Origin: Clostridiales bacterium
GTDB taxonomy: Bacteria; Bacillota; Clostridia; Saccharofermentanales; Saccharofermentanaceae
Length of the DNA: 64,000 bases
Direction: 5' to 3'
NCBI GenBank assembly: GCA_017615325.1
Contig: JAGAAI010000009.1
Location: forward strand, 1 to 64,000
Part shown: piece after piece, positions 1 through 64,000 of the stretch
Layout: each line of letters begins with the position of its first letter
Position numbering within the stretch: the first letter of the stretch is position 1
Position numbers and translations under genes: made by a program
The notes under the pieces: generated by a model
Database searches by the model: none
Seen by the model: only the letters and a program-made list of their open reading frames with translations
Told to the model about the DNA's origin: nothing

Positions 1-1269
1 AAGGTCCTGGCAGGAGGGTCTTCTGACAAGAAGGGCAGGATACTGATAGGACGCGATACAAGGATCTCCGGCACGATGCTCGAAGCTGCTCTTGCAGCAG
101 GCATCACTGCGGCAGGCTACGATGCAATGCTTGCAGGCGTTATCCCGACACCCGGCATCGCTTATGTTACAAGGACCTCAGGCTTTGACTGCGGTGTCAT
201 GATCTCCGCATCCCATAATTCTTTCGAGTATAACGGCATCAAGTTCTTCAGCCGTGACGGATACAAGCTTCCCGATGCGACCGAGGATGAGATCGAGAAG
301 ATATTGGCTGATTTCGACTCATACTATAAGGACCTTCCTGAAGGGGAGGGAATAGGCGTGGTTGAGGAGTTCCCTCAGGCCATGAAGTTCTATACTGACT
401 ATCTCATCAGATCCTTATGTCCTGATGCCAAGGGCAGAAAGATCGTAATTGATTGCGCCAACGGCGCTTCTTCTGACTATGCGGAAACCGTATTCGGACT
501 TACGGGCGCCCAGCTCGTCATGGTCGGCAACACGCCCGACGGCATAAATATCAACCGTGACTGCGGATCGACCCATCTTGAACTCCTTGCTGAGACAGTA
601 GTAAAAGAGGGAGCTGACATGGGCTTTGCTTTCGACGGCGACGCCGACAGATTCCTGGCTTGCGATAAGGAAGGCAATATCCTTGACGGAGATCAGATAA
701 TGGCATCCCTTGCCCTGTCTTTGAAAGAGCAGGGAAGGCTTAAGGACGATACTCTGGTCGTAACGGTCGTGAGCAACTTGGGCGTTGACATCATGGCAAA
801 GGAGAAAGGCATAAATCTCGTTAAGACAAAGGTCGGAGACCGTTATGTCATCGAAGCCATGAAAAAGGATGGCTTTGTTCTGGGTGGCGAGCAGAGCGGA
901 CATGTGATCCTCTCCGAATATTCGACAACAGGCGACGGAATGCTCACGGCATTAGTCTTCCTCGATTCGATCGTGAGATCAGGAAAGAGTGCGTCAGAAC
1001 TTTGCTCATGCGTCAGGATCCTGCCTCAGGTCCTGATCCCCGCGAAGGTAACTGATGAAGGTAAACAGAAGGCCATGGAAGATCCTGAGATCAAATCCCT
1101 TATAGAATCTTATGAGACTGATCTTGCCGGCAGCGGAAGGATACTCGTAAGGCCTTCAGGCACAGAGCCCGTTATAAGGGTTATGTTAGAAGGCGATGAC
1201 CCCGATAAGATCGGCAGGATGGCCAGGGATATAGCTGACCTTATTGAGAATAAATACGGAAACAAATAA
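1..1269 (+). CDS. glmM: Phosphoglucosamine mutase / phosphohexomutase, 5' truncated by window edge
   Basis: Interconverts glucosamine-6-P and glucosamine-1-P, feeding UDP-GlcNAc for peptidoglycan. The reading frame is open from base 1, so the N-terminus lies outside the window. Visible family landmarks are an IGRDTR motif, the phosphoserine loop ISASHN (about 199-216), the metal loop DGDADR (about 637-654), a GGEQSGH sugar-binding loop, and the C-terminal phosphate-binding motif RPSGTEPVIRVMLEG. About 420 codons are seen; full-length GlmM is near 450. The next gene starts 12 bases later and is probably co-transcribed. Phosphomannomutase is an alternative within the superfamily, but the loop sequences favour GlmM. 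Confidence 0.93.
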   Translation, partial: KVLAGGSSDKKGRILIGRDTRISGTMLEAALAAGITAAGYDAMLAGVIPTPGIAYVTRTSGFDCGVMISASHNSFEYNGIKFFSRDGYKLPDATEDEIEKILADFDSYYKDLPEGEGIGVVEEFPQAMKFYTDYLIRSLCPDAKGRKIVIDCANGASSDYAETVFGLTGAQLVMVGNTPDGININRDCGSTHLELLAETVVKEGADMGFAFDGDADRFLACDKEGNILDGDQIMASLALSLKEQGRLKDDTLVVTVVSNLGVDIMAKEKGINLVKTKVGDRYVIEAMKKDGFVLGGEQSGHVILSEYSTTGDGMLTALVFLDSIVRSGKSASELCSCVRILPQVLIPAKVTDEGKQKAMEDPEIKSLIESYETDLAGSGRILVRPSGTEPVIRVMLEGDDPDKIGRMARDIADLIENKYGNK

Positions 1270-1281
1270 GGGAGATATGAG

Positions 1282-1941
1282 ATGTATAAGATAAGTGATT
1301 ATTTGGATCTTTCCCATACGATTGCAGCAGATCTTTTCGAGGCTGTTGATTATCCCTGGGAAGTTCTGCCCTCTATAGGAGATTTCATAAAGAAGACCGG
1401 ACCAACATTGGATCCTGAGGTCTACGATCACAAAGGAGACAATGTCTGGATCGCGAAAAGCGCCAAAGTATTCGATTCCGCTTACATAGGCTCCAATGTT
1501 ATCATCGGACCTGATGCTGAAGTAAGACACTGCGCGTTTATAAGAGGGAATGCAATAGTCGGGGCCAACGCAGTGGTAGGCAATTCCACAGAACTTAAGA
1601 ACGTGATCCTGTTCGATAATGTCCAGGTTCCTCACTACAACTATGTAGGCGATTCCATTCTGGGATATAAGGCTCATATGGGAGCAGGTTCCATCACATC
1701 CAATGTTAAGTCGGATAAGACTCTTGTGGTCGTTAAATCAGAAGAAGTCAATGTCGAGACAGGCCTTAAGAAGATGGGCGCGATCGTAGGAGACTTTGTC
1801 GAAGTCGGCTGCGGTTCGATCTTAAATCCCGGAACTGTTGTCGGCCGCAATACAAGGATATATCCTTTGTCCAGCGTAAGAGGTTTTGTCCCCGCTGATT
1901 CCGTATACAAGAAGGCAGGGGAGATTGCAAATATAGAATAA
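1282..1941 (+). CDS. Left-handed beta-helix (hexapeptide repeat) protein, GlmU-acyltransferase-like
   Basis: A 219-residue protein. After an N-terminal stretch of about 55 residues it is built of hexapeptide repeats (for example IGSNVI, IVGANA, VVGNST, VEVGCG), the fold of sugar-nucleotide acyltransferases. It resembles the C-terminal acetyltransferase half of GlmU (YKAHMGAGSITSNVK), but no nucleotidyltransferase domain precedes it, and the NYDG segment of true GlmU is not evident. It lies 12 bases after glmM with an AGGGAGAT ribosome site, so amino-sugar nucleotide metabolism is the likely setting. The substrate is unknown. Proteins of this kind are often annotated as UDP-GlcNAc pyrophosphorylase-related. 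Confidence 0.8.
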   Translation: MYKISDYLDLSHTIAADLFEAVDYPWEVLPSIGDFIKKTGPTLDPEVYDHKGDNVWIAKSAKVFDSAYIGSNVIIGPDAEVRHCAFIRGNAIVGANAVVGNSTELKNVILFDNVQVPHYNYVGDSILGYKAHMGAGSITSNVKSDKTLVVVKSEEVNVETGLKKMGAIVGDFVEVGCGSILNPGTVVGRNTRIYPLSSVRGFVPADSVYKKAGEIANIE

Positions 1942-1961
1942 AAGAAAATATTGGGGGTAAC

Positions 1962-4280
1962 ATGACTAAGAATCTATCATTAAAGACCGGGTTGTCAGTT
2001 TTTTCGATCTTGATGATCGCATTGATCATCTTCTGTTTTCCGGTAGTGGCCAACATCAAAGATAATGTTTCAGCCGCAGGTGTAGATCCTGTTAAGGAGA
2101 CATATGATATCCGTATTGCCGGGATCCAGGTAACGGACGCAAATAAAGATGATATATTGGGTAAAGGCAAAAAAGAAGCAGTTTATATCCCTGAAACAAA
2201 TACTCTTGAACTTAATGGGGATATAACAGCTGACAGTATTTGCTTTTTTCACAGCATTTCGGGCCTTACGATCAAAGTCACAAAAGACATCAAGATAAAA
2301 TCGGAAGATAGTTGTGCTTTTTCCTTTGCTGCTGATACTACGATCACCGGACCGGGAAGACTTTACGTATCCGCACCCGAAGCTGGTTGTATCGTACTCG
2401 GCTATGAACTGACCATTAAAGATGCCAATCTTTATCTATCGGGACCTGCCGGGATCGAAGGTGGCGCAACCCAGGAAGAAAAAATCATCATCGATAATTC
2501 AAACATAGTCTGCGATTGCGGCGAGCACGCTATCTGCTACATTGAAAAGGGTATCGAACTTAAAGATGCTGCTATATGTGATGGTTACAGTGTCCGTTAT
2601 GTTGGTGGTGGATTTCCCTCCGGTTATGCAGTATGTTATATTCCCGGAACACTTAATCCTGATGGAACGCCTACAGCAAGAAAGGTCCGGATCGTTTCCG
2701 GATATGGCCTTATTGTCGGGGATATACCTGTTACCAAGGAAAACAAGGATGATGTTCTTGGGAATGGCAAAAAGGAAGCTGTATATATTCCGGAGACTAA
2801 TACACTTGAACTGAATGAGAATATTAATTTACATTCTGACGGTATAACAAATCTTAATCAGGATCTTACTATCAAGGTGAATAAAGATGTTAAGATCGAT
2901 ACCACATGTAATTATGCTATCCTGATCTTTAAAGAAACAACTATCACGGGTCCGGGAAAACTTACATTATCGGCTCCTTCTGCAGAGTTTACTATTCAAA
3001 TAATTACCGGCGGATTGAAGATAATAGATGCAAATATCGAATTGACATCCAATTATATGGGAATAGCCAGTGAATATAAAACAGTATCACTGACCATAGA
3101 AAACTCATATCTTTCTGCAAGTGCGAGAGATACAGCAGTCGGATTTATAGCTGGCAAGATCGATCTTCGATGTGTGAAGATAACTGAACCTGAAGATGGG
3201 AAACTGTCGGATCTGAGCGGACTGGCTTACTATATTGGAACGGCTAATAATGCATCCGCCAGGTCTGTAAAGCTGGAACCTTCACACAACTGGGGTGAAT
3301 GGAAAGTAAACACACCGGCCCAGGTGGGGAAGAAAGGTGTTGAGACACGTACCTGTTCAGATTGCGGAAGAAAAGAGACACGCGAGATCCCTGCTGTCGA
3401 TCCGACAGCTACCCCAACCCCTGGATCAACGGCAACACCTACTACAAAGCCGTCGGCTACACCTGCCGATACGGAACCTACTAAGGCTGCTGTGCCTACA
3501 AATGCTGCAACTGTTACACTTAAGCTTGACAAGACAAAGGCAGACCTTGTCTGCGGCAAGACCCTGACATTGAAGGCAAGTTTGAAGGGCTCCTCATCCA
3601 AGATCAGCTGGAAATCATCCGACAACAAGATTGCTACCGTCGATGCCAACGGCAAGATAACAGCGAAGCAGGCAGGCCAGGTAACGGTCACTGCAACTGC
3701 AGCAGGGAAGAGCGCGACTTGCACAGTGCAGGTTTTGTTCAAGGATGTAACGAACGCTAAGGACTTCTGGTATGCCCCGACTTACTATCTCGTCAACAAG
3801 GATGTAGTCAAGGGCTACGACAAGCAGACATTATTTAAGCCTGCGAATGTATGTACCAGAGCCCAGATGGTAACCTTTATCTGGAGGCTTAAAGGAGAAC
3901 CGGCACCCAAGACCAAGACATGCAAGTTCTCTGATGTAAAGAAGACTGATTACTTCTACAAAGCCTGTATTTGGGGCAATGAAAACCACATTGTAGAAGG
4001 ATACAAGAACGGAACATTCGGACCTCAGATCGTTTGTGCGAGAAAGCACGCAGTAACCTTCCTGTGGAGACTTGCAAATAAGCCGAAGCCTTCTTCAACC
4101 AAGAACAAGTTCAAAGATGTCAAGAAGTCGGATTATTTCTATCAGGCAACTCTCTGGGCTTCTGAGAAGAAGATCCTGGCAGGCTATTCAGACGGCACAT
4201 TCCGTCCGAACGGTGATTGCCTCAGACGTCAGATGGTTACATTCCTCTACAAATACGATAAATATATTAACCTCAAATAA
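1962..4280 (+). CDS. SLH-domain surface protein with duplicated beta-rich domain
   Basis: A 772-residue secreted protein. Residues 1-40 form a signal peptide (hydrophobic core SVFSILMIALIIFCFPVV). Two tandem copies of a beta-rich domain of about 190 residues follow (about 47-240 and 240-440); both begin with a DILGKGKKEAVYIPETNTLEL-like line and look like right-handed beta-helix repeats. Then come a short two-Cys segment (TCSDCG, about 465), a Thr/Pro linker (about 480-515), a BIG2 Ig-like domain (about 517-595) and three SLH repeats (about 596-772). The SLH end is expected to anchor it to a secondary cell-wall polymer. Its C-terminal half closely matches three other proteins in this window. 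The ribosome site is GGGGGTAAC before ATG. A terminator follows directly. Ligand or function of the N-terminal domains is unknown. Confidence 0.88.
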   Translation: MTKNLSLKTGLSVFSILMIALIIFCFPVVANIKDNVSAAGVDPVKETYDIRIAGIQVTDANKDDILGKGKKEAVYIPETNTLELNGDITADSICFFHSISGLTIKVTKDIKIKSEDSCAFSFAADTTITGPGRLYVSAPEAGCIVLGYELTIKDANLYLSGPAGIEGGATQEEKIIIDNSNIVCDCGEHAICYIEKGIELKDAAICDGYSVRYVGGGFPSGYAVCYIPGTLNPDGTPTARKVRIVSGYGLIVGDIPVTKENKDDVLGNGKKEAVYIPETNTLELNENINLHSDGITNLNQDLTIKVNKDVKIDTTCNYAILIFKETTITGPGKLTLSAPSAEFTIQIITGGLKIIDANIELTSNYMGIASEYKTVSLTIENSYLSASARDTAVGFIAGKIDLRCVKITEPEDGKLSDLSGLAYYIGTANNASARSVKLEPSHNWGEWKVNTPAQVGKKGVETRTCSDCGRKETREIPAVDPTATPTPGSTATPTTKPSATPADTEPTKAAVPTNAATVTLKLDKTKADLVCGKTLTLKASLKGSSSKISWKSSDNKIATVDANGKITAKQAGQVTVTATAAGKSATCTVQVLFKDVTNAKDFWYAPTYYLVNKDVVKGYDKQTLFKPANVCTRAQMVTFIWRLKGEPAPKTKTCKFSDVKKTDYFYKACIWGNENHIVEGYKNGTFGPQIVCARKHAVTFLWRLANKPKPSSTKNKFKDVKKSDYFYQATLWASEKKILAGYSDGTFRPNGDCLRRQMVTFLYKYDKYINLK

Positions 4281-4307
4281 ATTGGTTGATCTGAACGAAC
4301 CCAAAAT

Positions 4308-4337
4308 AAAAAACTGCCCATATGGGCAGTTTTTTGT
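4308..4337 (+). terminator. Rho-independent terminator after the first SLH gene
   Basis: A perfect hairpin (ACTGCCCATATGGGCAGT with flanking A/T pairs) is followed by TTTTTT, 28 bases after the SLH stop codon. The 5' flank is A-rich, so the element may also work on the minus strand for the convergent HEAT-repeat gene. Confidence 0.9.
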
Positions 4338-4361
4338 AGAGAGAATCAATAATACCTTGGG

Positions 4362-4703
4362 TTACACAAGGTTTGTCTTAAGTCGGTCAAATGCTGCCTT
4401 TGCAACCTGACGGACATTAGGATCTGAATCAGCAAATGCGAGCTTCTTAACATACTCTTCGCAATGCTTCGCGTTGATATCTGCAGCAGATGTTGCTGCA
4501 GCCGCCCTGACCATAGGGTCAGAATCCCTGAGAAGGGGGATCAAAGCCATTCCGGAATCGTAAGTGGAAATACGACCCATAGCGATGGCAACTTCAGCTC
4601 TTACTGAAGGATCAGGATCGGACGCAAACTTAACAAGGGCACCGAGTTTCTGCTTCTGCCCAAGCTTGCGAACCTTATCAATGATTGCATCACTTCTAGC
4701 CAC
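4362..4703 (-). CDS. Small HEAT-repeat protein
   Basis: A 113-residue protein starting at GTG, with GGAGG eight bases upstream. It consists of about three HEAT-type helical repeats: DPDPSVRAEVAIAMGRI, DSDPMVRAAAATSAADI and DSDPNVRQVAKAAFDRL, each with the Asp-Pro-x-VR signature. There is no signal peptide, so it is cytoplasmic. HEAT repeats generally act as protein-binding scaffolds (as in the PBS lyase and condensin families), but the partner is unknown. It is a monocistronic gene converging on the SLH gene. A TATAAT box on the minus strand (4752-4757) probably drives it, although no good -35 is visible. Confidence 0.8.
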   Translation of the reverse strand: MARSDAIIDKVRKLGQKQKLGALVKFASDPDPSVRAEVAIAMGRISTYDSGMALIPLLRDSDPMVRAAAATSAADINAKHCEEYVKKLAFADSDPNVRQVAKAAFDRLKTNLV

Positions 4704-4815
4704 TTTGACAGCCTCCGTACTTATGCTCTATCGCGCATATTCATTAACCCTATTATATATGATTGGCCTGACAAATATTTAAATATTTTGTGTACAAAGT
4801 ATTAAACAATAATCT

Positions 4816-4856
4816 GTGAAAAATAATAAGACCGCAACCTTATAGGTTACGGTCTT
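4816..4856 (-). terminator. Terminator of tRNA-Lys
   Basis: Read on the minus strand, AAGACCG and AACC pair with GGTT and CGGTCTT around a five-base loop (arms 4828-4839 and 4845-4856, one mismatch), followed by ATTATTTTT. It lies immediately 3' of the encoded CCA of the tRNA. Confidence 0.85.
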
Positions 4857-4857
4857 C

Positions 4858-4933
4858 TGGTGCACCTTCAGGGACTCGAACCCGGGGCCCACTGATTAAG
4901 AGTCAGTTGCTCTACCATCTGAGCTAAAGGTGC
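4858..4933 (-). tRNA. tRNA-Lys (anticodon CTT)
   Basis: A complete 76-base cloverleaf. The acceptor is GCACCTT/AAGGTGC with A73 and an encoded CCA, the D stem is GCTC/GAGC, the anticodon stem is ACTGA/TCAGT with loop CTCTTAA (anticodon CTT), and the T loop is TTCGAGT. The T stem CCGGG/CCCTG carries one C-U mismatch at 50-64, where an A at position 50 would restore pairing. The gene has its own promoter upstream and a terminator downstream. Confidence 0.95.
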
Positions 4934-4956
4934 GTTTTGCTTTCGCAACGTGAACA

Positions 4957-4985
4957 ATTATATATATTTGATATTTCTAAGTCAA
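4957..4985 (-). promoter_or_regulatory. Sigma-A-type promoter of tRNA-Lys
   Basis: On the minus strand, TTGACT (4985-4980), a 17-base spacer, then TATAAT (4962-4957), ending about 24 bases before the tRNA 5' end. This is the closest match to consensus seen in the window. Confidence 0.88.
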
Positions 4986-4992
4986 GAGCAAA

Positions 4993-6108
4993 TTACAAGT
5001 CTTTGAAGTAATCTTTCATATCAAGGGAAGAAAAACTCTCCTTAAGTGGCAATTCTACAGCTTTTCCGGTCAGAGCGGCCTTATAGATACCCATTAAAGT
5101 ATCGACGGAAGAATAGCCGTCATATGCCGAAGCAATAGGCTCTTTGTCATTGATAATCGAGTCGTGGAGATCCTTATAGATCCCGAGGTGGGGGTTAAGG
5201 GCAGTCTTAAAGGAGGATAAGCCGCCTTCTTTATTCTGTTTTCTTAAATACCTGAAGTTGAGTTTCTTTCCTGCGCCGTCTCTGATGTTTATGTGAGGCT
5301 TTCCTGATACTAGGCCCATTGTGATCTGACCGTTCTCACAGAAAACGGAAAACTCAGCGGAGTGCTCTGCGGGAGAGGTAGCGGTCGTGCCCTCGATGTG
5401 AGCAAGCGATCCGTCTTCCATGCGGAGGATAGCATAGCCTAAGTCTTCGGCTTCTATATGTCTTAACCTCTGGGCGATCATGGCCTGGGCCTCAATTGGC
5501 TCCGTTCCCATAAGCCAGACGAGAAGGTCAATGGCGTGGATAGTCTGGTTCATCAAAGCCCCGCCGTCTGCTTTCCAGGTTCCGCGCCAGGCGGCTGAAT
5601 CGTAGTAATCGTCGCCGTGGCCCCATCTTACGTAGATGGAGCCGTGCGTTACCTTGCCGAAAACACCTTTCGCGATATCGTCCCTTAAGATCTTTACGAC
5701 GGGGAGGTATCTGTATATATGGCCCATCGCGATCTTCTTCTTAGTCTTCTTTGAGATATCGTATATAGCATGAGCCTCAGCTTCGGACATGGCCATGGGC
5801 TTCTCGAGAAGAAGGTTGGAGCCTTTCTCCATGGCATAGGTTGCGACTTCGTAATGCATGCCGGAGGGAAGGGTTATGGCAACAACATCAGGGGATAGTT
5901 CATCTATTGCCTTTTTCCAATCGTTATAAACTTTGGCATCAGCTCCGGCCTTGCCGCAGTTTGCGATCATGGCACGTGCTGCGTTCTCGTTGACATCACA
6001 TGCCCCTATGAGCTTATATCTATCGGATAAAGTCTTTATAGCTTTAGCGTGTTTCTCGGATACTCTGCCGCAGCCAGCGATAAGTACCGAAAGTTTCTTT
6101 GCTTCCAC
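4993..6108 (-). CDS. Gfo/Idh/MocA-family NAD(P)-dependent oxidoreductase
   Basis: A 371-residue dehydrogenase of the glucose-fructose oxidoreductase / inositol dehydrogenase family. The N-terminal Rossmann fold (residues 1-125) carries the dinucleotide loop AGCGRVSEKHA, and the family motif EKP occurs in LLLEKPMAMS. The C-terminal alpha/beta domain holds the sugar site, with conserved H-x-x-D (TIHAIDLL). GTG is chosen as start because GGAGG lies nine bases upstream. It stands alone on the minus strand, divergent from pdp, so the substrate (sugar, sugar acid or inositol type) cannot be inferred from neighbours. Confidence 0.88.
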   Translation of the reverse strand: MEAKKLSVLIAGCGRVSEKHAKAIKTLSDRYKLIGACDVNENAARAMIANCGKAGADAKVYNDWKKAIDELSPDVVAITLPSGMHYEVATYAMEKGSNLLLEKPMAMSEAEAHAIYDISKKTKKKIAMGHIYRYLPVVKILRDDIAKGVFGKVTHGSIYVRWGHGDDYYDSAAWRGTWKADGGALMNQTIHAIDLLVWLMGTEPIEAQAMIAQRLRHIEAEDLGYAILRMEDGSLAHIEGTTATSPAEHSAEFSVFCENGQITMGLVSGKPHINIRDGAGKKLNFRYLRKQNKEGGLSSFKTALNPHLGIYKDLHDSIINDKEPIASAYDGYSSVDTLMGIYKAALTGKAVELPLKESFSSLDMKDYFKDL

Positions 6109-6218
6109 CTGACAAGTCCTCCGTTGTCTCTTTTAAGGATAAGATAGTTTAACACATATAAAAGCGAGTTAATAATATATAATAATCGAAAGGAATAATA
6201 TCGGTGGAGGTAGCTCTT

Positions 6219-7544
6219 ATGAACATGAAGGATATCATCGGCAAGAAGCGTTACGGCGGGACTTTGACAGAAGAAGAGATAAAGTTTTTCGTTGACGGCG
6301 TAACTGATAAGAGCATTCCGGATTATCAGGCTTCGGCCCTCCTTATGGCGATCGTCCTTAACGGTATGAACAAGGAAGAGATGACTTGTCTTACGATGGC
6401 AATGGCTCATTCCGGCACTATCCTCGACCTGTCTTTCGCTGATGACATTACGGTTGATAAGCATTCCACGGGAGGAGTCGGTGACAAGGTAACGATCCTT
6501 CTTCTGCCTCTTCTTGCGACCTTCGGGATCAAGACTGTTAAACTCTCGGGAAGAGGCCTGGGATTTACGGGCGGAACTGTTGATAAGTTCGGTTCCATCG
6601 AAGGCTTCAGATATGAGATCCCTGCAAGTGAATTTCCTTACTATCTAAAGAAATGCGGTATGGTCATATCGGGCCCGTCACCCAATCTCGCCCCGGCCGA
6701 TAAGATCCTCTATGCCTTAAGGGATGTAACGGGGACTGTAGATTCCATTCCGCTCATCGCATCGAGCATCATGAGCAAGAAACTGGCAGGCGGGGCTGAT
6801 GTCATAGTCCTTGACGTTACATGCGGATCAGGCGCTTACATGAAGACTTTCGACAGAGCTCATGAACTCGCACAGGCCATGATCGATATCGGAAATGGCG
6901 CCGGCAAGAAAACGGTTGCCGTCATAACCGACATGGACCAGCCCTTAGGCGGCTCCTGCGGCAATACGCTTGAGATGCAGGAGGTCTTAAGAACTTTTGC
7001 AGGCAAGGGCAATACGGATGTCGTAGAAGTAGTCTGCCGTATAGCAGCCGAGTGCATAAAGGCCGCAGGCAAGGCTAACGGTCTTAGCGGGGACGATCTT
7101 CTTTATGCCTGTGCTACGAGACTGACTGACGGATCTGCCCTGTCTAAGTTTGCCGAGCTCATTGCATCCCAGGGTGGCGATCTTAAGGATAAAGTGAATC
7201 CTGTCTTTAAGGATCTTCCTTTCGAAGCAATGAGGGTGACAGCGCCTTGCGACGGATATGTATATTCCATAAAGACTGATGCGATAGGCAATGCTGCCAA
7301 TCACTTAGGAGCAGGCAGGAAGACCGTGAACGACCAGATCGATTATGGCGCCGGGATCAAGTTCTATGCCAAGAGGGGCGACAGGGTCAGGAAGGGTGAT
7401 GTTCTCTGTTCCTTGTGTCACGGAACAAAAGCGGAACTTGCTGATGAAGTCCTTTTCGATGTAATGGAAGAGGTGCTGGCTGCCTATGAGATAAGGGAGG
7501 AGGCCCCCGAAGAAGTTCCTGTTGTAATGGAAGTGTTATCCTAG
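6219..7544 (+). CDS. pdp: Pyrimidine-nucleoside phosphorylase
   Basis: Phosphorolysis of thymidine, deoxyuridine and uridine to base plus (deoxy)ribose-1-phosphate, in cytoplasmic nucleoside salvage. The thymidine phosphorylase family signature is SGRGLGFTGGTVDKFGSIEG, with KHSTGGVGDK phosphate-binding and SSIMSKKLAGG motifs. The N-terminal helical domain, central glycosyltransferase-like domain and C-terminal PYNP domain are all present. ATG at 6219 is chosen (441 residues) because GGAGG (6206-6210) sits eight bases before it; an in-frame GTG at 6204 would overlap that site. It may supply ribose-1-P, linking to the PRPP enzymes further on. Confidence 0.93.
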   Translation: MNMKDIIGKKRYGGTLTEEEIKFFVDGVTDKSIPDYQASALLMAIVLNGMNKEEMTCLTMAMAHSGTILDLSFADDITVDKHSTGGVGDKVTILLLPLLATFGIKTVKLSGRGLGFTGGTVDKFGSIEGFRYEIPASEFPYYLKKCGMVISGPSPNLAPADKILYALRDVTGTVDSIPLIASSIMSKKLAGGADVIVLDVTCGSGAYMKTFDRAHELAQAMIDIGNGAGKKTVAVITDMDQPLGGSCGNTLEMQEVLRTFAGKGNTDVVEVVCRIAAECIKAAGKANGLSGDDLLYACATRLTDGSALSKFAELIASQGGDLKDKVNPVFKDLPFEAMRVTAPCDGYVYSIKTDAIGNAANHLGAGRKTVNDQIDYGAGIKFYAKRGDRVRKGDVLCSLCHGTKAELADEVLFDVMEEVLAAYEIREEAPEEVPVVMEVLS

Positions 7545-7549
7545 GGCTA

Positions 7550-7577
7550 TTGCCTTTTCGATCCATTGGGGTATAAT
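7550..7577 (+). promoter_or_regulatory. Promoter of the ruv operon
   Basis: TTGCCT (7550-7555), a 16-base spacer and TATAAT (7572-7577), 31 bases before the ruvC ATG. No LexA/SOS box is recognised nearby. Confidence 0.65.
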
Positions 7578-7608
7578 TAAACGAACAAATGTTTATTAAG
7601 GAGCTTTT

Positions 7609-8169
7609 ATGCCGGGACCAATAAGTCAGACAATAATCGGGATAGACCCCGGCTATGCGATAACCGGATACGGTGTTATTTCCAAGACCGGCAATAAGCT
7701 CAAGGTCATTGATTACGGCGTCATAGAGACGAAGGCTCATACGGATTTTCCCTTAAGGCTCCTTACGATCAACGAGCGAACAAGGTTCATATTAGAACAG
7801 TATAAGCCGGATCTTATGGCGGTTGAGGAACTCTTCATGGGCAGCAACAGAACGACTGCCGTAGGTACTGCCCAGGCGAGAGGTGTTGTTATCGTTGAGG
7901 CCGCAAGGCTCGATATCCCTGTATATGAGTTTACTCCGGGCCAGATCAAGCTCGCTGTCACGGGATACGGCAAGGCAGAGAAGAAGCAGGTCCAGCAGAT
8001 GATCAAGTCATTGCTGGGTTTGGAATCCGTGCCTAAGCCTGACGATGCTGCCGACGCCCTGGCTGTTGCTGTCTGCCTTGCCAACACCGGCACGGCATTT
8101 GCAGGCAAGGCTGTATCAGGCTACCAGTACGGAAGATACGGCTACAGCAAGCGTAACGAATTCGGATAA
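7609..8169 (+). CDS. ruvC: Holliday junction endonuclease RuvC
   Basis: Resolves four-way DNA junctions in homologous recombination, acting with RuvAB. A 186-residue RNase H-fold enzyme with acidic residues in IGIDPGYAITGYG (first Asp), AVEELFMGSN (Glu) and the C-terminal DDAADALAVA (paired Asp). Ribosome site AAGGAG lies before ATG. It is the first gene of ruvC-ruvA-ruvB-queH; the C-terminus has about 15 extra polar residues (YQYGRYGYSKRNEFG). Confidence 0.95.
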   Translation: MPGPISQTIIGIDPGYAITGYGVISKTGNKLKVIDYGVIETKAHTDFPLRLLTINERTRFILEQYKPDLMAVEELFMGSNRTTAVGTAQARGVVIVEAARLDIPVYEFTPGQIKLAVTGYGKAEKKQVQQMIKSLLGLESVPKPDDAADALAVAVCLANTGTAFAGKAVSGYQYGRYGYSKRNEFG

Positions 8170-8189
8170 AGAGGAAGAGGAGATATCTT

Positions 8190-8837
8190 ATGTATTCATA
8201 TATCAAAGGAACACTTGAAGAACGCGACGATCTGTCGATCACGGTTGAGAACAACGGCATTGGATATCTTATCAATATGCCTTTCGCTCTCTCTTCGGAA
8301 TTAGGACACCTCGGGACAGAAGTCAAGGTCTATGTTTACCAGTCCGTTAAGGAAGATGACATATCCCTCTTCGGATTCAACACCAAGGATTCCAAGGATA
8401 TGTTCCTGAGGCTTATAACAGTTAACGGTGTCGGACCCAAGGTCGCTCATTCCATCTGTTCCCAGATAAGTCCCGAGAAGTTTGCTATGGCGGTCATCTC
8501 CGGGAATGTCGCCGCTCTTACCCAGGTCAAGGGCTTAGGCAAGAAGGGTGCGGAGAGGATCATAGTAGATCTTAAGGATAAGATGAAGGAAGAGTCCATA
8601 GCAGGCAGAGGCAAGTCTGTTGCAGTTGTGGAAGACCCTAAGGCTTCAGTCGATTATCAGATAAGTCCTGAAGCTGATACGCAGGTGATCCGTGATGCCG
8701 AGGATGCACTGGTAATGCTAGGCTATAAGGCAGAACTTGCCGTTGAAGCAGTTGCTCATTCATACGAGGACGGAATAGCCCTGGAAGATCTTATCAAGAA
8801 GTCCTTGAAGGCTGCATCCGGCGGCAAATTTGCCTGA
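8190..8837 (+). CDS. ruvA: Holliday junction branch-migration protein RuvA
   Basis: Binds Holliday junctions as a tetramer and loads RuvB. The 215-residue protein has the N-terminal OB fold (residues 1-63), two helix-hairpin-helix motifs (ITVNGVGPKVAHSI and LTQVKGLGKKGAERII) and a C-terminal RuvB-binding three-helix domain (about 168-212). It lies 20 bases after ruvC with a GGAGA site. Confidence 0.95.
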   Translation: MYSYIKGTLEERDDLSITVENNGIGYLINMPFALSSELGHLGTEVKVYVYQSVKEDDISLFGFNTKDSKDMFLRLITVNGVGPKVAHSICSQISPEKFAMAVISGNVAALTQVKGLGKKGAERIIVDLKDKMKEESIAGRGKSVAVVEDPKASVDYQISPEADTQVIRDAEDALVMLGYKAELAVEAVAHSYEDGIALEDLIKKSLKAASGGKFA

Positions 8838-8887
8838 GCTTATCGAAGTGATATACTGATCAACATAAAGACAGTTAAGAGGTTTGT

Positions 8888-9991
8888 ATGGATTACGACA
8901 TGTATGAAGATGAAGAGAGAGTCATAGGCAGGACCGCCCAGCCCCAGGATGCTGACGAGAAGAGCTTAAGACCTTATACATTCGAAGATTATGCGGGCCA
9001 GGAGAAGGTCAAGAATAATCTTAAGATCTTCATTGAAGCTGCCAAATCAAGAGGTGAGGCCTTAGACCATGTCCTGCTCTACGGTCCTCCCGGCTTAGGT
9101 AAGACCACACTTGCAGGAATAATCGCATCCGAGATGGGTGTCGCCATGCATATCACGACAGGCCCTTCTATCGAGAAGGCAGGCGATCTGGCGGCCCTCC
9201 TTACAAATCTCAACGAGAACGAAGTCCTCTTTATAGATGAGATCCACAGGCTCAACAGATCCGTAGAAGAAGTATTGTATCCTGCGATGGAAGATTACTG
9301 CCTCGACCTTATGATAGGCAAAGGCCCTTCAGCCAGATCCGTAAGGCTTGACCTGCCTCATTTTACTCTGGTCGGAGCTACCACCAGGGCCGGCATGCTG
9401 TCTGCGCCTCTGCGGGACAGGTTCGGCATGATCCACAGGCTCGAGATATATGAACCCAATGAACTTGCAGTTATCCTGAAGCGCGATGCCGCGCTCCTTG
9501 ATATCGCCATAGATGAAGACGGCCTTGCCAATATAGCATCAAGGTCAAGAGGCACTCCGAGGATCGCGATCAGGCTCCTTAAGAGAATGAGAGACTATGC
9601 TCTCTACCTTAAAAAGGATGTTATCGATAAGGAAGTCTCTGACTTCGGCCTTAAGGCTCTTGATATAGATGAGGCAGGCCTTGATGCCGTTGACAGAAGA
9701 GTCTTGATGTCCATAGCTGATATCTTCAAGGGCGGTCCCGTTGGTCTTGAGACTCTGGCTGCCGTAACGGGTGAAGATCCTGTTACCATAGAAGATGTAT
9801 ATGAACCCTTCCTCCTGCAGAAAGGTTATCTTGCCAAGACCCCGAGAGGAAGAGTCCTTACATTAAGGGCTTATGAGCATCTTAATATCGCGCCTCCCCC
9901 GGAATTATTAAATCCCAATATCAATAAGAAGGGCGCAGCACCTGAGAATCTTTCTTTCGATCAGCTTAGTTACGATCCTGCAGACGACTAA
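8888..9991 (+). CDS. ruvB: Holliday junction branch-migration ATPase RuvB
   Basis: AAA+ motor of the RuvAB complex. Walker A GPPGLGKT is near residues 66-73, Walker B with DEIHRLNR follows, then sensor 1 GATTRAG and the C-terminal winged helix ([13 protein letters not shown]). At 367 residues it is slightly long for the family (about 335-345), with an acidic N-terminal extension and a 30-residue tail. It lies 12 bases upstream of queH. Confidence 0.96.
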
Positions 9992-10003
9992 AGAGGTCAT
10001 CTT

Positions 10004-10561
10004 ATGAGTATGCTCCTTCATGCCTGCTGCGGACCCTGCGCCATGTATCCTCTGGATCTTCTTTTGAATGAACTTCAAAGGGATCTGGATGTAATCTGGT
10101 ATAACCCCAATATCCATCCTGAGTTTGAGTGGAAGAGGAGATTAGAGAACCTTCATAAAGCCTGCGATCACTATGGGGTCAAGCTTATCGAGATGGAAGG
10201 GTTTGAAGAAGATTACTGGCATTCAAAAGAATATCTCAATGAATTCCCGTCAAGGTGCGCCATGTGCTACGACAAGAGAATGGATGTTGTTGCAAACTAT
10301 GCTGCTGATAATGGTTACGATTCTTTCTGCACGACTCTTTTTGTGAGTCCCTACCAGCAGCATGAACTGATAAAAACAACCTGCGAAGATAAAGCATCAA
10401 AATATGGCGTCTGCTTTGAATACATGGATTTTCGTGCTGGCTTCAGGAAGGGACAGAACATGGCCCGCGACATAGGCCTATACAGACAGAAATACTGCGG
10501 CTGCTGTTACTCTTTGGACGAATCAGAATTCAAGGATAAAATCTTAAAGAGTATGTTATAA
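10004..10561 (+). CDS. queH: Epoxyqueuosine reductase QueH
   Basis: Final step of tRNA queuosine synthesis, reducing epoxyqueuosine; QueH is the non-orthologous replacement of QueG (formerly DUF208). A 185-residue protein with the iron-sulfur/metal cysteine pattern HACCGPC (residues 6-12), SRCAMCYDKR and QKYCGCCYS. It is co-directional with ruvB and separated by 12 bases. Other que genes are not in the window. Confidence 0.92.
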   Translation: MSMLLHACCGPCAMYPLDLLLNELQRDLDVIWYNPNIHPEFEWKRRLENLHKACDHYGVKLIEMEGFEEDYWHSKEYLNEFPSRCAMCYDKRMDVVANYAADNGYDSFCTTLFVSPYQQHELIKTTCEDKASKYGVCFEYMDFRAGFRKGQNMARDIGLYRQKYCGCCYSLDESEFKDKILKSML

Positions 10562-10597
10562 TCTGATTAATGACGAAGAAGGAGGACCTTTTGCCTT

Positions 10598-10972
10598 ATG
10601 TGGTTAGTATTTCTTATTATTGCCGTTATCCTTTCTGTCGTAAATCTTGTCTTAAGCGTTATCGGACGCGCAAAACTCCGTAACTGGCTTACCATTGGTG
10701 CCCTGTCATTTACAGCTTTTGAAGTCTGGGCCCAGTACAACATGGTATCAGGTTTTATTGTAAACTACGATTTTGAATCTTTATATAGCATCGTTCCCAC
10801 GATGAACAGCATGATGATCATATTTGTTCTTATAATGATCCTTCTTAATATCCTTGCCAACGTTCTTTATAAGAGCCGTTCCGGTAAGATCGGCATGGCA
10901 TTTGAGGGAAGAGAGTATCATTCAAGATCAACAGATGCTCCCGCTCCTGATAAGAAGGCAGCAAAGGGCTGA
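10598..10972 (+). CDS. Small integral membrane protein, function unknown
   Basis: A 124-residue protein with about three hydrophobic segments (2-21, 31-54, 67-90) and a charged, Pro/Ala-rich cytoplasmic tail. Not recognised as a named family. GGAGG lies 13 bases before ATG, somewhat far. It is probably the last gene of the ruv-queH unit, since a terminator follows 25 bases later. Confidence 0.7.
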   Translation: MWLVFLIIAVILSVVNLVLSVIGRAKLRNWLTIGALSFTAFEVWAQYNMVSGFIVNYDFESLYSIVPTMNSMMIIFVLIMILLNILANVLYKSRSGKIGMAFEGREYHSRSTDAPAPDKKAAKG

Positions 10973-10996
10973 TTTTTCCAGACTGATCAATATTCA

Positions 10997-11025
10997 AGGC
11001 GTCCTTCGGGGCGCCTTTTTATGCG
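10997..11025 (+). terminator. Terminator after the ruv-queH unit
   Basis: AAGGCG(TC) pairs with (GG)GCGCCTT around CTTCG, followed by a T run. It touches the stop codon of the convergent rqcH gene. Confidence 0.85.
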
Positions 11026-12923
11026 TTCAGGTCTTCGCCGGGAGCTTCGGCGGTTACGGTTATGGAATAGTAGCCTTCGTAGATTACCATTCCGGGCTTG
11101 GCTCCCGGGATCTTCTTGATATGCGATACTTTGCAGTAGTCGACATCACACTTCATGTCTGAAGCGGTGTGCTGTTCGAGTAAGATGCTTTTCGAAAAAT
11201 AAGCAGCAATCGAAGCTGCCTTGGTAACTGCCAGGTCAGACGGGAATTCTTCTCCGGGGTGGGACCTGATTATTACATGAGTCCCGGGGATCCCTTTGAC
11301 GTGGAACCAGTAGTCGTCAGGATCTGCCACGCTGAAGGTCAGGCGGTCGTTCTGGATGTTGTTGCGGCCGGCCAGTATCTCATAGCCGTCGCTCGTCATG
11401 TATTTACGGAAGGGGAGAGGGTCTGATCTTTTTGCCTTGTTGCTGCGGTTCTTCTTGGCGGCAGCAAGCTGGGCAGCCTGGCGGAGCGCTCTGGAAGAGG
11501 CTTTGCCTGACTTAGCTTTGCCGACCATCTTGTTGGGGTCGCCGGCAGGAGTCATTTCCTTCCTTTCAGGCTTGCTGTCCTGCCTGATCTCTTCCTTGAG
11601 AGCCGCGATATCGGCCGCAGTATCCGCAGCAAGGATGGCAGCCCTTAAGGACCTTAAGTATTGGATGGAATCTTCGTCGTCACGGATGTATTCCTCGCTC
11701 ATCTGATACTTGCGCTTTGCCTTGCGGTATCTCTTGTAATAGTCGTTGGCGTTGTCGGTTGCAGACATGGCAGGATTCAAAGGGATCTCAACTATCCCGG
11801 GATTGCCGTCTTCCGTAAGGTCAGTGTAATCCGGGAGTGCCGCTGATTCTGCGCCCTGCTTTATGCTATGGACCGATGTAAGTATCAGATCACCCCACAT
11901 ACGGTATTTATCAGCTCTTAAGCCTTCTTCAAGATCGAGCTTATGAGCTTCGTATTTCTTGGAAAGACGCGAGAGGGCGGAGTCGACATTGGCAAGAAGG
12001 GCTTTCCTGCTGTCGAAAAGGCTCTTGCTTACCGTATAGGATCTGTAACAGGCATCGAGGGCTTCTGATACAGTAGAGTATTCTTCGCTTGAAGCAAAAC
12101 CTGACAGGGGAACTAGTCCTATCTCGGAAGCGATATTATTATCGTTATAGTAAAGAGCCGGCTTATAGTTCTTATCGATTATAGTCTTAAAGTATGAGCT
12201 TAATATCCTGCAGAGCCTGTTGATATCATCAGATGTCAGCAGCTTGGCATTGCATCTTATATCCACATCAGATCCGCCGATCAGCTGTTTTGCCATCATG
12301 GGAGACAGGCCTAAGATGGAATTTACCAAGGCCTTGTCAATGGGACGGGCGACCTCTTCGTTCTTTATCGGCAGGAGCCCCGTTGATGCCATATCGAGTG
12401 CCTCGTCGATAGTCATCTTGTCCTGGGCAGGCGGATAATCGTAGATCCTGGCGGGCATGACTTCACGGATCCTGCTCATCCCTGAATCAACGTGTATTGC
12501 TGAATCGATGATCTTTCCGCCGGGATTGATCAGGATTATGTTGGAAAAGCGCCCCATGAGCTCGGTCGTTAATGTATAGACTTTTCGATCCTTAAGTTCG
12601 TCCGTGTTGGACATCCTTATCTCGATGATCCTCTCGTACTTGGGGTTAGTGACAGACTCGATCCTGGCTCCGCTCAGGTATTTGCGTAAGAGCATGCAGA
12701 AAGCAGGGGGCATGGCAGGGTTCTCGGGCGGATCAGATGTCAATCCGATCCTTGCATGCCCGCAGTTGACCGATATTATAAGGTGCTTAACACCTGAGTT
12801 TGTTCTGATGTGGAGCACGACCGTGTCAGATGCGGGCTGAAAAATCTTATCGACCCTGGCCCCGGCAAGATCGCGGTCCAGTTCATATGCAATGATCGAA
12901 CAAAGGATCCCGTCGATCGTCAT
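11019..12923 (-). CDS. rqcH: Ribosome quality-control protein RqcH (NFACT family)
   Basis: Binds stalled 50S-peptidyl-tRNA complexes and directs alanine-tail synthesis; older annotations call it fibronectin-binding protein A. The 634-residue protein has NFACT-N (1-200), a helix-hairpin-helix/coiled-coil middle (about 260-480) and an NFACT-R domain (about 515-634, WFHVKGIPGTHVII). The position often occupied by an Asp-Arg pair in the N-domain reads Glu-Arg (PKYERIIEI). It may be translated in the same unit as the small membrane gene starting just upstream on the minus strand (six-base gap). Confidence 0.92.
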   Translation of the reverse strand: MTIDGILCSIIAYELDRDLAGARVDKIFQPASDTVVLHIRTNSGVKHLIISVNCGHARIGLTSDPPENPAMPPAFCMLLRKYLSGARIESVTNPKYERIIEIRMSNTDELKDRKVYTLTTELMGRFSNIILINPGGKIIDSAIHVDSGMSRIREVMPARIYDYPPAQDKMTIDEALDMASTGLLPIKNEEVARPIDKALVNSILGLSPMMAKQLIGGSDVDIRCNAKLLTSDDINRLCRILSSYFKTIIDKNYKPALYYNDNNIASEIGLVPLSGFASSEEYSTVSEALDACYRSYTVSKSLFDSRKALLANVDSALSRLSKKYEAHKLDLEEGLRADKYRMWGDLILTSVHSIKQGAESAALPDYTDLTEDGNPGIVEIPLNPAMSATDNANDYYKRYRKAKRKYQMSEEYIRDDEDSIQYLRSLRAAILAADTAADIAALKEEIRQDSKPERKEMTPAGDPNKMVGKAKSGKASSRALRQAAQLAAAKKNRSNKAKRSDPLPFRKYMTSDGYEILAGRNNIQNDRLTFSVADPDDYWFHVKGIPGTHVIIRSHPGEEFPSDLAVTKAASIAAYFSKSILLEQHTASDMKCDVDYCKVSHIKKIPGAKPGMVIYEGYYSITVTAEAPGEDLNA

Positions 12924-12929
12924 GGAACA

Positions 12930-13265
12930 TCAACCTTTGTTGCTGCTGTTCTTGCGTGTGCCGAAAGAGATCAGCATGGCTATGATCCAGCAGATAAGGG
13001 CTATCAGGAGTTCAACACCAAGGATGGTGAAGAACTTGTTGTAGTCATTTAATGAGAAGAGGAAATCCAGACCGATAATGACTGCGATGATAAGAACGGT
13101 TATGACAGGCACGAAAGCCTTGGACTTTATAAACTGATGCAGGTAATCGCCGAATCCGACGCCTGAGCCGGTATTCTTACGGCTTTGAGTTGAACGTTGT
13201 GAAGAAGCCCTCTTGGTGGAGGACTTCTTTCGGGTTGTCTGTTTGCGCCTGGTGTTGTTTGCCAT
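12930..13265 (-). CDS. Small membrane protein with basic N-terminal tail, function unknown
   Basis: A 111-residue protein. Residues 1-33 are Lys/Arg/Ser/Thr-rich and low in complexity; two transmembrane helices follow (about 51-70 and 79-102) with a short polar tail. The ATG overlaps the stop of the PRPP-synthetase-like gene by one base (TGATG-type coupling), and rqcH follows after six bases, so it belongs to this minus-strand unit. Family not recognised. Confidence 0.72.
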   Translation of the reverse strand: MANNTRRKQTTRKKSSTKRASSQRSTQSRKNTGSGVGFGDYLHQFIKSKAFVPVITVLIIAVIIGLDFLFSLNDYNKFFTILGVELLIALICWIIAMLISFGTRKNSSNKG

Positions 13266-14470
13266 CAGGTAAGATCTCCTCTTTCGCGAAGGAGCTTCTG
13301 GATCTTCTCGGTAGGATTAACGAGACCTGACAGGGAAGCATCGTGGTTGATGGCATCGATGAGGAGTGCTACGAACTTGCACATGTTGACGTCTGCATAC
13401 CAGGGAGCTTGGAGCAGTTCTGGTCTTCTGTAAACTGCGTTGGTTGCGAAGACCTTGCTGATGATGCCTTCTTCGTATGCCTTATCGAACTTTTCGATAC
13501 CCTCTGTAAAGAGACCGAAAGTAACTGCGCAGAATACGTTCTTGGCGCCGCGCTGCTTCATGTCTCTTGCGATGTCGAGCATGGAGTCACCGGATGAGAT
13601 CATGTCGTCAACGATCAGGATGTCCTGACCTTCAACAGAATCACCGAGAAATTCGTGTGCGATGATGGGGTTACGGCCGTTAACGATGGTCGTATAGTCG
13701 CGTCTCTTATAGAATGTTCCGAGAGGGACACCTAAGATGGATGCAAAGTACATTGCACGGGGGATACCGCCTTCATCAGGTGATATGATCATGAACTTGC
13801 CCTTGGAGAAGGACAGATCGGGGATCTGGCGGTACATTTCCTTGATGATCTGGTACGTGGGCGGGATGCTCTCGAACCCTGCGAGAGGGATAGCATTTGC
13901 AACTCGCTCATCGTGTGCATCGAATGTGATGATGTTGGCAACGCCTAAGTTATAGAGTTCTTCGAGTGCAAAAGCGCAGTCCAAAGACTCTCTGGAGTTT
14001 CTCTTGTGCTGGCGGCTCTCGTAAAGGAAAGGCATGATGACATTGATTCTTCTGGATTTACCGGAGCAGGCGAGGATAACACGCTTTAAGTCCTGATAGT
14101 GATCGTCAGGGCTCATCCTGTTGTCCTGACCGAACATCTTGTAGGTGCAGGAGCAGTTCATGACATCGCTGATGATATAAAGGTCGTGACCTCTTACGGT
14201 ATTCTTGATGACCGCCTTGCCTTCGCCCGAGGAGAATCTCGTGTTGTCGACATCGATACGGTAATCTTCTCTATAGAAGCCGGGGTAGGAGGAGACGATC
14301 TCTTCCTGAAGATACTCGGATCTTCTCTTGTTAAGGTAAAAGTTGACTTTCTCCGTGAATTCGCCGGAACCTATGAGGGGAACAAGACCTATGGGACCAA
14401 CGGGAGCCATGGGGTTCTCGCCGTACTGGTTATACCTTGAATAGGATTTCTCGTCTGCTGCTGATGTCAT
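13265..14470 (-). CDS. prs: Ribose-phosphate pyrophosphokinase (PRPP synthetase), divergent long form
   Basis: Makes PRPP from ribose-5-phosphate and ATP for nucleotide, His and Trp synthesis. The 401-residue protein is longer than classical Prs (about 315). It has two phosphoribosyltransferase folds: FDAHDERVANAIPL corresponds to the catalytic-His/ATP region, ISPDEGGIPRA to the conserved Pro-Asp loop, FYKRRDYT to the flexible catalytic Lys-Arg loop, and LIVDDMISSGDSM to the PRPP-binding loop. It is adjacent to a second paralogue; of the two, this one keeps the Lys-Arg-Arg loop. Confidence 0.85.
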   Translation of the reverse strand: MTSAADEKSYSRYNQYGENPMAPVGPIGLVPLIGSGEFTEKVNFYLNKRRSEYLQEEIVSSYPGFYREDYRIDVDNTRFSSGEGKAVIKNTVRGHDLYIISDVMNCSCTYKMFGQDNRMSPDDHYQDLKRVILACSGKSRRINVIMPFLYESRQHKRNSRESLDCAFALEELYNLGVANIITFDAHDERVANAIPLAGFESIPPTYQIIKEMYRQIPDLSFSKGKFMIISPDEGGIPRAMYFASILGVPLGTFYKRRDYTTIVNGRNPIIAHEFLGDSVEGQDILIVDDMISSGDSMLDIARDMKQRGAKNVFCAVTFGLFTEGIEKFDKAYEEGIISKVFATNAVYRRPELLQAPWYADVNMCKFVALLIDAINHDASLSGLVNPTEKIQKLLRERGDLT

Positions 14471-14523
14471 TTGTAAGCCTGCCTTTCGTAAATGAATGAA
14501 GTTTACTTCTATATCATCTCATA

Positions 14524-15744
14524 TTATTCGTTAAATTCATCGAAAAGTTCTCCCAATCTGATCTGCTTTGTGGCAGCCTCGATCCTGTCGATAGAATTGA
14601 TGAGATCGTAGACTGATTCGTCGAGGTTGATCGCGTCTATGATCCTTGCTACATATGGGACCATGTCAACGTCCACATACCAGGATCTTTGGAGGAGTTC
14701 TTCTGTCCTGTAGATGAGATTGGTGCAAAGGACCGCCTTGATGATGCCTTCAGCCGCCAGGTCGTCAAAGAGTTTGAGGCCGTCTGTAAAGAGGCCGAAG
14801 GGGGCAAGACAGTAGATGTCCTTGGCGCCTAAGTCCTTAAGCTTCCTTGAAGTCCTGGCCATGGTGCTCCCGGAGTTGATCATGTCATCGATAAGAAGGA
14901 TATCCTTGCCTTCGACATCATCGCCTAAGAACTTGAATTCCTTGATAGGGTGGTCTCCGTTGACCTTGACGGAATAGTCACGGTCGCGGTAGAAGATGCC
15001 TAAGGGAAGGTTCAATATGGAAGAATACCTGATCGCACGCCTTGCGCCCATCTCGTCAGGGCTTACGACCATAGTCGAATCCGAGTCGAGCTTAACAGAA
15101 CCGAACCTGTCAAGAAGGGTCTGTATGATCTTGAACCTGCACTGGGGCATCTCGATATCCATGAGAGGGACGGCATTTGCAATCCTCTCATCGTGAGGGT
15201 CGAACATGATGAGCTTGGATACGCCCAGGTTATAGAGAGTCTGCAGCATCTCGGCACAGTCGTAGGATTCCCTGTGTGAATCCAGCTTTTCGCGGCGGCC
15301 TTCGTAGACGAAGGGCATGATGACATTGACTCTCTTGGCTTTGCCCATGCAGCAGGAGACCATCCTGATGAGGTCCCTGTAGTGGTCGTCGGCGCTGATC
15401 GTATGCTCGCCGACTGTCAGATCGTAAGTCAGATTGTGCGAAAGAACATCGGTTATTATGAATATATCGTGTCCGCGGCTGCTCTCGCCCATGACAAACT
15501 TGCCTTCGCCGGTCTGAAAACGTACGAGTTCGGTATCGAAGATATAATCCTTGCGGGAATATCCGGGTGAATGGATGTAGGGGGTAGTTCCTTTTGCTAC
15601 GCGGCTTGCGCGCTTCTCCGATAAGACCTTGTTAACCTTATCTGTAAAATCCCTGTTAGCTGTATGTCCGATTATGCCTATCGGTCCGAAAGGCTCCAGC
15701 TTAACAGTGTCAAATCTGACGGATGAGTCGCTTATGTCTGACAT
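14524..15744 (-). CDS. Second PRPP-synthetase paralogue with altered catalytic loop
   Basis: A 406-residue paralogue of the neighbouring gene, homologous throughout (FDPHDERIANAVPL, VSPDEMGARRA, LLIDDMINSGSTM). The flexible loop that reads FYKRRDYT in the neighbour reads FYRDRDYS here, so Lys is Arg and the first Arg is Asp. This could lower activity or make it a regulatory partner; that is inference. ATG at 15744 is chosen because GGAGGT precedes it; an in-frame GTG at 15768 lies upstream of that site. A 53-base gap separates the two paralogues. Confidence 0.8.
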   Translation of the reverse strand: MSDISDSSVRFDTVKLEPFGPIGIIGHTANRDFTDKVNKVLSEKRASRVAKGTTPYIHSPGYSRKDYIFDTELVRFQTGEGKFVMGESSRGHDIFIITDVLSHNLTYDLTVGEHTISADDHYRDLIRMVSCCMGKAKRVNVIMPFVYEGRREKLDSHRESYDCAEMLQTLYNLGVSKLIMFDPHDERIANAVPLMDIEMPQCRFKIIQTLLDRFGSVKLDSDSTMVVSPDEMGARRAIRYSSILNLPLGIFYRDRDYSVKVNGDHPIKEFKFLGDDVEGKDILLIDDMINSGSTMARTSRKLKDLGAKDIYCLAPFGLFTDGLKLFDDLAAEGIIKAVLCTNLIYRTEELLQRSWYVDVDMVPYVARIIDAINLDESVYDLINSIDRIEAATKQIRLGELFDEFNE

Positions 15745-15824
15745 ATGACCTCCGAAAAGTCTTATCACAAATAGTATTGACTAAGTTCATTTTTTAATCA
15801 ATAAGAATATTGAATAAATTAGCA

Positions 15825-15848
15825 TAAAAAACCCCGCCATGAGGCGAG
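15825..15848 (-). terminator. Terminator after engB
   Basis: On the minus strand CCTCGCC pairs with GGCGGGG (one mismatch) around TCAT-type loop bases, followed by TTTTTT. It lies 29 bases past the engB stop and separates engB from the PRPP genes. Confidence 0.82.
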
Positions 15849-15876
15849 GCTATTTTTGTGAAAAAAACAAATCAGC

Positions 15877-16497
15877 TCAGGATAGGGACTCTATAAACTC
15901 GCCGATACCGTCCGCAAGATCAGTGATACCAAGCTTTTTGTCGGAAGATACGGCATAGACCCTGGCATCAGGAGAAAACTTGAAGAGACAGGCAAGCTGC
16001 CTCTGTCTTGTAAGGCACTGGGACCTGCTCATCTTGTCGCACTTGGTGAACACGATGAAGTAGGGGATATCGGTATGATTCAGGTAATCTATCATGAGAA
16101 CGTCCTTGTCGGACGGCTCGCGCCTTATATCGAGCAGGATCAGGGCCAGCGAGATCTTGCGCCCGGACGAGAAATAGTCATCACAAAGGGAAGAGAAGGC
16201 TTCGGACTTCTCCCTGGATACCTTGGCATAGCCGTATCCCGGCAGATCTGCTATAAGCAGGCTCTTATCGACCTCGAAATACACGACCTGCCTGGTCTTG
16301 CCGGGTGTCGATGAAGTCCTTGCGAGCTTGCTGTTGTTGGCCAGGGCATTCACGAGCGAAGACTTGCCGACATTGGACCTGCCGCAAAGAACGATCTCGG
16401 GGAGACCTTCGGCGGGACACTGCTTGATTGTTGCAGCCGCTTTTACGAAAACTGTTTTCCTGAAATTTATAGTACTCATAATGCTTGATTCTAACAT
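15877..16497 (-). CDS. engB: Ribosome-biogenesis GTPase EngB/YsxC
   Basis: TRAFAC-class GTPase needed for late 50S assembly (YihA/YsxC). The 206-residue protein shows G1 GRSNVGKS, G3 DLPGYGYA and G4 TKCD, with a C-terminal segment of normal length. ATG at 16497 is used; a second in-frame ATG at 16479 is possible, and neither has a strong Shine-Dalgarno (only GTGAGA before the first). It is divergent from comEC, and one arm of an inverted repeat sits directly in its leader. Confidence 0.92.
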   Translation of the reverse strand: MLESSIMSTINFRKTVFVKAAATIKQCPAEGLPEIVLCGRSNVGKSSLVNALANNSKLARTSSTPGKTRQVVYFEVDKSLLIADLPGYGYAKVSREKSEAFSSLCDDYFSSGRKISLALILLDIRREPSDKDVLMIDYLNHTDIPYFIVFTKCDKMSRSQCLTRQRQLACLFKFSPDARVYAVSSDKKLGITDLADGIGEFIESLS

Positions 16498-16501
16498 AAA
16501 A

Positions 16502-16570
16502 TCTCACAAAACCTCGTATCCGGGTCATTTTTCTTAGTGGTTTTTGTCAGATTTCGTAGGTTTTGTGAGA
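16502..16570. repeat. 13-bp inverted repeat in the engB-comEC divergent region
   Basis: Arms 16502-16514 and 16558-16570 are perfect inverse copies (AGGTTTTGTGAGA on the plus strand), separated by 43 bases. Each arm contains TGTGAGA, pointing towards engB on one side and comEC on the other. It could be a paired operator or a large stem-loop. Confidence 0.7.
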
Positions 16571-16580
16571 CGATGTGAGA
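16545..16580 (+). promoter_or_regulatory. Phased TGTGAGA direct repeat upstream of comEC
   Basis: TGTGAGA at 16564-16570 and 16574-16580, exactly 10 bp apart, with a near copy TGTCAGA at 16545-16551. TTTTTGCC follows at 16595-16602 and ATGATATAG at 16607-16615, just before the comEC start. The same arrangement occurs upstream of the pilin-like operon at 38.67 kb. Identity as an activator site or alternative-sigma promoter is inferred. Confidence 0.6.
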
Positions 16581-16624
16581 CGATTCTACGTGACTTTTTG
16601 CCCGCCATGATATAGACACTAGTC

Positions 16625-19036
16625 ATGACGGTAACATACATTCGACAACTTATATCGAAAGCCATGCAAAGGCCGGCTTTGACCTTCGCTCTTACGGTCT
16701 TTCTTGTATTGACCTTCTTTTGCCGCGGATTCCTTCTTGCAGGCATCATCCTGCTGGCCATAATGGCAAGTCTTGTTATCTTGTCCTGCATTTTGGAATG
16801 CAGGGAAATGGCCCTTGTCATGCTTGCTGCAGCTGCCGCAGCAGTCCTGCTGGCTCAGCCGGTCCTTAAGTATAGAGGCAACGGGCTTATGGCTCCGCTT
16901 GGCATTGGAGAATACAGGGTCAGGGTGACTTCCATTCAGGCAAGGGCTGACGGGAAGAGAAGGATATACGGAACGTTGGATTCCGGAGCCCGGGTTGCTT
17001 CGGTCCTGTCTTCTGATCAGCCCTCTTGTTATCCTGCGGACCTGATCGTTATAAGAGGCGATATGGAAATGCCGTCCTGTGCATCTAATCCGGGGACCTT
17101 TGATTACCGCTCTTACCTTGCCGGGAAGGGTATCTCAAGGTCTTTAAGAGCTTATGATATGAGGCTGGAGTCAGAAGGTCGCGGGATCGGGTCTTATATA
17201 TCGGCTGTTGCATCTTTTGCCGAAGATCTAAGGTTCTCCTTTATTGACATAGTTACATCAGGAATGGACGGCGATACAAAGGCTTTGGCCTGCGCTCTCC
17301 TCTTTGGAGACAGGAGCCTTCTGCCAGACGAGACGTCCCGTGCTTTTACACTTGCTGGCGTAAATCACCTGGCAGCGGTCTCGGGCACGCATTTTACAGG
17401 CTTCCTCATGCTTTTCCCATATCTGATGAGACTTGCCGGGATAAAGAACAGACGTCTTAGCGGAGTGATCTATATTCTGTCCTGTGTCTTCATAGGATTT
17501 CTTACCTCATGGACTGAATCTGTTACCCGTGCGGCATTCATGAATGTCTGCTCTTTCTTTGGCAGGGATTCACTGTCTTCGATGAGCCTTGCTGCCATCA
17601 TCCTCATGATCTCGGATCCTTACAGTGTAGTCTCACAGGGCTTTCTAATGAGTTATGCAGCGGCGTTGGCATTAAGGTTCGTTGTCCCCGGGATAGAAGA
17701 CAAGCTGGTGGCTTTGTCTATGAACTTCATAAGACCTTCGGGATGGAAAGAGATCAGCTCACGCAGGACCGAGCTGCGCCTTCGAAAGATAGTATCAGTA
17801 TTTGCCGCAACTACAGGCTGTTCTCTTATCTTTTGCCTTTTTGCTGACAGTGTTGAGATCAGAGTCGGCCCTGTAATCATCATGATCAACATCATCGCGA
17901 CCTTAATGGTCTCTTTCATATGCGCATCTTTTATGCCGATGGCAGTCATAATGGGAATCTGGATATTATTTTCAAATGAAGCCGGCCCGGCGCAGATAGC
18001 GTTGACCTTCATGCTAGGCGTATTCAGATCATTTCTCCGACGGGCCTCTGATATCTCCTATTCTTCATTCGGGGTCTCGACTTGCCCGCAAAATCTGATC
18101 ACCTGTATAGTGATCTTTATGGTGCTCCTCATCCTTCCGAAGTGTCTTGTCAGAAAACTCCTGCTCCGCCTGTCCTGCTTTGCTCTCTGCCTGTCTCTGG
18201 GCTTCAGTGCGGCAGATCATATAAAATACGGCGTTGCCGGGATCGTCTTCGTAGATGTCGGACAAGGCGACTGTGCACTGGTTATGGCAGGAGGGAAGAC
18301 AGCCCTTATAGACGGGGGTGTAGTCTCTGAAGGCCTTGATACACTGCCCTACGTCCTGGATCACTACAATATTGATAAGGTCGACTATGCCATCATGAGT
18401 CACTGGGATCTTGACCATGTAGGCGGACTCCTGTCTCTATTTAGCCAGGGCAGGGTCGAAAGGTTGTATTCCCCATATACCGAATGCGACGAACAGGCAG
18501 AAGAAGTCCTGGCTGAAGCACTCGGCCTGTCTCCCGAAGAATGCGGGAGCTTTGTCAGAGACAATATCCGCGGGATCAGGTCAGGCGACAGCTTTGTCCT
18601 GTCTGATTCATGCAGACTCAATGTGATATATCCTGCCCGGGCCGCATCAGGCGAGAACGAGGACTCGGCAGTGATCGAACTTGATTCCTGCGGGACGAAG
18701 ATCCTTTTTACCGGTGATATTGGTCTTGAGACAGAGTCTTTGCTGACAGATTCAGGCATTCTGTCTGATATCGACATCCTGAAAGTTGCCCATCACGGCA
18801 GCCGCTTCTCAACAGGTTCTGACTTCCTTTCTGCAGTTAAGCCTGAGAATGCAGTAATATCTGTCGCCACCCGTAATCCCTATGGTCATCCTGCTCCTGC
18901 AGCTCTTGCGAGGCTCGACGAAGCCGGCTGCAGGATCTTTAAGACCTCAATCTCTGGCGCCGTCATCGTCGATATCGGCAGCGACGGCTATAAGATAACC
19001 TCATTTGTCCCGGTACAGGGCATCGACATCGGATGA
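16625..19036 (+). CDS. comEC: DNA-uptake channel protein ComEC/Rec2
   Basis: Inner-membrane channel that brings single-stranded DNA into the cytoplasm during natural transformation. The 803-residue protein starts with hydrophobic segments and a DUF4131/OB-like region (to about 200), then the multi-helix Competence domain (GVNHLAAVSGTHFTGFL, about 240-520) and a C-terminal metallo-beta-lactamase domain with DVGQGDCALV, SHWDLDHVGG and KVAHHGSRFS (about 540-780). There is no Shine-Dalgarno before ATG, and a possible -10 (TATAGA, 16611-16616) lies only eight bases upstream, so the message may be nearly leaderless. ComEA is not adjacent. Confidence 0.92.
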   Translation: MTVTYIRQLISKAMQRPALTFALTVFLVLTFFCRGFLLAGIILLAIMASLVILSCILECREMALVMLAAAAAAVLLAQPVLKYRGNGLMAPLGIGEYRVRVTSIQARADGKRRIYGTLDSGARVASVLSSDQPSCYPADLIVIRGDMEMPSCASNPGTFDYRSYLAGKGISRSLRAYDMRLESEGRGIGSYISAVASFAEDLRFSFIDIVTSGMDGDTKALACALLFGDRSLLPDETSRAFTLAGVNHLAAVSGTHFTGFLMLFPYLMRLAGIKNRRLSGVIYILSCVFIGFLTSWTESVTRAAFMNVCSFFGRDSLSSMSLAAIILMISDPYSVVSQGFLMSYAAALALRFVVPGIEDKLVALSMNFIRPSGWKEISSRRTELRLRKIVSVFAATTGCSLIFCLFADSVEIRVGPVIIMINIIATLMVSFICASFMPMAVIMGIWILFSNEAGPAQIALTFMLGVFRSFLRRASDISYSSFGVSTCPQNLITCIVIFMVLLILPKCLVRKLLLRLSCFALCLSLGFSAADHIKYGVAGIVFVDVGQGDCALVMAGGKTALIDGGVVSEGLDTLPYVLDHYNIDKVDYAIMSHWDLDHVGGLLSLFSQGRVERLYSPYTECDEQAEEVLAEALGLSPEECGSFVRDNIRGIRSGDSFVLSDSCRLNVIYPARAASGENEDSAVIELDSCGTKILFTGDIGLETESLLTDSGILSDIDILKVAHHGSRFSTGSDFLSAVKPENAVISVATRNPYGHPAPAALARLDEAGCRIFKTSISGAVIVDIGSDGYKITSFVPVQGIDIG

Positions 19037-19067
19037 GGGAGAATAATAGGTTTTATGCGATGCGTGT

Positions 19068-19232
19068 GTGGACCCAAATGCTGATAAAAAGCAATATCTG
19101 GTAAATGAATCGCTTGATTATCCTCTGGATATAAAAGTAATAGATAAGATCGCTAAGAGCAGTTCCTGTAATAATTTTATTAACTTTACAGGGTTGCTGT
19201 GTTATTCTAGTCAGGTGGGGGTTCAACTCTAA
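19068..19232 (+). pseudogene. Possible gene remnant or tiny ORF between comEC and the SLH gene
   Basis: A 54-codon frame starting at GTG reads VDPNADKKQYLVNESLDYPL and on, a composition more like real protein than intergenic noise. It has no convincing ribosome site, and its 3' half overlaps the likely promoter of the next gene. It may be the decayed end of a lost gene. Not recognised, and it could be chance. Confidence 0.25.
19180..19208 (+). promoter_or_regulatory. Possible promoter of the SLH/DUF6273 pair
   Basis: TTAACT (19180-19185), a 17-base spacer and TATTCT (19203-19208), about 60 bases before the ATG at 19269. The hexamers are imperfect. Confidence 0.35.
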
Positions 19233-19268
19233 AATCTTACCCGATTTTATATTGTTTGGAGGATCGAT

Positions 19269-21902
19269 ATGATCAGAAATGTTTTCAAGAGAGCGGGGGC
19301 TCTTGTAGTGGTATCTGCTATGGCAGTTGCGCTTGTTCCTAAGATAGAAGGGGATAAGCCTGTCTTGGCTGACGGATTCGCCAAGACCATCGATAATACG
19401 TACCTTTGTACCGGCAAGATCTCAAACCCTGAGATACCTGCCAACAAAAATAGCGCTTGGTCTGGAAGTTATGTGTATTTTGGAAAGAATAATGATGAAC
19501 CGATCAGATTCCGTGTGCTTGATAGTAACTCTACGGCATATGGCGGGAATACTCTCTTCTTGGACAGTGACAAGTTGTTTGATAAGCATATTTATGATGA
19601 AGACAGTAATGTTTGGGCGGATAGTGATCTCAGAGAATATTTTAATGGAGAATTTATCGAGAAGCATTTCACTCCTGCTGAAAGCAATGTGATCTTTGCC
19701 AGCACGGCTGCATCACATGATTATTCCGATGATATTGTTCCTTTGCAGGACTTTATTATCTCTGATTATGAGTCGTATACTGCTCTTGACGGAGATAAGA
19801 TCTTTCCTCTGGATTTCGAAGAAGTTTCTAATCCGAAATATGGTTATCATAAAGATGATGGATCCAACCATATAAAGTCAATAATCAATCCGGATCCTTA
19901 TGACGAGAATGTCTGGTGGCTCCGCTCAGATCATAAGAACAAAAATAATTATCCCAAGTTCGTCGGAATCTCTAATGTTAGGGGCACTCTGATAAATAAT
20001 CCTTGTGACAAGGATTATTTTGCTTCGCCTGCTCTCAATCTCGACAGGGACAAGATCCTTTTCTCAACATTGATCTCAGGTGAAGCCGGTAAGGCAGGTG
20101 CTGAATACAAACTTACGATCGAAGATGATGATATCCAACTCGCACTTCCCGAAGGACAGGATGCTAAGTTTGAGAATGGCGCCTGGACGGTTCCCTATAT
20201 CTTGTCCGGTAAGAATGCCGGAAGTGTAAACCAGTTATCGGTTATGGTTCTCTCGAAAGATTACAGGGGAGGCGATCTCGGTGACCCCAATTTGGTGTAC
20301 TATGCAAAGATCGATGCAACCCCTTCTGTAAACGGGACCGTGTCTTTTACGCTTCCTTCTGACTTGTCGTCACAATATATGTGGGGAGCAGGGTATCAGC
20401 TATATCTGGTTGCAGAAAACGTAAACGGTATGATGGAGACAGATTATTCGAGTAAGCCTCTCTTGCTCGAAAACCCCGGCGTTATCTATGATCTAAGAAC
20501 CCCTTTAGTAATTGATTCGTATTCTTTTGCTTTGCTTGCAATAGTAGCTTATAGCGGATCAGCTATTGTTAATAATGAGGGTGAATATCCTCTCTTTGAT
20601 ATTGATAAAGATGGTGTTTACGATCTTAAAATATCAAAAGCCGAGGATGGCGGTGTTTGTTTAACTAAGCTTGACGATTGTTCTTTGAGAGGCAGCTATT
20701 CATTGGATCTGACGCCTGTACATGAAAAGTATGGAGACTTTCATGTCCGTGATGTGTCGTTCATCCTTTCTGATTACAAAATAACTCTTAATGACATAAG
20801 TAATGGTTCTGCAACTCTTTCAAAAACAGAAGCACAGGCAGGAGATGTAATTTCAATAACAGTTAAACCCGAATCAGGTTACGAATTAGACAAGATAACT
20901 TATAAAGTCGGCGATGTAGTAACAGATATAACAGACTCAAAGAAGTTTACGATGTCTGAAGATGATGTCACGGTTGATGTTGTGTTTAAGAAAACTGCAG
21001 CGCCTTCTGTAACTCCGACAACAGCACCGGCCGCAACGGCAACTCCTACAGCTACAACCAAGCCGGCTGCACCTACAGTTACTGTTAAGCCTGTAGTAAC
21101 GTCGACTCCGAAGCCTACGAAGTCTTCGCAAGTTTCTTTAGTTCTTGATAAGTCATCAGCTAATGTTATCTGTGGCAAATCACTGTTATTAAAGGCAACT
21201 TTGAAGGGGTCAACTTCCAAGATCACTTGGAAGTCCTCTGATACCAAGGTTGCAACTGTAGATATGAACGGTAAGGTTACAGCCAAGATGGCAGGAACGG
21301 TTACCATAACTGCAGCGGCTGCAGGGAAGACGGCAACATGTACCGTTACGGTCCTTTATAAGGACGTAACCAATACCAAGGATTTCTGGTATGCTCCTAC
21401 TAACTATCTGACAGCAAAGGGTGTTGTAAAGGGTTACGATAAGCAGACCAAGTTCAAGCCTGCAAACGAGTGTACTCGAGCACAGATGGTAACGTTTATC
21501 TGGAGACTGATGGGAGAACCTGCGCCAAAGACAAAGACCTGCAAGTTCTCTGATGTTAAGACCAAGGATTACTTCTACAAAGCATGTCTGTGGGGTAATG
21601 AGAACCACATTGTAGAAGGTTACAAAGACGGAACGTTCGGGCCTCAGATAGTCTGTGCGAGAAGACATGCGGTAACGTTCCTTTGGAGATTGGCAGGACA
21701 GCCTGCACCTGCGACAAAGACCAATAAGTTCAAGGATGTCAAAAAGAGTGATTACTTCTACAAGGCAACACTTTGGGCGTCTGAGAAGGGGATCCTTGCA
21801 GGATATTCTGACGGCACGTTCCGTCCAAACGGCAACTGCCTCAGGCGTCAGATGGTAACGTTCCTCTATAAATACGATAAGTTTGTTAACGGGAAAGGGT
21901 AA
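19269..21902 (+). CDS. SLH-domain surface protein with DUF6273 domain (paralogue 1)
   Basis: An 877-residue secreted protein. It has a signal peptide (about 1-37, ending near VLADG), then a DUF6273-type domain (about 45-265) recognisable by YVYFGKNNDEPIRFRVLD, SDLREYFN and WWLRSD. A region of unknown beta-rich structure follows, then a bacterial repeat of the Flg_new/InlB-like type (about 505-576), a Thr/Pro linker (about 578-615), a BIG2 domain (about 620-698) and three SLH repeats (about 699-877). GGAGG precedes ATG. It is tandem with a paralogue 33 bases downstream. Wall-anchored; the target is unknown. Confidence 0.87.
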   Translation: MIRNVFKRAGALVVVSAMAVALVPKIEGDKPVLADGFAKTIDNTYLCTGKISNPEIPANKNSAWSGSYVYFGKNNDEPIRFRVLDSNSTAYGGNTLFLDSDKLFDKHIYDEDSNVWADSDLREYFNGEFIEKHFTPAESNVIFASTAASHDYSDDIVPLQDFIISDYESYTALDGDKIFPLDFEEVSNPKYGYHKDDGSNHIKSIINPDPYDENVWWLRSDHKNKNNYPKFVGISNVRGTLINNPCDKDYFASPALNLDRDKILFSTLISGEAGKAGAEYKLTIEDDDIQLALPEGQDAKFENGAWTVPYILSGKNAGSVNQLSVMVLSKDYRGGDLGDPNLVYYAKIDATPSVNGTVSFTLPSDLSSQYMWGAGYQLYLVAENVNGMMETDYSSKPLLLENPGVIYDLRTPLVIDSYSFALLAIVAYSGSAIVNNEGEYPLFDIDKDGVYDLKISKAEDGGVCLTKLDDCSLRGSYSLDLTPVHEKYGDFHVRDVSFILSDYKITLNDISNGSATLSKTEAQAGDVISITVKPESGYELDKITYKVGDVVTDITDSKKFTMSEDDVTVDVVFKKTAAPSVTPTTAPAATATPTATTKPAAPTVTVKPVVTSTPKPTKSSQVSLVLDKSSANVICGKSLLLKATLKGSTSKITWKSSDTKVATVDMNGKVTAKMAGTVTITAAAAGKTATCTVTVLYKDVTNTKDFWYAPTNYLTAKGVVKGYDKQTKFKPANECTRAQMVTFIWRLMGEPAPKTKTCKFSDVKTKDYFYKACLWGNENHIVEGYKDGTFGPQIVCARRHAVTFLWRLAGQPAPATKTNKFKDVKKSDYFYKATLWASEKGILAGYSDGTFRPNGNCLRRQMVTFLYKYDKFVNGKG

Positions 21903-21935
21903 GACTGAAATTAATATGCAGGAGGTCTGTCCAAT

Positions 21936-24485
21936 ATGAATAGTATGTTTCTCAAGAGAGCAGTGGCTCTTGTTCTGTCTTGTGCAGTTGCTGTTCCCTT
22001 AGTTCCGATGTTCACGGGAAACAGTGATGTTCAGGCTGATGAGTTTACCAAGAACATTGATAATACCAGAGCGGGCATAAACCCGATTACTGATCCTGAT
22101 AGTTCGCCAACATATGGTTCTCTTTGGAAAGGCAACTATGTGTATTTTGGCAAATACAATAAAGAGCCGATCAGATTCCGTGTGCTTGACGACAGTTCGG
22201 ACAGATTTGGCGGTGAGACACTGTTTCTGGATAGTGATAATGTTTTGTTTGAACATGTCTTTGATGATGCTCCGTATTCAAAGATCTGGGAAGAATGCTC
22301 TCTTAGAAAATATCTGAACAATCAGTTCTATAATGATTCTTTTACTGATACAGAAAAATCAGCTGTTTGGTCCAGCAGGGCAGATTCGCATGATTATCCC
22401 GGGGATATTATTGATTTGATGGATTATATCTCCACTGATTATAAAAGTTATACTCCGCTGAAAGATGACAAGATATTTGTTCTTGACATTGAGGATGTAT
22501 GTAATAAAAAATACGGATATGCTTATTGGGACGGGATGGACTCCTATTCTAAAAAATCCAATCACCAAAAGACCTATCCTGAGTCGGATTCCTGTTGGTG
22601 GCTGCGTTCGGCAAAGACCGATTTTTCAAATTCAGTTGCCTATGTGGATCAGAAAGGTTATTTTGCTAATAGTGTTATTCAGGATCCCGGTTCTGATCCG
22701 TCTTCTGATATTCCGATCGGAGTTGCTCCTGCCTTGAATATCGATACTGACTCTATCCTGTTTTCGACATTGGTAAGCGGCGAAATGTCCAAGCCCGGTG
22801 CGGAATATAAACTAACTTTGAAAGACAATGATATCAAACTGGATCTTTCCAAGACCAAAGAAGTTACTTTTGAAGGCAATACCGTGACAGTGCCTTATAC
22901 TTTATCAGGCAAGAATGCCGGGAATGTTGATCAGTTGTCGATAGCGATCGAAAGTAACGGATGGTTCAATCTGCGTTATTACAAAAAACTGGACGTAACT
23001 CCCTCTGCAAACGGGACGGTCTCGTTTGAACTGCCCGAGGACTTCGAGCCGATGAGATGGGGGATTTCCTACCGGATATATCTGATCGCTGAAGATGTTA
23101 ACGGTATGAAAGAGACTGATTATGCCGGAGAGCCTTTGCTGATCGAAAATCCGGGCATAACACTCGATGTCAGAACTCCATTCCAAGCGGATCAAGAAGT
23201 CAGAGCGTATTTGGGTGATCTTTGTTATGGTCAATTAATAAATGGGTTCTATACCACTGAAAAAGATATGAAATACGATATCGATAAAGACGGAGAATAT
23301 GATCTGATAGTATACGCAGAAGAAAATGGCGGTTATCTTGCCAAGTTGGATAATTGTAAATTGAGAGGCAGTTATGATCTGAACGACCTTGATGAGCATT
23401 ATTATAAGATCAAAAAGTATACGTTCATATTATCTGATCTTGATGTGACTCTTGATAAAGTGAGTAACGGAACTGCGACTGTTTCAAAGACCTCTGCCTT
23501 AAGAGACGATGAGATAACAGTCACAGCGAAGCCTGACACCGGTTATGTGCTAGACAAGATCACATACACTCCCAAGGGAGGATCCGCAGTCGATATCACG
23601 GGCACCGGGAAATTTACGATGCCGAACTGCGATGTTACAGTCAGTGTCAGTTTTAAGAAGAGTGCAGAGCCGACCGCTAAGCCAACCGTAAAGCCCACTG
23701 ATAAGCCCGCAACAGTTTCTCTGAATCTTGATAAAAAGACGGCAACAGTTATCTGCGGCAAGAATTTGACACTAAAAGCAACCTTGAAGGGGTCCACATC
23801 CAAGATTGTCTGGAAGTCGTCTGATACCAAGGTTGCAACAGTTGATTCCAACGGCAAGATCAATGCCAAGATGGCAGGTGCCGTCACGATTACAGCATCT
23901 GCTGCAGGGAAGAGCGCAAGCTGCAAAGTTACGGTCCTTTATAAGGATGTAACTAACAGCAAGGACTTCTGGTATGCACCCACCAACTATCTGACGGCAA
24001 AAGGTGTAGTTAAGGGCTATGATAACCAGACAAAGTTTAAGCCTGCAAACAAGTGTACCCGCGCCCAGATGGTAACCTTCATATGGAGATTGATGGGTGA
24101 GCCTAAGCCCAAGACAAGTAAGTGCAAGTTCTCTGATGTCAAAAAAACAGACTATTTCTACAAGGCCTGCATCTGGGGCAACGAGAACCATATCGTCGAA
24201 GGTTATAAAGACGGCACTTTCGGTCCTCAGATCGTCTGCGCAAGAAAGCATGCTGTAACCTTCCTTTGGAGACTTGCGGGCCAGCCTGCACCGAAAGCAA
24301 AGACAAACAAATTTAAGGATGTTAAGAAGATCGATTACTTCTACAAGGCAACCCTCTGGGCTTCCGAGACGAATATCCTTGCGGGCTATTCCGATGGCAC
24401 CTTCCGCCCGAACGGTGACTGCCTCAGGCGCCAGATGGTAACGTTCCTCTATAAGTACGATAAGTTCGTTAACGGGAAAGGGTAA
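21936..24485 (+). CDS. SLH-domain surface protein with DUF6273 domain (paralogue 2)
   Basis: An 849-residue paralogue of the preceding gene with the same domain order: signal peptide (about 1-36), DUF6273-like domain (YVYFGKYNKEPIRFRVLD, SLRKYLN, WWLRSA), Flg_new/InlB-like repeat (about 502-575), a shortened Thr/Pro/Lys linker (about 576-590), BIG2 (about 590-668) and three SLH repeats (about 670-849). AGGAGG lies before ATG. It is very likely co-transcribed with paralogue 1 and ended by a strong hairpin. The protein-level match is strong while wobble positions differ widely, suggesting an old duplication under selection. Confidence 0.87.
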   Translation: MNSMFLKRAVALVLSCAVAVPLVPMFTGNSDVQADEFTKNIDNTRAGINPITDPDSSPTYGSLWKGNYVYFGKYNKEPIRFRVLDDSSDRFGGETLFLDSDNVLFEHVFDDAPYSKIWEECSLRKYLNNQFYNDSFTDTEKSAVWSSRADSHDYPGDIIDLMDYISTDYKSYTPLKDDKIFVLDIEDVCNKKYGYAYWDGMDSYSKKSNHQKTYPESDSCWWLRSAKTDFSNSVAYVDQKGYFANSVIQDPGSDPSSDIPIGVAPALNIDTDSILFSTLVSGEMSKPGAEYKLTLKDNDIKLDLSKTKEVTFEGNTVTVPYTLSGKNAGNVDQLSIAIESNGWFNLRYYKKLDVTPSANGTVSFELPEDFEPMRWGISYRIYLIAEDVNGMKETDYAGEPLLIENPGITLDVRTPFQADQEVRAYLGDLCYGQLINGFYTTEKDMKYDIDKDGEYDLIVYAEENGGYLAKLDNCKLRGSYDLNDLDEHYYKIKKYTFILSDLDVTLDKVSNGTATVSKTSALRDDEITVTAKPDTGYVLDKITYTPKGGSAVDITGTGKFTMPNCDVTVSVSFKKSAEPTAKPTVKPTDKPATVSLNLDKKTATVICGKNLTLKATLKGSTSKIVWKSSDTKVATVDSNGKINAKMAGAVTITASAAGKSASCKVTVLYKDVTNSKDFWYAPTNYLTAKGVVKGYDNQTKFKPANKCTRAQMVTFIWRLMGEPKPKTSKCKFSDVKKTDYFYKACIWGNENHIVEGYKDGTFGPQIVCARKHAVTFLWRLAGQPAPKAKTNKFKDVKKIDYFYKATLWASETNILAGYSDGTFRPNGDCLRRQMVTFLYKYDKFVNGKG

Positions 24486-24508
24486 GACAGGAACCAGAAC
24501 AAATTGAA

Positions 24509-24535
24509 CGGCCCCGCAACATAAATGCGGGGCCG
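24509..24535. terminator. Terminator hairpin between convergent genes
   Basis: A 10-bp GC-rich stem CGGCCCCGCA/TGCGGGGCCG with a seven-base loop, 23 bases after the SLH stop and 29 bases past the stop of the convergent small gene. T tracts on both sides are modest, so it may serve both strands. Confidence 0.75.
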
Positions 24536-24564
24536 CTTAATTTGTCGATTATCTGAAGATCTTA

Positions 24565-24738
24565 TCAGACGGCAGCTTTAAACAACTCGTCGATATCCTC
24601 CTGCTTTAATCCGGTGCATTCCTTGATAGTATCAACAGGAATACCTTTGGTAAGCATGACGGTTGCAATCTCGACAATGGTTTCCTTTTTTTCTTCCGCA
24701 ACCTCATTAGCTACAAATTCATCCCAAGTTTCACACAT
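24565..24738 (-). CDS. Small protein resembling the C-terminal tail of Rpn/PD-(D/E)XK-type nucleases
   Basis: A 57-residue protein starting at ATG 24738, with GGAGG eight bases upstream; in-frame codons further upstream would overlap that site. It has an acidic helical start (MCETWDEFVANEVAEEKKE) followed by a helix-turn-helix-like MLTKGIPVDTIKECTGLKQEDI. This matches the look of the tail of Rpn (YhgA-like transposase/recombination-promoting nuclease) proteins, but no nuclease domain is present. It may be an autonomous small protein, as such tails often are, or a remnant. Assignment by recognition only. Confidence 0.55.
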   Translation of the reverse strand: MCETWDEFVANEVAEEKKETIVEIATVMLTKGIPVDTIKECTGLKQEDIDELFKAAV

Positions 24739-24771
24739 CAATATTTCCTCCTTTGTCGTATCTTTCAACAA

Positions 24772-24808
24772 CCTCACCTTTTCTCACAAAGTCGGAAAAA
24801 GTCTCAAT
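24772..24808 (-). promoter_or_regulatory. Phased repeat upstream of the Rpn-tail-like gene
   Basis: Read on the minus strand at exact 10-bp steps: ATTGAGA, TTTCCGA, TGTGAGA, GGTGAGG (24808 down to 24772). The last two words match the spacing of the comEC and pilin-operon elements. It ends about 33 bases before the ATG. Confidence 0.5.
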
Positions 24809-24830
24809 TTTTCTTAAATCTTTACTCATG

Positions 24831-24974
24831 GCGTGAAAGATGCCTGTAAACACTCAAAGTGGTGCCTGTACAGGCACCCAAAAGCATGATTACAGGCACC
24901 AAGCGTGAAAGATGCCTGTAAACGCTCAAAGTGGTGCCTGTACAGGCACCAAAAAACTTGATTACAGGCATCAA
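24831..24974. repeat. Two tandem 72-bp repeats packed with TGCCTGTA palindromes
   Basis: Unit 1 is 24831-24902 and unit 2 is 24903-24974, nearly identical. Each holds the perfect 18-bp palindrome GGTGCCTGTACAGGCACC (24861-24878 and 24933-24950), flanked by ATGCCTGTAA on the left and TTACAGGCA on the right. That gives eight TGCCTGTA cores in alternating orientation. It resembles REP/BIME-type mobile palindromes or a multi-site operator. The stretch 24739-25086 has no gene; it holds the phased repeat, these units, a small hairpin (25019-25042) and a promoter. Confidence 0.85.
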
Positions 24975-25018
24975 GAGACTTGACATTGACCGGAAATCAT
25001 GTAAAAGCCACGCAAAAT

Positions 25019-25042
25019 AACCACATTTTGAATGATGTGGTT
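25019..25042. repeat. 8-bp inverted repeat upstream of the muramidase promoter
   Basis: AACCACAT and ATGTGGTT separated by eight bases, about 30 bases before the -10 box of the GH25 gene. It could be an operator; there is no T run to make it a clear terminator. Confidence 0.45.
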
Positions 25043-25073
25043 GATGACTTTATTGATATAAATAGAACAATGG

Positions 25074-25079
25074 TATAAT
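25074..25079 (+). promoter_or_regulatory. -10 box of the GH25 gene
   Basis: A perfect TATAAT whose expected start of transcription (about 25086) coincides with the first start codons of the gene. TTGATA lies 15 bases upstream as a short-spaced -35. Confidence 0.55.
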
Positions 25080-25086
25080 TACATCT

Positions 25087-26364
25087 GTGATGCGGGGAAG
25101 ACAGTTCCGGTCACTAAGAAGGGATCCAAAAGTGAAGAAGAGCCAGGCTTCAGTTGATAAAGAGAAAGCTAAAGCGGAGGACAGGAAGTCCTCTGACAAG
25201 AATGCAAAGACGTCTGCGAAGATACTCGTTGTAACGGGTGTTATCGCAGGTTTTGTTATCCTTGCGACGGTAGCTGCTCTGATCCTTTATCTCAGGAATT
25301 CTTCGGATCCTGTTGAGACAACAGATGCTTCTTTATCTTCGACTACGACCACAAGTCCCACCGAACTGACTGCGGTTACAGTTGCCGATCAGGATGGGGG
25401 CCGTAAGAGAAATATGGATCCGGAACAACTTAAGGCTCTTGATGCCAAGGCTCCATATATCCTTGATAAGAAGAATCTGACTCTGGATATCGCCAAGAGT
25501 GAGAAGATGGGGCTTGATGCTCTGGACGGAGTATTAAGCTATATCGATGACTACGACAGCAACCCTGTTGTTACATACACAGGTGATGTTAACGATAAGG
25601 CTGTAGGAAGTTATCCTATTACCGTTAAGATCACGGACTGGGCGGGCAATGCCGTTTCACTGGATCTTACCGTCAAGGTCTGGGATTCAACGGGTTATAC
25701 CCCGCCTACGACTGAATCGACCAAGGAAGTCGAACCGAATTACTATCACTTCGATAAGTTCGTCAGTGATTACGGACCTCGGGGAACGATGGTCGGTATT
25801 GACGTGTCCAAGTGGCAGGGAGATATTGACTTCAATAAGGTCAAGGCTGCGGGATGTGAATTCGTGATAATGAGGTGCGGGGTCTACTATGAGAAGGAGT
25901 TTAAGCTCGACCCGACTTTCGAGAAGAATTATGCGAATGCAAAGGCGGCAGGACTTAAGGTCGGTATCTACTATGCTTCTACTGATGCTACTCCTGAAGA
26001 AGTCAAGGAGAATGCAAATAAACTGATCGATGCGCTGAACGGAGATAAGCTTGATTTTCCGCTCACGTTCGACTGGGAGAACTTCGGGCATATCCAGAGA
26101 TACAAGATGAGCCTGAATGAACTCTGCAATCTTTACGATGTTTTCGAGGAGGCCTGCAATGAGAGAGGTTATGAGACCATGCTCTATGCAAGCAAGTATT
26201 ACCTGACAGAGATCTGGAAGCCGGCCGATTCCGTTACGGTATGGCTTGCCCAGTACAGCAAGAAGGTTACATATACAGGTTCTTACTATATGTGGCAGGT
26301 GTCTGACTGCGGTAAGATCGACGGGATCTCAGGTCCCGTTGATATGGACATCCTAATGCCTTAA
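25087..26364 (+). CDS. Membrane-anchored GH25 muramidase (lysozyme)
   Basis: A cell-wall hydrolase cleaving the MurNAc-GlcNAc bond. The 425-residue protein has a basic cytoplasmic tail (1-43), one transmembrane helix (about 45-69), a Ser/Thr-rich stretch, an Ig/cadherin-like domain (about 118-205) and a GH25 barrel (about 235-425) with catalytic-site motifs GIDVSKWQG and FDWEN. GTG 25087 and ATG 25090 coincide with the predicted transcript start, giving a leaderless message. GTG at 25132, preceded by AGAAGGGA, is an alternative start that would shorten the tail by 15 residues. holA starts 10 bases after its stop. Confidence 0.88.
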   Translation: MMRGRQFRSLRRDPKVKKSQASVDKEKAKAEDRKSSDKNAKTSAKILVVTGVIAGFVILATVAALILYLRNSSDPVETTDASLSSTTTTSPTELTAVTVADQDGGRKRNMDPEQLKALDAKAPYILDKKNLTLDIAKSEKMGLDALDGVLSYIDDYDSNPVVTYTGDVNDKAVGSYPITVKITDWAGNAVSLDLTVKVWDSTGYTPPTTESTKEVEPNYYHFDKFVSDYGPRGTMVGIDVSKWQGDIDFNKVKAAGCEFVIMRCGVYYEKEFKLDPTFEKNYANAKAAGLKVGIYYASTDATPEEVKENANKLIDALNGDKLDFPLTFDWENFGHIQRYKMSLNELCNLYDVFEEACNERGYETMLYASKYYLTEIWKPADSVTVWLAQYSKKVTYTGSYYMWQVSDCGKIDGISGPVDMDILMP

Positions 26365-26374
26365 GGAGTGCGAT

Positions 26375-27421
26375 ATGGCATTGAAGACTGACAAGAAGAG
26401 AAGCAAAGCCGGGATCGGTTATCAGGAATTCTTTGATCTGATGGATAAGGATCCTGATAAGACAAGGCTCGTTCTCGTTCACGGGGATGAGAACTATCTT
26501 GCCGAGCAGATCATATCGAGGATGGAAGATTACTGGATCGCGCCCGGCGGCCGTGACATGGATATGAACGTTATCGATACGAGGTTCTCCGAGAAGTTTG
26601 ACATGGATAAGTTGATCGATGCCGCGATGTGCGTGCCCTGGATGTCCAAGGCAAGGCTTGTCGTGGTCAAGGGAGCCGATATCACTGCATATCAGGCGAC
26701 TGATAAGCAACTGGAGTTTTTAAAGGAACTGCCTTCAGGCTGTGCGGTTGTTTTCTGGGATCAGGATGCGAAGTTCAAGGCGTCTACTTCCGTATACAAA
26801 GCGATCGCGGCATCAGGTGTGGTCGTGGCAACCCCAATAGGCAACGAGAGAGAAGTTGCTGACTGGATCAGATCCAAGGTTCAAAACGACGGCTACCGGA
26901 CCGATGACAGGTGTGCCGTGTCGATTGCAGGAAGATGCCAGTATTCGCTCATGACCGTGTCACACGAACTTGAGAAACTCTATCTTTACTGTGATGCGAG
27001 GAATACCCACAATCTGACCTATGAGATGATAGAAGAATGCTGTCCGCCTGATTTTACGGCTGTCGTGTTCGATATCATGGATTCCTGCGGAACAGGCAGC
27101 GCCGACAAGGCTTTATCGACTTTATCGAGGCTTTTATCCGCAGGAGAGCCCGTTGCAAGGTTAAGATCTACTGTGGTCGGGTACCTCCGCAAACTGATAA
27201 TCGCCAAGGAACTCGGCAACGCAGAGGCTTTGGCGACTGAACTCGGAATGCATCCTTATCCAGCCGGCAAGATGGTAAGACAGGTTAATAACTTTACTAT
27301 GGATAAGCTCATCAAGCTCTATATCGACGGCGCAAATTACGATTCGGAGTTTAAGCACGGCAACATCGATGAGCGTATGGCGCTTGAACTGCTGATAATT
27401 GCTGCCTGCGGCGTAAGATAA
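26375..27421 (+). CDS. holA: DNA polymerase III delta subunit
   Basis: Clamp-loader subunit that opens the sliding clamp. The 348-residue protein shows the HolA fold: N-terminal domain with LVLVHGDENYLAEQII (about 31-47), middle domain (VVFWDQDAKF and on) and an all-helical C-terminal domain with VARLRSTVVGYLRKLIIAKEL. In many Bacillota holA sits next to comEC; here a block of surface-protein genes separates them. Shine-Dalgarno AAGGAG precedes ATG. Confidence 0.9.
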   Translation: MALKTDKKRSKAGIGYQEFFDLMDKDPDKTRLVLVHGDENYLAEQIISRMEDYWIAPGGRDMDMNVIDTRFSEKFDMDKLIDAAMCVPWMSKARLVVVKGADITAYQATDKQLEFLKELPSGCAVVFWDQDAKFKASTSVYKAIAASGVVVATPIGNEREVADWIRSKVQNDGYRTDDRCAVSIAGRCQYSLMTVSHELEKLYLYCDARNTHNLTYEMIEECCPPDFTAVVFDIMDSCGTGSADKALSTLSRLLSAGEPVARLRSTVVGYLRKLIIAKELGNAEALATELGMHPYPAGKMVRQVNNFTMDKLIKLYIDGANYDSEFKHGNIDERMALELLIIAACGVR

Positions 27422-27425
27422 CTAT

Positions 27426-27944
27426 ATGTACAGGATCCTCGTTTGTTCTGATATCCACAGATGCCTTAAGGACTTTGAGCTGACACTGGAGGCGGCTGCC
27501 AAAGAGGGCCCTATCGACAAGATCCTTATCGCAGGCGACCTGGAATTGCCGCCTGATAAAGTATCAGAGACGATCTATAACTGCAAAGCATTCTCCAAGA
27601 CCCCTGATATCTATATGGTCAAGGGGAACTGTGACGATTACAACTGCGGCCTTAAGGACGAACTCGTGATCGACGGGATCCCCGGGGGACACAAGATCTT
27701 TCTGGTTCACGGGCACAGGTACCAGGTCAAGTCTGATCTCATGATCCTTGCCATGATGGCTAAGACAAAAGGTTGTGATATAGCGGTTTTCGGGCATACA
27801 CACATTTATTGCGACAAGACCGCGATGGGTGTAAGGCTCTTAAATCCGGGGGCTGTCTTAGGCGGATATTACGGGATACCGGGCTTTGCTATCCTTACGA
27901 TAGATGGCGAAGGCCGTGTGGATTTCGTGCACATGGCATATTAA
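27426..27944 (+). CDS. YfcE/MJ0936-type metallophosphoesterase
   Basis: A 172-residue calcineurin-like phosphoesterase with the dimetal ligands visible in order: SDIH, GDLE, GNCD, HGHRY and GHTH. Members hydrolyse phosphodiester bonds; the natural substrate is unknown. It lies four bases after holA and is probably co-transcribed and translationally coupled. Confidence 0.88.
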   Translation: MYRILVCSDIHRCLKDFELTLEAAAKEGPIDKILIAGDLELPPDKVSETIYNCKAFSKTPDIYMVKGNCDDYNCGLKDELVIDGIPGGHKIFLVHGHRYQVKSDLMILAMMAKTKGCDIAVFGHTHIYCDKTAMGVRLLNPGAVLGGYYGIPGFAILTIDGEGRVDFVHMAY

Positions 27945-27953
27945 TTCGCCGAT

Positions 27954-27982
27954 TTGACCAATCCCTTATAATGAATTAAAAT
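27954..27982 (+). promoter_or_regulatory. Promoter of icd
   Basis: TTGACC (27954-27959), a 17-base spacer and TAAAAT (27977-27982). The transcript would start near 27990, just before a stem-loop. Confidence 0.65.
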
Positions 27983-27994
27983 TTATAAGTTACG

Positions 27995-28014
27995 GCGCCG
28001 GACGAATCCGGTGC
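27995..28014 (+). other. 5'-UTR stem-loop of icd
   Basis: GCGCCGGA and TCCGGTGC form an 8-bp stem (one G-T pair) closed by a CGAA loop, at the predicted 5' end of the icd message. There is no T run, so it is not a terminator; it could be an RNA-stabilising structure. Confidence 0.5.
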
Positions 28015-28045
28015 TGCCCCAATAACATACACCAGGGAGGCTATG

Positions 28046-29245
28046 ATGGCTGATAAGATCAAGATGACTACGCCTATCGTTGAGATGGACGGCGATGAGA
28101 TGACAAGGATCATATGGAAGCAGATCAAGGATATCTTAATACTGCCTTTTGTTGACCTTAAGACGGAATATTATGACCTGTCACTTACCAATCGTGAGAA
28201 GACACAGGATAAGGTTACTTTGGATTCGGCTCTTAGGACCAAGGAGCTGGGCGTTGCAGTAAAGTGCGCAACGATCACCCCCAATGCCCAGAGAATGGAA
28301 GAATATAACCTTACGAAGATGTGGAAGTCACCTAACGGCACGATCAGGGCCACACTGGACGGAACCGTGTTCAGATCGCCTATCCTGGTCGACGGTATCA
28401 AGCCCTTTGTATCCTGCTGGAAGAAGCCCATCACGATCGCCCGTCACGCATATGGTGACGTTTACCGCGATACGGAGTTTGCAGTCGAGGGCCCCTGCCG
28501 CGCTGAACTCACACTGAAGTTCCCGGACGGAAGGGAAGACAAGTCCACGATCTTCGAGTTCGAAGGCAACGGTATCGTCCAGGGTCTTTACAACACGGAT
28601 AAGTCCATCACGGCTTTCGCAAAGTCCTGCTTCAATTATGCGCTGGATACAAAGCAGTCCCTCTGGTTTGCAACAAAGGATACTATCTCCAAGACCTATG
28701 ACCACAGGTTCAAGGATATCTTCGCAGAAGTCTTTGAGAAAGAATATAAAGATAAGTTCGAGGCAGCTGGCATCGAGTATTTCTATACTCTGATCGATGA
28801 TGCCGTTGCAAGAGTCATGAGGAGCGAAGGCGGCTTCGTCTGGGCTCTGAAGAACTACGACGGCGACGTTATGAGCGATATGCTCGCATCTGCCTGCGGC
28901 TCTCTTGCCATGATGACATCCGTTCTCGTATCACCTGACGGCAAGTATGAGTATGAGGCTGCTCACGGCACGGTTACGCGCCACTACTATAGATACCTCA
29001 AGGGTGAGAAGACTTCAACTAACCCTGTAGCCACGCTTTTCGCTTGGACCGGTGCTCTGAGAAAGAGAGCTCAGCTCGACTCGCTCCCTGATCTTGAAGC
29101 ATTTGCCGACCGCCTCGAGAAAGCCACACTTGAGACGATACAATCGGGTATAATCACAGGAGACCTTAACAGCCTTCTAGATAAGGAAGACAAGAAGGTC
29201 GTAAATACGGAAGAATTCCTCATCGCCATCAGCGAGAGGATCTGA
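28046..29245 (+). CDS. icd: NADP-type isocitrate dehydrogenase (eukaryote-like class)
   Basis: Oxidative decarboxylation of isocitrate to 2-oxoglutarate. The 399-residue protein belongs to the homodimeric class shared with eukaryotes: TPIVEMDGDEMTRIIW at the start, ATITPNAQRMEEY, WKSPNGTIRATLDGTVFR (substrate Ser/Asn/Arg) and EAAHGTVTRHYYR (cofactor region). ATG 28046 is preferred over the adjacent ATG at 28043 because GGGAGG is then about five bases away. It stands apart from other TCA genes; 2-oxoglutarate supply for glutamate synthesis is the likely role in an anaerobe. Confidence 0.94.
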   Translation: MADKIKMTTPIVEMDGDEMTRIIWKQIKDILILPFVDLKTEYYDLSLTNREKTQDKVTLDSALRTKELGVAVKCATITPNAQRMEEYNLTKMWKSPNGTIRATLDGTVFRSPILVDGIKPFVSCWKKPITIARHAYGDVYRDTEFAVEGPCRAELTLKFPDGREDKSTIFEFEGNGIVQGLYNTDKSITAFAKSCFNYALDTKQSLWFATKDTISKTYDHRFKDIFAEVFEKEYKDKFEAAGIEYFYTLIDDAVARVMRSEGGFVWALKNYDGDVMSDMLASACGSLAMMTSVLVSPDGKYEYEAAHGTVTRHYYRYLKGEKTSTNPVATLFAWTGALRKRAQLDSLPDLEAFADRLEKATLETIQSGIITGDLNSLLDKEDKKVVNTEEFLIAISERI

Positions 29246-29266
29246 TAAATACAAAGGAGAAAGACA

Positions 29267-29791
29267 ATGAGTTATTACAAGACCTGGATCGACAGATCTG
29301 AGACAGTTACAAATAAGCAGATCTATGCCGATTACATCAAGAAATACTACACGATGGAGGAGAAGGCTTATAAGACCATCTTGGGAGCTTATCCTGATAA
29401 CGGCGAATATCTTGAGGGGACTGCCAAGGCTATGGCAGGCAAGCTCGGATTCAACGCCGAGACTATGGATATCTATGTAGGATTCCTTGACGGCATCAAG
29501 ACAAGTCTTAAGAATCAGGATGCTCTGGATCTCGAGAATCTTGATGACGATACGGAAGTAAAGCTCGATATAGATTACGAGAAACTCTTCTACAACATGC
29601 TCGACGCAAAGGCTGACTGGCTTTACAAGATGCCCGAGTGGAAGGCTATATTGGAAGAAGACAAGATGAGACAGATCACACGCGATTACCGCGATGCGAA
29701 CATGGCTCATTCCGACAAGGTAGGCCGTAACGAGCCCTGTCCTTGCGGATCCGGCAAGAAATACAAGAACTGCTGCGGTAAGAGAAACTGA
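29267..29791 (+). CDS. SEC-C zinc-motif protein
   Basis: A 174-residue protein. The first about 150 residues are helical and unrecognised. The last 22 form a SEC-C zinc-binding motif ([15 protein letters not shown]) almost identical to the tail of SecA at 44.9 kb. SEC-C motifs bind zinc and often mediate contact with SecB, ribosomes or nucleic acid. It lies 21 bases after icd and 25 before mreC, with AAGGAG before ATG. Function is unknown. Confidence 0.75.
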
Positions 29792-29816
29792 TATTTCTTA
29801 AAGGGGCATAATCCTC

Positions 29817-30713
29817 GTGCGTAAACTTTTGACATCAAAATGGTTCATTATCCTGGTAACGGTCCTTATCCTGATCGTTATCATTGGTGTCGGCTTTATT
29901 CCCGGGAGCCCCATAAGGCAGATGGTTAAGCCTGTGTCGGGAATTGCAAGCCCGGTCCAGGCTTTTGTCAAGAATATAGGCGATATGGTGGGAGATGCAA
30001 GATCCGCTCTCTTCGACGGTATGGCAATAAGGAAGGAGAATGAGGATCTTAAGGAACAGATCGCCCAGCTCCAGTATGCGCTTACCCAGAGTGAAGAGGC
30101 TGCGATCAGATATGAAGAGCTTAAAGAAGCCCTGCATATCAAGGATACGTTCAGTTCCTACGATGTCTACGGTGCCGCTATCCTCTCAAGAGACGCCGAC
30201 GAGTGGTTCTCGGTCATCCGTGCGGATGCCGGAGCCCGTGACGGGGTCGATCTTGCCTCGGGCGACGCCTACGCGGTAGTTGACGTTGAGATGAGCCTTG
30301 TCGGAAGGGTCATCGAGACCGATGATTCCAATTCCAAGATCCTTACCCTGATGCACGAGAGCTTCCGCGTGTCCTGCAAGGTTAATGAGGTCAACGGCGC
30401 TTACGTAACTTGCAGCGGCGATGCAGGCCTCAAGAAGAAAGGCCTCTGTCTCCTTACCGATATCGATCCCGATGTTGTATTGGAAGCAGGTGATGTCATA
30501 GTTACATCAGGCGAGGGAGGACTCTTCCCGGAAGGAATCCCTGTCGGAACCGTTGAATCTGTAGATTACTCTGATCCTCTCAATATCACGGCCACACTGA
30601 AACCCTATACGGATGTATCCCAGCTTAAGGACGTGTTCATCATGATACCCATCCAGGCTGATGCAGCTGTCGATGACAGTACGGAGGCCACGTCTGAGGA
30701 GGCAGCCCAATGA
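29817..30713 (+). CDS. mreC: Rod-shape protein MreC
   Basis: Periplasmic-side scaffold of the elongasome. The 298-residue protein has a short cytoplasmic N-terminus, one transmembrane helix (about 9-30), a coiled coil (about 70-110, EDLKEQIAQLQYALTQSEEA) and two beta domains with the family lines GLVGRVIE-like (MSLVGRVIETDD) and VTSGEGGLFPEGIPVG. Start is GTG, with AAGGGG 12 bases upstream. It overlaps mreD by four bases (ATGA). No mreB is adjacent. Confidence 0.92.
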   Translation: MRKLLTSKWFIILVTVLILIVIIGVGFIPGSPIRQMVKPVSGIASPVQAFVKNIGDMVGDARSALFDGMAIRKENEDLKEQIAQLQYALTQSEEAAIRYEELKEALHIKDTFSSYDVYGAAILSRDADEWFSVIRADAGARDGVDLASGDAYAVVDVEMSLVGRVIETDDSNSKILTLMHESFRVSCKVNEVNGAYVTCSGDAGLKKKGLCLLTDIDPDVVLEAGDVIVTSGEGGLFPEGIPVGTVESVDYSDPLNITATLKPYTDVSQLKDVFIMIPIQADAAVDDSTEATSEEAAQ

Positions 30714-31327
30714 GGAGGTTCCCCTTAAGACAGCTGATCTTGTATACCGTTTACATACTCCTGGTATTCTGTCTTCAGGTATCTTATTCGACCGAGATGA
30801 GCTTCCTGGGCCAGATCCCGGACCTGATGTTCGTCTTTACTGTTCTTACTGCATATTTTTATGACTTCAGGGACGGAGCCATTGTAGGACTTGTCTTAGG
30901 ACTCCTCCGTGACTGCTTTTGCGCCCCATGCGTAACAGGTCTTGACGGGACCCTTGTCGTTACGGGCGGGATCGGAATGCTGGTCCTCTTCCTTGCGGCA
31001 GCTTTCGCAAGTTCGTTCTTTACAGGGAGGATGAAGCGTAACGTTCCCTTCTCTTTTGCAACAGTTGCTGTTGCTACCATTATCTACAAAGTTGCAGGGT
31101 ATCTTCTGTCCGTCCTTTGGTTTTCCCTGGTCCAGCACACGGTCACTGCGATGGACCTTGCTGATTTTGCTTTAGGCTCGCTCCTGCCTCAATTAGGGCT
31201 TAACCTCATTGCGGCAATCCCTCTGGTCTTCCTCCTAAAGTTCTTAGGACCTTATAAGAGGGGATCTGCAAAGGATAAGAATGAAGATAAGATCATATCT
31301 GGAGAAGGAAATTGGGTGACTTACTGA
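30710..31327 (+). CDS. mreD: Rod-shape protein MreD
   Basis: A 205-residue membrane protein of the elongasome with about five to six hydrophobic segments and the typical LGLLRDCFCAP-like loop (GLVLGLLRDC). Translationally coupled to mreC (ATGA overlap); it overlaps the start of the PBP2 gene. Confidence 0.88.
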   Translation: MRRFPLRQLILYTVYILLVFCLQVSYSTEMSFLGQIPDLMFVFTVLTAYFYDFRDGAIVGLVLGLLRDCFCAPCVTGLDGTLVVTGGIGMLVLFLAAAFASSFFTGRMKRNVPFSFATVAVATIIYKVAGYLLSVLWFSLVQHTVTAMDLADFALGSLLPQLGLNLIAAIPLVFLLKFLGPYKRGSAKDKNEDKIISGEGNWVTY

Positions 31328-33696
31328 ACAACAGGCGTGAAGGCGCTTTCGATAATGGCGGTAAAGAGCGCAGGAAAGATACCGGCGCCCTTTTTGCCAT
31401 ATGGTCGCATATCACGAACAGATATTTTGTCCTGTCCCTGATCTACTGCCTTTTCGGTGTTGCGATCCTCATAATGACCACGAGTCTCCAGTTCTCCGGT
31501 TATCAGAAGACGATCTCCGAAGGCTCGAAAGGTGTTTCCCGCCAGTTCAATACCCAGGCCCCCAGAGGCAATATTTTCGATTCGAACGGAGTCCTTCTGG
31601 CGTCAACTTCATCCTATAACACGGTCATGATCGCCAATGCCTATATGGTTGATCAGGACTTAAACGCTATGTGCCTCGAACTGTCACATCTTTTCGATGA
31701 GTACTATTGTTCGCCGGTATCTTCTTTGGACGATTACTTCATCTTCGATAAGGAACTGGACGATTTCACATTTGTAAAGGACGAGGAGGCGATAAGGCTC
31801 TGGCAGACTGATTCCAACCTCTTCGCGCTTGACGATTATTCCCACGGCATAATAGTCACGTTTACTGATAACTATGTAAAGCTCGACCCGACTCTCTTCT
31901 TCTTATATCTTCGCAACAAGTTCGGGATCGACAATTCCTATACGGAGGAAGAAGCCTACAGGATCGTCAAGATCAGATATCAGATCTTTCAGGATAACTG
32001 GTCCTACCAGAAAGGTACGCCGGTCGCGATAGCAGATAATGCTCCTGATGAGCTCATCAAGATCTTCAACGAACAGAATTACCACTACAAGGGGATCGTA
32101 ACCTGTGTTAACTACACCAGGACTTATTCTCCCTGGGCTCTCTATTGCTGTCATGTTTTGGGATATGTCGGTAAGATCACTGAGGAAGACTTTGCAACCT
32201 TGTCCACATTCGGCTATACGAGTGAAGATACGGTTGGAAGAGGCGGCGTCGAATCCCAGATGGAAAGATACCTGCATGGTTCAGGCGGTATCCAGACTTA
32301 CAATGTCTGGACGGACAAGGGGGAAGAAGGTCTGTTTGTATCATCTGATTACGGTGTGAAAGCAGTCCCGGGCGCGACCGTAAGTCTTACGATCGATTCA
32401 AAACTCCAGAAGGTCGGAACGGAAGCTCTTAAAGACTATATCAGCGAGGCTCAGGCTGCCGAATTGGCAAAAGCGGAAGAAGACAGAAAGAAGACGGCGT
32501 CTTCAGGCGCTTTCGTCATGATGGATGTCAAAAAGGGCGCGGTCCTTGCCATGGGCTCATATCCCAACTTCGACCCCAATGACTTTATCCTGGCCAATTA
32601 CGGGGACAAGCAGGCAGAAGAGCAGGTAAAATATTACCTTGCCCTAGGAGATTATAAGGAGATATCAGGTGAAGACATCCCTTTGTGGAACCGTGCTATC
32701 AAGTCTATTTATGCTCCGGGTTCCACATTCAAGCCGATCACGGCATTGGCGGGCCTTGAGGAAGGCAAGATAACACCTAACTCCAATACTTACTCCTGTG
32801 TCAGCCCTATCAAGATCGGCGGCTGGCCCTTCAAATGTCTTGAGATGCCGGATACGGGTCACGGCAGACTGGAACTGAACTCTGCCATGGCTACGTCATG
32901 CAATATCTATTTCATGCTCCTTGGCGTTGATACCGGTATCGATAACATCTCTGCCATGGCTTACAGGTTCGGTCTTGGCGTAAGGAGCGGGATCGATCTT
33001 CCCGGTGAGGCTAAGGGAATCATGTCCAGCCGTGAGACCAAGAGACAGCTTCATACATCTGAATACGACAAGACCTGGTTCCCGGCAGATACGGCTCAGG
33101 CTTCGATCGGCCAGTTCGACGACTGTTTTACGATCCTTCAGCTCTGCCGTTATACAGCCGGTGTGGCAACCAACAAGCTCGTAACCCCTTATGTTGTTGA
33201 CAGCGTAGTCGCATCCGACGGCCAGGTCCTCTACAAAGGACAGAAAGAACCCGTAGATCTCGGTATTGACGAAGAGAATCTCCAGGCTGTCCGCAGAGCT
33301 ATGAAATGTGTTGTTACCGGTACTTCAAGGTGGCCGAGTTCTGCTCAGAAACAGTTCAAGACTTTTCCGAAGGAGATCGGGATCGTCTGTAAGACGGGTA
33401 CTGCCGAGACCGGTTACGAGGAGATCCGCGGCGAGTATTCAAACGGACTTTTCATCTGTTATGCGCCCGAGAATGATCCTCAGGTAGCAGTCGCAACGGT
33501 TGTGGAGAGAGGCGAATGGGGTGCATATACTTCCATAATCGCCAAAAAACTCCTGGCAGCCTATTTCAATGAGGATTACGATACAAAGACTGAGGTCATC
33601 AAGAATAATCCGGTTGCAACGGACTTTGTCTCAAGCAATCTGGCTGATATGTCCCGTCCCGATACAGGATCCGATCAGGATGCTCCGGCGGATTGA
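31312..33696 (+). CDS. mrdA: Penicillin-binding protein 2 (class B transpeptidase)
   Basis: Cross-links peptidoglycan during elongation. The 794-residue protein has an N-terminal transmembrane helix (about 35-58), a dimerisation domain (PRGNIFDSNGVLLAST) and a transpeptidase domain with SxxK in PGSTFKPI (Ser near 470), SxN in TSCNIY (about 530) and KTGT (about 694). Start is TTG at 31312, with GGAGAAGG just upstream, overlapping the mreD end by 16 bases. Position after mreCD fits MrdA/PBP2. Confidence 0.93.
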   Translation: MGDLLNNRREGAFDNGGKERRKDTGALFAIWSHITNRYFVLSLIYCLFGVAILIMTTSLQFSGYQKTISEGSKGVSRQFNTQAPRGNIFDSNGVLLASTSSYNTVMIANAYMVDQDLNAMCLELSHLFDEYYCSPVSSLDDYFIFDKELDDFTFVKDEEAIRLWQTDSNLFALDDYSHGIIVTFTDNYVKLDPTLFFLYLRNKFGIDNSYTEEEAYRIVKIRYQIFQDNWSYQKGTPVAIADNAPDELIKIFNEQNYHYKGIVTCVNYTRTYSPWALYCCHVLGYVGKITEEDFATLSTFGYTSEDTVGRGGVESQMERYLHGSGGIQTYNVWTDKGEEGLFVSSDYGVKAVPGATVSLTIDSKLQKVGTEALKDYISEAQAAELAKAEEDRKKTASSGAFVMMDVKKGAVLAMGSYPNFDPNDFILANYGDKQAEEQVKYYLALGDYKEISGEDIPLWNRAIKSIYAPGSTFKPITALAGLEEGKITPNSNTYSCVSPIKIGGWPFKCLEMPDTGHGRLELNSAMATSCNIYFMLLGVDTGIDNISAMAYRFGLGVRSGIDLPGEAKGIMSSRETKRQLHTSEYDKTWFPADTAQASIGQFDDCFTILQLCRYTAGVATNKLVTPYVVDSVVASDGQVLYKGQKEPVDLGIDEENLQAVRRAMKCVVTGTSRWPSSAQKQFKTFPKEIGIVCKTGTAETGYEEIRGEYSNGLFICYAPENDPQVAVATVVERGEWGAYTSIIAKKLLAAYFNEDYDTKTEVIKNNPVATDFVSSNLADMSRPDTGSDQDAPAD

Positions 33697-33794
33697 TTTT
33701 GCAAATTATACAAAAAAGTGTGTAAAAATTACGGTCTTTATTGTACAATAAGTGTGGATTTGTCTAATTATGTCTTTTATACGGGAGATATCTG

Positions 33795-34223
33795 ATGAAG
33801 ATAGTACTAATGGCTGATAACCGCAAGATGGAGTTGCTGGTCAACTTCTGTATTGCTTACAGGTGTCAGCTTGAGAAGCATCAACTGATATCCATCTACA
33901 ACACGGCTAAGCTCCTGAATTCTGCAGCCGGGCTTGATGTGTCAGGCCTTTCTGTAGATTATTCGACCGGTTTTAAGCAGTTGGCATCAAGGGCTGAATT
34001 CAATGAGATCGACTGTGTCATCTATCTTCACGACGGTCATGACGGTCAGGATGCAGGTCAGAAGGACCTCCTTGATGCATGTGATATCCAGAATATCCCT
34101 TATGCGACCAATATCGCAAGTGCCGAGATCCTGATAGTCGGTATCGATCAGGGTTACCTTGATTACCGTACCTGGACAGATGATCCCGGAGCCGATCTCC
34201 CTCAAGAAGGAGACGAAGGCTGA
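33795..34223 (+). CDS. Methylglyoxal-synthase-like protein, catalytic residues apparently lost
   Basis: A 142-residue protein with the MGS fold: strand IVLMADN, middle LHDGHDG region, and the diagnostic NIPYATNIASAEILI near the end. Aligned by eye to E. coli MgsA, the AHD His is missing (reads AD), the GGDQQ motif with catalytic Asp71 is replaced (TGFKQ), and the Asp101 position is not Asp. The Asp in the FFWDP position is kept (YLHDG). It is therefore probably not a working methylglyoxal synthase. In Clostridia an mgsA gene often follows the rod/min cluster, matching its place here. A glyoxalase-II-like gene follows after six bases. Confidence 0.72.
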   Translation: MKIVLMADNRKMELLVNFCIAYRCQLEKHQLISIYNTAKLLNSAAGLDVSGLSVDYSTGFKQLASRAEFNEIDCVIYLHDGHDGQDAGQKDLLDACDIQNIPYATNIASAEILIVGIDQGYLDYRTWTDDPGADLPQEGDEG

Positions 34224-34229
34224 TAAACC

Positions 34230-34889
34230 ATGAAGATCTATACGATCCCGCTAGGTCCGGTCCAGTCAAATATGTATCTTGTCGAAGTACAGGATGCATT
34301 TTTTATTGTTGATCCCTCATGTCCGCCTGAGATGATCAGGGGAGAGGTAAGGGGAAGATTTGAAGACAAAGGTCCTTCCGCCGTTTTTGTGACCCACGGC
34401 CACTTCGACCATATGTACTTTATGGAGGACTGGAAGACCAAGTTCCCTCAAGTCCCCGTTTTTATGTCCGTTAAGGACAAAGCCCTGCTGGCGAAGGCTT
34501 CAGGCAACTGTTCAGATCTTACCTTCCGCGGGAGATCCTTTAAGGACGTTACTAGCGATATCGAAGAAGTCAACGGCAGCTTCCTTATGGGGAATGAAGA
34601 ACGCGGTGTCTTTTGCAGGGTTTACTCTACGCCCGGTCATACTACAGGGTCCGTATCGATCCTCCTGGATGAGCATATTGACGGCGAGATCTGTGACAAA
34701 GCCCTGTTTACGGGTGATGCCCTCTTTGCAGGCAATGTCGGCAGGTGCGACTTTGAGACGGGCAGTGAATCCCAGATGATGCAGTCCGTTGCGTTTTTTA
34801 AGACACTTCCAGCTGATCTTAAGGTTTATCCCGGGCACGGACCTGCTACGGATATAGGTTCTGAAATTAAGTTTAATCCGTTCTTTTAA
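34230..34889 (+). CDS. MBL-fold hydrolase, glyoxalase II-like
   Basis: A 219-residue metallo-beta-lactamase-fold protein with metal ligands THGHFDH, STPGHTTGS, FTGDALF and YPGHGP. Such proteins hydrolyse thioesters or related bonds (glyoxalase II family, YcbL-like). Paired with the MGS-like gene six bases upstream. No Shine-Dalgarno lies close to the ATG, so coupling is likely. Substrate unknown. Confidence 0.85.
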   Translation: MKIYTIPLGPVQSNMYLVEVQDAFFIVDPSCPPEMIRGEVRGRFEDKGPSAVFVTHGHFDHMYFMEDWKTKFPQVPVFMSVKDKALLAKASGNCSDLTFRGRSFKDVTSDIEEVNGSFLMGNEERGVFCRVYSTPGHTTGSVSILLDEHIDGEICDKALFTGDALFAGNVGRCDFETGSESQMMQSVAFFKTLPADLKVYPGHGPATDIGSEIKFNPFF

Positions 34890-34969
34890 TATTTTTATTA
34901 TTGTGCTATATTCTAATCTGCGTTTTTATTAAGGACGAGTACTTTATTCGTGGCCGGAGGTTATGAACC

Positions 34970-36001
34970 ATGAGTGACATGAAAGAATCGCTGTTGGCTT
35001 TGCGCGACAGATTCGATAAAGAGATAGAGCAGATAAAGGATTCCGATGCTGCCGAGAAGATGCGTGTCGCATATCTTGGTAAGAAGGGGTCCCTGACACA
35101 GGTCTTAAGAGGCATGGGCGGTCTTACGCCTGAGGAAAGACCTGAGGTCGGAAAGGTCGCTAACGACGTAAGGACTCACATGGAGGAGTTCTTAGAGCAG
35201 GTTACTAACCAGATCAAGACATTCGAGAGCAGCAAGAAGCTCGAGAGGGAGAAGATCGACGTTACCCTGCCTTATAAGTTCAACGGGGCAGGCGCAAGAC
35301 ATCCTCTCAATATGGCTATCAACGAGATCTGCGATATCTTCTTAGGTCTTGGTTACTCTATCGGTGAAGGCCCTGAGGTCGAATACGACAAATATAACTT
35401 TGAACTTTTGAGAATTCCTGAGGGACATCCTGCAAGAGATACTCAGGATACTTTCTATATCAACGACAACATCCTTCTGCGCACACAGACTTCCGGCATG
35501 CAGATCAGGATCATGGAGCAGACCAAGCCCCCGATCAAGGTCATCTGCCCGGGTAAGGTTTACAGGTCTGACGCATTGGATTCAACACATTCGCCTGTAT
35601 TCCACCAGATCGAAGGCCTTGTTGTAGATAAGGGCGTTACAATGGGCGATCTCGTTGGCTCATTGAGGCTTTTCGCGAAAAAACTCTTCGGTGACAACAC
35701 CGAGATCAGGTTAAGACCGCACCACTTCCCGTTTACGGAGCCTTCCGTTGAGGTCGACCTTACATGCTGGTCCTGCGGCGGCTGCGGATGCCGTGTCTGC
35801 AAGAACGAAGGCTGGATCGAAGTATTGGGTGCAGGTATGGTTCACCCCGAAGTCCTTTCAAATTGCGGTATCGACCCTGAGGTCTACAGCGGATTTGCTT
35901 TCGGTATAGGTGTTGAGAGAACGGCAATGGGCCGTTACGGAATCGATGACATCAGACTTCTCTACGAGAACGATGTCAGATTCTTAGAGCAATTCAAGTG
36001 A
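34970..36001 (+). CDS. pheS: Phenylalanyl-tRNA synthetase alpha subunit
   Basis: Catalytic subunit of PheRS. The 343-residue protein has an N-terminal coiled coil (1-85), class II motif 2 ([21 protein letters not shown]), a cysteine-rich insert ([12 protein letters not shown], about 265-276) and motif 3 ([17 protein letters not shown]). GGAGG precedes ATG. The 80-base leader has no room for a T-box. pheT follows after 22 bases. Confidence 0.96.
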
Positions 36002-36023
36002 TTAAAGGGAGGACCAAGAGAAT

Positions 36024-38462
36024 ATGAAAGCTCCTGTTATCTGGCTTAAAGATTTCACTGATATAGATGTTTCCGCCAAGGAATTGGGCGATGCACTGAC
36101 AATGTCCGGTTCCAAGGTCGAAGAGATAATCGACTATAGACTTTCCGGTGTTGTTGCCGGTAAGATCTTAACTGTTGCTGAGCACCCTGATTCAGATCAT
36201 CTTCATATCCTGAAGGTCGATCTGGGTGACAAGTACGGTCACGATGTTCAGATCGTCTGCGGCGCGCCCAATGTTTACGAAGGCATGCTCTGTCCCGTTG
36301 CAACGGTTGGTGCTGAACTCCCTGAGATCACGATCAAGAAGGGCAAGATCCGCGGTGTTGAGAGCTTCGGTATGTGCTGCTCCGGTGAAGAACTCGGAGC
36401 CTGTGCCCAGGGTAAGCCCGGTGCTGATGTATATGGCCTTTGGGATTTAAAGGATCTTGATCCCGTTCCTGAAGTCGGTACTGATCTTAGAGATGTACTG
36501 AATCTGGATAATCTCGTAACGCTCGACTTCGAGATCACATCCAACCGTCCCGACTGTTTCTCCATCGAAGGTCTGGGCAGGGAAGCAGCAGTCACATTAG
36601 GTCATGAATTCCGTCCCGTTGATTCCAAGCTCAAGCTCGAGGGAACACGTGACATCAAGGATATCGCCAAGGTTGACATCGAAGCTCCTGACCTTTGCTA
36701 CAGATACTGTTCAAGGATCGTTGAGGATGTCGTTATAGGACCTTCTCCCGATTGGATGGCAGAAAGGCTCCTTGCTGCAGGCATGAGACCAATCAACAAC
36801 ATCGTTGACATCACAAACTATGTATGTCTTGAACTGGGTCAGCCCATGCATGCTTTCGACCTTGATTATCTTGCAAACAATCACATCATCGTAAGACGCG
36901 CCAAGGACGGCGAGATCGTAAAGACTCTCGATAACAATGAAGCAGCCAATGAACATGTTCTTACATCAGACATGCTCGTAATCGCTGACGAAGAGAAGAT
37001 CTGCGCGCTGGCTGGTGTTATGGGAGGCGCTAATTCCGAAGTCCTTCCCACGACAAAGGAGATCCTCTTCGAGTCCGCTACATTCAACGGTGTATCCGTA
37101 AGAAGAACAGCCATCAAGAACGGTCTGCGTACTGAGGCTTCTTCGAGATACGAGAAGGGCCTGGATCCCGAGAATGCGATGAGAGCATTGGACCGTGCAT
37201 GCGAACTCGTAGAACTCCTCGGTGCTGGTAAGGTATGCCAGGGCGTTATCGACAACTATCCTACAAAGATCGAAGTTAACAAGATCCCTTTCCGTCCTGC
37301 CAAGATAAATGAATTCCTTGGTATCAATGCAGAAGAATCCTTCATGGTAGATACCCTGAAGTCTTTGGGCTGCACATTTGAAGATATTGACGGTGTTAAT
37401 ACCATCGTCGTTCCTTCTTACCGTCCTGACCTCGTTGCCGAGGCAGACATCGCAGAAGAAGTTGCAAGATTCTACGGATATAACAAGATCGAAGCAACAC
37501 TTCTTTCGGGTAAGACGACGACTTTGGGTGGCCGCAACAAGGAGCAGCAGGTAACTGAGAAGATCCGTAATACTTTGGTATCCTGCGGATTTTTTGAAGC
37601 GATCACATATTCCTTCGAATCACCTTCGGATCTGGATAAATTAAGACTTCCTTCTGATTCACCATTGAGGCGTCAGGTCGTTATCTCCAATCCTCTGGGT
37701 GATGATTCATCAGTAATGAGAACATCCATGATCCCTTCAATGCTCCGCATCGCATCACGTAATGCCAACCGCGGAACGACCAAGGCAGGGGTTTTCGAGG
37801 CAGCATATGTTTATCTTCCTGACGAAGATCCCACAAAGCTTCCTTACGAGAGAAGGACTCTCTGCGGATTCTTCTACAATACTGATTCAGCTGCTGACAG
37901 TGCCGACATGTTCTATCATGTTAAGGGCGTTATCGAAGAGCTATTAACAGTGCTCGGTATTAGATCTTACGGCTTCGAACAGCTTACTGACAATCTGACA
38001 TTCCACCCCGGCCGTACAGCCACACTGTCAGTTAACGGCAGGGAAGCAGGCGTCATAGGTGTTATCCACCCCGAGACAGCTGAAAACTTCGACTGCCCCG
38101 AGAAGCTCTGCATCTTCGATATCGATATCGAAAAGCTCATTGCTGCAGCTAAGTCCGCACGTGTCTATAAGCCTCTTCCGAGATTCCCCGCGATCACAAG
38201 AGACCTGTCTCTTATCGTTGACAGATCAGTGGAAGTCGGCCAGATCATCAAGACAGCAAAGAAGGCCGGCGGCAACCTCCTTAAGGAAGTCAACTTCCTC
38301 AGTGTTTACGAGGATTTCAATAAGCTTGGCGGCAAGAAGGCAGTTGCTATCTCACTCGTATTCAGAGCCGATGACAAGACTTTGAACGACAGCGATATCA
38401 CACCTTCTTATGATGCGATCCTTGATGCTCTTGCAAAGGGACACGATGCAAAGCTCAGATAA
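36024..38462 (+). CDS. pheT: Phenylalanyl-tRNA synthetase beta subunit
   Basis: An 812-residue subunit for tRNA binding and editing. In order: EMAP-type tRNA-binding domain (about 40-150, VAEHPDSDHLHILKVDLG), B3/B4 editing domain (about 210-385), B5 (about 405-480), the core class II-like domain and the C-terminal FDX-ACB domain (about 718-810, PLPRFPAITRDLSLIVD). Length is normal. A terminator follows. Confidence 0.96.
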   Translation: MKAPVIWLKDFTDIDVSAKELGDALTMSGSKVEEIIDYRLSGVVAGKILTVAEHPDSDHLHILKVDLGDKYGHDVQIVCGAPNVYEGMLCPVATVGAELPEITIKKGKIRGVESFGMCCSGEELGACAQGKPGADVYGLWDLKDLDPVPEVGTDLRDVLNLDNLVTLDFEITSNRPDCFSIEGLGREAAVTLGHEFRPVDSKLKLEGTRDIKDIAKVDIEAPDLCYRYCSRIVEDVVIGPSPDWMAERLLAAGMRPINNIVDITNYVCLELGQPMHAFDLDYLANNHIIVRRAKDGEIVKTLDNNEAANEHVLTSDMLVIADEEKICALAGVMGGANSEVLPTTKEILFESATFNGVSVRRTAIKNGLRTEASSRYEKGLDPENAMRALDRACELVELLGAGKVCQGVIDNYPTKIEVNKIPFRPAKINEFLGINAEESFMVDTLKSLGCTFEDIDGVNTIVVPSYRPDLVAEADIAEEVARFYGYNKIEATLLSGKTTTLGGRNKEQQVTEKIRNTLVSCGFFEAITYSFESPSDLDKLRLPSDSPLRRQVVISNPLGDDSSVMRTSMIPSMLRIASRNANRGTTKAGVFEAAYVYLPDEDPTKLPYERRTLCGFFYNTDSAADSADMFYHVKGVIEELLTVLGIRSYGFEQLTDNLTFHPGRTATLSVNGREAGVIGVIHPETAENFDCPEKLCIFDIDIEKLIAAAKSARVYKPLPRFPAITRDLSLIVDRSVEVGQIIKTAKKAGGNLLKEVNFLSVYEDFNKLGGKKAVAISLVFRADDKTLNDSDITPSYDAILDALAKGHDAKLR

Positions 38463-38481
38463 TAATTGAAGCTCTTATGTC

Positions 38482-38514
38482 AGGGCTGTCTCAAAATATG
38501 GGACAGCCCTTTTA
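38482..38514 (+). terminator. Terminator of pheST
   Basis: AGGGCTGTC (38482-38490) pairs with GACAGCCCT (38502-38510), followed by TTTT. The gap from here to 38754 also holds two GTTGCGCAT direct repeats (38520, 38542) and the phased TGTGAGA element. Confidence 0.9.
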
Positions 38515-38670
38515 GTTTTGTTGCGCATAAAAGGCCGCCATGTTGCGCATTACAAGCAACAATATGCCTGATACTGTTGACACGCGAAAAGTTTCTTAAA
38601 CCTAGTAATTACTATATACTCGGTAGACTTCAATACAATTTGTAGTTTTTGTAGGCTGATTTGCCGCGTT

Positions 38671-38687
38671 TGTGAGATTTTGTGAGA
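38671..38687 (+). promoter_or_regulatory. Phased TGTGAGA direct repeat upstream of pilin-like operon
   Basis: TGTGAGA at 38671-38677 and 38681-38687, exactly 10 bp apart, followed by TTTTTGCC (38702-38709) and ATGATATGAG (38721-38730). The same word order precedes comEC at 16.56 kb. No conventional promoter with good hexamers is seen next to it. Confidence 0.6.
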
Positions 38688-38754
38688 CGTTCGTAGTTAT
38701 ATTTTTGCCTCAAATGTCGGATGATATGAGTATCAATCTAATGGAGGTGATCTT

Positions 38755-39033
38755 ATGGGTTCGAGTATTGAGACTGCGATCGTTTTTACTGCGATCATGC
38801 TGATCATTACATTCCTGATTACAGGTTCGGAAGAAGTTGTTGTTGACAGCTTCAGGAAGGCAAAGACCGGCGTTTCTGAGATCGTATATATGGTGAATGA
38901 TGAAGACATATATTCGACCGTGGATATCGGCGGGGTCAAGGCCGTAAATACATCCCCTGAGAAACTTTGTACTCTCTTGTCAGGGGTGTCCGATAACTAC
39001 AGGATAATCTACGATGCCGTGGGAGGTCTCTGA
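38755..39033 (+). CDS. Small pilin-like membrane protein
   Basis: A 92-residue protein with a short polar N-terminus, a Glu just before a 20-residue hydrophobic helix (SSIETAIVFTAIMLIITFLI, residues 3-22) and a polar C-terminal domain, the layout of TadE-like or type IV pilin-like subunits. GGAGG lies before ATG. Its stop overlaps the next start by one base (TGATG). First gene of a three-gene unit preceded by the TGTGAGA element. No Tad ATPase or prepilin peptidase is in the window. Confidence 0.65.
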   Translation: MGSSIETAIVFTAIMLIITFLITGSEEVVVDSFRKAKTGVSEIVYMVNDEDIYSTVDIGGVKAVNTSPEKLCTLLSGVSDNYRIIYDAVGGL

Positions 39034-40427
39034 TGTTTGCCCGTATCAGAAGGAAGCGTTATCGCCGCAACAAGAGAGGCGGGATCACGCTCTTCCTAGC
39101 GATAATACTGGCGGCCTTGGTCTTCGTGGAGTGCACTTTTGTAACTTTTGTCTGGGACTTAGATCACAGGATAGCCGTTAACAGGGCGCTCAAGGCTCAG
39201 GCTGAAGCTATATTGGCTGATTACAACAGGGAACTTTTTAATGTCTACGGCATCTATGCATACAGTCTGGATGGCGTTGATGACGAGGTCTTTAAGAAGG
39301 TCCTTATGGCTAACGGATATGATGGCGGGAACGAACTGACTGTATACGGGTCTGAAAGCCTTAACGTTGATTGTCTTAAAAGGGCAATATCCGAGTACTA
39401 CAGTTACAGGATGCCCGGGATCGCTGCCGGCCTTCTTGTGGACCAGTTCGGAGAAGTCCTTAAAGAACTCGATAAGAACGGTGTCATTGATAAGCTCAAG
39501 GAATTTAAGGAGAGTGGGGCTTCATCTTATCTCATGGATATATTGAACGGGGCATCAAGCCTTGAGGATCTTCTTGCCAAAGTGGATGATACGGTCGATA
39601 TATCAGGGATATTGGCACAATCTGATGTATTTGAATCTTTCCGTAAAGGTTTGAAGGACGACCGCAATGACCTTAAAGATGGTGACATCAAGACCTCCTT
39701 AAGTGATGCGGATTGGATACTGAAGTCCCTTAATACATTCGCGGAGTTTAACGATTACAGTGTGGATGTCGGGAGCATAACCGGGTTGCAGCTCTATACT
39801 GCGCATTATGTTGCATATAACTTCGACTGCAGGCTGGATAATGATGCCGACTCCAGCATTAACGGTACAGCATTTTCCGACATCCATGAGGACAATAATT
39901 ACGATGCGGAGCATCTTCTTACCGGGCTTGACGGATACGCTTCGTGCCTGATGCTCTCAACACTTATGCACGGTGCTCTTTCAGGTATCGAATTCCTTAA
40001 ACTCCGGCAGGATAAGAAGTTCACGTCGGTCATATCCGTAGTTGCCATAGTCTTATGCGAGATCATCGCTGCCGTAAGCGAAGGTTCGGTGGAGATCCCG
40101 CCTAAGGCCATGGAGATGTTTCTTACAGGTCTCTGCGCATCTCTTGTTGCAGCAAACGATCTGGTAAAGCTCGGGAAGGGTGAGAAGATATCTGTCTTTA
40201 AAGAAAACGATACGGAGTTTATAAAAGTCGGCTACAGGGATTTTATGTTTTCGTTTGCTCTTCTGACTCCATATCCTATGGTCATGCCGAGGATACTTGA
40301 GGTTATAAAGAGGGATTACGGAGACCTTTATGTCGGAATTTCGGCTGTTACTAACTACGGAAGTTATGAATTGTCGTGTGATAAGGAATACCTGATGTAT
40401 ACAAGGGAGGCGTTCTATGAAGGTTAA
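39033..40427 (+). CDS. TadG-like/DUF5702-like surface-assembly protein
   Basis: A 464-residue protein. A very basic N-terminus (RIRRKRYRRNKRGG) precedes one hydrophobic helix (about 18-41), then a long polar, mostly helical extracytoplasmic region with a second hydrophobic stretch near 330-350. Such GGI(T)LFLA starts are typical of TadG/TadE-like proteins associated with Flp/Tad pili in Clostridia. GGGAGG upstream lies inside the previous gene; it overlaps the next gene by 11 bases. Family assignment is by layout. Confidence 0.6.
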   Translation: MFARIRRKRYRRNKRGGITLFLAIILAALVFVECTFVTFVWDLDHRIAVNRALKAQAEAILADYNRELFNVYGIYAYSLDGVDDEVFKKVLMANGYDGGNELTVYGSESLNVDCLKRAISEYYSYRMPGIAAGLLVDQFGEVLKELDKNGVIDKLKEFKESGASSYLMDILNGASSLEDLLAKVDDTVDISGILAQSDVFESFRKGLKDDRNDLKDGDIKTSLSDADWILKSLNTFAEFNDYSVDVGSITGLQLYTAHYVAYNFDCRLDNDADSSINGTAFSDIHEDNNYDAEHLLTGLDGYASCLMLSTLMHGALSGIEFLKLRQDKKFTSVISVVAIVLCEIIAAVSEGSVEIPPKAMEMFLTGLCASLVAANDLVKLGKGEKISVFKENDTEFIKVGYRDFMFSFALLTPYPMVMPRILEVIKRDYGDLYVGISAVTNYGSYELSCDKEYLMYTREAFYEG

Positions 40428-41445
40428 TAAGAAAGAACGCAGGGGATCATCGTCTCTTGAGGGGGCGATAGCTTTCTCTGCATTACTGGTGTTTATTACT
40501 GCAGTCGTTAGCATCATTGCCTTTGTAAGGGCGGATATACTGATGCAAAGGGCGGCCGAGCAGACCTCGGAGAAGCTCGCAACACTTTTTCCTGCCATGA
40601 CGACGGCGGGCGACCTGGTATCTACGGTTGCCAACGCCCTGCCTGACGGGGAACTTAAGTCGGATGTTTCTGCCAAAGCTGTTACGGCACTGGCTCAGAT
40701 CGGCAAGATAGGCATAGCAGCAGATGACATAAGCGGAGGGTCCCTAAGGGAACTCGTCATGGAAGGGGTCCTGGCAGAACGCGCCGCATCGGATATAGCA
40801 TCCGGCTATAAAGAGAGGAATAACGGTTCAGACCTTTTTATGCCGGACTATATAAATGTCATTTTCGATATAGATGACATCCACAACGTCATTTACATGA
40901 CTACGGATTATAAGATCAAAACGATCATAGGCGATATAGGAAGGTCGTGCGTTACCGCGATACCGGTATATGGGCAGATGACTCTTTTCCTGAACGGGAG
41001 TGATGCCGAAGAGCCTGCTGAAGACGATATCTGGAGCCATGACCAGATGGAAAGGGGAGACGAATTCAGGGTGCTGTACGGGGCCAATCTCCCGAAAATG
41101 TTCCCTGTGGCAGATATCTATGAAAACGGAAACGTGACTTCCATCAGGTCAGTAGACCTTACGGCCCCGGATTATTCTCAAGGGAAGGACCTCGCCAAGA
41201 CGATCAAGAAGGATATCAACAAACTGGCCAAGTTTACGGGCGATAAGATGAACTATAAAGGTGCCGATTATCTTGTAGATGACATAAAGTCAAAGACCCT
41301 TCTAGTCATTGTTCCCTCGAACAGTGACCCCGATATCAAGGCTCAGGTGGCTTCTTTAAGGTCTTATGCGGATAAAAAGGGCGTAAATCTTGATATCAGG
41401 GAGTATGGAAATTCACGAAAATATGACACATCTGCACAAGACTGA
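40417..41445 (+). CDS. TadE-like pilin-associated protein
   Basis: A 342-residue protein with a basic start (KVNKKERRGSSSLEGAIAFSA), the Glu followed by a hydrophobic helix (about 15-37) as in TadE-like proteins, then a long extracytoplasmic domain of unknown fold. GGGAGG precedes ATG inside the upstream gene. Last gene of the three-gene unit. Confidence 0.62.
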   Translation: MKVNKKERRGSSSLEGAIAFSALLVFITAVVSIIAFVRADILMQRAAEQTSEKLATLFPAMTTAGDLVSTVANALPDGELKSDVSAKAVTALAQIGKIGIAADDISGGSLRELVMEGVLAERAASDIASGYKERNNGSDLFMPDYINVIFDIDDIHNVIYMTTDYKIKTIIGDIGRSCVTAIPVYGQMTLFLNGSDAEEPAEDDIWSHDQMERGDEFRVLYGANLPKMFPVADIYENGNVTSIRSVDLTAPDYSQGKDLAKTIKKDINKLAKFTGDKMNYKGADYLVDDIKSKTLLVIVPSNSDPDIKAQVASLRSYADKKGVNLDIREYGNSRKYDTSAQD

Positions 41446-41447
41446 TT

Positions 41448-41477
41448 TTGCCTTTGTAATATTATAATAATTATAGT
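41448..41477 (+). promoter_or_regulatory. Possible promoter of the yerC-secA unit
   Basis: TTGCCT (41448-41453), an 18-base spacer and TATAGT (41472-41477), 36 bases before the TTG start at 41513. A TATAAT at 41463 is too close to that -35. Confidence 0.5.
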
Positions 41478-41512
41478 ATCATAGATGGGTATGCTCAAAG
41501 GAGGACTATACC

Positions 41513-41746
41513 TTGAGAAATTCTAATGCAGTACGCCGCCCTAAGTTGGCGCATTCAAGCATCAAGACGGATAAGCATGAGGAACTTTCCGTCGGAGATA
41601 CATTACGCAAGGCGAAGAAAGATCTTTTCTTCTCCAGATGTGTAGTGGGTATCCTGATCGTTTTGATTGTAACATCTATTGTGGTATTCTGGTACTTCGG
41701 GTATTTCAATGCGATCTGGAACTATTTTACCGGAGTTATGCAGTAA
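41513..41746 (+). CDS. Small single-pass membrane protein, function unknown
   Basis: A 77-residue protein starting at TTG with AAAGGAGG seven bases upstream. Residues 1-41 are charged and cytoplasmic; one transmembrane helix (about 43-62) and a short aromatic tail follow. Size and placement before secA recall SecE, but SecE features cannot be confirmed and secE normally neighbours nusG, so it is left unnamed. Confidence 0.65.
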   Translation: MRNSNAVRRPKLAHSSIKTDKHEELSVGDTLRKAKKDLFFSRCVVGILIVLIVTSIVVFWYFGYFNAIWNYFTGVMQ

Positions 41747-41750
41747 GCCT

Positions 41751-42161
41751 ATGAGTGATATTGCCAAGGACAAGCTCGGTCAGGAATGTCTCCCCGGGAT
41801 CAAAACAGATGACGCAGAAGATCTGGAAGATCTTTACAGGGCGATCCTTACCATGAAGGACCCGAATGAACTTCATATGTTCTTCAGGGATCTTTGTTCC
41901 GTAAATGAGATCTATTCATTTCTTCACAGGTGGCAGATCGTAAAGCTGCTCGACGAAGGCAAGAACTATGATGAGATCTTGAGGGAACTGACACCGGATT
42001 CATCCAGTCAGGATGAAGCAGGAGTCAAGAGGAACAAGACGACAGTATCTTCGACGACGATATCGAGAGTCAAGAAGTGTTATGTCAATCCTCAGGGCGG
42101 ATACAGGACGGCACTGTCAAGGATGGCAGACGATAGGGGCAAGAGCCCAAAGAAAAAGTGA
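41751..42161 (+). CDS. YerC/TrpR-like DNA-binding protein with an HTH insertion
   Basis: A 136-residue protein of the TrpR/YerC superfamily: LYRAILTMKDPNELHMFFRDLCSVNEI and the recognition helix STTISRVKKCYV match YerC. Between the two HTH helices there are about 20 extra polar residues (PDSSSQDEAGVKRNKTTV), unlike the usual compact TGASTATISR turn. ATG at 41751 lies four bases after the previous stop and lacks a close Shine-Dalgarno, suggesting translational coupling. secA follows after 37 bases. Regulatory target unknown. Confidence 0.8.
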   Translation: MSDIAKDKLGQECLPGIKTDDAEDLEDLYRAILTMKDPNELHMFFRDLCSVNEIYSFLHRWQIVKLLDEGKNYDEILRELTPDSSSQDEAGVKRNKTTVSSTTISRVKKCYVNPQGGYRTALSRMADDRGKSPKKK

Positions 42162-42198
42162 ATTAATTAAATTCAAATAAAGCAGGAGAAAGAAGAAA

Positions 42199-44967
<2,769 letters not shown>

Positions 44968-44988
44968 TAACAAAGGACGGGTGCTTCT

Positions 44989-45831
44989 ATGAACGGCTTT
45001 GATAACCAGGCATATTTGGACAGGATAAATAAAGCAGCCGAATATATTAGAGAAGCTGCCGGTCCTGATTATGCTCCCACGATCTGTGTTGTATCCGGAT
45101 CGGGTCTTGCTGACATCAGCAGTTTCTGTGAAGTCGTAAAAGAGATCAGGGCAGCCGATATCCCCGGATACCCTGTATCCACAGCCCCCGGACATGATGG
45201 CAAGTTGATCATCGCAAGATCAGCAGGCAAGGATATCCTGGTAATAAGCGGACGCGTCCACTATTATGAGGGTTATGACATGAGGGATGTGACGATGTAT
45301 GTAAGAGTCGCATCCGTCTTAGGCGTCAAGTCCATGATCGTAACAAATGCTGCAGGCGGGATCTCCGAGATGTTTAAGCCTATCCAGTATATGGCGATCA
45401 CGGATCATATATCTTTCCTTGCCGAACCGGCATTAAGAGGCCCAAATCTCGACGGATTCGGTGTAAGGTTCCCCGACCAGTCAGAGATCTACGATAAGGG
45501 TTATATCAATGATCTTCTTGATATAGCTTCAGCTAACGGTATCAACCTTACAAAAGGGCTTTATGTCTATACCAAGGGACCTCAGTATGAGACCCCCGCA
45601 GAGATCAGGATGTTGAAGCTCTGTGGCGCCGATGCAGTCGGTATGTCCACTGTCCCTGAAGTAATAGTTGCATCGCACTGCGGCATCAAGGTCGCTGCGA
45701 TCTCGGTCATCACTAATTTTGCAGCCGGAATTACCAATGCAAAACTCTCAGAAGAAGAAGTTCTTACCAATGCTGGTAAAGCTGCCCGTGAGGTTGGATT
45801 CCTCATCGGTAAACTCATCGAAAGGATCTGA
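44989..45831 (+). CDS. punA: Purine-nucleoside phosphorylase (trimeric class)
   Basis: Phosphorolysis of inosine, guanosine and deoxy forms. The 280-residue protein has SGSGLAD near the start, GRVHYYEGYD, TNAAGGI, and the purine-site lines GPQYETPAEIRMLK and DAVGMSTVPEVI, all of the low-molecular-mass class. Next to ahcY, it could handle inosine or related nucleosides from the methyl cycle. Confidence 0.94.
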   Translation: MNGFDNQAYLDRINKAAEYIREAAGPDYAPTICVVSGSGLADISSFCEVVKEIRAADIPGYPVSTAPGHDGKLIIARSAGKDILVISGRVHYYEGYDMRDVTMYVRVASVLGVKSMIVTNAAGGISEMFKPIQYMAITDHISFLAEPALRGPNLDGFGVRFPDQSEIYDKGYINDLLDIASANGINLTKGLYVYTKGPQYETPAEIRMLKLCGADAVGMSTVPEVIVASHCGIKVAAISVITNFAAGITNAKLSEEEVLTNAGKAAREVGFLIGKLIERI

Positions 45832-45833
45832 TT

Positions 45834-47093
45834 ATGTCGCTGCCCAAAAATGATATCAAGGATATAACACTGGCACCTTACGGTCACGAGAAGATCGAAT
45901 GGGCATACCGCAACATGCCCGTATTAAGGAAGATCGAAGAGGAACTGATAGCAGAGAAGCCCTTCGAAGGAATGAAGATAGCAATATCCGTTCACGTTGA
46001 GGCCAAGACTGCCTGCCTCGCAAGGACTCTTGCAAGAGGCGGGGCAGAGGTTGCGATCACGGGATGCAATCCATTGTCAACTCAGGATGATGTAGCTGCT
46101 GCTTTGGCTGAGACTGACGGGATCAGCGTATATACTATCCACGGTGACAGTGAGAGTGAATATATCAAGCACTTGAAGATGACTCTGGAGTTCGGTCCCG
46201 ATATCGTCATCGACGACGGCGGGGATCTGGCTATGCTTCTTCATTCAGATATGAAGCATCTTGTACCAGGGATCATCGGCGGATGTGAAGAGACTACAAC
46301 AGGCGTTCACCGCCTCGAGATATTAAAGCAGGAAGGAAAGCTCCTTTATCCTGTCGTAGCCGTTAACGATGCAAGGTGCAAGCATCTTTTCGATAACAGG
46401 TTCGGAACTGGCCAGTCTGTCTGGACCGGAATAATGGCAACAACGAACCTCGTGGTTGCAGGTAAGACGGTAGTCGTAGCAGGCTACGGAATGTGCGGCA
46501 GAGGCGTTGCCATGAGAGCCAAGGGCCTGGGCGCAAAGGTCATTGTTACCGAGATCGATCCTGTTAAGGCCTGCGAAGCTATTATGGAAGGCTATTCCGT
46601 AATGACCATGGATGAAGCAGCTCCTTTGGGAGATTTCTTCGTTACCGTAACTGGCTGCAAAGATGTTATCGTGGCAAGACACTTCGAGTTGATGAAGGAC
46701 GGAGCCGTTTGCTGTAACGCAGGTCACTTCGACTGCGAAGTAAGCGTAAAGGAATTAGGTGAGATCGCAACAGAGGTAACCGAGTTAAGACATAATGTCA
46801 AGGGTTATAAACTTGCTAACGGAAATACAGTATGCATAATTGCTGAAGGAAGGCTCGTTAATCTTGCATCCGGCGACGGTCACCCGGTCGAGATAATGGA
46901 TATGAGCTTTGCGCTGCAGGCCCAGTCCGCAAGATATGTTGCCAAGAACCGCGGCAAGCTTCCTGTAGATGTTATCGACACACCTCAGGAGATCGATGAC
47001 CGCGTAGCCCGGATATTGTTGGAAACAAAGGGGATCAGCATTGATCAGCTGACCGAAGAGCAGGAGAGATACATCAGTTCCTGGGATTTCTGA
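45834..47093 (+). CDS. ahcY: S-adenosylhomocysteine hydrolase
   Basis: Splits S-adenosylhomocysteine into homocysteine and adenosine, using NAD. The 419-residue protein has the substrate domain (DDGGDLAMLLH, EETTTGVHRL), NAD Rossmann loop GYGMCGRGVAMRAKGLG and a C-terminal dimer tail. It lies two bases after punA. This route of methyl-cycle recycling replaces or complements the Pfs/LuxS route. Confidence 0.95.
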   Translation: MSLPKNDIKDITLAPYGHEKIEWAYRNMPVLRKIEEELIAEKPFEGMKIAISVHVEAKTACLARTLARGGAEVAITGCNPLSTQDDVAAALAETDGISVYTIHGDSESEYIKHLKMTLEFGPDIVIDDGGDLAMLLHSDMKHLVPGIIGGCEETTTGVHRLEILKQEGKLLYPVVAVNDARCKHLFDNRFGTGQSVWTGIMATTNLVVAGKTVVVAGYGMCGRGVAMRAKGLGAKVIVTEIDPVKACEAIMEGYSVMTMDEAAPLGDFFVTVTGCKDVIVARHFELMKDGAVCCNAGHFDCEVSVKELGEIATEVTELRHNVKGYKLANGNTVCIIAEGRLVNLASGDGHPVEIMDMSFALQAQSARYVAKNRGKLPVDVIDTPQEIDDRVARILLETKGISIDQLTEEQERYISSWDF

Positions 47094-47099
47094 CCTGAT

Positions 47100-48761
47100 A
47101 TGGAACACATTAACGATTACGTAAAGTGGAGAGGCGACTTAACATTCGAAGACAGACCTTTCTGTGATATCGATAATCTTGTCTTGTGCCAATTTTCGTA
47201 TCTTGATATTCCCCGAAGATTCGCTGAAGAAGACTCCGTAACTATCATGGATGTCGTTAATATGATGAGCGAGGAAGGTCTTCCTTTAAGAAAGAAGGCT
47301 GCTGACGACAGCGACCGCTTCAGGGACTTTATCAGGAAGACCGCTGTATCAGAAAGATTCGGCTCTTTGGAGGTCCACGATTACGAAGACATCATAGACG
47401 AAGAGAAAGATCTCCAGTTCTCCGCCATGACGATCACAGGTCACGGGATCTGTGCGGTCGTGTTTAGAGGCACTGACGATACGGTCGTTGCCTGGAAGGA
47501 AGACTTCAAGATCTGTTTCACTGAACCCAAAGCCCAGAAGTATGCTGCTTTCTACCTTGCGAGAGCCGTTAAAAGGTTCGGCGGGGACGTTATCGTCTGC
47601 GGACATTCAAAGGGCGGTAATATGGCGCTTTACGCTGCATCAGCCGTCAATGATTCCGTCAGGAGCAAGATAAGACATGTATATTGTAATGACGGTCCCG
47701 GCTTTTGCCCTGAAGTATTGGATCCTGAATCGCTTAAGATAATAGACCCGATATCAACAAAGATAAGACCTGAATTCTCCATCATAGGCGGTATCTTTGA
47801 ACCTGAGATAACCGATTCTTACATAGTTAAAAGCGACGGCAAGCAATTTGACCAGCACGAACTCTGTTCATGGGGGATAGACGGCATTAAGCTCCTTACT
47901 GCAACTGAACATGATCCCTTATCCGAGCAGATAATAGGGGGCGTGAACTCCTGGGTCGGGACTGTCGGTATCGAAGAACGCAGGGAGTTCGTGGATACTT
48001 TGTTCGACTCGATCCTGTCGACCGGCGCCAAGACCATAGAAGACCTGACGGCCAAGGGAGAACCTGTTATCCGCAGGGTCTTCCGGAAAGTCATAATCGA
48101 AAATCCGGATACAAGATCTGCTGCCGCAAACCTCCCTGACAACATCCTTTTCGACGGGGCAGGCGCCAAGGCAAAAGAAAAGATAAAGAAAGATCCCAAG
48201 ATAAAAGATCTTATGGAATCAGAGCTTATCAAGGGGGTTCTGACCTGTATAGCCGGTCTTGCTGCCGTGCTCCTGCCGGACGAACTTATGTATATAGCCT
48301 GTATCCTGCTGCTTGCGGCAGTTACGATAGCAGAGAACATATATTGCTTTTACAGGCTTAAGCGCTGCTACTGGAACATAAGGAAAGAAGCTATACATCT
48401 CTTCCTCGCGTCATTCCTGTTGATCGTTACCCTTCTGACTCTCTTTAAGGAGGGCGCTCTCTTTGTGATGGCTTCAGGTCTTTTTGCCTTACTTCTTCTC
48501 TGGTTCTGCGGCAATACCGTGATCCGTGCGAGAAGATTCAGGAAGCATCTGGCAATAAGGATATTGCTGATAGTTATGGCGGCCCAGTGGGGCGGGGCTG
48601 CGGTCTTTATCATGTTTGCCCCCGAAAATACATTGAAATGGTACATGATCATAGTCGGGAGTCTGGCGATCTTTGACGGTCTAATGAGGATCGGTGTAGA
48701 GCTCGTTAGAAGACAGCGGAAGAAGAGGAAAGATAAGTCCCGGAATATAACAGAAGCCTGA
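47100..48761 (+). CDS. DUF2974 alpha/beta-hydrolase with C-terminal membrane helices
   Basis: A 553-residue protein. The first about 300 residues are a lipase-like DUF2974 (Mbeg1-like) domain with VVFRGTDDTVVAWKEDF and the nucleophile elbow GHSKGGNMALYAA (Ser near 171). Residues about 380-535 form five to six transmembrane helices, with a basic tail. A membrane-tethered hydrolase of unknown substrate. It begins six bases after ahcY. Confidence 0.8.
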   Translation: MEHINDYVKWRGDLTFEDRPFCDIDNLVLCQFSYLDIPRRFAEEDSVTIMDVVNMMSEEGLPLRKKAADDSDRFRDFIRKTAVSERFGSLEVHDYEDIIDEEKDLQFSAMTITGHGICAVVFRGTDDTVVAWKEDFKICFTEPKAQKYAAFYLARAVKRFGGDVIVCGHSKGGNMALYAASAVNDSVRSKIRHVYCNDGPGFCPEVLDPESLKIIDPISTKIRPEFSIIGGIFEPEITDSYIVKSDGKQFDQHELCSWGIDGIKLLTATEHDPLSEQIIGGVNSWVGTVGIEERREFVDTLFDSILSTGAKTIEDLTAKGEPVIRRVFRKVIIENPDTRSAAANLPDNILFDGAGAKAKEKIKKDPKIKDLMESELIKGVLTCIAGLAAVLLPDELMYIACILLLAAVTIAENIYCFYRLKRCYWNIRKEAIHLFLASFLLIVTLLTLFKEGALFVMASGLFALLLLWFCGNTVIRARRFRKHLAIRILLIVMAAQWGGAAVFIMFAPENTLKWYMIIVGSLAIFDGLMRIGVELVRRQRKKRKDKSRNITEA

Positions 48762-48768
48762 TTTATAG

Positions 48769-48774
48769 TATAAT
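48769..48774 (+). promoter_or_regulatory. -10 box of the LRR-SLH gene
   Basis: TATAAT 31 bases before the chosen ATG; no good -35 is seen 17 bases upstream. Confidence 0.4.
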
Positions 48775-48804
48775 TATATGAGTATGTTTTTGAGGAGTGA
48801 TAAG

Positions 48805-50583
48805 ATGCATAGCAAGATCTTGAAGAGTGTTTGCGGGATGATGTTAACGGCAGTCATGGTGTCACAGATCCTGCCGGGATCCCTGGTCTTTGCTGACGGA
48901 TCCGTAAAGATAGATTCAGCTAATTTCCCTGATGCCAATTTCCGTAAATTCGTAAAGAGTGAATTCGATCTTGATTCCAACGGAACTCTGTCTTCGTACG
49001 AGATCTCTGAAGCGGATCTCATTGATGTTACGGGAAAGAGCATCAAGAACTTAAAGGGCCTTCAGTATTTTTCCTCTCTTGAGATCCTGGAGTGTTCGAA
49101 CCTTAAGCTTACCGAACTTGATATATCCGCGAATACCAAACTTAAGACGCTTATCGCTGATGCCAACAAACTTAAAGAGATCGACGTGTCCAATAACAAG
49201 AGCCTTACCGAGCTCATTATCGACGATAACAAATTAGATTCTCTTAACATATCCAAGAACACATCGCTCAAGGAGCTTTCCCTGTCAGGCAATGCGCTGA
49301 CGGAACTTTCCCTCAAGAGCAATAATTCTCTTCAATATCTTGACTGTTCGGATAACCAGATATCAAAGATCACATACCCGGAAGGCTATAATTCACTCAC
49401 GACTTTCATATGCTCATCCAATGAGCTTACCAGGATCAGTCTTACGAATTCTTATGATCTCACCAAGGTAATGTGCGAAGATAATCATCTTAATTATCTT
49501 GATCTGTCAGGGTCTTCCAAACTTGCATATCTTACCTGTTATCAGAATAACCTGTCTGCGATCAAACTTAGCGATAATCTGACAGAAATGCCATATATCG
49601 AAGCTGCATCGAACGTATATCACGTGGAAGTCGACTGCAACAGACAGTTTGACATCTCCGATATGCCTTCAGGATTTGAATCAGACAGGACCTTCGGCTG
49701 GGAAGGCGCTACAAGAAAGGGAGATACGGTTACCGTAGACCCCGCATGTAATACCGTCACATATTTCTATAACATGGGAAGTCAGATGTCAGCCCAGTTC
49801 ACGATAGACGTTACCAATCCTTATTGTCTTACAGAGGATGGAATGACCATGGACATGGTCTGCGGTGATTATACATATCTTACGACCAACTATCCCATCA
49901 AGAGCTGGAGCACGACCGATAAGGAAGTCTGCTCCATCTCCAAGAGGGGCAAGGCAGTCGCTAAGAAGGCAGGATATGCCGAGATAACAGCAAACCTGAC
50001 TGACGGCAACAAGATCATCTGCAAGATAACGGTACAATATAAAGACGTTACAAACAAAAAGAATTTCTGGTATACGCCGACTAATTCGCTCACAAAACTC
50101 GGTATCGTCAAGGGTTACGACGGGCAGACTCTCTTTAGGCCTGATAACAGCTGTACAAGAGCCCAGATGGTGACATTCATCTGGAGACTTGCAGGCTGCC
50201 CCAATCCCACGGCAAAGAAATGCAAGTTCTCTGATGTGAAGAAGTCTGATTATTTCTACAAGGCTGTTATCTGGGGCAATGAGAATCACATAGTCGAAGG
50301 TTATAAAGACGGTACATTCGGTCCTCAGATCGTCTGCACAAGAAAGCACGCAGTAACCTTCCTCTGGCGTCTGGCCGGAAGCCCTGCTCCTAAGGCCCAA
50401 ACCTGCAAGTTCAAGGATGTAAAGACAACAGATTATTTCTACCAGGCTGTTATCTGGGCATCAGAGAAGGGTATCGTCGCAGGATACGAGGATAATACAT
50501 TTAAGCCTTCCGGAGAATGCCTGAGGCGCCAGATGGTTACCTTCCTTTATAAGTACAACACTAAGATCAATAAAGTTAAGTGA
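48805..50583 (+). CDS. Leucine-rich-repeat SLH surface protein
   Basis: A 592-residue secreted protein. ATG 48805 is chosen because GAGGAG lies seven bases upstream; ATG 48778 overlaps the promoter. Signal peptide 1-32; an EF-hand-like DLDSNGTLSSYEI (about 53-66); about nine leucine-rich repeats of 21 residues with N-x-L-x-x-L-D-I pattern (about 75-280); a BIG2-like domain (about 340-410); three SLH repeats (about 411-592). Its SLH part matches the three other SLH proteins here, while the N-terminus is unrelated, showing modular shuffling on one wall anchor. Confidence 0.88.
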   Translation: MHSKILKSVCGMMLTAVMVSQILPGSLVFADGSVKIDSANFPDANFRKFVKSEFDLDSNGTLSSYEISEADLIDVTGKSIKNLKGLQYFSSLEILECSNLKLTELDISANTKLKTLIADANKLKEIDVSNNKSLTELIIDDNKLDSLNISKNTSLKELSLSGNALTELSLKSNNSLQYLDCSDNQISKITYPEGYNSLTTFICSSNELTRISLTNSYDLTKVMCEDNHLNYLDLSGSSKLAYLTCYQNNLSAIKLSDNLTEMPYIEAASNVYHVEVDCNRQFDISDMPSGFESDRTFGWEGATRKGDTVTVDPACNTVTYFYNMGSQMSAQFTIDVTNPYCLTEDGMTMDMVCGDYTYLTTNYPIKSWSTTDKEVCSISKRGKAVAKKAGYAEITANLTDGNKIICKITVQYKDVTNKKNFWYTPTNSLTKLGIVKGYDGQTLFRPDNSCTRAQMVTFIWRLAGCPNPTAKKCKFSDVKKSDYFYKAVIWGNENHIVEGYKDGTFGPQIVCTRKHAVTFLWRLAGSPAPKAQTCKFKDVKTTDYFYQAVIWASEKGIVAGYEDNTFKPSGECLRRQMVTFLYKYNTKINKVK

Positions 50584-50619
50584 TCAGAAGAGAAAAATGA
50601 GAATGGAGATATAAAGACA

Positions 50620-51099
50620 ATGGCACTGCGTAATATCGTAATGGAAAATGACCCGCTGCTCCGCAAGACGTCAAGGCCTGTGGATGAGATCACTCCCAGG
50701 ATCATAAAACTCCTGGATGACATGGCTGAGACCATGTATTACGACAACAGGGGAGTAGGGCTCGCCGCCCCGCAGGTCGGTGTTTTGAGAAGAGTCTTCG
50801 TCGTAGATGTGGGAGACGATCACGGCCTTCTTGAGTTTATCAATCCTGAGATCATCGAGACGGAAGGTGAACAGGAATACTGTGAAGGGTGTCTGTCAGT
50901 ACCCGGAAAAACGGCAAAGGTCGTCCGTCCGGCTAAAGTCAAGATCAAAGCACTTAACCGTGACGGTGAAGAGTTTGTGCTGGAAGCAACTGACCTTCTT
51001 GCCGTTTGCATCTGCCACGAGAATGATCATCTGAACGGTATCCTCTTTACTGACAAGGCAGTAAACGGGGAGATCTTCTACGCTCAAGAGGAAGACTGA
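50620..51099 (+). CDS. def: Peptide deformylase
   Basis: Removes the formyl group from nascent proteins. The 159-residue metalloenzyme has GVGLAAPQVG, EGCLSVPG (Cys ligand) and HENDHLNG (HExxH-type ligands; the middle residues are Asn-Asp). fmt follows after two bases. First gene of the def-rpe cluster; priA, often upstream, is absent. Confidence 0.95.
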   Translation: MALRNIVMENDPLLRKTSRPVDEITPRIIKLLDDMAETMYYDNRGVGLAAPQVGVLRRVFVVDVGDDHGLLEFINPEIIETEGEQEYCEGCLSVPGKTAKVVRPAKVKIKALNRDGEEFVLEATDLLAVCICHENDHLNGILFTDKAVNGEIFYAQEED

Positions 51100-51101
51100 T
51101 C

Positions 51102-52043
51102 ATGGAAAGATCCGATATAAGGATAGTCTTTATGGGAACGCCGGAGTTCTCAGCCACCTGCCTTAAGGCATTGGCTGATGCCGGCTACAATGTTGTCCTG
51201 TCAGTAACCCAGCCCGACAAACCGGTCGGACGGAAGCATATCATCACACCGTCTCCCGTTAAGGTCCTCTCGCAGGAACTCGGTATCCCGGTTTACCAGC
51301 CCGCAACATTCAAGGCTGAAGGCTCTGAAGATGAGATCGTAAATGCTCAGCCTGATCTTATCGTTACTGCCGCTTACGGCAAGATCCTGCCTCAAAGGGT
51401 TCTTGATATCCCCAAGTCAGGCGCTCTTAATGTCCATGGATCACTTCTCCCCAAGAGACGCGGTTCAGCACCTGTTCAAAGATCTGTCTTAGAGGGTGAT
51501 GAAGTAACCGGAGTTACTATAATGAAGATGGATGCCGGAATGGATACAGGTGATATCCTGTCTGTTGCCGAGTATAAGATCCCTGAGAACATGCATTCAG
51601 CCGAGCTTATGGATGAACTTGCAAAGGTTGGAGCTGATCTTCTTGTTAAGACTATTCCTGATTATCTTGCAGGTAATATCACTCCTGTTGCTCAAAACAG
51701 TGAAGAAGCAACTTATTCGCCGCCGATCGAAGCTGCGGAAGGTCTTATCGATTGGACCGGAACAGCCGGGTCTGTACATAACAGGGTAAGAGCCTTAAGC
51801 GAATGGCCGGGTGCTTACACATTTATAAACGGCAAAAAACTTAAGATTTACGATTCTGTCCTTGCTGATGCCGATACAGAAGGGAAGAGCGCAGGTTATA
51901 TCCTAAAGCCCGATAAGAAGACTCTTATCGTCGTCTGCGGGACCGGTGCTATTAAGATCCTTACATTGCAGCAGGAGGGAGGCAAAGTCCTTCCTGCTTC
52001 GGATATAGCCCATAACATTGCAGAAGGAACGATGCTGGGATAA
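51102..52043 (+). CDS. fmt: Methionyl-tRNA formyltransferase
   Basis: Formylates initiator Met-tRNA. The 313-residue protein has FMGTPEFS, the catalytic region NVHGSLLPKRRGSAPVQ, and a C-terminal OB-like tRNA-binding domain (about 205-310). It pairs functionally with def. Confidence 0.95.
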   Translation: MERSDIRIVFMGTPEFSATCLKALADAGYNVVLSVTQPDKPVGRKHIITPSPVKVLSQELGIPVYQPATFKAEGSEDEIVNAQPDLIVTAAYGKILPQRVLDIPKSGALNVHGSLLPKRRGSAPVQRSVLEGDEVTGVTIMKMDAGMDTGDILSVAEYKIPENMHSAELMDELAKVGADLLVKTIPDYLAGNITPVAQNSEEATYSPPIEAAEGLIDWTGTAGSVHNRVRALSEWPGAYTFINGKKLKIYDSVLADADTEGKSAGYILKPDKKTLIVVCGTGAIKILTLQQEGGKVLPASDIAHNIAEGTMLG

Positions 52044-52056
52044 TAAGGACTGATCA

Positions 52057-53460
52057 ATGTTTGACCCAAAGATCCATCTTATATCCGACGATCTAAAGAG
52101 AATGGTTGAAAACAAGTGCGAAAGGGAACTTTGTTTCCTTTTGCTGTGCGATGTTATCGGGGCAGGATCTTATTCGAATCTTTCCATCAAGAAAGCGGAC
52201 AGGATAGCTCAGGAATATAATGTATCCCTGAATTTTGTGAGGGCCATGTTTTACGGAACTCTGACTTATCTTTACTCGATCGATCAGATCTTTAAGAGGA
52301 TAACGAGAAAAGATATAGAAGAACTGGATATAGTATCTTCTGTTGCAATAAGGCAGGCTTTATGGCAGGATCTGTTCTCGGATTCGGATATTCCTGATTA
52401 TGCGGTCGTATCTACTGCCGTTGATATCGTAAAAAAGTATAATCCCAAAGCTTGCGGGCTCGTTAACGCCCTCTTAAGACAGATAACTTCGGCAGACAGA
52501 TCCGTGAAGGACATCGATCAGTATAATCCCAATGTTAAGACTTCTCTAAAGCCTGAACTGTTCGGGATCCTCAAAAAGAGCTATGGTCAGGAGAAAGGGG
52601 TAAGCATAGGTAAAGCTTTGCTTACCCCTTCGCTAACAACCTTAAGATTTGATCCTGCTAAGATATCAGCCGAAGACCTCATCAGCGAACTGTCTGACGA
52701 GGGAATAGAAGCTTGCTCCGGCCACTTTATGCCGTGTGCATTGACCATAAAAGGAAGTCCTTCCGGTATCGAAAATACAAAGGCCTATAAGACAGGTCTT
52801 ATCTCAGTCCAGAATGAAGCAGCCCAACTGGCTTCTGTTATAGCGTCTCCGGTCAAAGGGGATAAGATCCTCGATGTGTGTTCGGCGCCGGGCGGGAAGA
52901 GCTGCCATATGGCGGAGATCGCTTCTGACGACTGCAGCATACTGGCATTGGATCTGAATCCTTCAAGACTTGAACTGGTAAGGCAGAATGCAGAAAGGCT
53001 TGATCTAAAGTCGATAGAGACCGAAACAGCTGATAGTACGGATCTCTCTAAATTTGAAGACGGTGTTTACGATATCGTCCTTTGTGATCTTCCTTGTTCG
53101 GGATTAGGCCTTATCGGCCGAAAACCCGACATAAGGCTCAACATGACTTATGAGAAAATCCTTGAGATCAGTAAGATCCAGAAGAAGATCCTGGACGAAG
53201 CTTCGAAGAAAGTCAAAAAGGGAGGAGTCCTTATCTATTGCACCTGTACTTTGAATTCAGATGAGAATGAAGGAAGGATGAAGGATTTCCTCGCTGATCA
53301 CCCGGAATATAAAGCTTCTTCCCTGGAAGGGATGCTTCCCTCTAAAGTCAAGCTTGATAAAGACAGAGAGATCTCTTTGGCGCAGGGATATGTTACACTT
53401 TTTCCTGACACTGATAATGTTGACGGATTCTTTATATCCAGAATGGAGAGGGTTTTATGA
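52057..53460 (+). CDS. rsmB: 16S rRNA m5C967 methyltransferase RsmB
   Basis: A 467-residue protein with an N-terminal NusB-like RNA-binding domain (about 15-150), a linker and a Rossmann methyltransferase with SAM loop CSAPGGKS, DLPCSGLG and catalytic Cys in YCTCTL. It overlaps the rlmN start by four bases (ATGA). Confidence 0.92.
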   Translation: MFDPKIHLISDDLKRMVENKCERELCFLLLCDVIGAGSYSNLSIKKADRIAQEYNVSLNFVRAMFYGTLTYLYSIDQIFKRITRKDIEELDIVSSVAIRQALWQDLFSDSDIPDYAVVSTAVDIVKKYNPKACGLVNALLRQITSADRSVKDIDQYNPNVKTSLKPELFGILKKSYGQEKGVSIGKALLTPSLTTLRFDPAKISAEDLISELSDEGIEACSGHFMPCALTIKGSPSGIENTKAYKTGLISVQNEAAQLASVIASPVKGDKILDVCSAPGGKSCHMAEIASDDCSILALDLNPSRLELVRQNAERLDLKSIETETADSTDLSKFEDGVYDIVLCDLPCSGLGLIGRKPDIRLNMTYEKILEISKIQKKILDEASKKVKKGGVLIYCTCTLNSDENEGRMKDFLADHPEYKASSLEGMLPSKVKLDKDREISLAQGYVTLFPDTDNVDGFFISRMERVL

Positions 53461-54497
53461 GTGATAAGAAATTCTGTTTGGATCTTGATCATGAGGATCT
53501 TGTCCTCTTCTGTGAGTCTGCCGGGATCCCCAGGTACCGCGCGGACCAGATCTTCTCCTGGCTTTCCAAGGGTGTTGTCAGAACTGATGATATGAAGAAT
53601 ATCCCCAAGGATATAAGAGCGCAGCTTGAAGAAGAATACATCTTCGACGGCTTTGACGTTATCCATAAGTTCGTATCCAAGATCGACGGTACGACAAAGT
53701 TCGTATACAGGCTCTGGGACAATAATGTCATCGAGACGGTCGTAATGCCCTATAAGACAGGCCTTTCCGTCTGTATCTCATCACAGGCCGGCTGCAAGAT
53801 GGGCTGCAGGTTCTGTGCATCGGCTGATGCCGGATTCGGAAGGAGCCTCTCGGCGGGTGAACTTTTCGGTCAGATCGCCGTTACATCAAGAGAGCTGGGA
53901 GAGAAGATCAGCAGTGTCGTAGTAATGGGTATCGGGGAACCTTTCGATAATTTCGATAACCTTATGGCATTCATAGATCTTGTGACATCTCCTGACGGGC
54001 TTAACCTCGGAGCAAGGCACATTACCGTGTCAACATGCGGGCTGATCCCCATGATCCATGAATTTGCTGACAGAAAGACCTATGTGAATCTTGCCATATC
54101 TCTTCATGCGCCGACGGATGAACTTCGGAGCAGTATAATGCCTGTCAACAGAAGATATAACATTGAAGAACTTATTCCAGCCTGCAGGAGATATACGGAA
54201 GTAACAGGCAGGAGGATCACTTTTGAATATTCTCTTTTCGCCGGGATTAATGACGATCTGGAAAATGCAAAGGCTCTGGTAAAACTTCTTAAAGGGATGC
54301 TCTGCCATGTGAATCTCATAGCGGCCAACGAGTTCCCCGGGAGCGATTTTAAGAGGAGTCCTAAGGAGAATGTAGAGAAGTTTAAGGATTATCTTAATTC
54401 CCACGGGATAAATGCGACTTTGCGCAGGGAGATGGGAACGGATATAATGGCAGCATGCGGGCAGCTTCGAAGATCAGTGGAGGGGAAATCTTGCTGA
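53457..54497 (+). CDS. rlmN: 23S rRNA/tRNA adenine-C2 methyltransferase RlmN
   Basis: A radical-SAM enzyme modifying A2503 of 23S rRNA and A37 of some tRNAs. The 346-residue protein has the cluster motif CKMGCRFC and GFGRSL, with the mechanistic C-terminal Cys in MAACGQLR. It overlaps stp by seven bases. Confidence 0.94.
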   Translation: MSDKKFCLDLDHEDLVLFCESAGIPRYRADQIFSWLSKGVVRTDDMKNIPKDIRAQLEEEYIFDGFDVIHKFVSKIDGTTKFVYRLWDNNVIETVVMPYKTGLSVCISSQAGCKMGCRFCASADAGFGRSLSAGELFGQIAVTSRELGEKISSVVVMGIGEPFDNFDNLMAFIDLVTSPDGLNLGARHITVSTCGLIPMIHEFADRKTYVNLAISLHAPTDELRSSIMPVNRRYNIEELIPACRRYTEVTGRRITFEYSLFAGINDDLENAKALVKLLKGMLCHVNLIAANEFPGSDFKRSPKENVEKFKDYLNSHGINATLRREMGTDIMAACGQLRRSVEGKSC

Positions 54498-55225
54498 CAG
54501 GGTGTTTTACGGACAAGGGTCCCGTAAGGGACATGAATGAGGATTACGTTAAGTGTGCAGTATCAGGTGATACGGCATTCCTTGTGATCGCCGACGGACT
54601 TGGCGGAGCGCCTTATGGAGAGGTTGCAAGCGAAATCGCCTGTGATGAATCCGTAAATATCCTTATATCAGACTGGAAACGTAATTTCTCCCCTGAAGAG
54701 AGAGCTTCTTTTTTGTTGCGCCTTTTTAATAGAGTAAATGGTAAAATATTAAGAAGGTGTATTGACGAGCCCCATCTTACGGGAATGTGCACTACACTGA
54801 CGGTTGTTGTCCTGACGCCGGAATTCTGTTCCATAGGCCATGTAGGTGACAGCCGGGCGTACCTTGTAAAAGACGATGAACTGATCATGATATCATGCGA
54901 CCATAACCGTGCAGGGAGATTGCTCTTTGAGGGAGTTATCACCGAAGAAGAGGCCAGGACCCACCCGGCCCGCAATCTTCTTACAATGGTCGTAGGCGAG
55001 AATACCTATCTTGATCCTCACATAAAGGAGTTGGAAGTCAGGACAGGTGATGCGGTCGTGCTGATGACTGACGGTGTGTATATGTCAGTAGGAGAAGACG
55101 ATATACTGGGTGTCAGAAGTTACGGTTATGATCTTGATGGTTACTGCAAGAACCTTGTAAGCAAGGCCATCGGTCAGGGAAGCTCAGATAACTGCACTGC
55201 GGCAGCAGCCGTTATTTGCAAATGA
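54491..55225 (+). CDS. stp: PP2C-type protein phosphatase (Stp/PrpC)
   Basis: Dephosphorylates targets of the Ser/Thr kinase encoded next. The 244-residue protein has metal-binding motifs DMNEDY, ADGLGG, GHVGDSR, MTDG and SDNCTAA. TTG at 54491 is chosen since GGAGGGG lies five bases upstream; an in-frame ATG at 54455 would extend deep into rlmN. Confidence 0.92.
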   Translation: MLTGCFTDKGPVRDMNEDYVKCAVSGDTAFLVIADGLGGAPYGEVASEIACDESVNILISDWKRNFSPEERASFLLRLFNRVNGKILRRCIDEPHLTGMCTTLTVVVLTPEFCSIGHVGDSRAYLVKDDELIMISCDHNRAGRLLFEGVITEEEARTHPARNLLTMVVGENTYLDPHIKELEVRTGDAVVLMTDGVYMSVGEDDILGVRSYGYDLDGYCKNLVSKAIGQGSSDNCTAAAAVICK

Positions 55226-55265
55226 CAGAATAAGGAAAAAAGATAAAGGGAGAACGAAGTAAAAG

Positions 55266-57479
55266 ATGAACCAGAATCAAGGCCCTGAGGGCATGATATT
55301 TGCAGGTAAGTACAGGATAGTAAAACTTATCGGCAGAGGCGGAATGGCAAACGTTTATCTCGGTATCGACATGAATACCGGTATTAATGTCGCCATTAAG
55401 GTCTTGAAGCCTGAGTATTCTGCTGACGAGGATTTCATAAGAAGATTTGATACGGAAGCAAAGTCAGTTGCTTCGCTCAACCATTCGAACATCGTTAAGG
55501 TGTTCGGCGTAGGTCATGAAGGCAATTACAGATATATCGTTCAGGAATATGTTGACGGCATTACCGTTAAGGAACTGATCAGCCAGAACGGCCATCTTGA
55601 CTGGAAGGTTGCAGTCCCGATCGTTATCCAGGTCGGACTGGCTCTTGATTATGCCCATCAGAACGGTATCGTTCACAGAGACATAAAGCCACAGAATATC
55701 CTTATCTCCAGGGATAAGATCGCTAAGATAACTGACTTTGGTATCGCAAGGGCAGCTTCTTCTACGACCATCACCATGGCGGGAGGTGCGATGGGCTCTG
55801 TCCATTATTTCTCGCCCGAGCAGGCAAGAGGAGGCAATGTAGGTCCCGCATCCGATGTTTATTCCCTGGGTGTAACGCTCTTTGAGATGATCACGGGAAG
55901 AGTTCCTTTCGACGGTGATTCCAACGTTGCCATTGCCGTTAAGCACCTTCAGGAGACCCCGCCGGCTGCATCTTCCCTGATGCCGGGTATCCCTGCAGGT
56001 CTTGATGCGATCATCAATAAGTGTATGCAGAAGTCGCCTGATAAGCGTTATGCGACTCTGGGCATGATGGTAAGCGAACTCGATTCGCTTCTTGTGGATC
56101 CTAACGGAATCTACGGCGTTATCACTGCAACCCCCAAGGATTCGGTTACTCCCGAACAGAATATCTCATTCAGGCAGGATCCCAACTATGAGAAGATCTC
56201 GGATATCGAGAAGTCTGCCGAATCCAGGAGAAGATCCAGGATGAGGGATAACATTATCCTGGCCCTTATAATCGTCTGTATTGCCGCTGTTCTTATCGGT
56301 CTCGGCATATTGGTCGTAAAGTCTGTCCAGAATGCAACGACCGTGGAACAGAATACGGATTATACTGTTCAGAAATATGTCAGCAGAAATATTGATGAAG
56401 TCGTTGAAGAACTTACCAGGGCAGGCGTTAACTACAAGATAGAATATGAACAGACTGATGATGTCATCGCAGGTACCATCATCCGTCAGAGCATCAATGA
56501 AGGTGTTGTCATCAAGCTTAACAGCCCTCTTAATGTCTTGCTCCTGACTGTTGCATCAGAGACCGAGAAGATCACTCTGTCAGATTATTCCGGACTTAAG
56601 TATGAAGACGCAGTAACGGCATTGACCAAACTCGAGTTGAATGTTAACTATAGAACTGAAACATCAGAAGAATTCGCTCCCGGACTGGTTATAAGGACAG
56701 AGCCTGAAGCCGGCTCGATCGTTTCCAAGGGAGACTCGGTTGTTATCGTTTATGCAACAGAACCTACCAGCAGCGTTGTTCCCGATATCAAGGGCATGAC
56801 CATGGACAAGGCTGCAAGCAAGCTCCTTGAAAGTGCTTTGACTTATAAGCTTTACGGTGCAGAGGATGTTCTTAACCTTCCTGCTGACAAGCAGTATGTC
56901 ATGATGACAGATCCTGCTGCCGGTAATTCCATACAGCGCAATTCAACCATCAAGATATATGTCGGAACCAAGGAAGACTGGGAGAATGGCGGTACCCCTA
57001 CACCTACGCCTAAAATGACTATCATCAATGTTGTCGTTAAGGGTGGAGGAACTGCCGAGGGCGCCGGTCCCTACGCTCCGGGAACTACTGTAACACTGAC
57101 AGCAACTCCTTCTGAAGGAAATGAATTCGATTGCTGGCTCGACGAACTTGGCAACAAGATCGCTTTGTCCAATACTTATACTCTGGTTGTAGGTGATAAG
57201 GATGTAACCTTCACGGCAGTCTTTAAGGCCAAGCCCACGGTAGCTCCTACCGCTACGCCTTCGCCGACGCCGTCACCGACGCCGACTCCGGCGCCTACGG
57301 CAACTCCCAAGCCTACGGATCCGCCACCGCCGCCGACAGATACGCCTACGCCAAAACCAAAACCTAAGCCTACGGATCCGCCACCGCCGACTGAGGCGCC
57401 CAAGCCTGAGCCGTCAGATCCCACCGATCCTTCCGACGGATCTTCAGATGCTCCGGACGGAGCTGACGATGCAGCATAA
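55266..57479 (+). CDS. prkC: PASTA-domain Ser/Thr protein kinase with unusual C-terminal extension
   Basis: Membrane kinase sensing peptidoglycan fragments or lipid II. The 737-residue protein has a kinase domain (about 12-275) with GRGGMANVYLG, catalytic HRDIKPQN (about 137) and DFGIA, a transmembrane helix (about 328-350) and three PASTA repeats (about 365-575). It then carries an InlB/Flg_new-like beta repeat (about 590-660) and a Pro/Thr-rich tail of about 75 residues. The repeat resembles those in the SLH proteins at 19-24 kb. Typical PrkC ends at the PASTA repeats. Confidence 0.93.
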   Translation: MNQNQGPEGMIFAGKYRIVKLIGRGGMANVYLGIDMNTGINVAIKVLKPEYSADEDFIRRFDTEAKSVASLNHSNIVKVFGVGHEGNYRYIVQEYVDGITVKELISQNGHLDWKVAVPIVIQVGLALDYAHQNGIVHRDIKPQNILISRDKIAKITDFGIARAASSTTITMAGGAMGSVHYFSPEQARGGNVGPASDVYSLGVTLFEMITGRVPFDGDSNVAIAVKHLQETPPAASSLMPGIPAGLDAIINKCMQKSPDKRYATLGMMVSELDSLLVDPNGIYGVITATPKDSVTPEQNISFRQDPNYEKISDIEKSAESRRRSRMRDNIILALIIVCIAAVLIGLGILVVKSVQNATTVEQNTDYTVQKYVSRNIDEVVEELTRAGVNYKIEYEQTDDVIAGTIIRQSINEGVVIKLNSPLNVLLLTVASETEKITLSDYSGLKYEDAVTALTKLELNVNYRTETSEEFAPGLVIRTEPEAGSIVSKGDSVVIVYATEPTSSVVPDIKGMTMDKAASKLLESALTYKLYGAEDVLNLPADKQYVMMTDPAAGNSIQRNSTIKIYVGTKEDWENGGTPTPTPKMTIINVVVKGGGTAEGAGPYAPGTTVTLTATPSEGNEFDCWLDELGNKIALSNTYTLVVGDKDVTFTAVFKAKPTVAPTATPSPTPSPTPTPAPTATPKPTDPPPPPTDTPTPKPKPKPTDPPPPTEAPKPEPSDPTDPSDGSSDAPDGADDAA

Positions 57480-57491
57480 ACGATCGCCGAG

Positions 57492-58412
57492 ATGGAGGAA
57501 ATTACGGAAATTCAAGGCTTGATAACAAAAGGCGTCGGCGGTACCTATACCGTAAGACGCGACAATGGAGACAGAATACTTTGTCAGATCAGAGGCGGCA
57601 TCCGCAAGTCGGGTGTCGTTCCTGCCGTTGGGGACAATGTAAAGGTATCCGAATCCGGTGATCCGGACATACCATATGTTATTGACGATATCCTGCCGAG
57701 GAAGAATTACCTTATCAGGCCGAGTGTTGCCAACATAGACTGCATCGTTCTTACATTTGCTGTCGTAGATCCTGTTCCGGATCTGACTCTTATGGATAAG
57801 ATGATCATCATCTGCACGAATCTTAACATAAGGATCTCATTGCTCTTTACTAAATGTGATCTTGATCCCGATAAGGCAGAAGAACTTACGGGGATCTATT
57901 CTTTGGCGGGATTCGATGTGTATAGATCTTCAAAAGATGATCTCTTCTCATCTTCTGATCTTGCAAGGATCGCGCCTTCCGGGATAGTAGCGTTTGCAGG
58001 CCCTTCAGGAGTAGGCAAAAGTACGATATGTAATAATATCCTGGAGAATGATATAATGCAGACCGGTGTAGTCAGTGACAGGCTGAAGAGGGGGAAGCAT
58101 ACGACACGCCATGTTGAACTCTTCGATACTCCGACAGGCTTTATTACCGATACACCGGGATTTACGTCATTGTCTCTTTTCGATGTCGGAACGGATTATA
58201 AGGATGTTGTATATGGATATCCTGAGATCTTAAAGTCTTCTTCTTTATGCCGTTTTGACGACTGCAGGCACATATCGGAAACAGGCTGTAAAGTCCTCGA
58301 GGACTTGGCTCAGGGTCTTATCGACAGGGGACGTTACGACAGATACCGCGAAGAGTATGAGTATCTGTATAATAATAGAAACAACTATAAGAGGAGAATA
58401 AGATCGGTATGA
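57492..58412 (+). CDS. rsgA: Ribosome small-subunit GTPase RsgA
   Basis: A circularly permuted GTPase that checks 30S maturation. The 306-residue protein has an OB fold (1-75), G4 FTKCDL before G1 GPSGVGKST, G3 DTPGF and a C-terminal zinc site CRFDDCRHISETGC. It overlaps rpe by four bases. Confidence 0.94.
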   Translation: MEEITEIQGLITKGVGGTYTVRRDNGDRILCQIRGGIRKSGVVPAVGDNVKVSESGDPDIPYVIDDILPRKNYLIRPSVANIDCIVLTFAVVDPVPDLTLMDKMIIICTNLNIRISLLFTKCDLDPDKAEELTGIYSLAGFDVYRSSKDDLFSSSDLARIAPSGIVAFAGPSGVGKSTICNNILENDIMQTGVVSDRLKRGKHTTRHVELFDTPTGFITDTPGFTSLSLFDVGTDYKDVVYGYPEILKSSSLCRFDDCRHISETGCKVLEDLAQGLIDRGRYDRYREEYEYLYNNRNNYKRRIRSV

Positions 58413-59068
58413 GAGAATGCTTCATTGCACCTTCGATCCTGTCAGCTGATTTCGGCTACCTGATGGATGAGTTAAGAGCAGTCGAAGGAGAGGCCGAATA
58501 CATACATATAGACGTAATGGATGGGCACTATGTGGATAACCTGTCTTTCGGTATCCCGGTGGTCAATTCCATCAGGAAATATTCCGATAAGATCTTTGAT
58601 GTCCACCTCATGATCACCAATCCCGGCAAGTTCATCAAGCCTTTCGTCGATGCAGGCGCGGATATAATCACTTTCCATTACGAATGTACGGACGATCCGG
58701 TTGCCATGTCTGAGCTCGTCAGGTCTTACGGGATCAAGTCGGGTATAGCAGTTCACCCTGACACACCTATCGAGGAGATACTTCCCTATGTTGACAAGAC
58801 CGATAAGATCCTGCTTATGACTGTCCGTCCGGGCTTCGGCGGTCAGGGTTATATGGAGATCTCTGACGACAGGATAAAGGCTGTAAGGAAAGCTATCGAC
58901 GATAAGGGCTGCAATACACTGATCTCCTGTGACGGCGGCATCAACAACGAGACCGCATCACGCGTCTATCAGGCAGGTTGTGACATCCTCGTAGCTGGCG
59001 ATGCAGTCTTTAGAAATGACGATCATGCAGCAGCCGTTAGGGAACTTTACAAAAAAGCGATAGGATAA
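58409..59068 (+). CDS. rpe: Ribulose-phosphate 3-epimerase
   Basis: A pentose-phosphate enzyme interconverting ribulose-5-P and xylulose-5-P. A 219-residue TIM barrel with metal/catalytic lines SILSADF, HIDVMDGHYVDN, DVHLMI, MTVRPGFGGQGY and SCDGGIN. The usual thiN neighbour is absent. Confidence 0.95.
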   Translation: MRECFIAPSILSADFGYLMDELRAVEGEAEYIHIDVMDGHYVDNLSFGIPVVNSIRKYSDKIFDVHLMITNPGKFIKPFVDAGADIITFHYECTDDPVAMSELVRSYGIKSGIAVHPDTPIEEILPYVDKTDKILLMTVRPGFGGQGYMEISDDRIKAVRKAIDDKGCNTLISCDGGINNETASRVYQAGCDILVAGDAVFRNDDHAAAVRELYKKAIG

Positions 59069-59118
59069 TCGGAAAAAACGGAAAAATCTTCTGCTGAGAT
59101 CGTAGATTTCCGAGGTTT

Positions 59119-59164
59119 TTTCCGACGATTGCTGTTGATTGAGACTGGCAATCGGTAGTATCAT
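59119..59164 (+). promoter_or_regulatory. Degenerate phased-repeat element and promoter upstream of the DUF5688 gene
   Basis: TTTCCGA (59119-59125) and ATTGAGA (59138-59144) are the two upstream words of the element at 24.8 kb, here 19 bp apart. They lie with TTGATT (59135-59140), an 18-base spacer and TATCAT (59159-59164). The preceding 59068-59125 can form a long imperfect hairpin (TCGGAAAAAAC paired with TTTTTTCCGA). Confidence 0.35.
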
Positions 59165-59183
59165 CATAGTGAACATAAACGAA

Positions 59184-59216
59184 CGCATCCGGCACACCCG
59201 CCGGGTGCGTTTTTTT
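59184..59216 (+). terminator. Terminator upstream of the DUF5688 gene
   Basis: CGCATCCGGC (59184-59193) pairs with GCCGGGTGCG (59200-59209) around ACACCC, followed by TTTTTTT. It lies about 115 bases past rpe but only about 20 bases past the -10 box above, so it could end the rpe unit or attenuate the next one. Confidence 0.88.
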
Positions 59217-59250
59217 ATGCCCGAAAATCTATACAAAAGGAGACTATGAC

Positions 59251-60183
59251 ATGAACTACGAGCAATTCAAGAAGAAGGTTTTGGAAGAATTCATCGGGTA
59301 TCTCGACAACGAGTTCAAAGATTACCAATTGAAGGTGAATAAGGTTATGAAAGTCAATCAGGTCCTGACCGGTGTTTGCGTAGCGCCTCAGGATCCTCCG
59401 CGCGCCTACGCAGCACCGACATTCTACATCGAGTACATGTATGAAGAATACAAGGACGGCGTTCCGTTTCCTGTCATCATGGCTAACACCGCAAGGGTCA
59501 TGGAGAATGCACTTAAGGGTGATAAACCCAAGGTTCCGTCATTCTCCGCAAGGTCGATACTTGATAATGTTGTCATGCAGCTTATCGGAGTATCAGGTAA
59601 CGAAGAATATATTAAGGGTCTGCCTCACAGGGAGTTCCTTGATATGGCTGTTATATACAGGCGCCTTATATCCTTTGATGAGTGTGGTGTCATGAGTTTT
59701 GTAATCGACAACGATCTTGCTGATTATGCCAAGATCACAGAAGAGCAGCTTTATAAGAAGGCATATAAGAATACGGATAAGATCCTTAAGCCTATATGCC
59801 GTGATATGAGGAGTCTTTTAAAGGATATGTCCGGCGGAGTCGATATCCCGGAATCTGAAGACACAGCAGAACCAAAGATCTTTGTTATTACCAATGAACA
59901 CAAATACCTTGCAGCAACAGCTCTTTTGTATCCCCAGGTGTTTGAAGATATTACAAAGGAATTGGGGTCAGATCTTGTTATACTTCCGTCGTCGGTTCAC
60001 GACCTTATCGTTATGCCTGATGACGCTCACTTTGAAGGTTCAGGTCTTAAAGAGATCGTTGAGGACGTTAATTCGAATCACATGTCAAAGGCTGAAGTTC
60101 TGTCCACAAATGTATACAGATATAAGAAGGGGGATCTTAAGGTTAGCTACTACGACCGTCTCGTTGACGATATGGCAGGATAA
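59251..60183 (+). CDS. DUF5688-family protein
   Basis: A 310-residue, soluble, mixed alpha/beta protein starting NYEQFKKKVLEEFIGYL, with no signal peptide. It resembles the DUF5688 family common in gut and rumen Clostridia; function unknown. A conserved-looking line is VITNEHKYLAATALLYPQVF near 213-232. AAAGGAG precedes ATG. The giant surface protein begins 14 bases after it. Confidence 0.65.
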   Translation: MNYEQFKKKVLEEFIGYLDNEFKDYQLKVNKVMKVNQVLTGVCVAPQDPPRAYAAPTFYIEYMYEEYKDGVPFPVIMANTARVMENALKGDKPKVPSFSARSILDNVVMQLIGVSGNEEYIKGLPHREFLDMAVIYRRLISFDECGVMSFVIDNDLADYAKITEEQLYKKAYKNTDKILKPICRDMRSLLKDMSGGVDIPESEDTAEPKIFVITNEHKYLAATALLYPQVFEDITKELGSDLVILPSSVHDLIVMPDDAHFEGSGLKEIVEDVNSNHMSKAEVLSTNVYRYKKGDLKVSYYDRLVDDMAG

Positions 60184-60197
60184 GGGGGTATAGGCAA

Positions 60198-63100
60198 ATG
60201 AAATGCAGAAGATACATTAAGAAGACAGTAAGCTTTATCCTGTCGCTTGCTACTGCCTTGATCTTTGTTGCGCAGGGGGCCGGAACAAATATGTCCGAAA
60301 CCAAGGCTGCAGAAGATGACTTTAAGCTTTTCGGTGTGAAGACAAGTCTGTCTTCCAAAGAGTTTATCAGCAATGTTGGAAAATATGCGAAAGCCTTATC
60401 CGGCTATAAATACGGACTTACGGGAACGACGTACGATTCTTCGGAGAAAACTCTGGACTGCATAAGCTTTGTTGAACTTGTGTATAAACTTGCAGCAGGA
60501 ACTGCCAAAGGCAAAAACTCATCTGGCACTGTAGCTCCTTCTGACAGCTGGAGAGACGATGTTAAATACTATAAGGAACCCGGGGAAACGTCTGCTATTG
60601 ATATCTCATCCTGGACCGTGACTGCTAAGGATATCTATGGGCTCTGTAAACCCTATAGCCATAACTTAAGGACGTTCAGGGCTGATGTTCTTGATAATTC
60701 TTCTTCAGGTGTATCACATACTTCGTTTACGAACATAAAAGATGCAAAGTATTATTCAGACAGGATCATTGACGGGGATAAAACGACGAATAAGAGTGAG
60801 GCTGATTCTGCCTGGAAGACCCTTCTTTCGAAGATCAAATACAGTGACGGTGCTGTAGGTGCATCTAACGGAGATATCATGATCTTCTACGAAGACCACT
60901 GCTCATCTTATTCAGATATAGCACTTCACGTCGGTATCTACTATGAGATCGATGGTGTTCCCGGAGTATATCACTGTTCTGACAGCAAGGGTGTTACCTA
61001 CATTAAGGATGGGGACAATGTCAGTTATAAGGTTACAAAAGATTCTTCAACAGGCCATTACGGAGTCAGGTGGGAAGCCTTATCTGATGGTGTATCGAAA
61101 GATACAGCTTTAACCCACTTTGCCTCATATAAAACAGTTGATGAAGAGTATCCGGTTAAGATAGGTTTCTTTGCCAACAAGACTTTCAAGGATAACCGCT
61201 TTGTCGGGGCGGAGTTTACCGTCTACGAAGAAGACAAGACAACAGTAAGGGGAAAACTCACTGATAACGACGGTAATGGCGTTTATTCAAACTATAAAGA
61301 TCTGTCTGGCAGCGCATATTTATATCTAGGAAATGTCAGTGTAAATAATACATCCTTAAGCAGTGTTTTCTATATTAAGGAAACAGCTGTTCCTTCGGAT
61401 ATCGACACCGGTGCAGGGACGTTTAAGGCAAAGGAAGAATATGCTGACAAAAGCCTCTATAAAGTGGAAGTGGATTATAAATCGTCAGTTTCTGATCCTT
61501 CAACAGGAACACTTACTTATAAGGTCTCCGGCGGACTTCTTGAATCAACCGTAACCAGGAAGATAAGCAGTTATTCGGCAACGGATTCGTATACTGATAA
61601 TGATAATAAGATAAGGGTTGCCAATGACTCGACAGATTATTCGAAGTTTGAAGAAGCTCTTTGGCTTATGCTTTCCAAAAAGACGAATGACGACAGTATC
61701 TATGATACCAAAGTCACCAAGTTTACTTTGCGGAAAAAAGACGATACTGCACTTGCTCATTACATGTATTCTGATTCCGGTTGGGGGTGGTATCTGAATA
61801 ACGGAGCAACATATTACGGTAAATACTATCCGCTAAAAGCCGACAGCGATTATAAGATCACGGAGACATATACTGTACCGGTCTTTCACTGCTACGACGG
61901 CAAAAAGATCTCTTATACGGTTTCAAATGAGGAGTGGCAGGATAAGACGTATTCTTTTTCTACGAAGGGAAAGCCACTCGGAGATTGCATTAGTATTACC
62001 GGTACCAACAATGTAAATTCTTCATTCTTCAGATTGAATAAAACTGTCAATATGGGAACTAAAGAAGGATTTGTTTTCTCTCTTTATACTGTCGACAGGT
62101 CCAAGCTCCTTGCAAAGGGAATATCTGACAACAAGGGTCAGGTTATCTGGAAATACTATGGGGTCAGTGAAGATAAACTGACGGAATCAGATAAGATAAT
62201 CTTGCCTCAAGGGGACTACAGGCTTGAAGAAACGGTGCCGCTGGGAGTTGTAACTTCTTATGGCAACATAATGAATTACGAGGTGCCCCAGGGATTCACT
62301 TTGGATCCTGAGGGTAAGTATGCTTATAGGAACATAACTGTTTCAGGTCAGGGGTTGGAATTTACGGTAAATAACAAACTGCCTTCAGGAACAGTATCAG
62401 GCAGTAAAAGCGTTCCAGTAGGAAATCTCTTTGATCCGACATCTGTAACCTTCTCGATAATATATGATAAGAACGGGAACGGGAGATCTGACAGTGGTGA
62501 AAGTGTTGTGTCGACAGGTTCAGTGGATGCATCCGGCAAGATCGTCTGGAAGAACGATGTAAGTAAACTTGCATACGGAAGATATGTCGTAAAAGAAACA
62601 TGGACTCCCGATGAGTTCCTATATGTTGACGGCAGTAAGGGGAAGTTTGTCTCTCATAACGACTCTTCATGGACTAAGATCACTGATAACTGTTACGAGA
62701 AAGCGTTTGTAATCTCAAAGGAGAACAGCTCTTTTTCTTTTAAAGCAGTCAATTCAGAGGAATCAACATGGTTTTCGCTTACGAAAACTTTCTTAACTGA
62801 CGGCGATACAGGAATAGCAGAGTTTGATCTTATATACCAAAACAAGCTGATCGCAAAAGGATCAGCCAAGCCTTCGGGGAAGAGCGGGTATTCGACGCAG
62901 GTGATCTGGACCTATTGCGGTAAGGAAGAGAAGACATTAAAGCTCCCTGCGGGCGAATATGAGATCAGGGAATACATTCCCAGAACCTTCTATAAGAAGA
63001 CATCGATAAGCTATTCCTATATGACTCCCGAGGGTTGGACGAAGTCATCTGACGGAAAGTATTTCTATAAGAAGGTCAAGCTTGCCAAGGATGTTGCAGC

Positions 63101-64000
63101 AAAGATCGAAGCTGCCAATACCATGCAGAAAGGCGATCTTACGATAAGAAAGACCGATGAAGCAGAAGGGGCTGACAAAGAGTTCGAGTTTGAAGTGTAT
63201 TGGCGTGGTAACGGTAAGGATCCTGTCGATATTGGCCAGTTTGATGAAGGTCATCTTCTGGATACGGTTAAGATCAGGACCAGACAGGCTGATAATGGAG
63301 AAGGTTATGCATGCCTGAAGGATGTTCCATATGGTTATTACGAGATCAGGGAACTGGTACCCGACGGCTATGTACTGTCATGGGAACAGGATGCGGAGAA
63401 GAACGGAATTGTCTGTATCCGTGATGACAAAGGCATAGCGAAGGGCAGCATCAGCGGAACCAACAAGATCGATATAAAGGTGACGGCTGTTAAGAAGGAT
63501 AAATGGACAGGAGAGATCATTGTAGATCCGGATAATTATTCTCCGGACCGGCATCTTTTATACACCTTATATGATGATCTGAACTCCGACGGCATCCTTA
63601 ATGAAGATGAGGTCAAGACCGGAAGGGAGGTTATAGATCAGGATAACGACGGAAAGATAGTCTGGAGGAATATCGGAAAAGGCGATTATCTCCTTAAGGA
63701 AACCGGTTCTATAAACGGATATTATCTTTCTGATAAGGTGTTGAGTTTTAGCATCAAGACAACCGATGATATTGTTCTATATCCTGAGGATGTTCCATAT
63801 TCAGCGCCTTTAAAGATCACAAAGACTGATGCTGACGACGGTTCGCTATTGTCGGACGCAAAGTTTGAACTCTATGTTGATTCAAACAATAATCTTCTTT
63901 TCGATGAGGAAGATAAGATAGCTCAAGTCATGTTTGACGGCAACCTCGTTGATGCTGTCATTGAAGAGACTGAGAAGGGGGTCTATGAATGCAATGGAAC
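60198..64000 (+). CDS. Giant secreted NlpC/P60-like and SpaA/Cna-B repeat protein, 3' end beyond window
   Basis: Open from ATG 60198 (GGGGG nine bases upstream) to the last base: at least 1,267 residues with no stop. A signal peptide covers about 1-42 (VSFILSLATALIFVAQG). Residues about 55-300 look like an NlpC/P60-type papain fold, with Cys in TLDCISFVELVY (near 88) and His in ALHVGIYY (near 244). The rest is a series of about seven SpaA/Cna-B-like beta domains ending in lines such as GDYRLEETVP, GRYVVKETWTP, GEYEIREYIP, YGYYEIRELVPDGY and KGDYLLKET, whose Glu is typical of isopeptide-forming domains. Probably a stalk-like adhesin or pilin; a sorting signal cannot be seen. Confidence 0.82.
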   Translation, partial: MKCRRYIKKTVSFILSLATALIFVAQGAGTNMSETKAAEDDFKLFGVKTSLSSKEFISNVGKYAKALSGYKYGLTGTTYDSSEKTLDCISFVELVYKLAAGTAKGKNSSGTVAPSDSWRDDVKYYKEPGETSAIDISSWTVTAKDIYGLCKPYSHNLRTFRADVLDNSSSGVSHTSFTNIKDAKYYSDRIIDGDKTTNKSEADSAWKTLLSKIKYSDGAVGASNGDIMIFYEDHCSSYSDIALHVGIYYEIDGVPGVYHCSDSKGVTYIKDGDNVSYKVTKDSSTGHYGVRWEALSDGVSKDTALTHFASYKTVDEEYPVKIGFFANKTFKDNRFVGAEFTVYEEDKTTVRGKLTDNDGNGVYSNYKDLSGSAYLYLGNVSVNNTSLSSVFYIKETAVPSDIDTGAGTFKAKEEYADKSLYKVEVDYKSSVSDPSTGTLTYKVSGGLLESTVTRKISSYSATDSYTDNDNKIRVANDSTDYSKFEEALWLMLSKKTNDDSIYDTKVTKFTLRKKDDTALAHYMYSDSGWGWYLNNGATYYGKYYPLKADSDYKITETYTVPVFHCYDGKKISYTVSNEEWQDKTYSFSTKGKPLGDCISITGTNNVNSSFFRLNKTVNMGTKEGFVFSLYTVDRSKLLAKGISDNKGQVIWKYYGVSEDKLTESDKIILPQGDYRLEETVPLGVVTSYGNIMNYEVPQGFTLDPEGKYAYRNITVSGQGLEFTVNNKLPSGTVSGSKSVPVGNLFDPTSVTFSIIYDKNGNGRSDSGESVVSTGSVDASGKIVWKNDVSKLAYGRYVVKETWTPDEFLYVDGSKGKFVSHNDSSWTKITDNCYEKAFVISKENSSFSFKAVNSEESTWFSLTKTFLTDGDTGIAEFDLIYQNKLIAKGSAKPSGKSGYSTQVIWTYCGKEEKTLKLPAGEYEIREYIPRTFYKKTSISYSYMTPEGWTKSSDGKYFYKKVKLAKDVAAKIEAANTMQKGDLTIRKTDEAEGADKEFEFEVYWRGNGKDPVDIGQFDEGHLLDTVKIRTRQADNGEGYACLKDVPYGYYEIRELVPDGYVLSWEQDAEKNGIVCIRDDKGIAKGSISGTNKIDIKVTAVKKDKWTGEIIVDPDNYSPDRHLLYTLYDDLNSDGILNEDEVKTGREVIDQDNDGKIVWRNIGKGDYLLKETGSINGYYLSDKVLSFSIKTTDDIVLYPEDVPYSAPLKITKTDADDGSLLSDAKFELYVDSNNNLLFDEEDKIAQVMFDGNLVDAVIEETEKGVYECNG

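Follow-up and report, generated by a model that had tools for sequence, protein, structure and literature searches.

Earlier work has described regulators of the Spo0A family, 0A boxes and competence regulons. The sites of Spo0A, the master regulator of sporulation, consist of tandem head-to-tail half-sites with a 10-bp period, and at the promoters activated by Spo0A, which are of the sigma-A type, they adjoin the −35 region. In the competence regulons of Bacillus subtilis (ComK) and streptococci (ComX/SigX), DNA uptake is controlled together with dprA, recA and pilus genes by a single regulator. Seven-base direct repeats with a three-base gap are also found in the heptads GGTCAAA-N3-GGTCAAA of CtsR, which is a repressor. 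For Micrococcus luteus, Tad/Flp-dependent transformation has been described (PMC4322843; discussed in PMC6668835), and many non-spore-forming Firmicutes retain Spo0A, for which an alternate role was suggested (PMC6136694).

The locus described here shares features with each of these systems. Its putative regulator carries a Spo0A_C DNA-binding domain (PF08769; PDB 1fc3, 1lq1), and the word of its tandem half-sites lies near the TGTCGAA of the 0A box (PMC3485338). Different from Spo0A, the protein of this genus comprises only about 180 aa without a recognisable receiver, spoIVA as the sole spore gene searched is absent from 85/85 genomes (TIGR02836; the B. subtilis control was positive), the targets are transformation genes and the half-site word varies by clade (TTGTGAG, TTTTCGGA). 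As in the ComK and ComX/SigX regulons, the element groups uptake, dprA, recA and pilus genes; however, ComK boxes (AAAA-N5-TTTT) and cin boxes were not noticed on non-systematic inspection of the element promoters, and the co-regulated pilus is Tad and not ComG. Micrococcus luteus likewise combines a Tad pilus with ComEA/ComEC in a Gram-positive cell, whereas the Tad-Com link here consists only of a shared cis element and a putative regulator. Finally, the element resembles the CtsR heptads as a direct repeat of seven-base words with a three-base gap, but differs in its word and its targets. Altogether, the element upstream of comEC is, judged from sequence comparison, probably one operator-promoter of a transformation regulon, at which a Spo0A-derived regulator would activate transcription via phased tandem sites.

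The comEC promoter region

The window, i.e., the whole stretch of 64,000 nucleotides that was analysed, contains comEC (PF03772, 3e-24; TIGR00361, 1e-55 with 188.8 bits against a cut-off of 190.05) together with further features that are compiled in Table 1. Two TGTGAGA words had been noted one helical turn apart before comEC, and they are indeed found at 16564 and 16574, spaced by exactly 10 bp, as part of five directly repeated units that share one side of the helix, with PWM matches at 16543, 16552 and 16562. The near copy reported at 16545 exists as TGTCAGA, but it lies 19 and not 20 bp upstream and is therefore one base off phase, the in-phase copy being TCGTAGG at 16554. Downstream follow TTTTTGCC (16595-16602) and ATGATATAG (16607-16615) before the comEC ATG at 16625. 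Neither a −35 nor a Shine-Dalgarno sequence was found in this upstream region. The claim of the initial annotation that normal promoter hexamers are missing consequently holds for the −35, but not for the −10, for which TATAGA is a candidate.

A Shine-Dalgarno sequence precedes comEC in 0/13 genomes, and in ten of the 13, TANNNT precedes the ATG at a distance of exactly 6 nt (background 1.3%). Because of this combination, the comEC mRNA is predicted to be leaderless, and it probably is so or nearly so. Most nuclease genes described below (G000, G005, G040, G063, G082) and comEA of G040 have the same leaderless look, while tadZ and the pilin-like operon feature a normal leader and ribosome site.

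The stretch 16502-16514 repeats 16558-16570 in inverted orientation over 13 nt without a mismatch and faces the divergent gene of a ribosome-binding GTPase, which is not clearly a member of the regulon.

Table 1. Coordinates of the features described in the text, given for the window unless a locus of the own genome (G000) is named.
Feature	Position	Strand	Remarks
Divergent GTPase gene, EngB/YsxC-like, 206 aa	15877..16497	-	PF01926, 1e-19
Single inverted half-site, TGTGAGA on minus strand	16491..16514	-	score 15.4, equal to the shuffle ceiling
Five half-sites in 10-bp phase, GTTTTTGTCA / GATTTCGTAG / GTTTTGTGAG / ACGATGTGAG / ACGATTCTAC	16540..16589	+	sequence layout
Core tandem pair TTTGTGAGACGATGTGAGAC	16562..16581	+	PWM score 26.1 vs shuffle best 17.1
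Candidate −10 TATAGA	16611..16616	+	8 bp before comEC ATG; overlaps TAGACA 16613-16618
comEC, 803 aa	16625..19036	+	Competence, DUF4131 and MBL domains
Weaker array copy TTTCCGACTTTGTGAGAAAAGGTGAGG	24771..24800	-	score 19.0; precedes short ORF
Second element copy TTGTAG-TTTTTGTAGG...TTTGTGAGATTTTGTGAGACGTTCGTAG	38640..38697	+	core 38669-38688, score 31.8
Candidate −10 GATGAT	38720..38725	+	40 bp past start of last TTGT; phase rule
Pilin-like operon, gene 1, 92 aa	38755..39033	+	Shine-Dalgarno GGAGG upstream
Pilin-like protein, 464 aa	39033..40427	+	N-terminal hydrophobic helix
Regulator candidate, ~180 aa	G000:C3:3040-3606 (L090:3040-3606)		Spo0A_C domain
~250-aa family, loci of G000	L003 716-1456; L007 1563-2318; L010 1563-2306; L011 1576-2319		behind element

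Target genes in the own genome

A scan of the own genome (2.64 Mb) for TTGTGAGA-N3-TGTGAGA yielded ten exact sites, with none in the reversed control and about 0.006 expected from base composition. With one mismatch allowed, 11 loci were obtained, which head comEC, the pilin-like operon, tadZ-cpaF (a TadZ-like gene followed by a CpaF/TadA ATPase gene), comEA, comM(yifB)-dprA, four paralogous nuclease-like genes, one truncated copy and one unexplained locus. Here, comEC, comEA, YifB/ComM and CpaF were identified, and dprA lies immediately 3' of comM. With assumed unit numbers, a probability of about 1e-9 was calculated for transformation units to stand behind five or more of the 11 loci by chance. 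At the strong site C8:5555, no recognisable com gene was found, and the BrnT-like gene downstream seemingly has its own promoter.

The common regulator with tandem sites that had been proposed thus gains support, since the element is common to comEC and the pilin-like operon as well as to further competence genes. The expected genome-wide enrichment was found for comEA, comM-dprA and tadZ-cpaF, but not for comF, directly upstream of which the element is absent. One cis element is shared by genes for uptake (comEA, comEC), recombination (dprA, recA) and the pilus, where recA is included on account of strong arrays in relatives; in the own genome and clade, it has only a single half-site adjoining an ordinary promoter. 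The own genome also harbours a type IVa-like pilB/pilT cluster, and the best PWM match at this operon does not exceed noise level. From co-regulation, and with Micrococcus luteus as a precedent, we infer that Tad, and not the type IVa-like pilus, could serve as uptake fibre.

Further arrays were observed outside this set. A 2-mismatch array lies 60 bp upstream of an ECF-type sigma factor gene (L015 ~1501-1579; G000:C80:11175), which may be a chance match. Others stand before very small hydrophobic peptides (L026 ~1640-1720 (+), L162 and L184; e.g., MSDYEILIVVFSAIAIIVGLLIEYIKK), which recall type I toxin or holin-like peptides.

Drift of the half-site word in relatives

Among 198 relatives, the exact word TTGTGAGA occurs in three genomes only, including the own one; in the other two (G053 and G073), the sites precede tadZ, comEA (G073) and 250-aa genes. 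Reading this rarity as poor conservation was rejected, as the word had changed in the relatives. Most genomes of the genus (Saccharofermentans-like Clostridia) carry 10-bp tandem TTTTTGTCGG/A/T repeats at the same place before tadZ, and the two-unit word TTGTCGGTTTTTGTCG gave 529 matches with at most one mismatch in 67 of the 85 genus genomes, compared to 19 matches of the reversed control. Variant words include TTGTCGA, which occurs in G082 as a triple array at each of 12 sites, and TTGTCGT in G063. The targets recur in G082, G005, G063 and G040, comprising comEC, comEA, comM, tadZ, the pilin-like operon, the nuclease-like family and recA, the latter being preceded by the element in G082, G005 and G040. 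In Saccharofermentans sp. RUI411 (L028), comEC bears the same drifted array. Most genus genomes therefore display the layout of 0A boxes, i.e., tandem direct TGTCGAA-type half-sites with a period of about 10 bp, and the own-clade word TGTGAGA is, on sequence grounds, a drifted version of this half-site.

A short Spo0A_C protein as candidate regulator

A search of the genus for Spo0A_C (PF08769) gave at most one match per genome, which was always a short protein. A profile built from these proteins found a match in 189 of the 198 relatives, nearly always as a single copy; weak matches of the profile at class level may represent ordinary Spo0A. The same profile matches the Spo0A structures 1fc3 and 1lq1 with E-values of about 1e-6. 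PF08769 itself is matched by 20/20 aligned members, with 23.1 bits and thus below the 25-bit cut-off in the case of the own member, and the match ends at approximately position 67 of the 104 profile positions. The N-terminus of about 90 aa contains an invariant D58 and is possibly a degenerate mini-receiver; a Response_reg match was obtained for 0/20 members, and no Pfam receiver was found at the N-terminus. Inspection of the region upstream of the regulator gene for autoregulation revealed no convincing array. In many relatives (e.g., L078, L080 and L089), a second conserved and often palindromic word, AAATTGAGAC / GTCTCAATTTTTGCC, precedes the regulator gene and may be another operator, of which TTTTTGCC before comEC may be a trace.

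According to the 1lq1 work, Glu213 and neighbouring arginines reportedly make base contacts. The recognition helix of Spo0A (..SRVERAIRHA..) aligns with ..xQxERDVRYA.. of the genus regulators, and Spo0A contacts G2, C4 and G5 of TGTCGAA (PMC3485338). The glutamate is kept in 71 of 82 regulators (..ERDVRY..), where readable arrays mostly consist of TTGTCG words. A serine (..SRDVRY..) is found in G000, G053 and G073 together with the word TTGTGAG, in which C4 and G5 are changed, and a valine (..VRNIRY..) in G031, G036, G044, G050, G069 and G076 together with TTTTCGGA or a variant of it, in which G2 is changed; in the latter clade, tadZ and comEC alike carry the TTTTCGGA-type word. Regulators with Ser and those with Val belong to separate, fully supported clades, and the changed half-site bases include G2, C4 and G5, i.e., those contacted by Spo0A. 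In G064, the word reads TTGTGTG and the glutamate is kept, while the glutamine two residues before it is replaced by threonine. Helix and half-site changed together in two separate lineages, a pattern that argues strongly, albeit short of proof, for the Spo0A_C protein as reader of the element.

An alternative would be that the regulon is real but its arrays are read by another DNA-binding protein, with the helix change in the Spo0A_C protein being a coincidence or reflecting other targets of its own. Coincidence is conceivable because the tree holds only three half-site changes and long stems lead to the S and V clades. The change of the recognition helix in the own lineage amounts to a single event on a long branch. 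Moreover, G052 (Ala) and G014 (Lys) have an altered helix residue but retain TTGTCG words, and the motif is present in G006 (97% complete), G022 and G045, in which no match for the regulator was obtained. Nevertheless, we regard another reader as unlikely, given the joint change in two independent clades, the 0A-box-like word (e.g., the TTTGTCGATTTTTGTCGATTTTTGTCGAAAA arrays of G082) in the tandem 10-bp layout of Spo0A sites, and a Spo0A_C protein that is single-copy and nearly universal in the group.

Promoter geometry and proposed mechanism

At the 65 tad promoters with a scorable −10-like box, the last TTGT is separated from the −10 by 29/30, 39/40 or 49/50 bp in 64 cases, whereas the distances were scattered in shuffled sequences. 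TACAAT and TATGAT predominate as the −10, which is hence sigma-A-like, and a −35 is absent. As the distance is fixed in 10-bp phase, the array is helically locked to a sigma-A-type promoter without a −35, which fits a class II-type activator rather than a sigma factor's own element.

We propose that two to five half-sites in 10-bp direct repeat (TTTTGTGAGA here, TTTTTGTCGG/A/T in most relatives) are aligned on the same side of the helix, either immediately before the usual place of the −35 or overlapping it, and are followed by a sigma-A-like −10. The Spo0A_C protein of about 180 aa would most likely bind this array head to tail, like Spo0A on tandem 0A boxes, and, once bound, could activate RNA polymerase by replacing the −35 contact. 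Targets of this activation would be the Tad pilus (tadZ-cpaF and the pilin-like operon), comEA, comEC, comM-dprA, recA and the PD-(D/E)XK-like nuclease genes, several of which would be transcribed as leaderless mRNAs.

The same arrays could instead repress, with the Spo0A_C protein shutting its target genes off as Spo0A does at abrB. Spo0A can indeed activate as well as repress, but the arrays lie upstream of the −10 at constant phase, take the place of the missing −35 and never cover the predicted start, which makes repression a doubtful reading. Even less can be said for the promoter of an alternative sigma factor, which the initial annotation had considered and in which the repeat would be an unusual −35 or extended element. 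The missing −35 hexamer and the ECF sigma-like gene near the weak 2-mismatch site (L015) would suit such a promoter; against it, the element is repeated two- to fivefold, its distance to the −10 is not a single one but varies in whole 10-bp steps with all three classes present, and the accompanying −10 conforms to the ordinary sigma-A type. A sigma factor is, consequently, very improbable here.

Returning to activation by the Spo0A_C protein, we also favour, with somewhat more reserve, a wider scenario. Here, the Spo0A lineage of a spore-less order of Clostridia would have been reduced to a short DNA-binding protein and rewired to control natural transformation directly as its master activator, acting on the Tad pilus, ComEA/EC, ComM-DprA, RecA and private nucleases. 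Its recognition code would have undergone two or more independent co-evolutionary switches, and the comEC transcripts would be leaderless. In the open-licence literature, we found no report in which a Spo0A_C protein lacking a recognisable receiver is combined, in spore-less Clostridia, with a transformation regulon and a recognition word that drifts, nor one of competence in these gut and rumen bacteria. If true, a Spo0A-type protein would control DNA uptake in gut and rumen bacteria without sporulation, and the regulator would be a switch that could make them transformable in the laboratory. The finding further points to the Tad pilus, over the type IVa-like one, as the DNA-capturing fibre, and offers regulator-site pairs in a natural series, on which changes of a recognition code can be studied.

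Further copies in the window and the nuclease-like family

As annotated before, the same core precedes the pilin-like operon (38671-38687), where the core at 38669-38688 attains the top PWM score of the window. Small genes like the 92-aa gene 1 open the orthologous operons in G082 and G040, as judged by eye, and orthologs of the 464-aa pilin-like protein, for which no Pfam family was matched, follow downstream of the element in both genomes with 33-39% identity. When three mismatches are allowed, the window by itself shows no excess of matches (8 against 7.4 expected), as a chance or compositional repeat of T-rich, G+C-poor intergenic DNA would have it, but this reading is refuted by the genome-wide count of exact sites, the near-zero reversed controls and the recurrence of the same genes in many genomes. 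Rfam returned only a tRNA over the window.

The ~250-aa PD-(D/E)XK-like family is multi-copy and stands behind the element also in G053, G073, G005, G040, G063 and G082, and one decayed (truncated) copy follows it at L002. No Pfam family was matched. Seven members share the motifs S..E...A, PDF and E..GK of the PD-(D/E)XK type. By sequence, the nuclease Bax1 is their best structural relative (E 0.002), and 7/7 members weakly resemble the end of the PADLOC candidate PDC-S68. In G082, a PDDEXK_2 family protein is likewise located behind arrays.

Gene 3 of the pilin-like operon (40417-41445, +) encodes a C-terminal restriction-endonuclease-like domain of the CDI-toxin type (PF21111, 1e-9), i.e., a nuclease domain within a putatively competence-controlled operon. 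The target behind the weaker array copy at 24771..24800 has probably decayed; the short ORF located there (MCETWDEFVANEVAEEKKETIVEIATVLMTKG..., 24480-24800, -) may represent the remaining end of a protein of the PDDEXK/Rpn type; in G082 (L157), a protein of this kind is intact and lies behind an array. In the intergenic region at 24831-24974 (+), we observed two tandem copies of 72 nt with 93% identity, each consisting of nested inverted repeats (TGGTGCCTGTACAGGCACCA).
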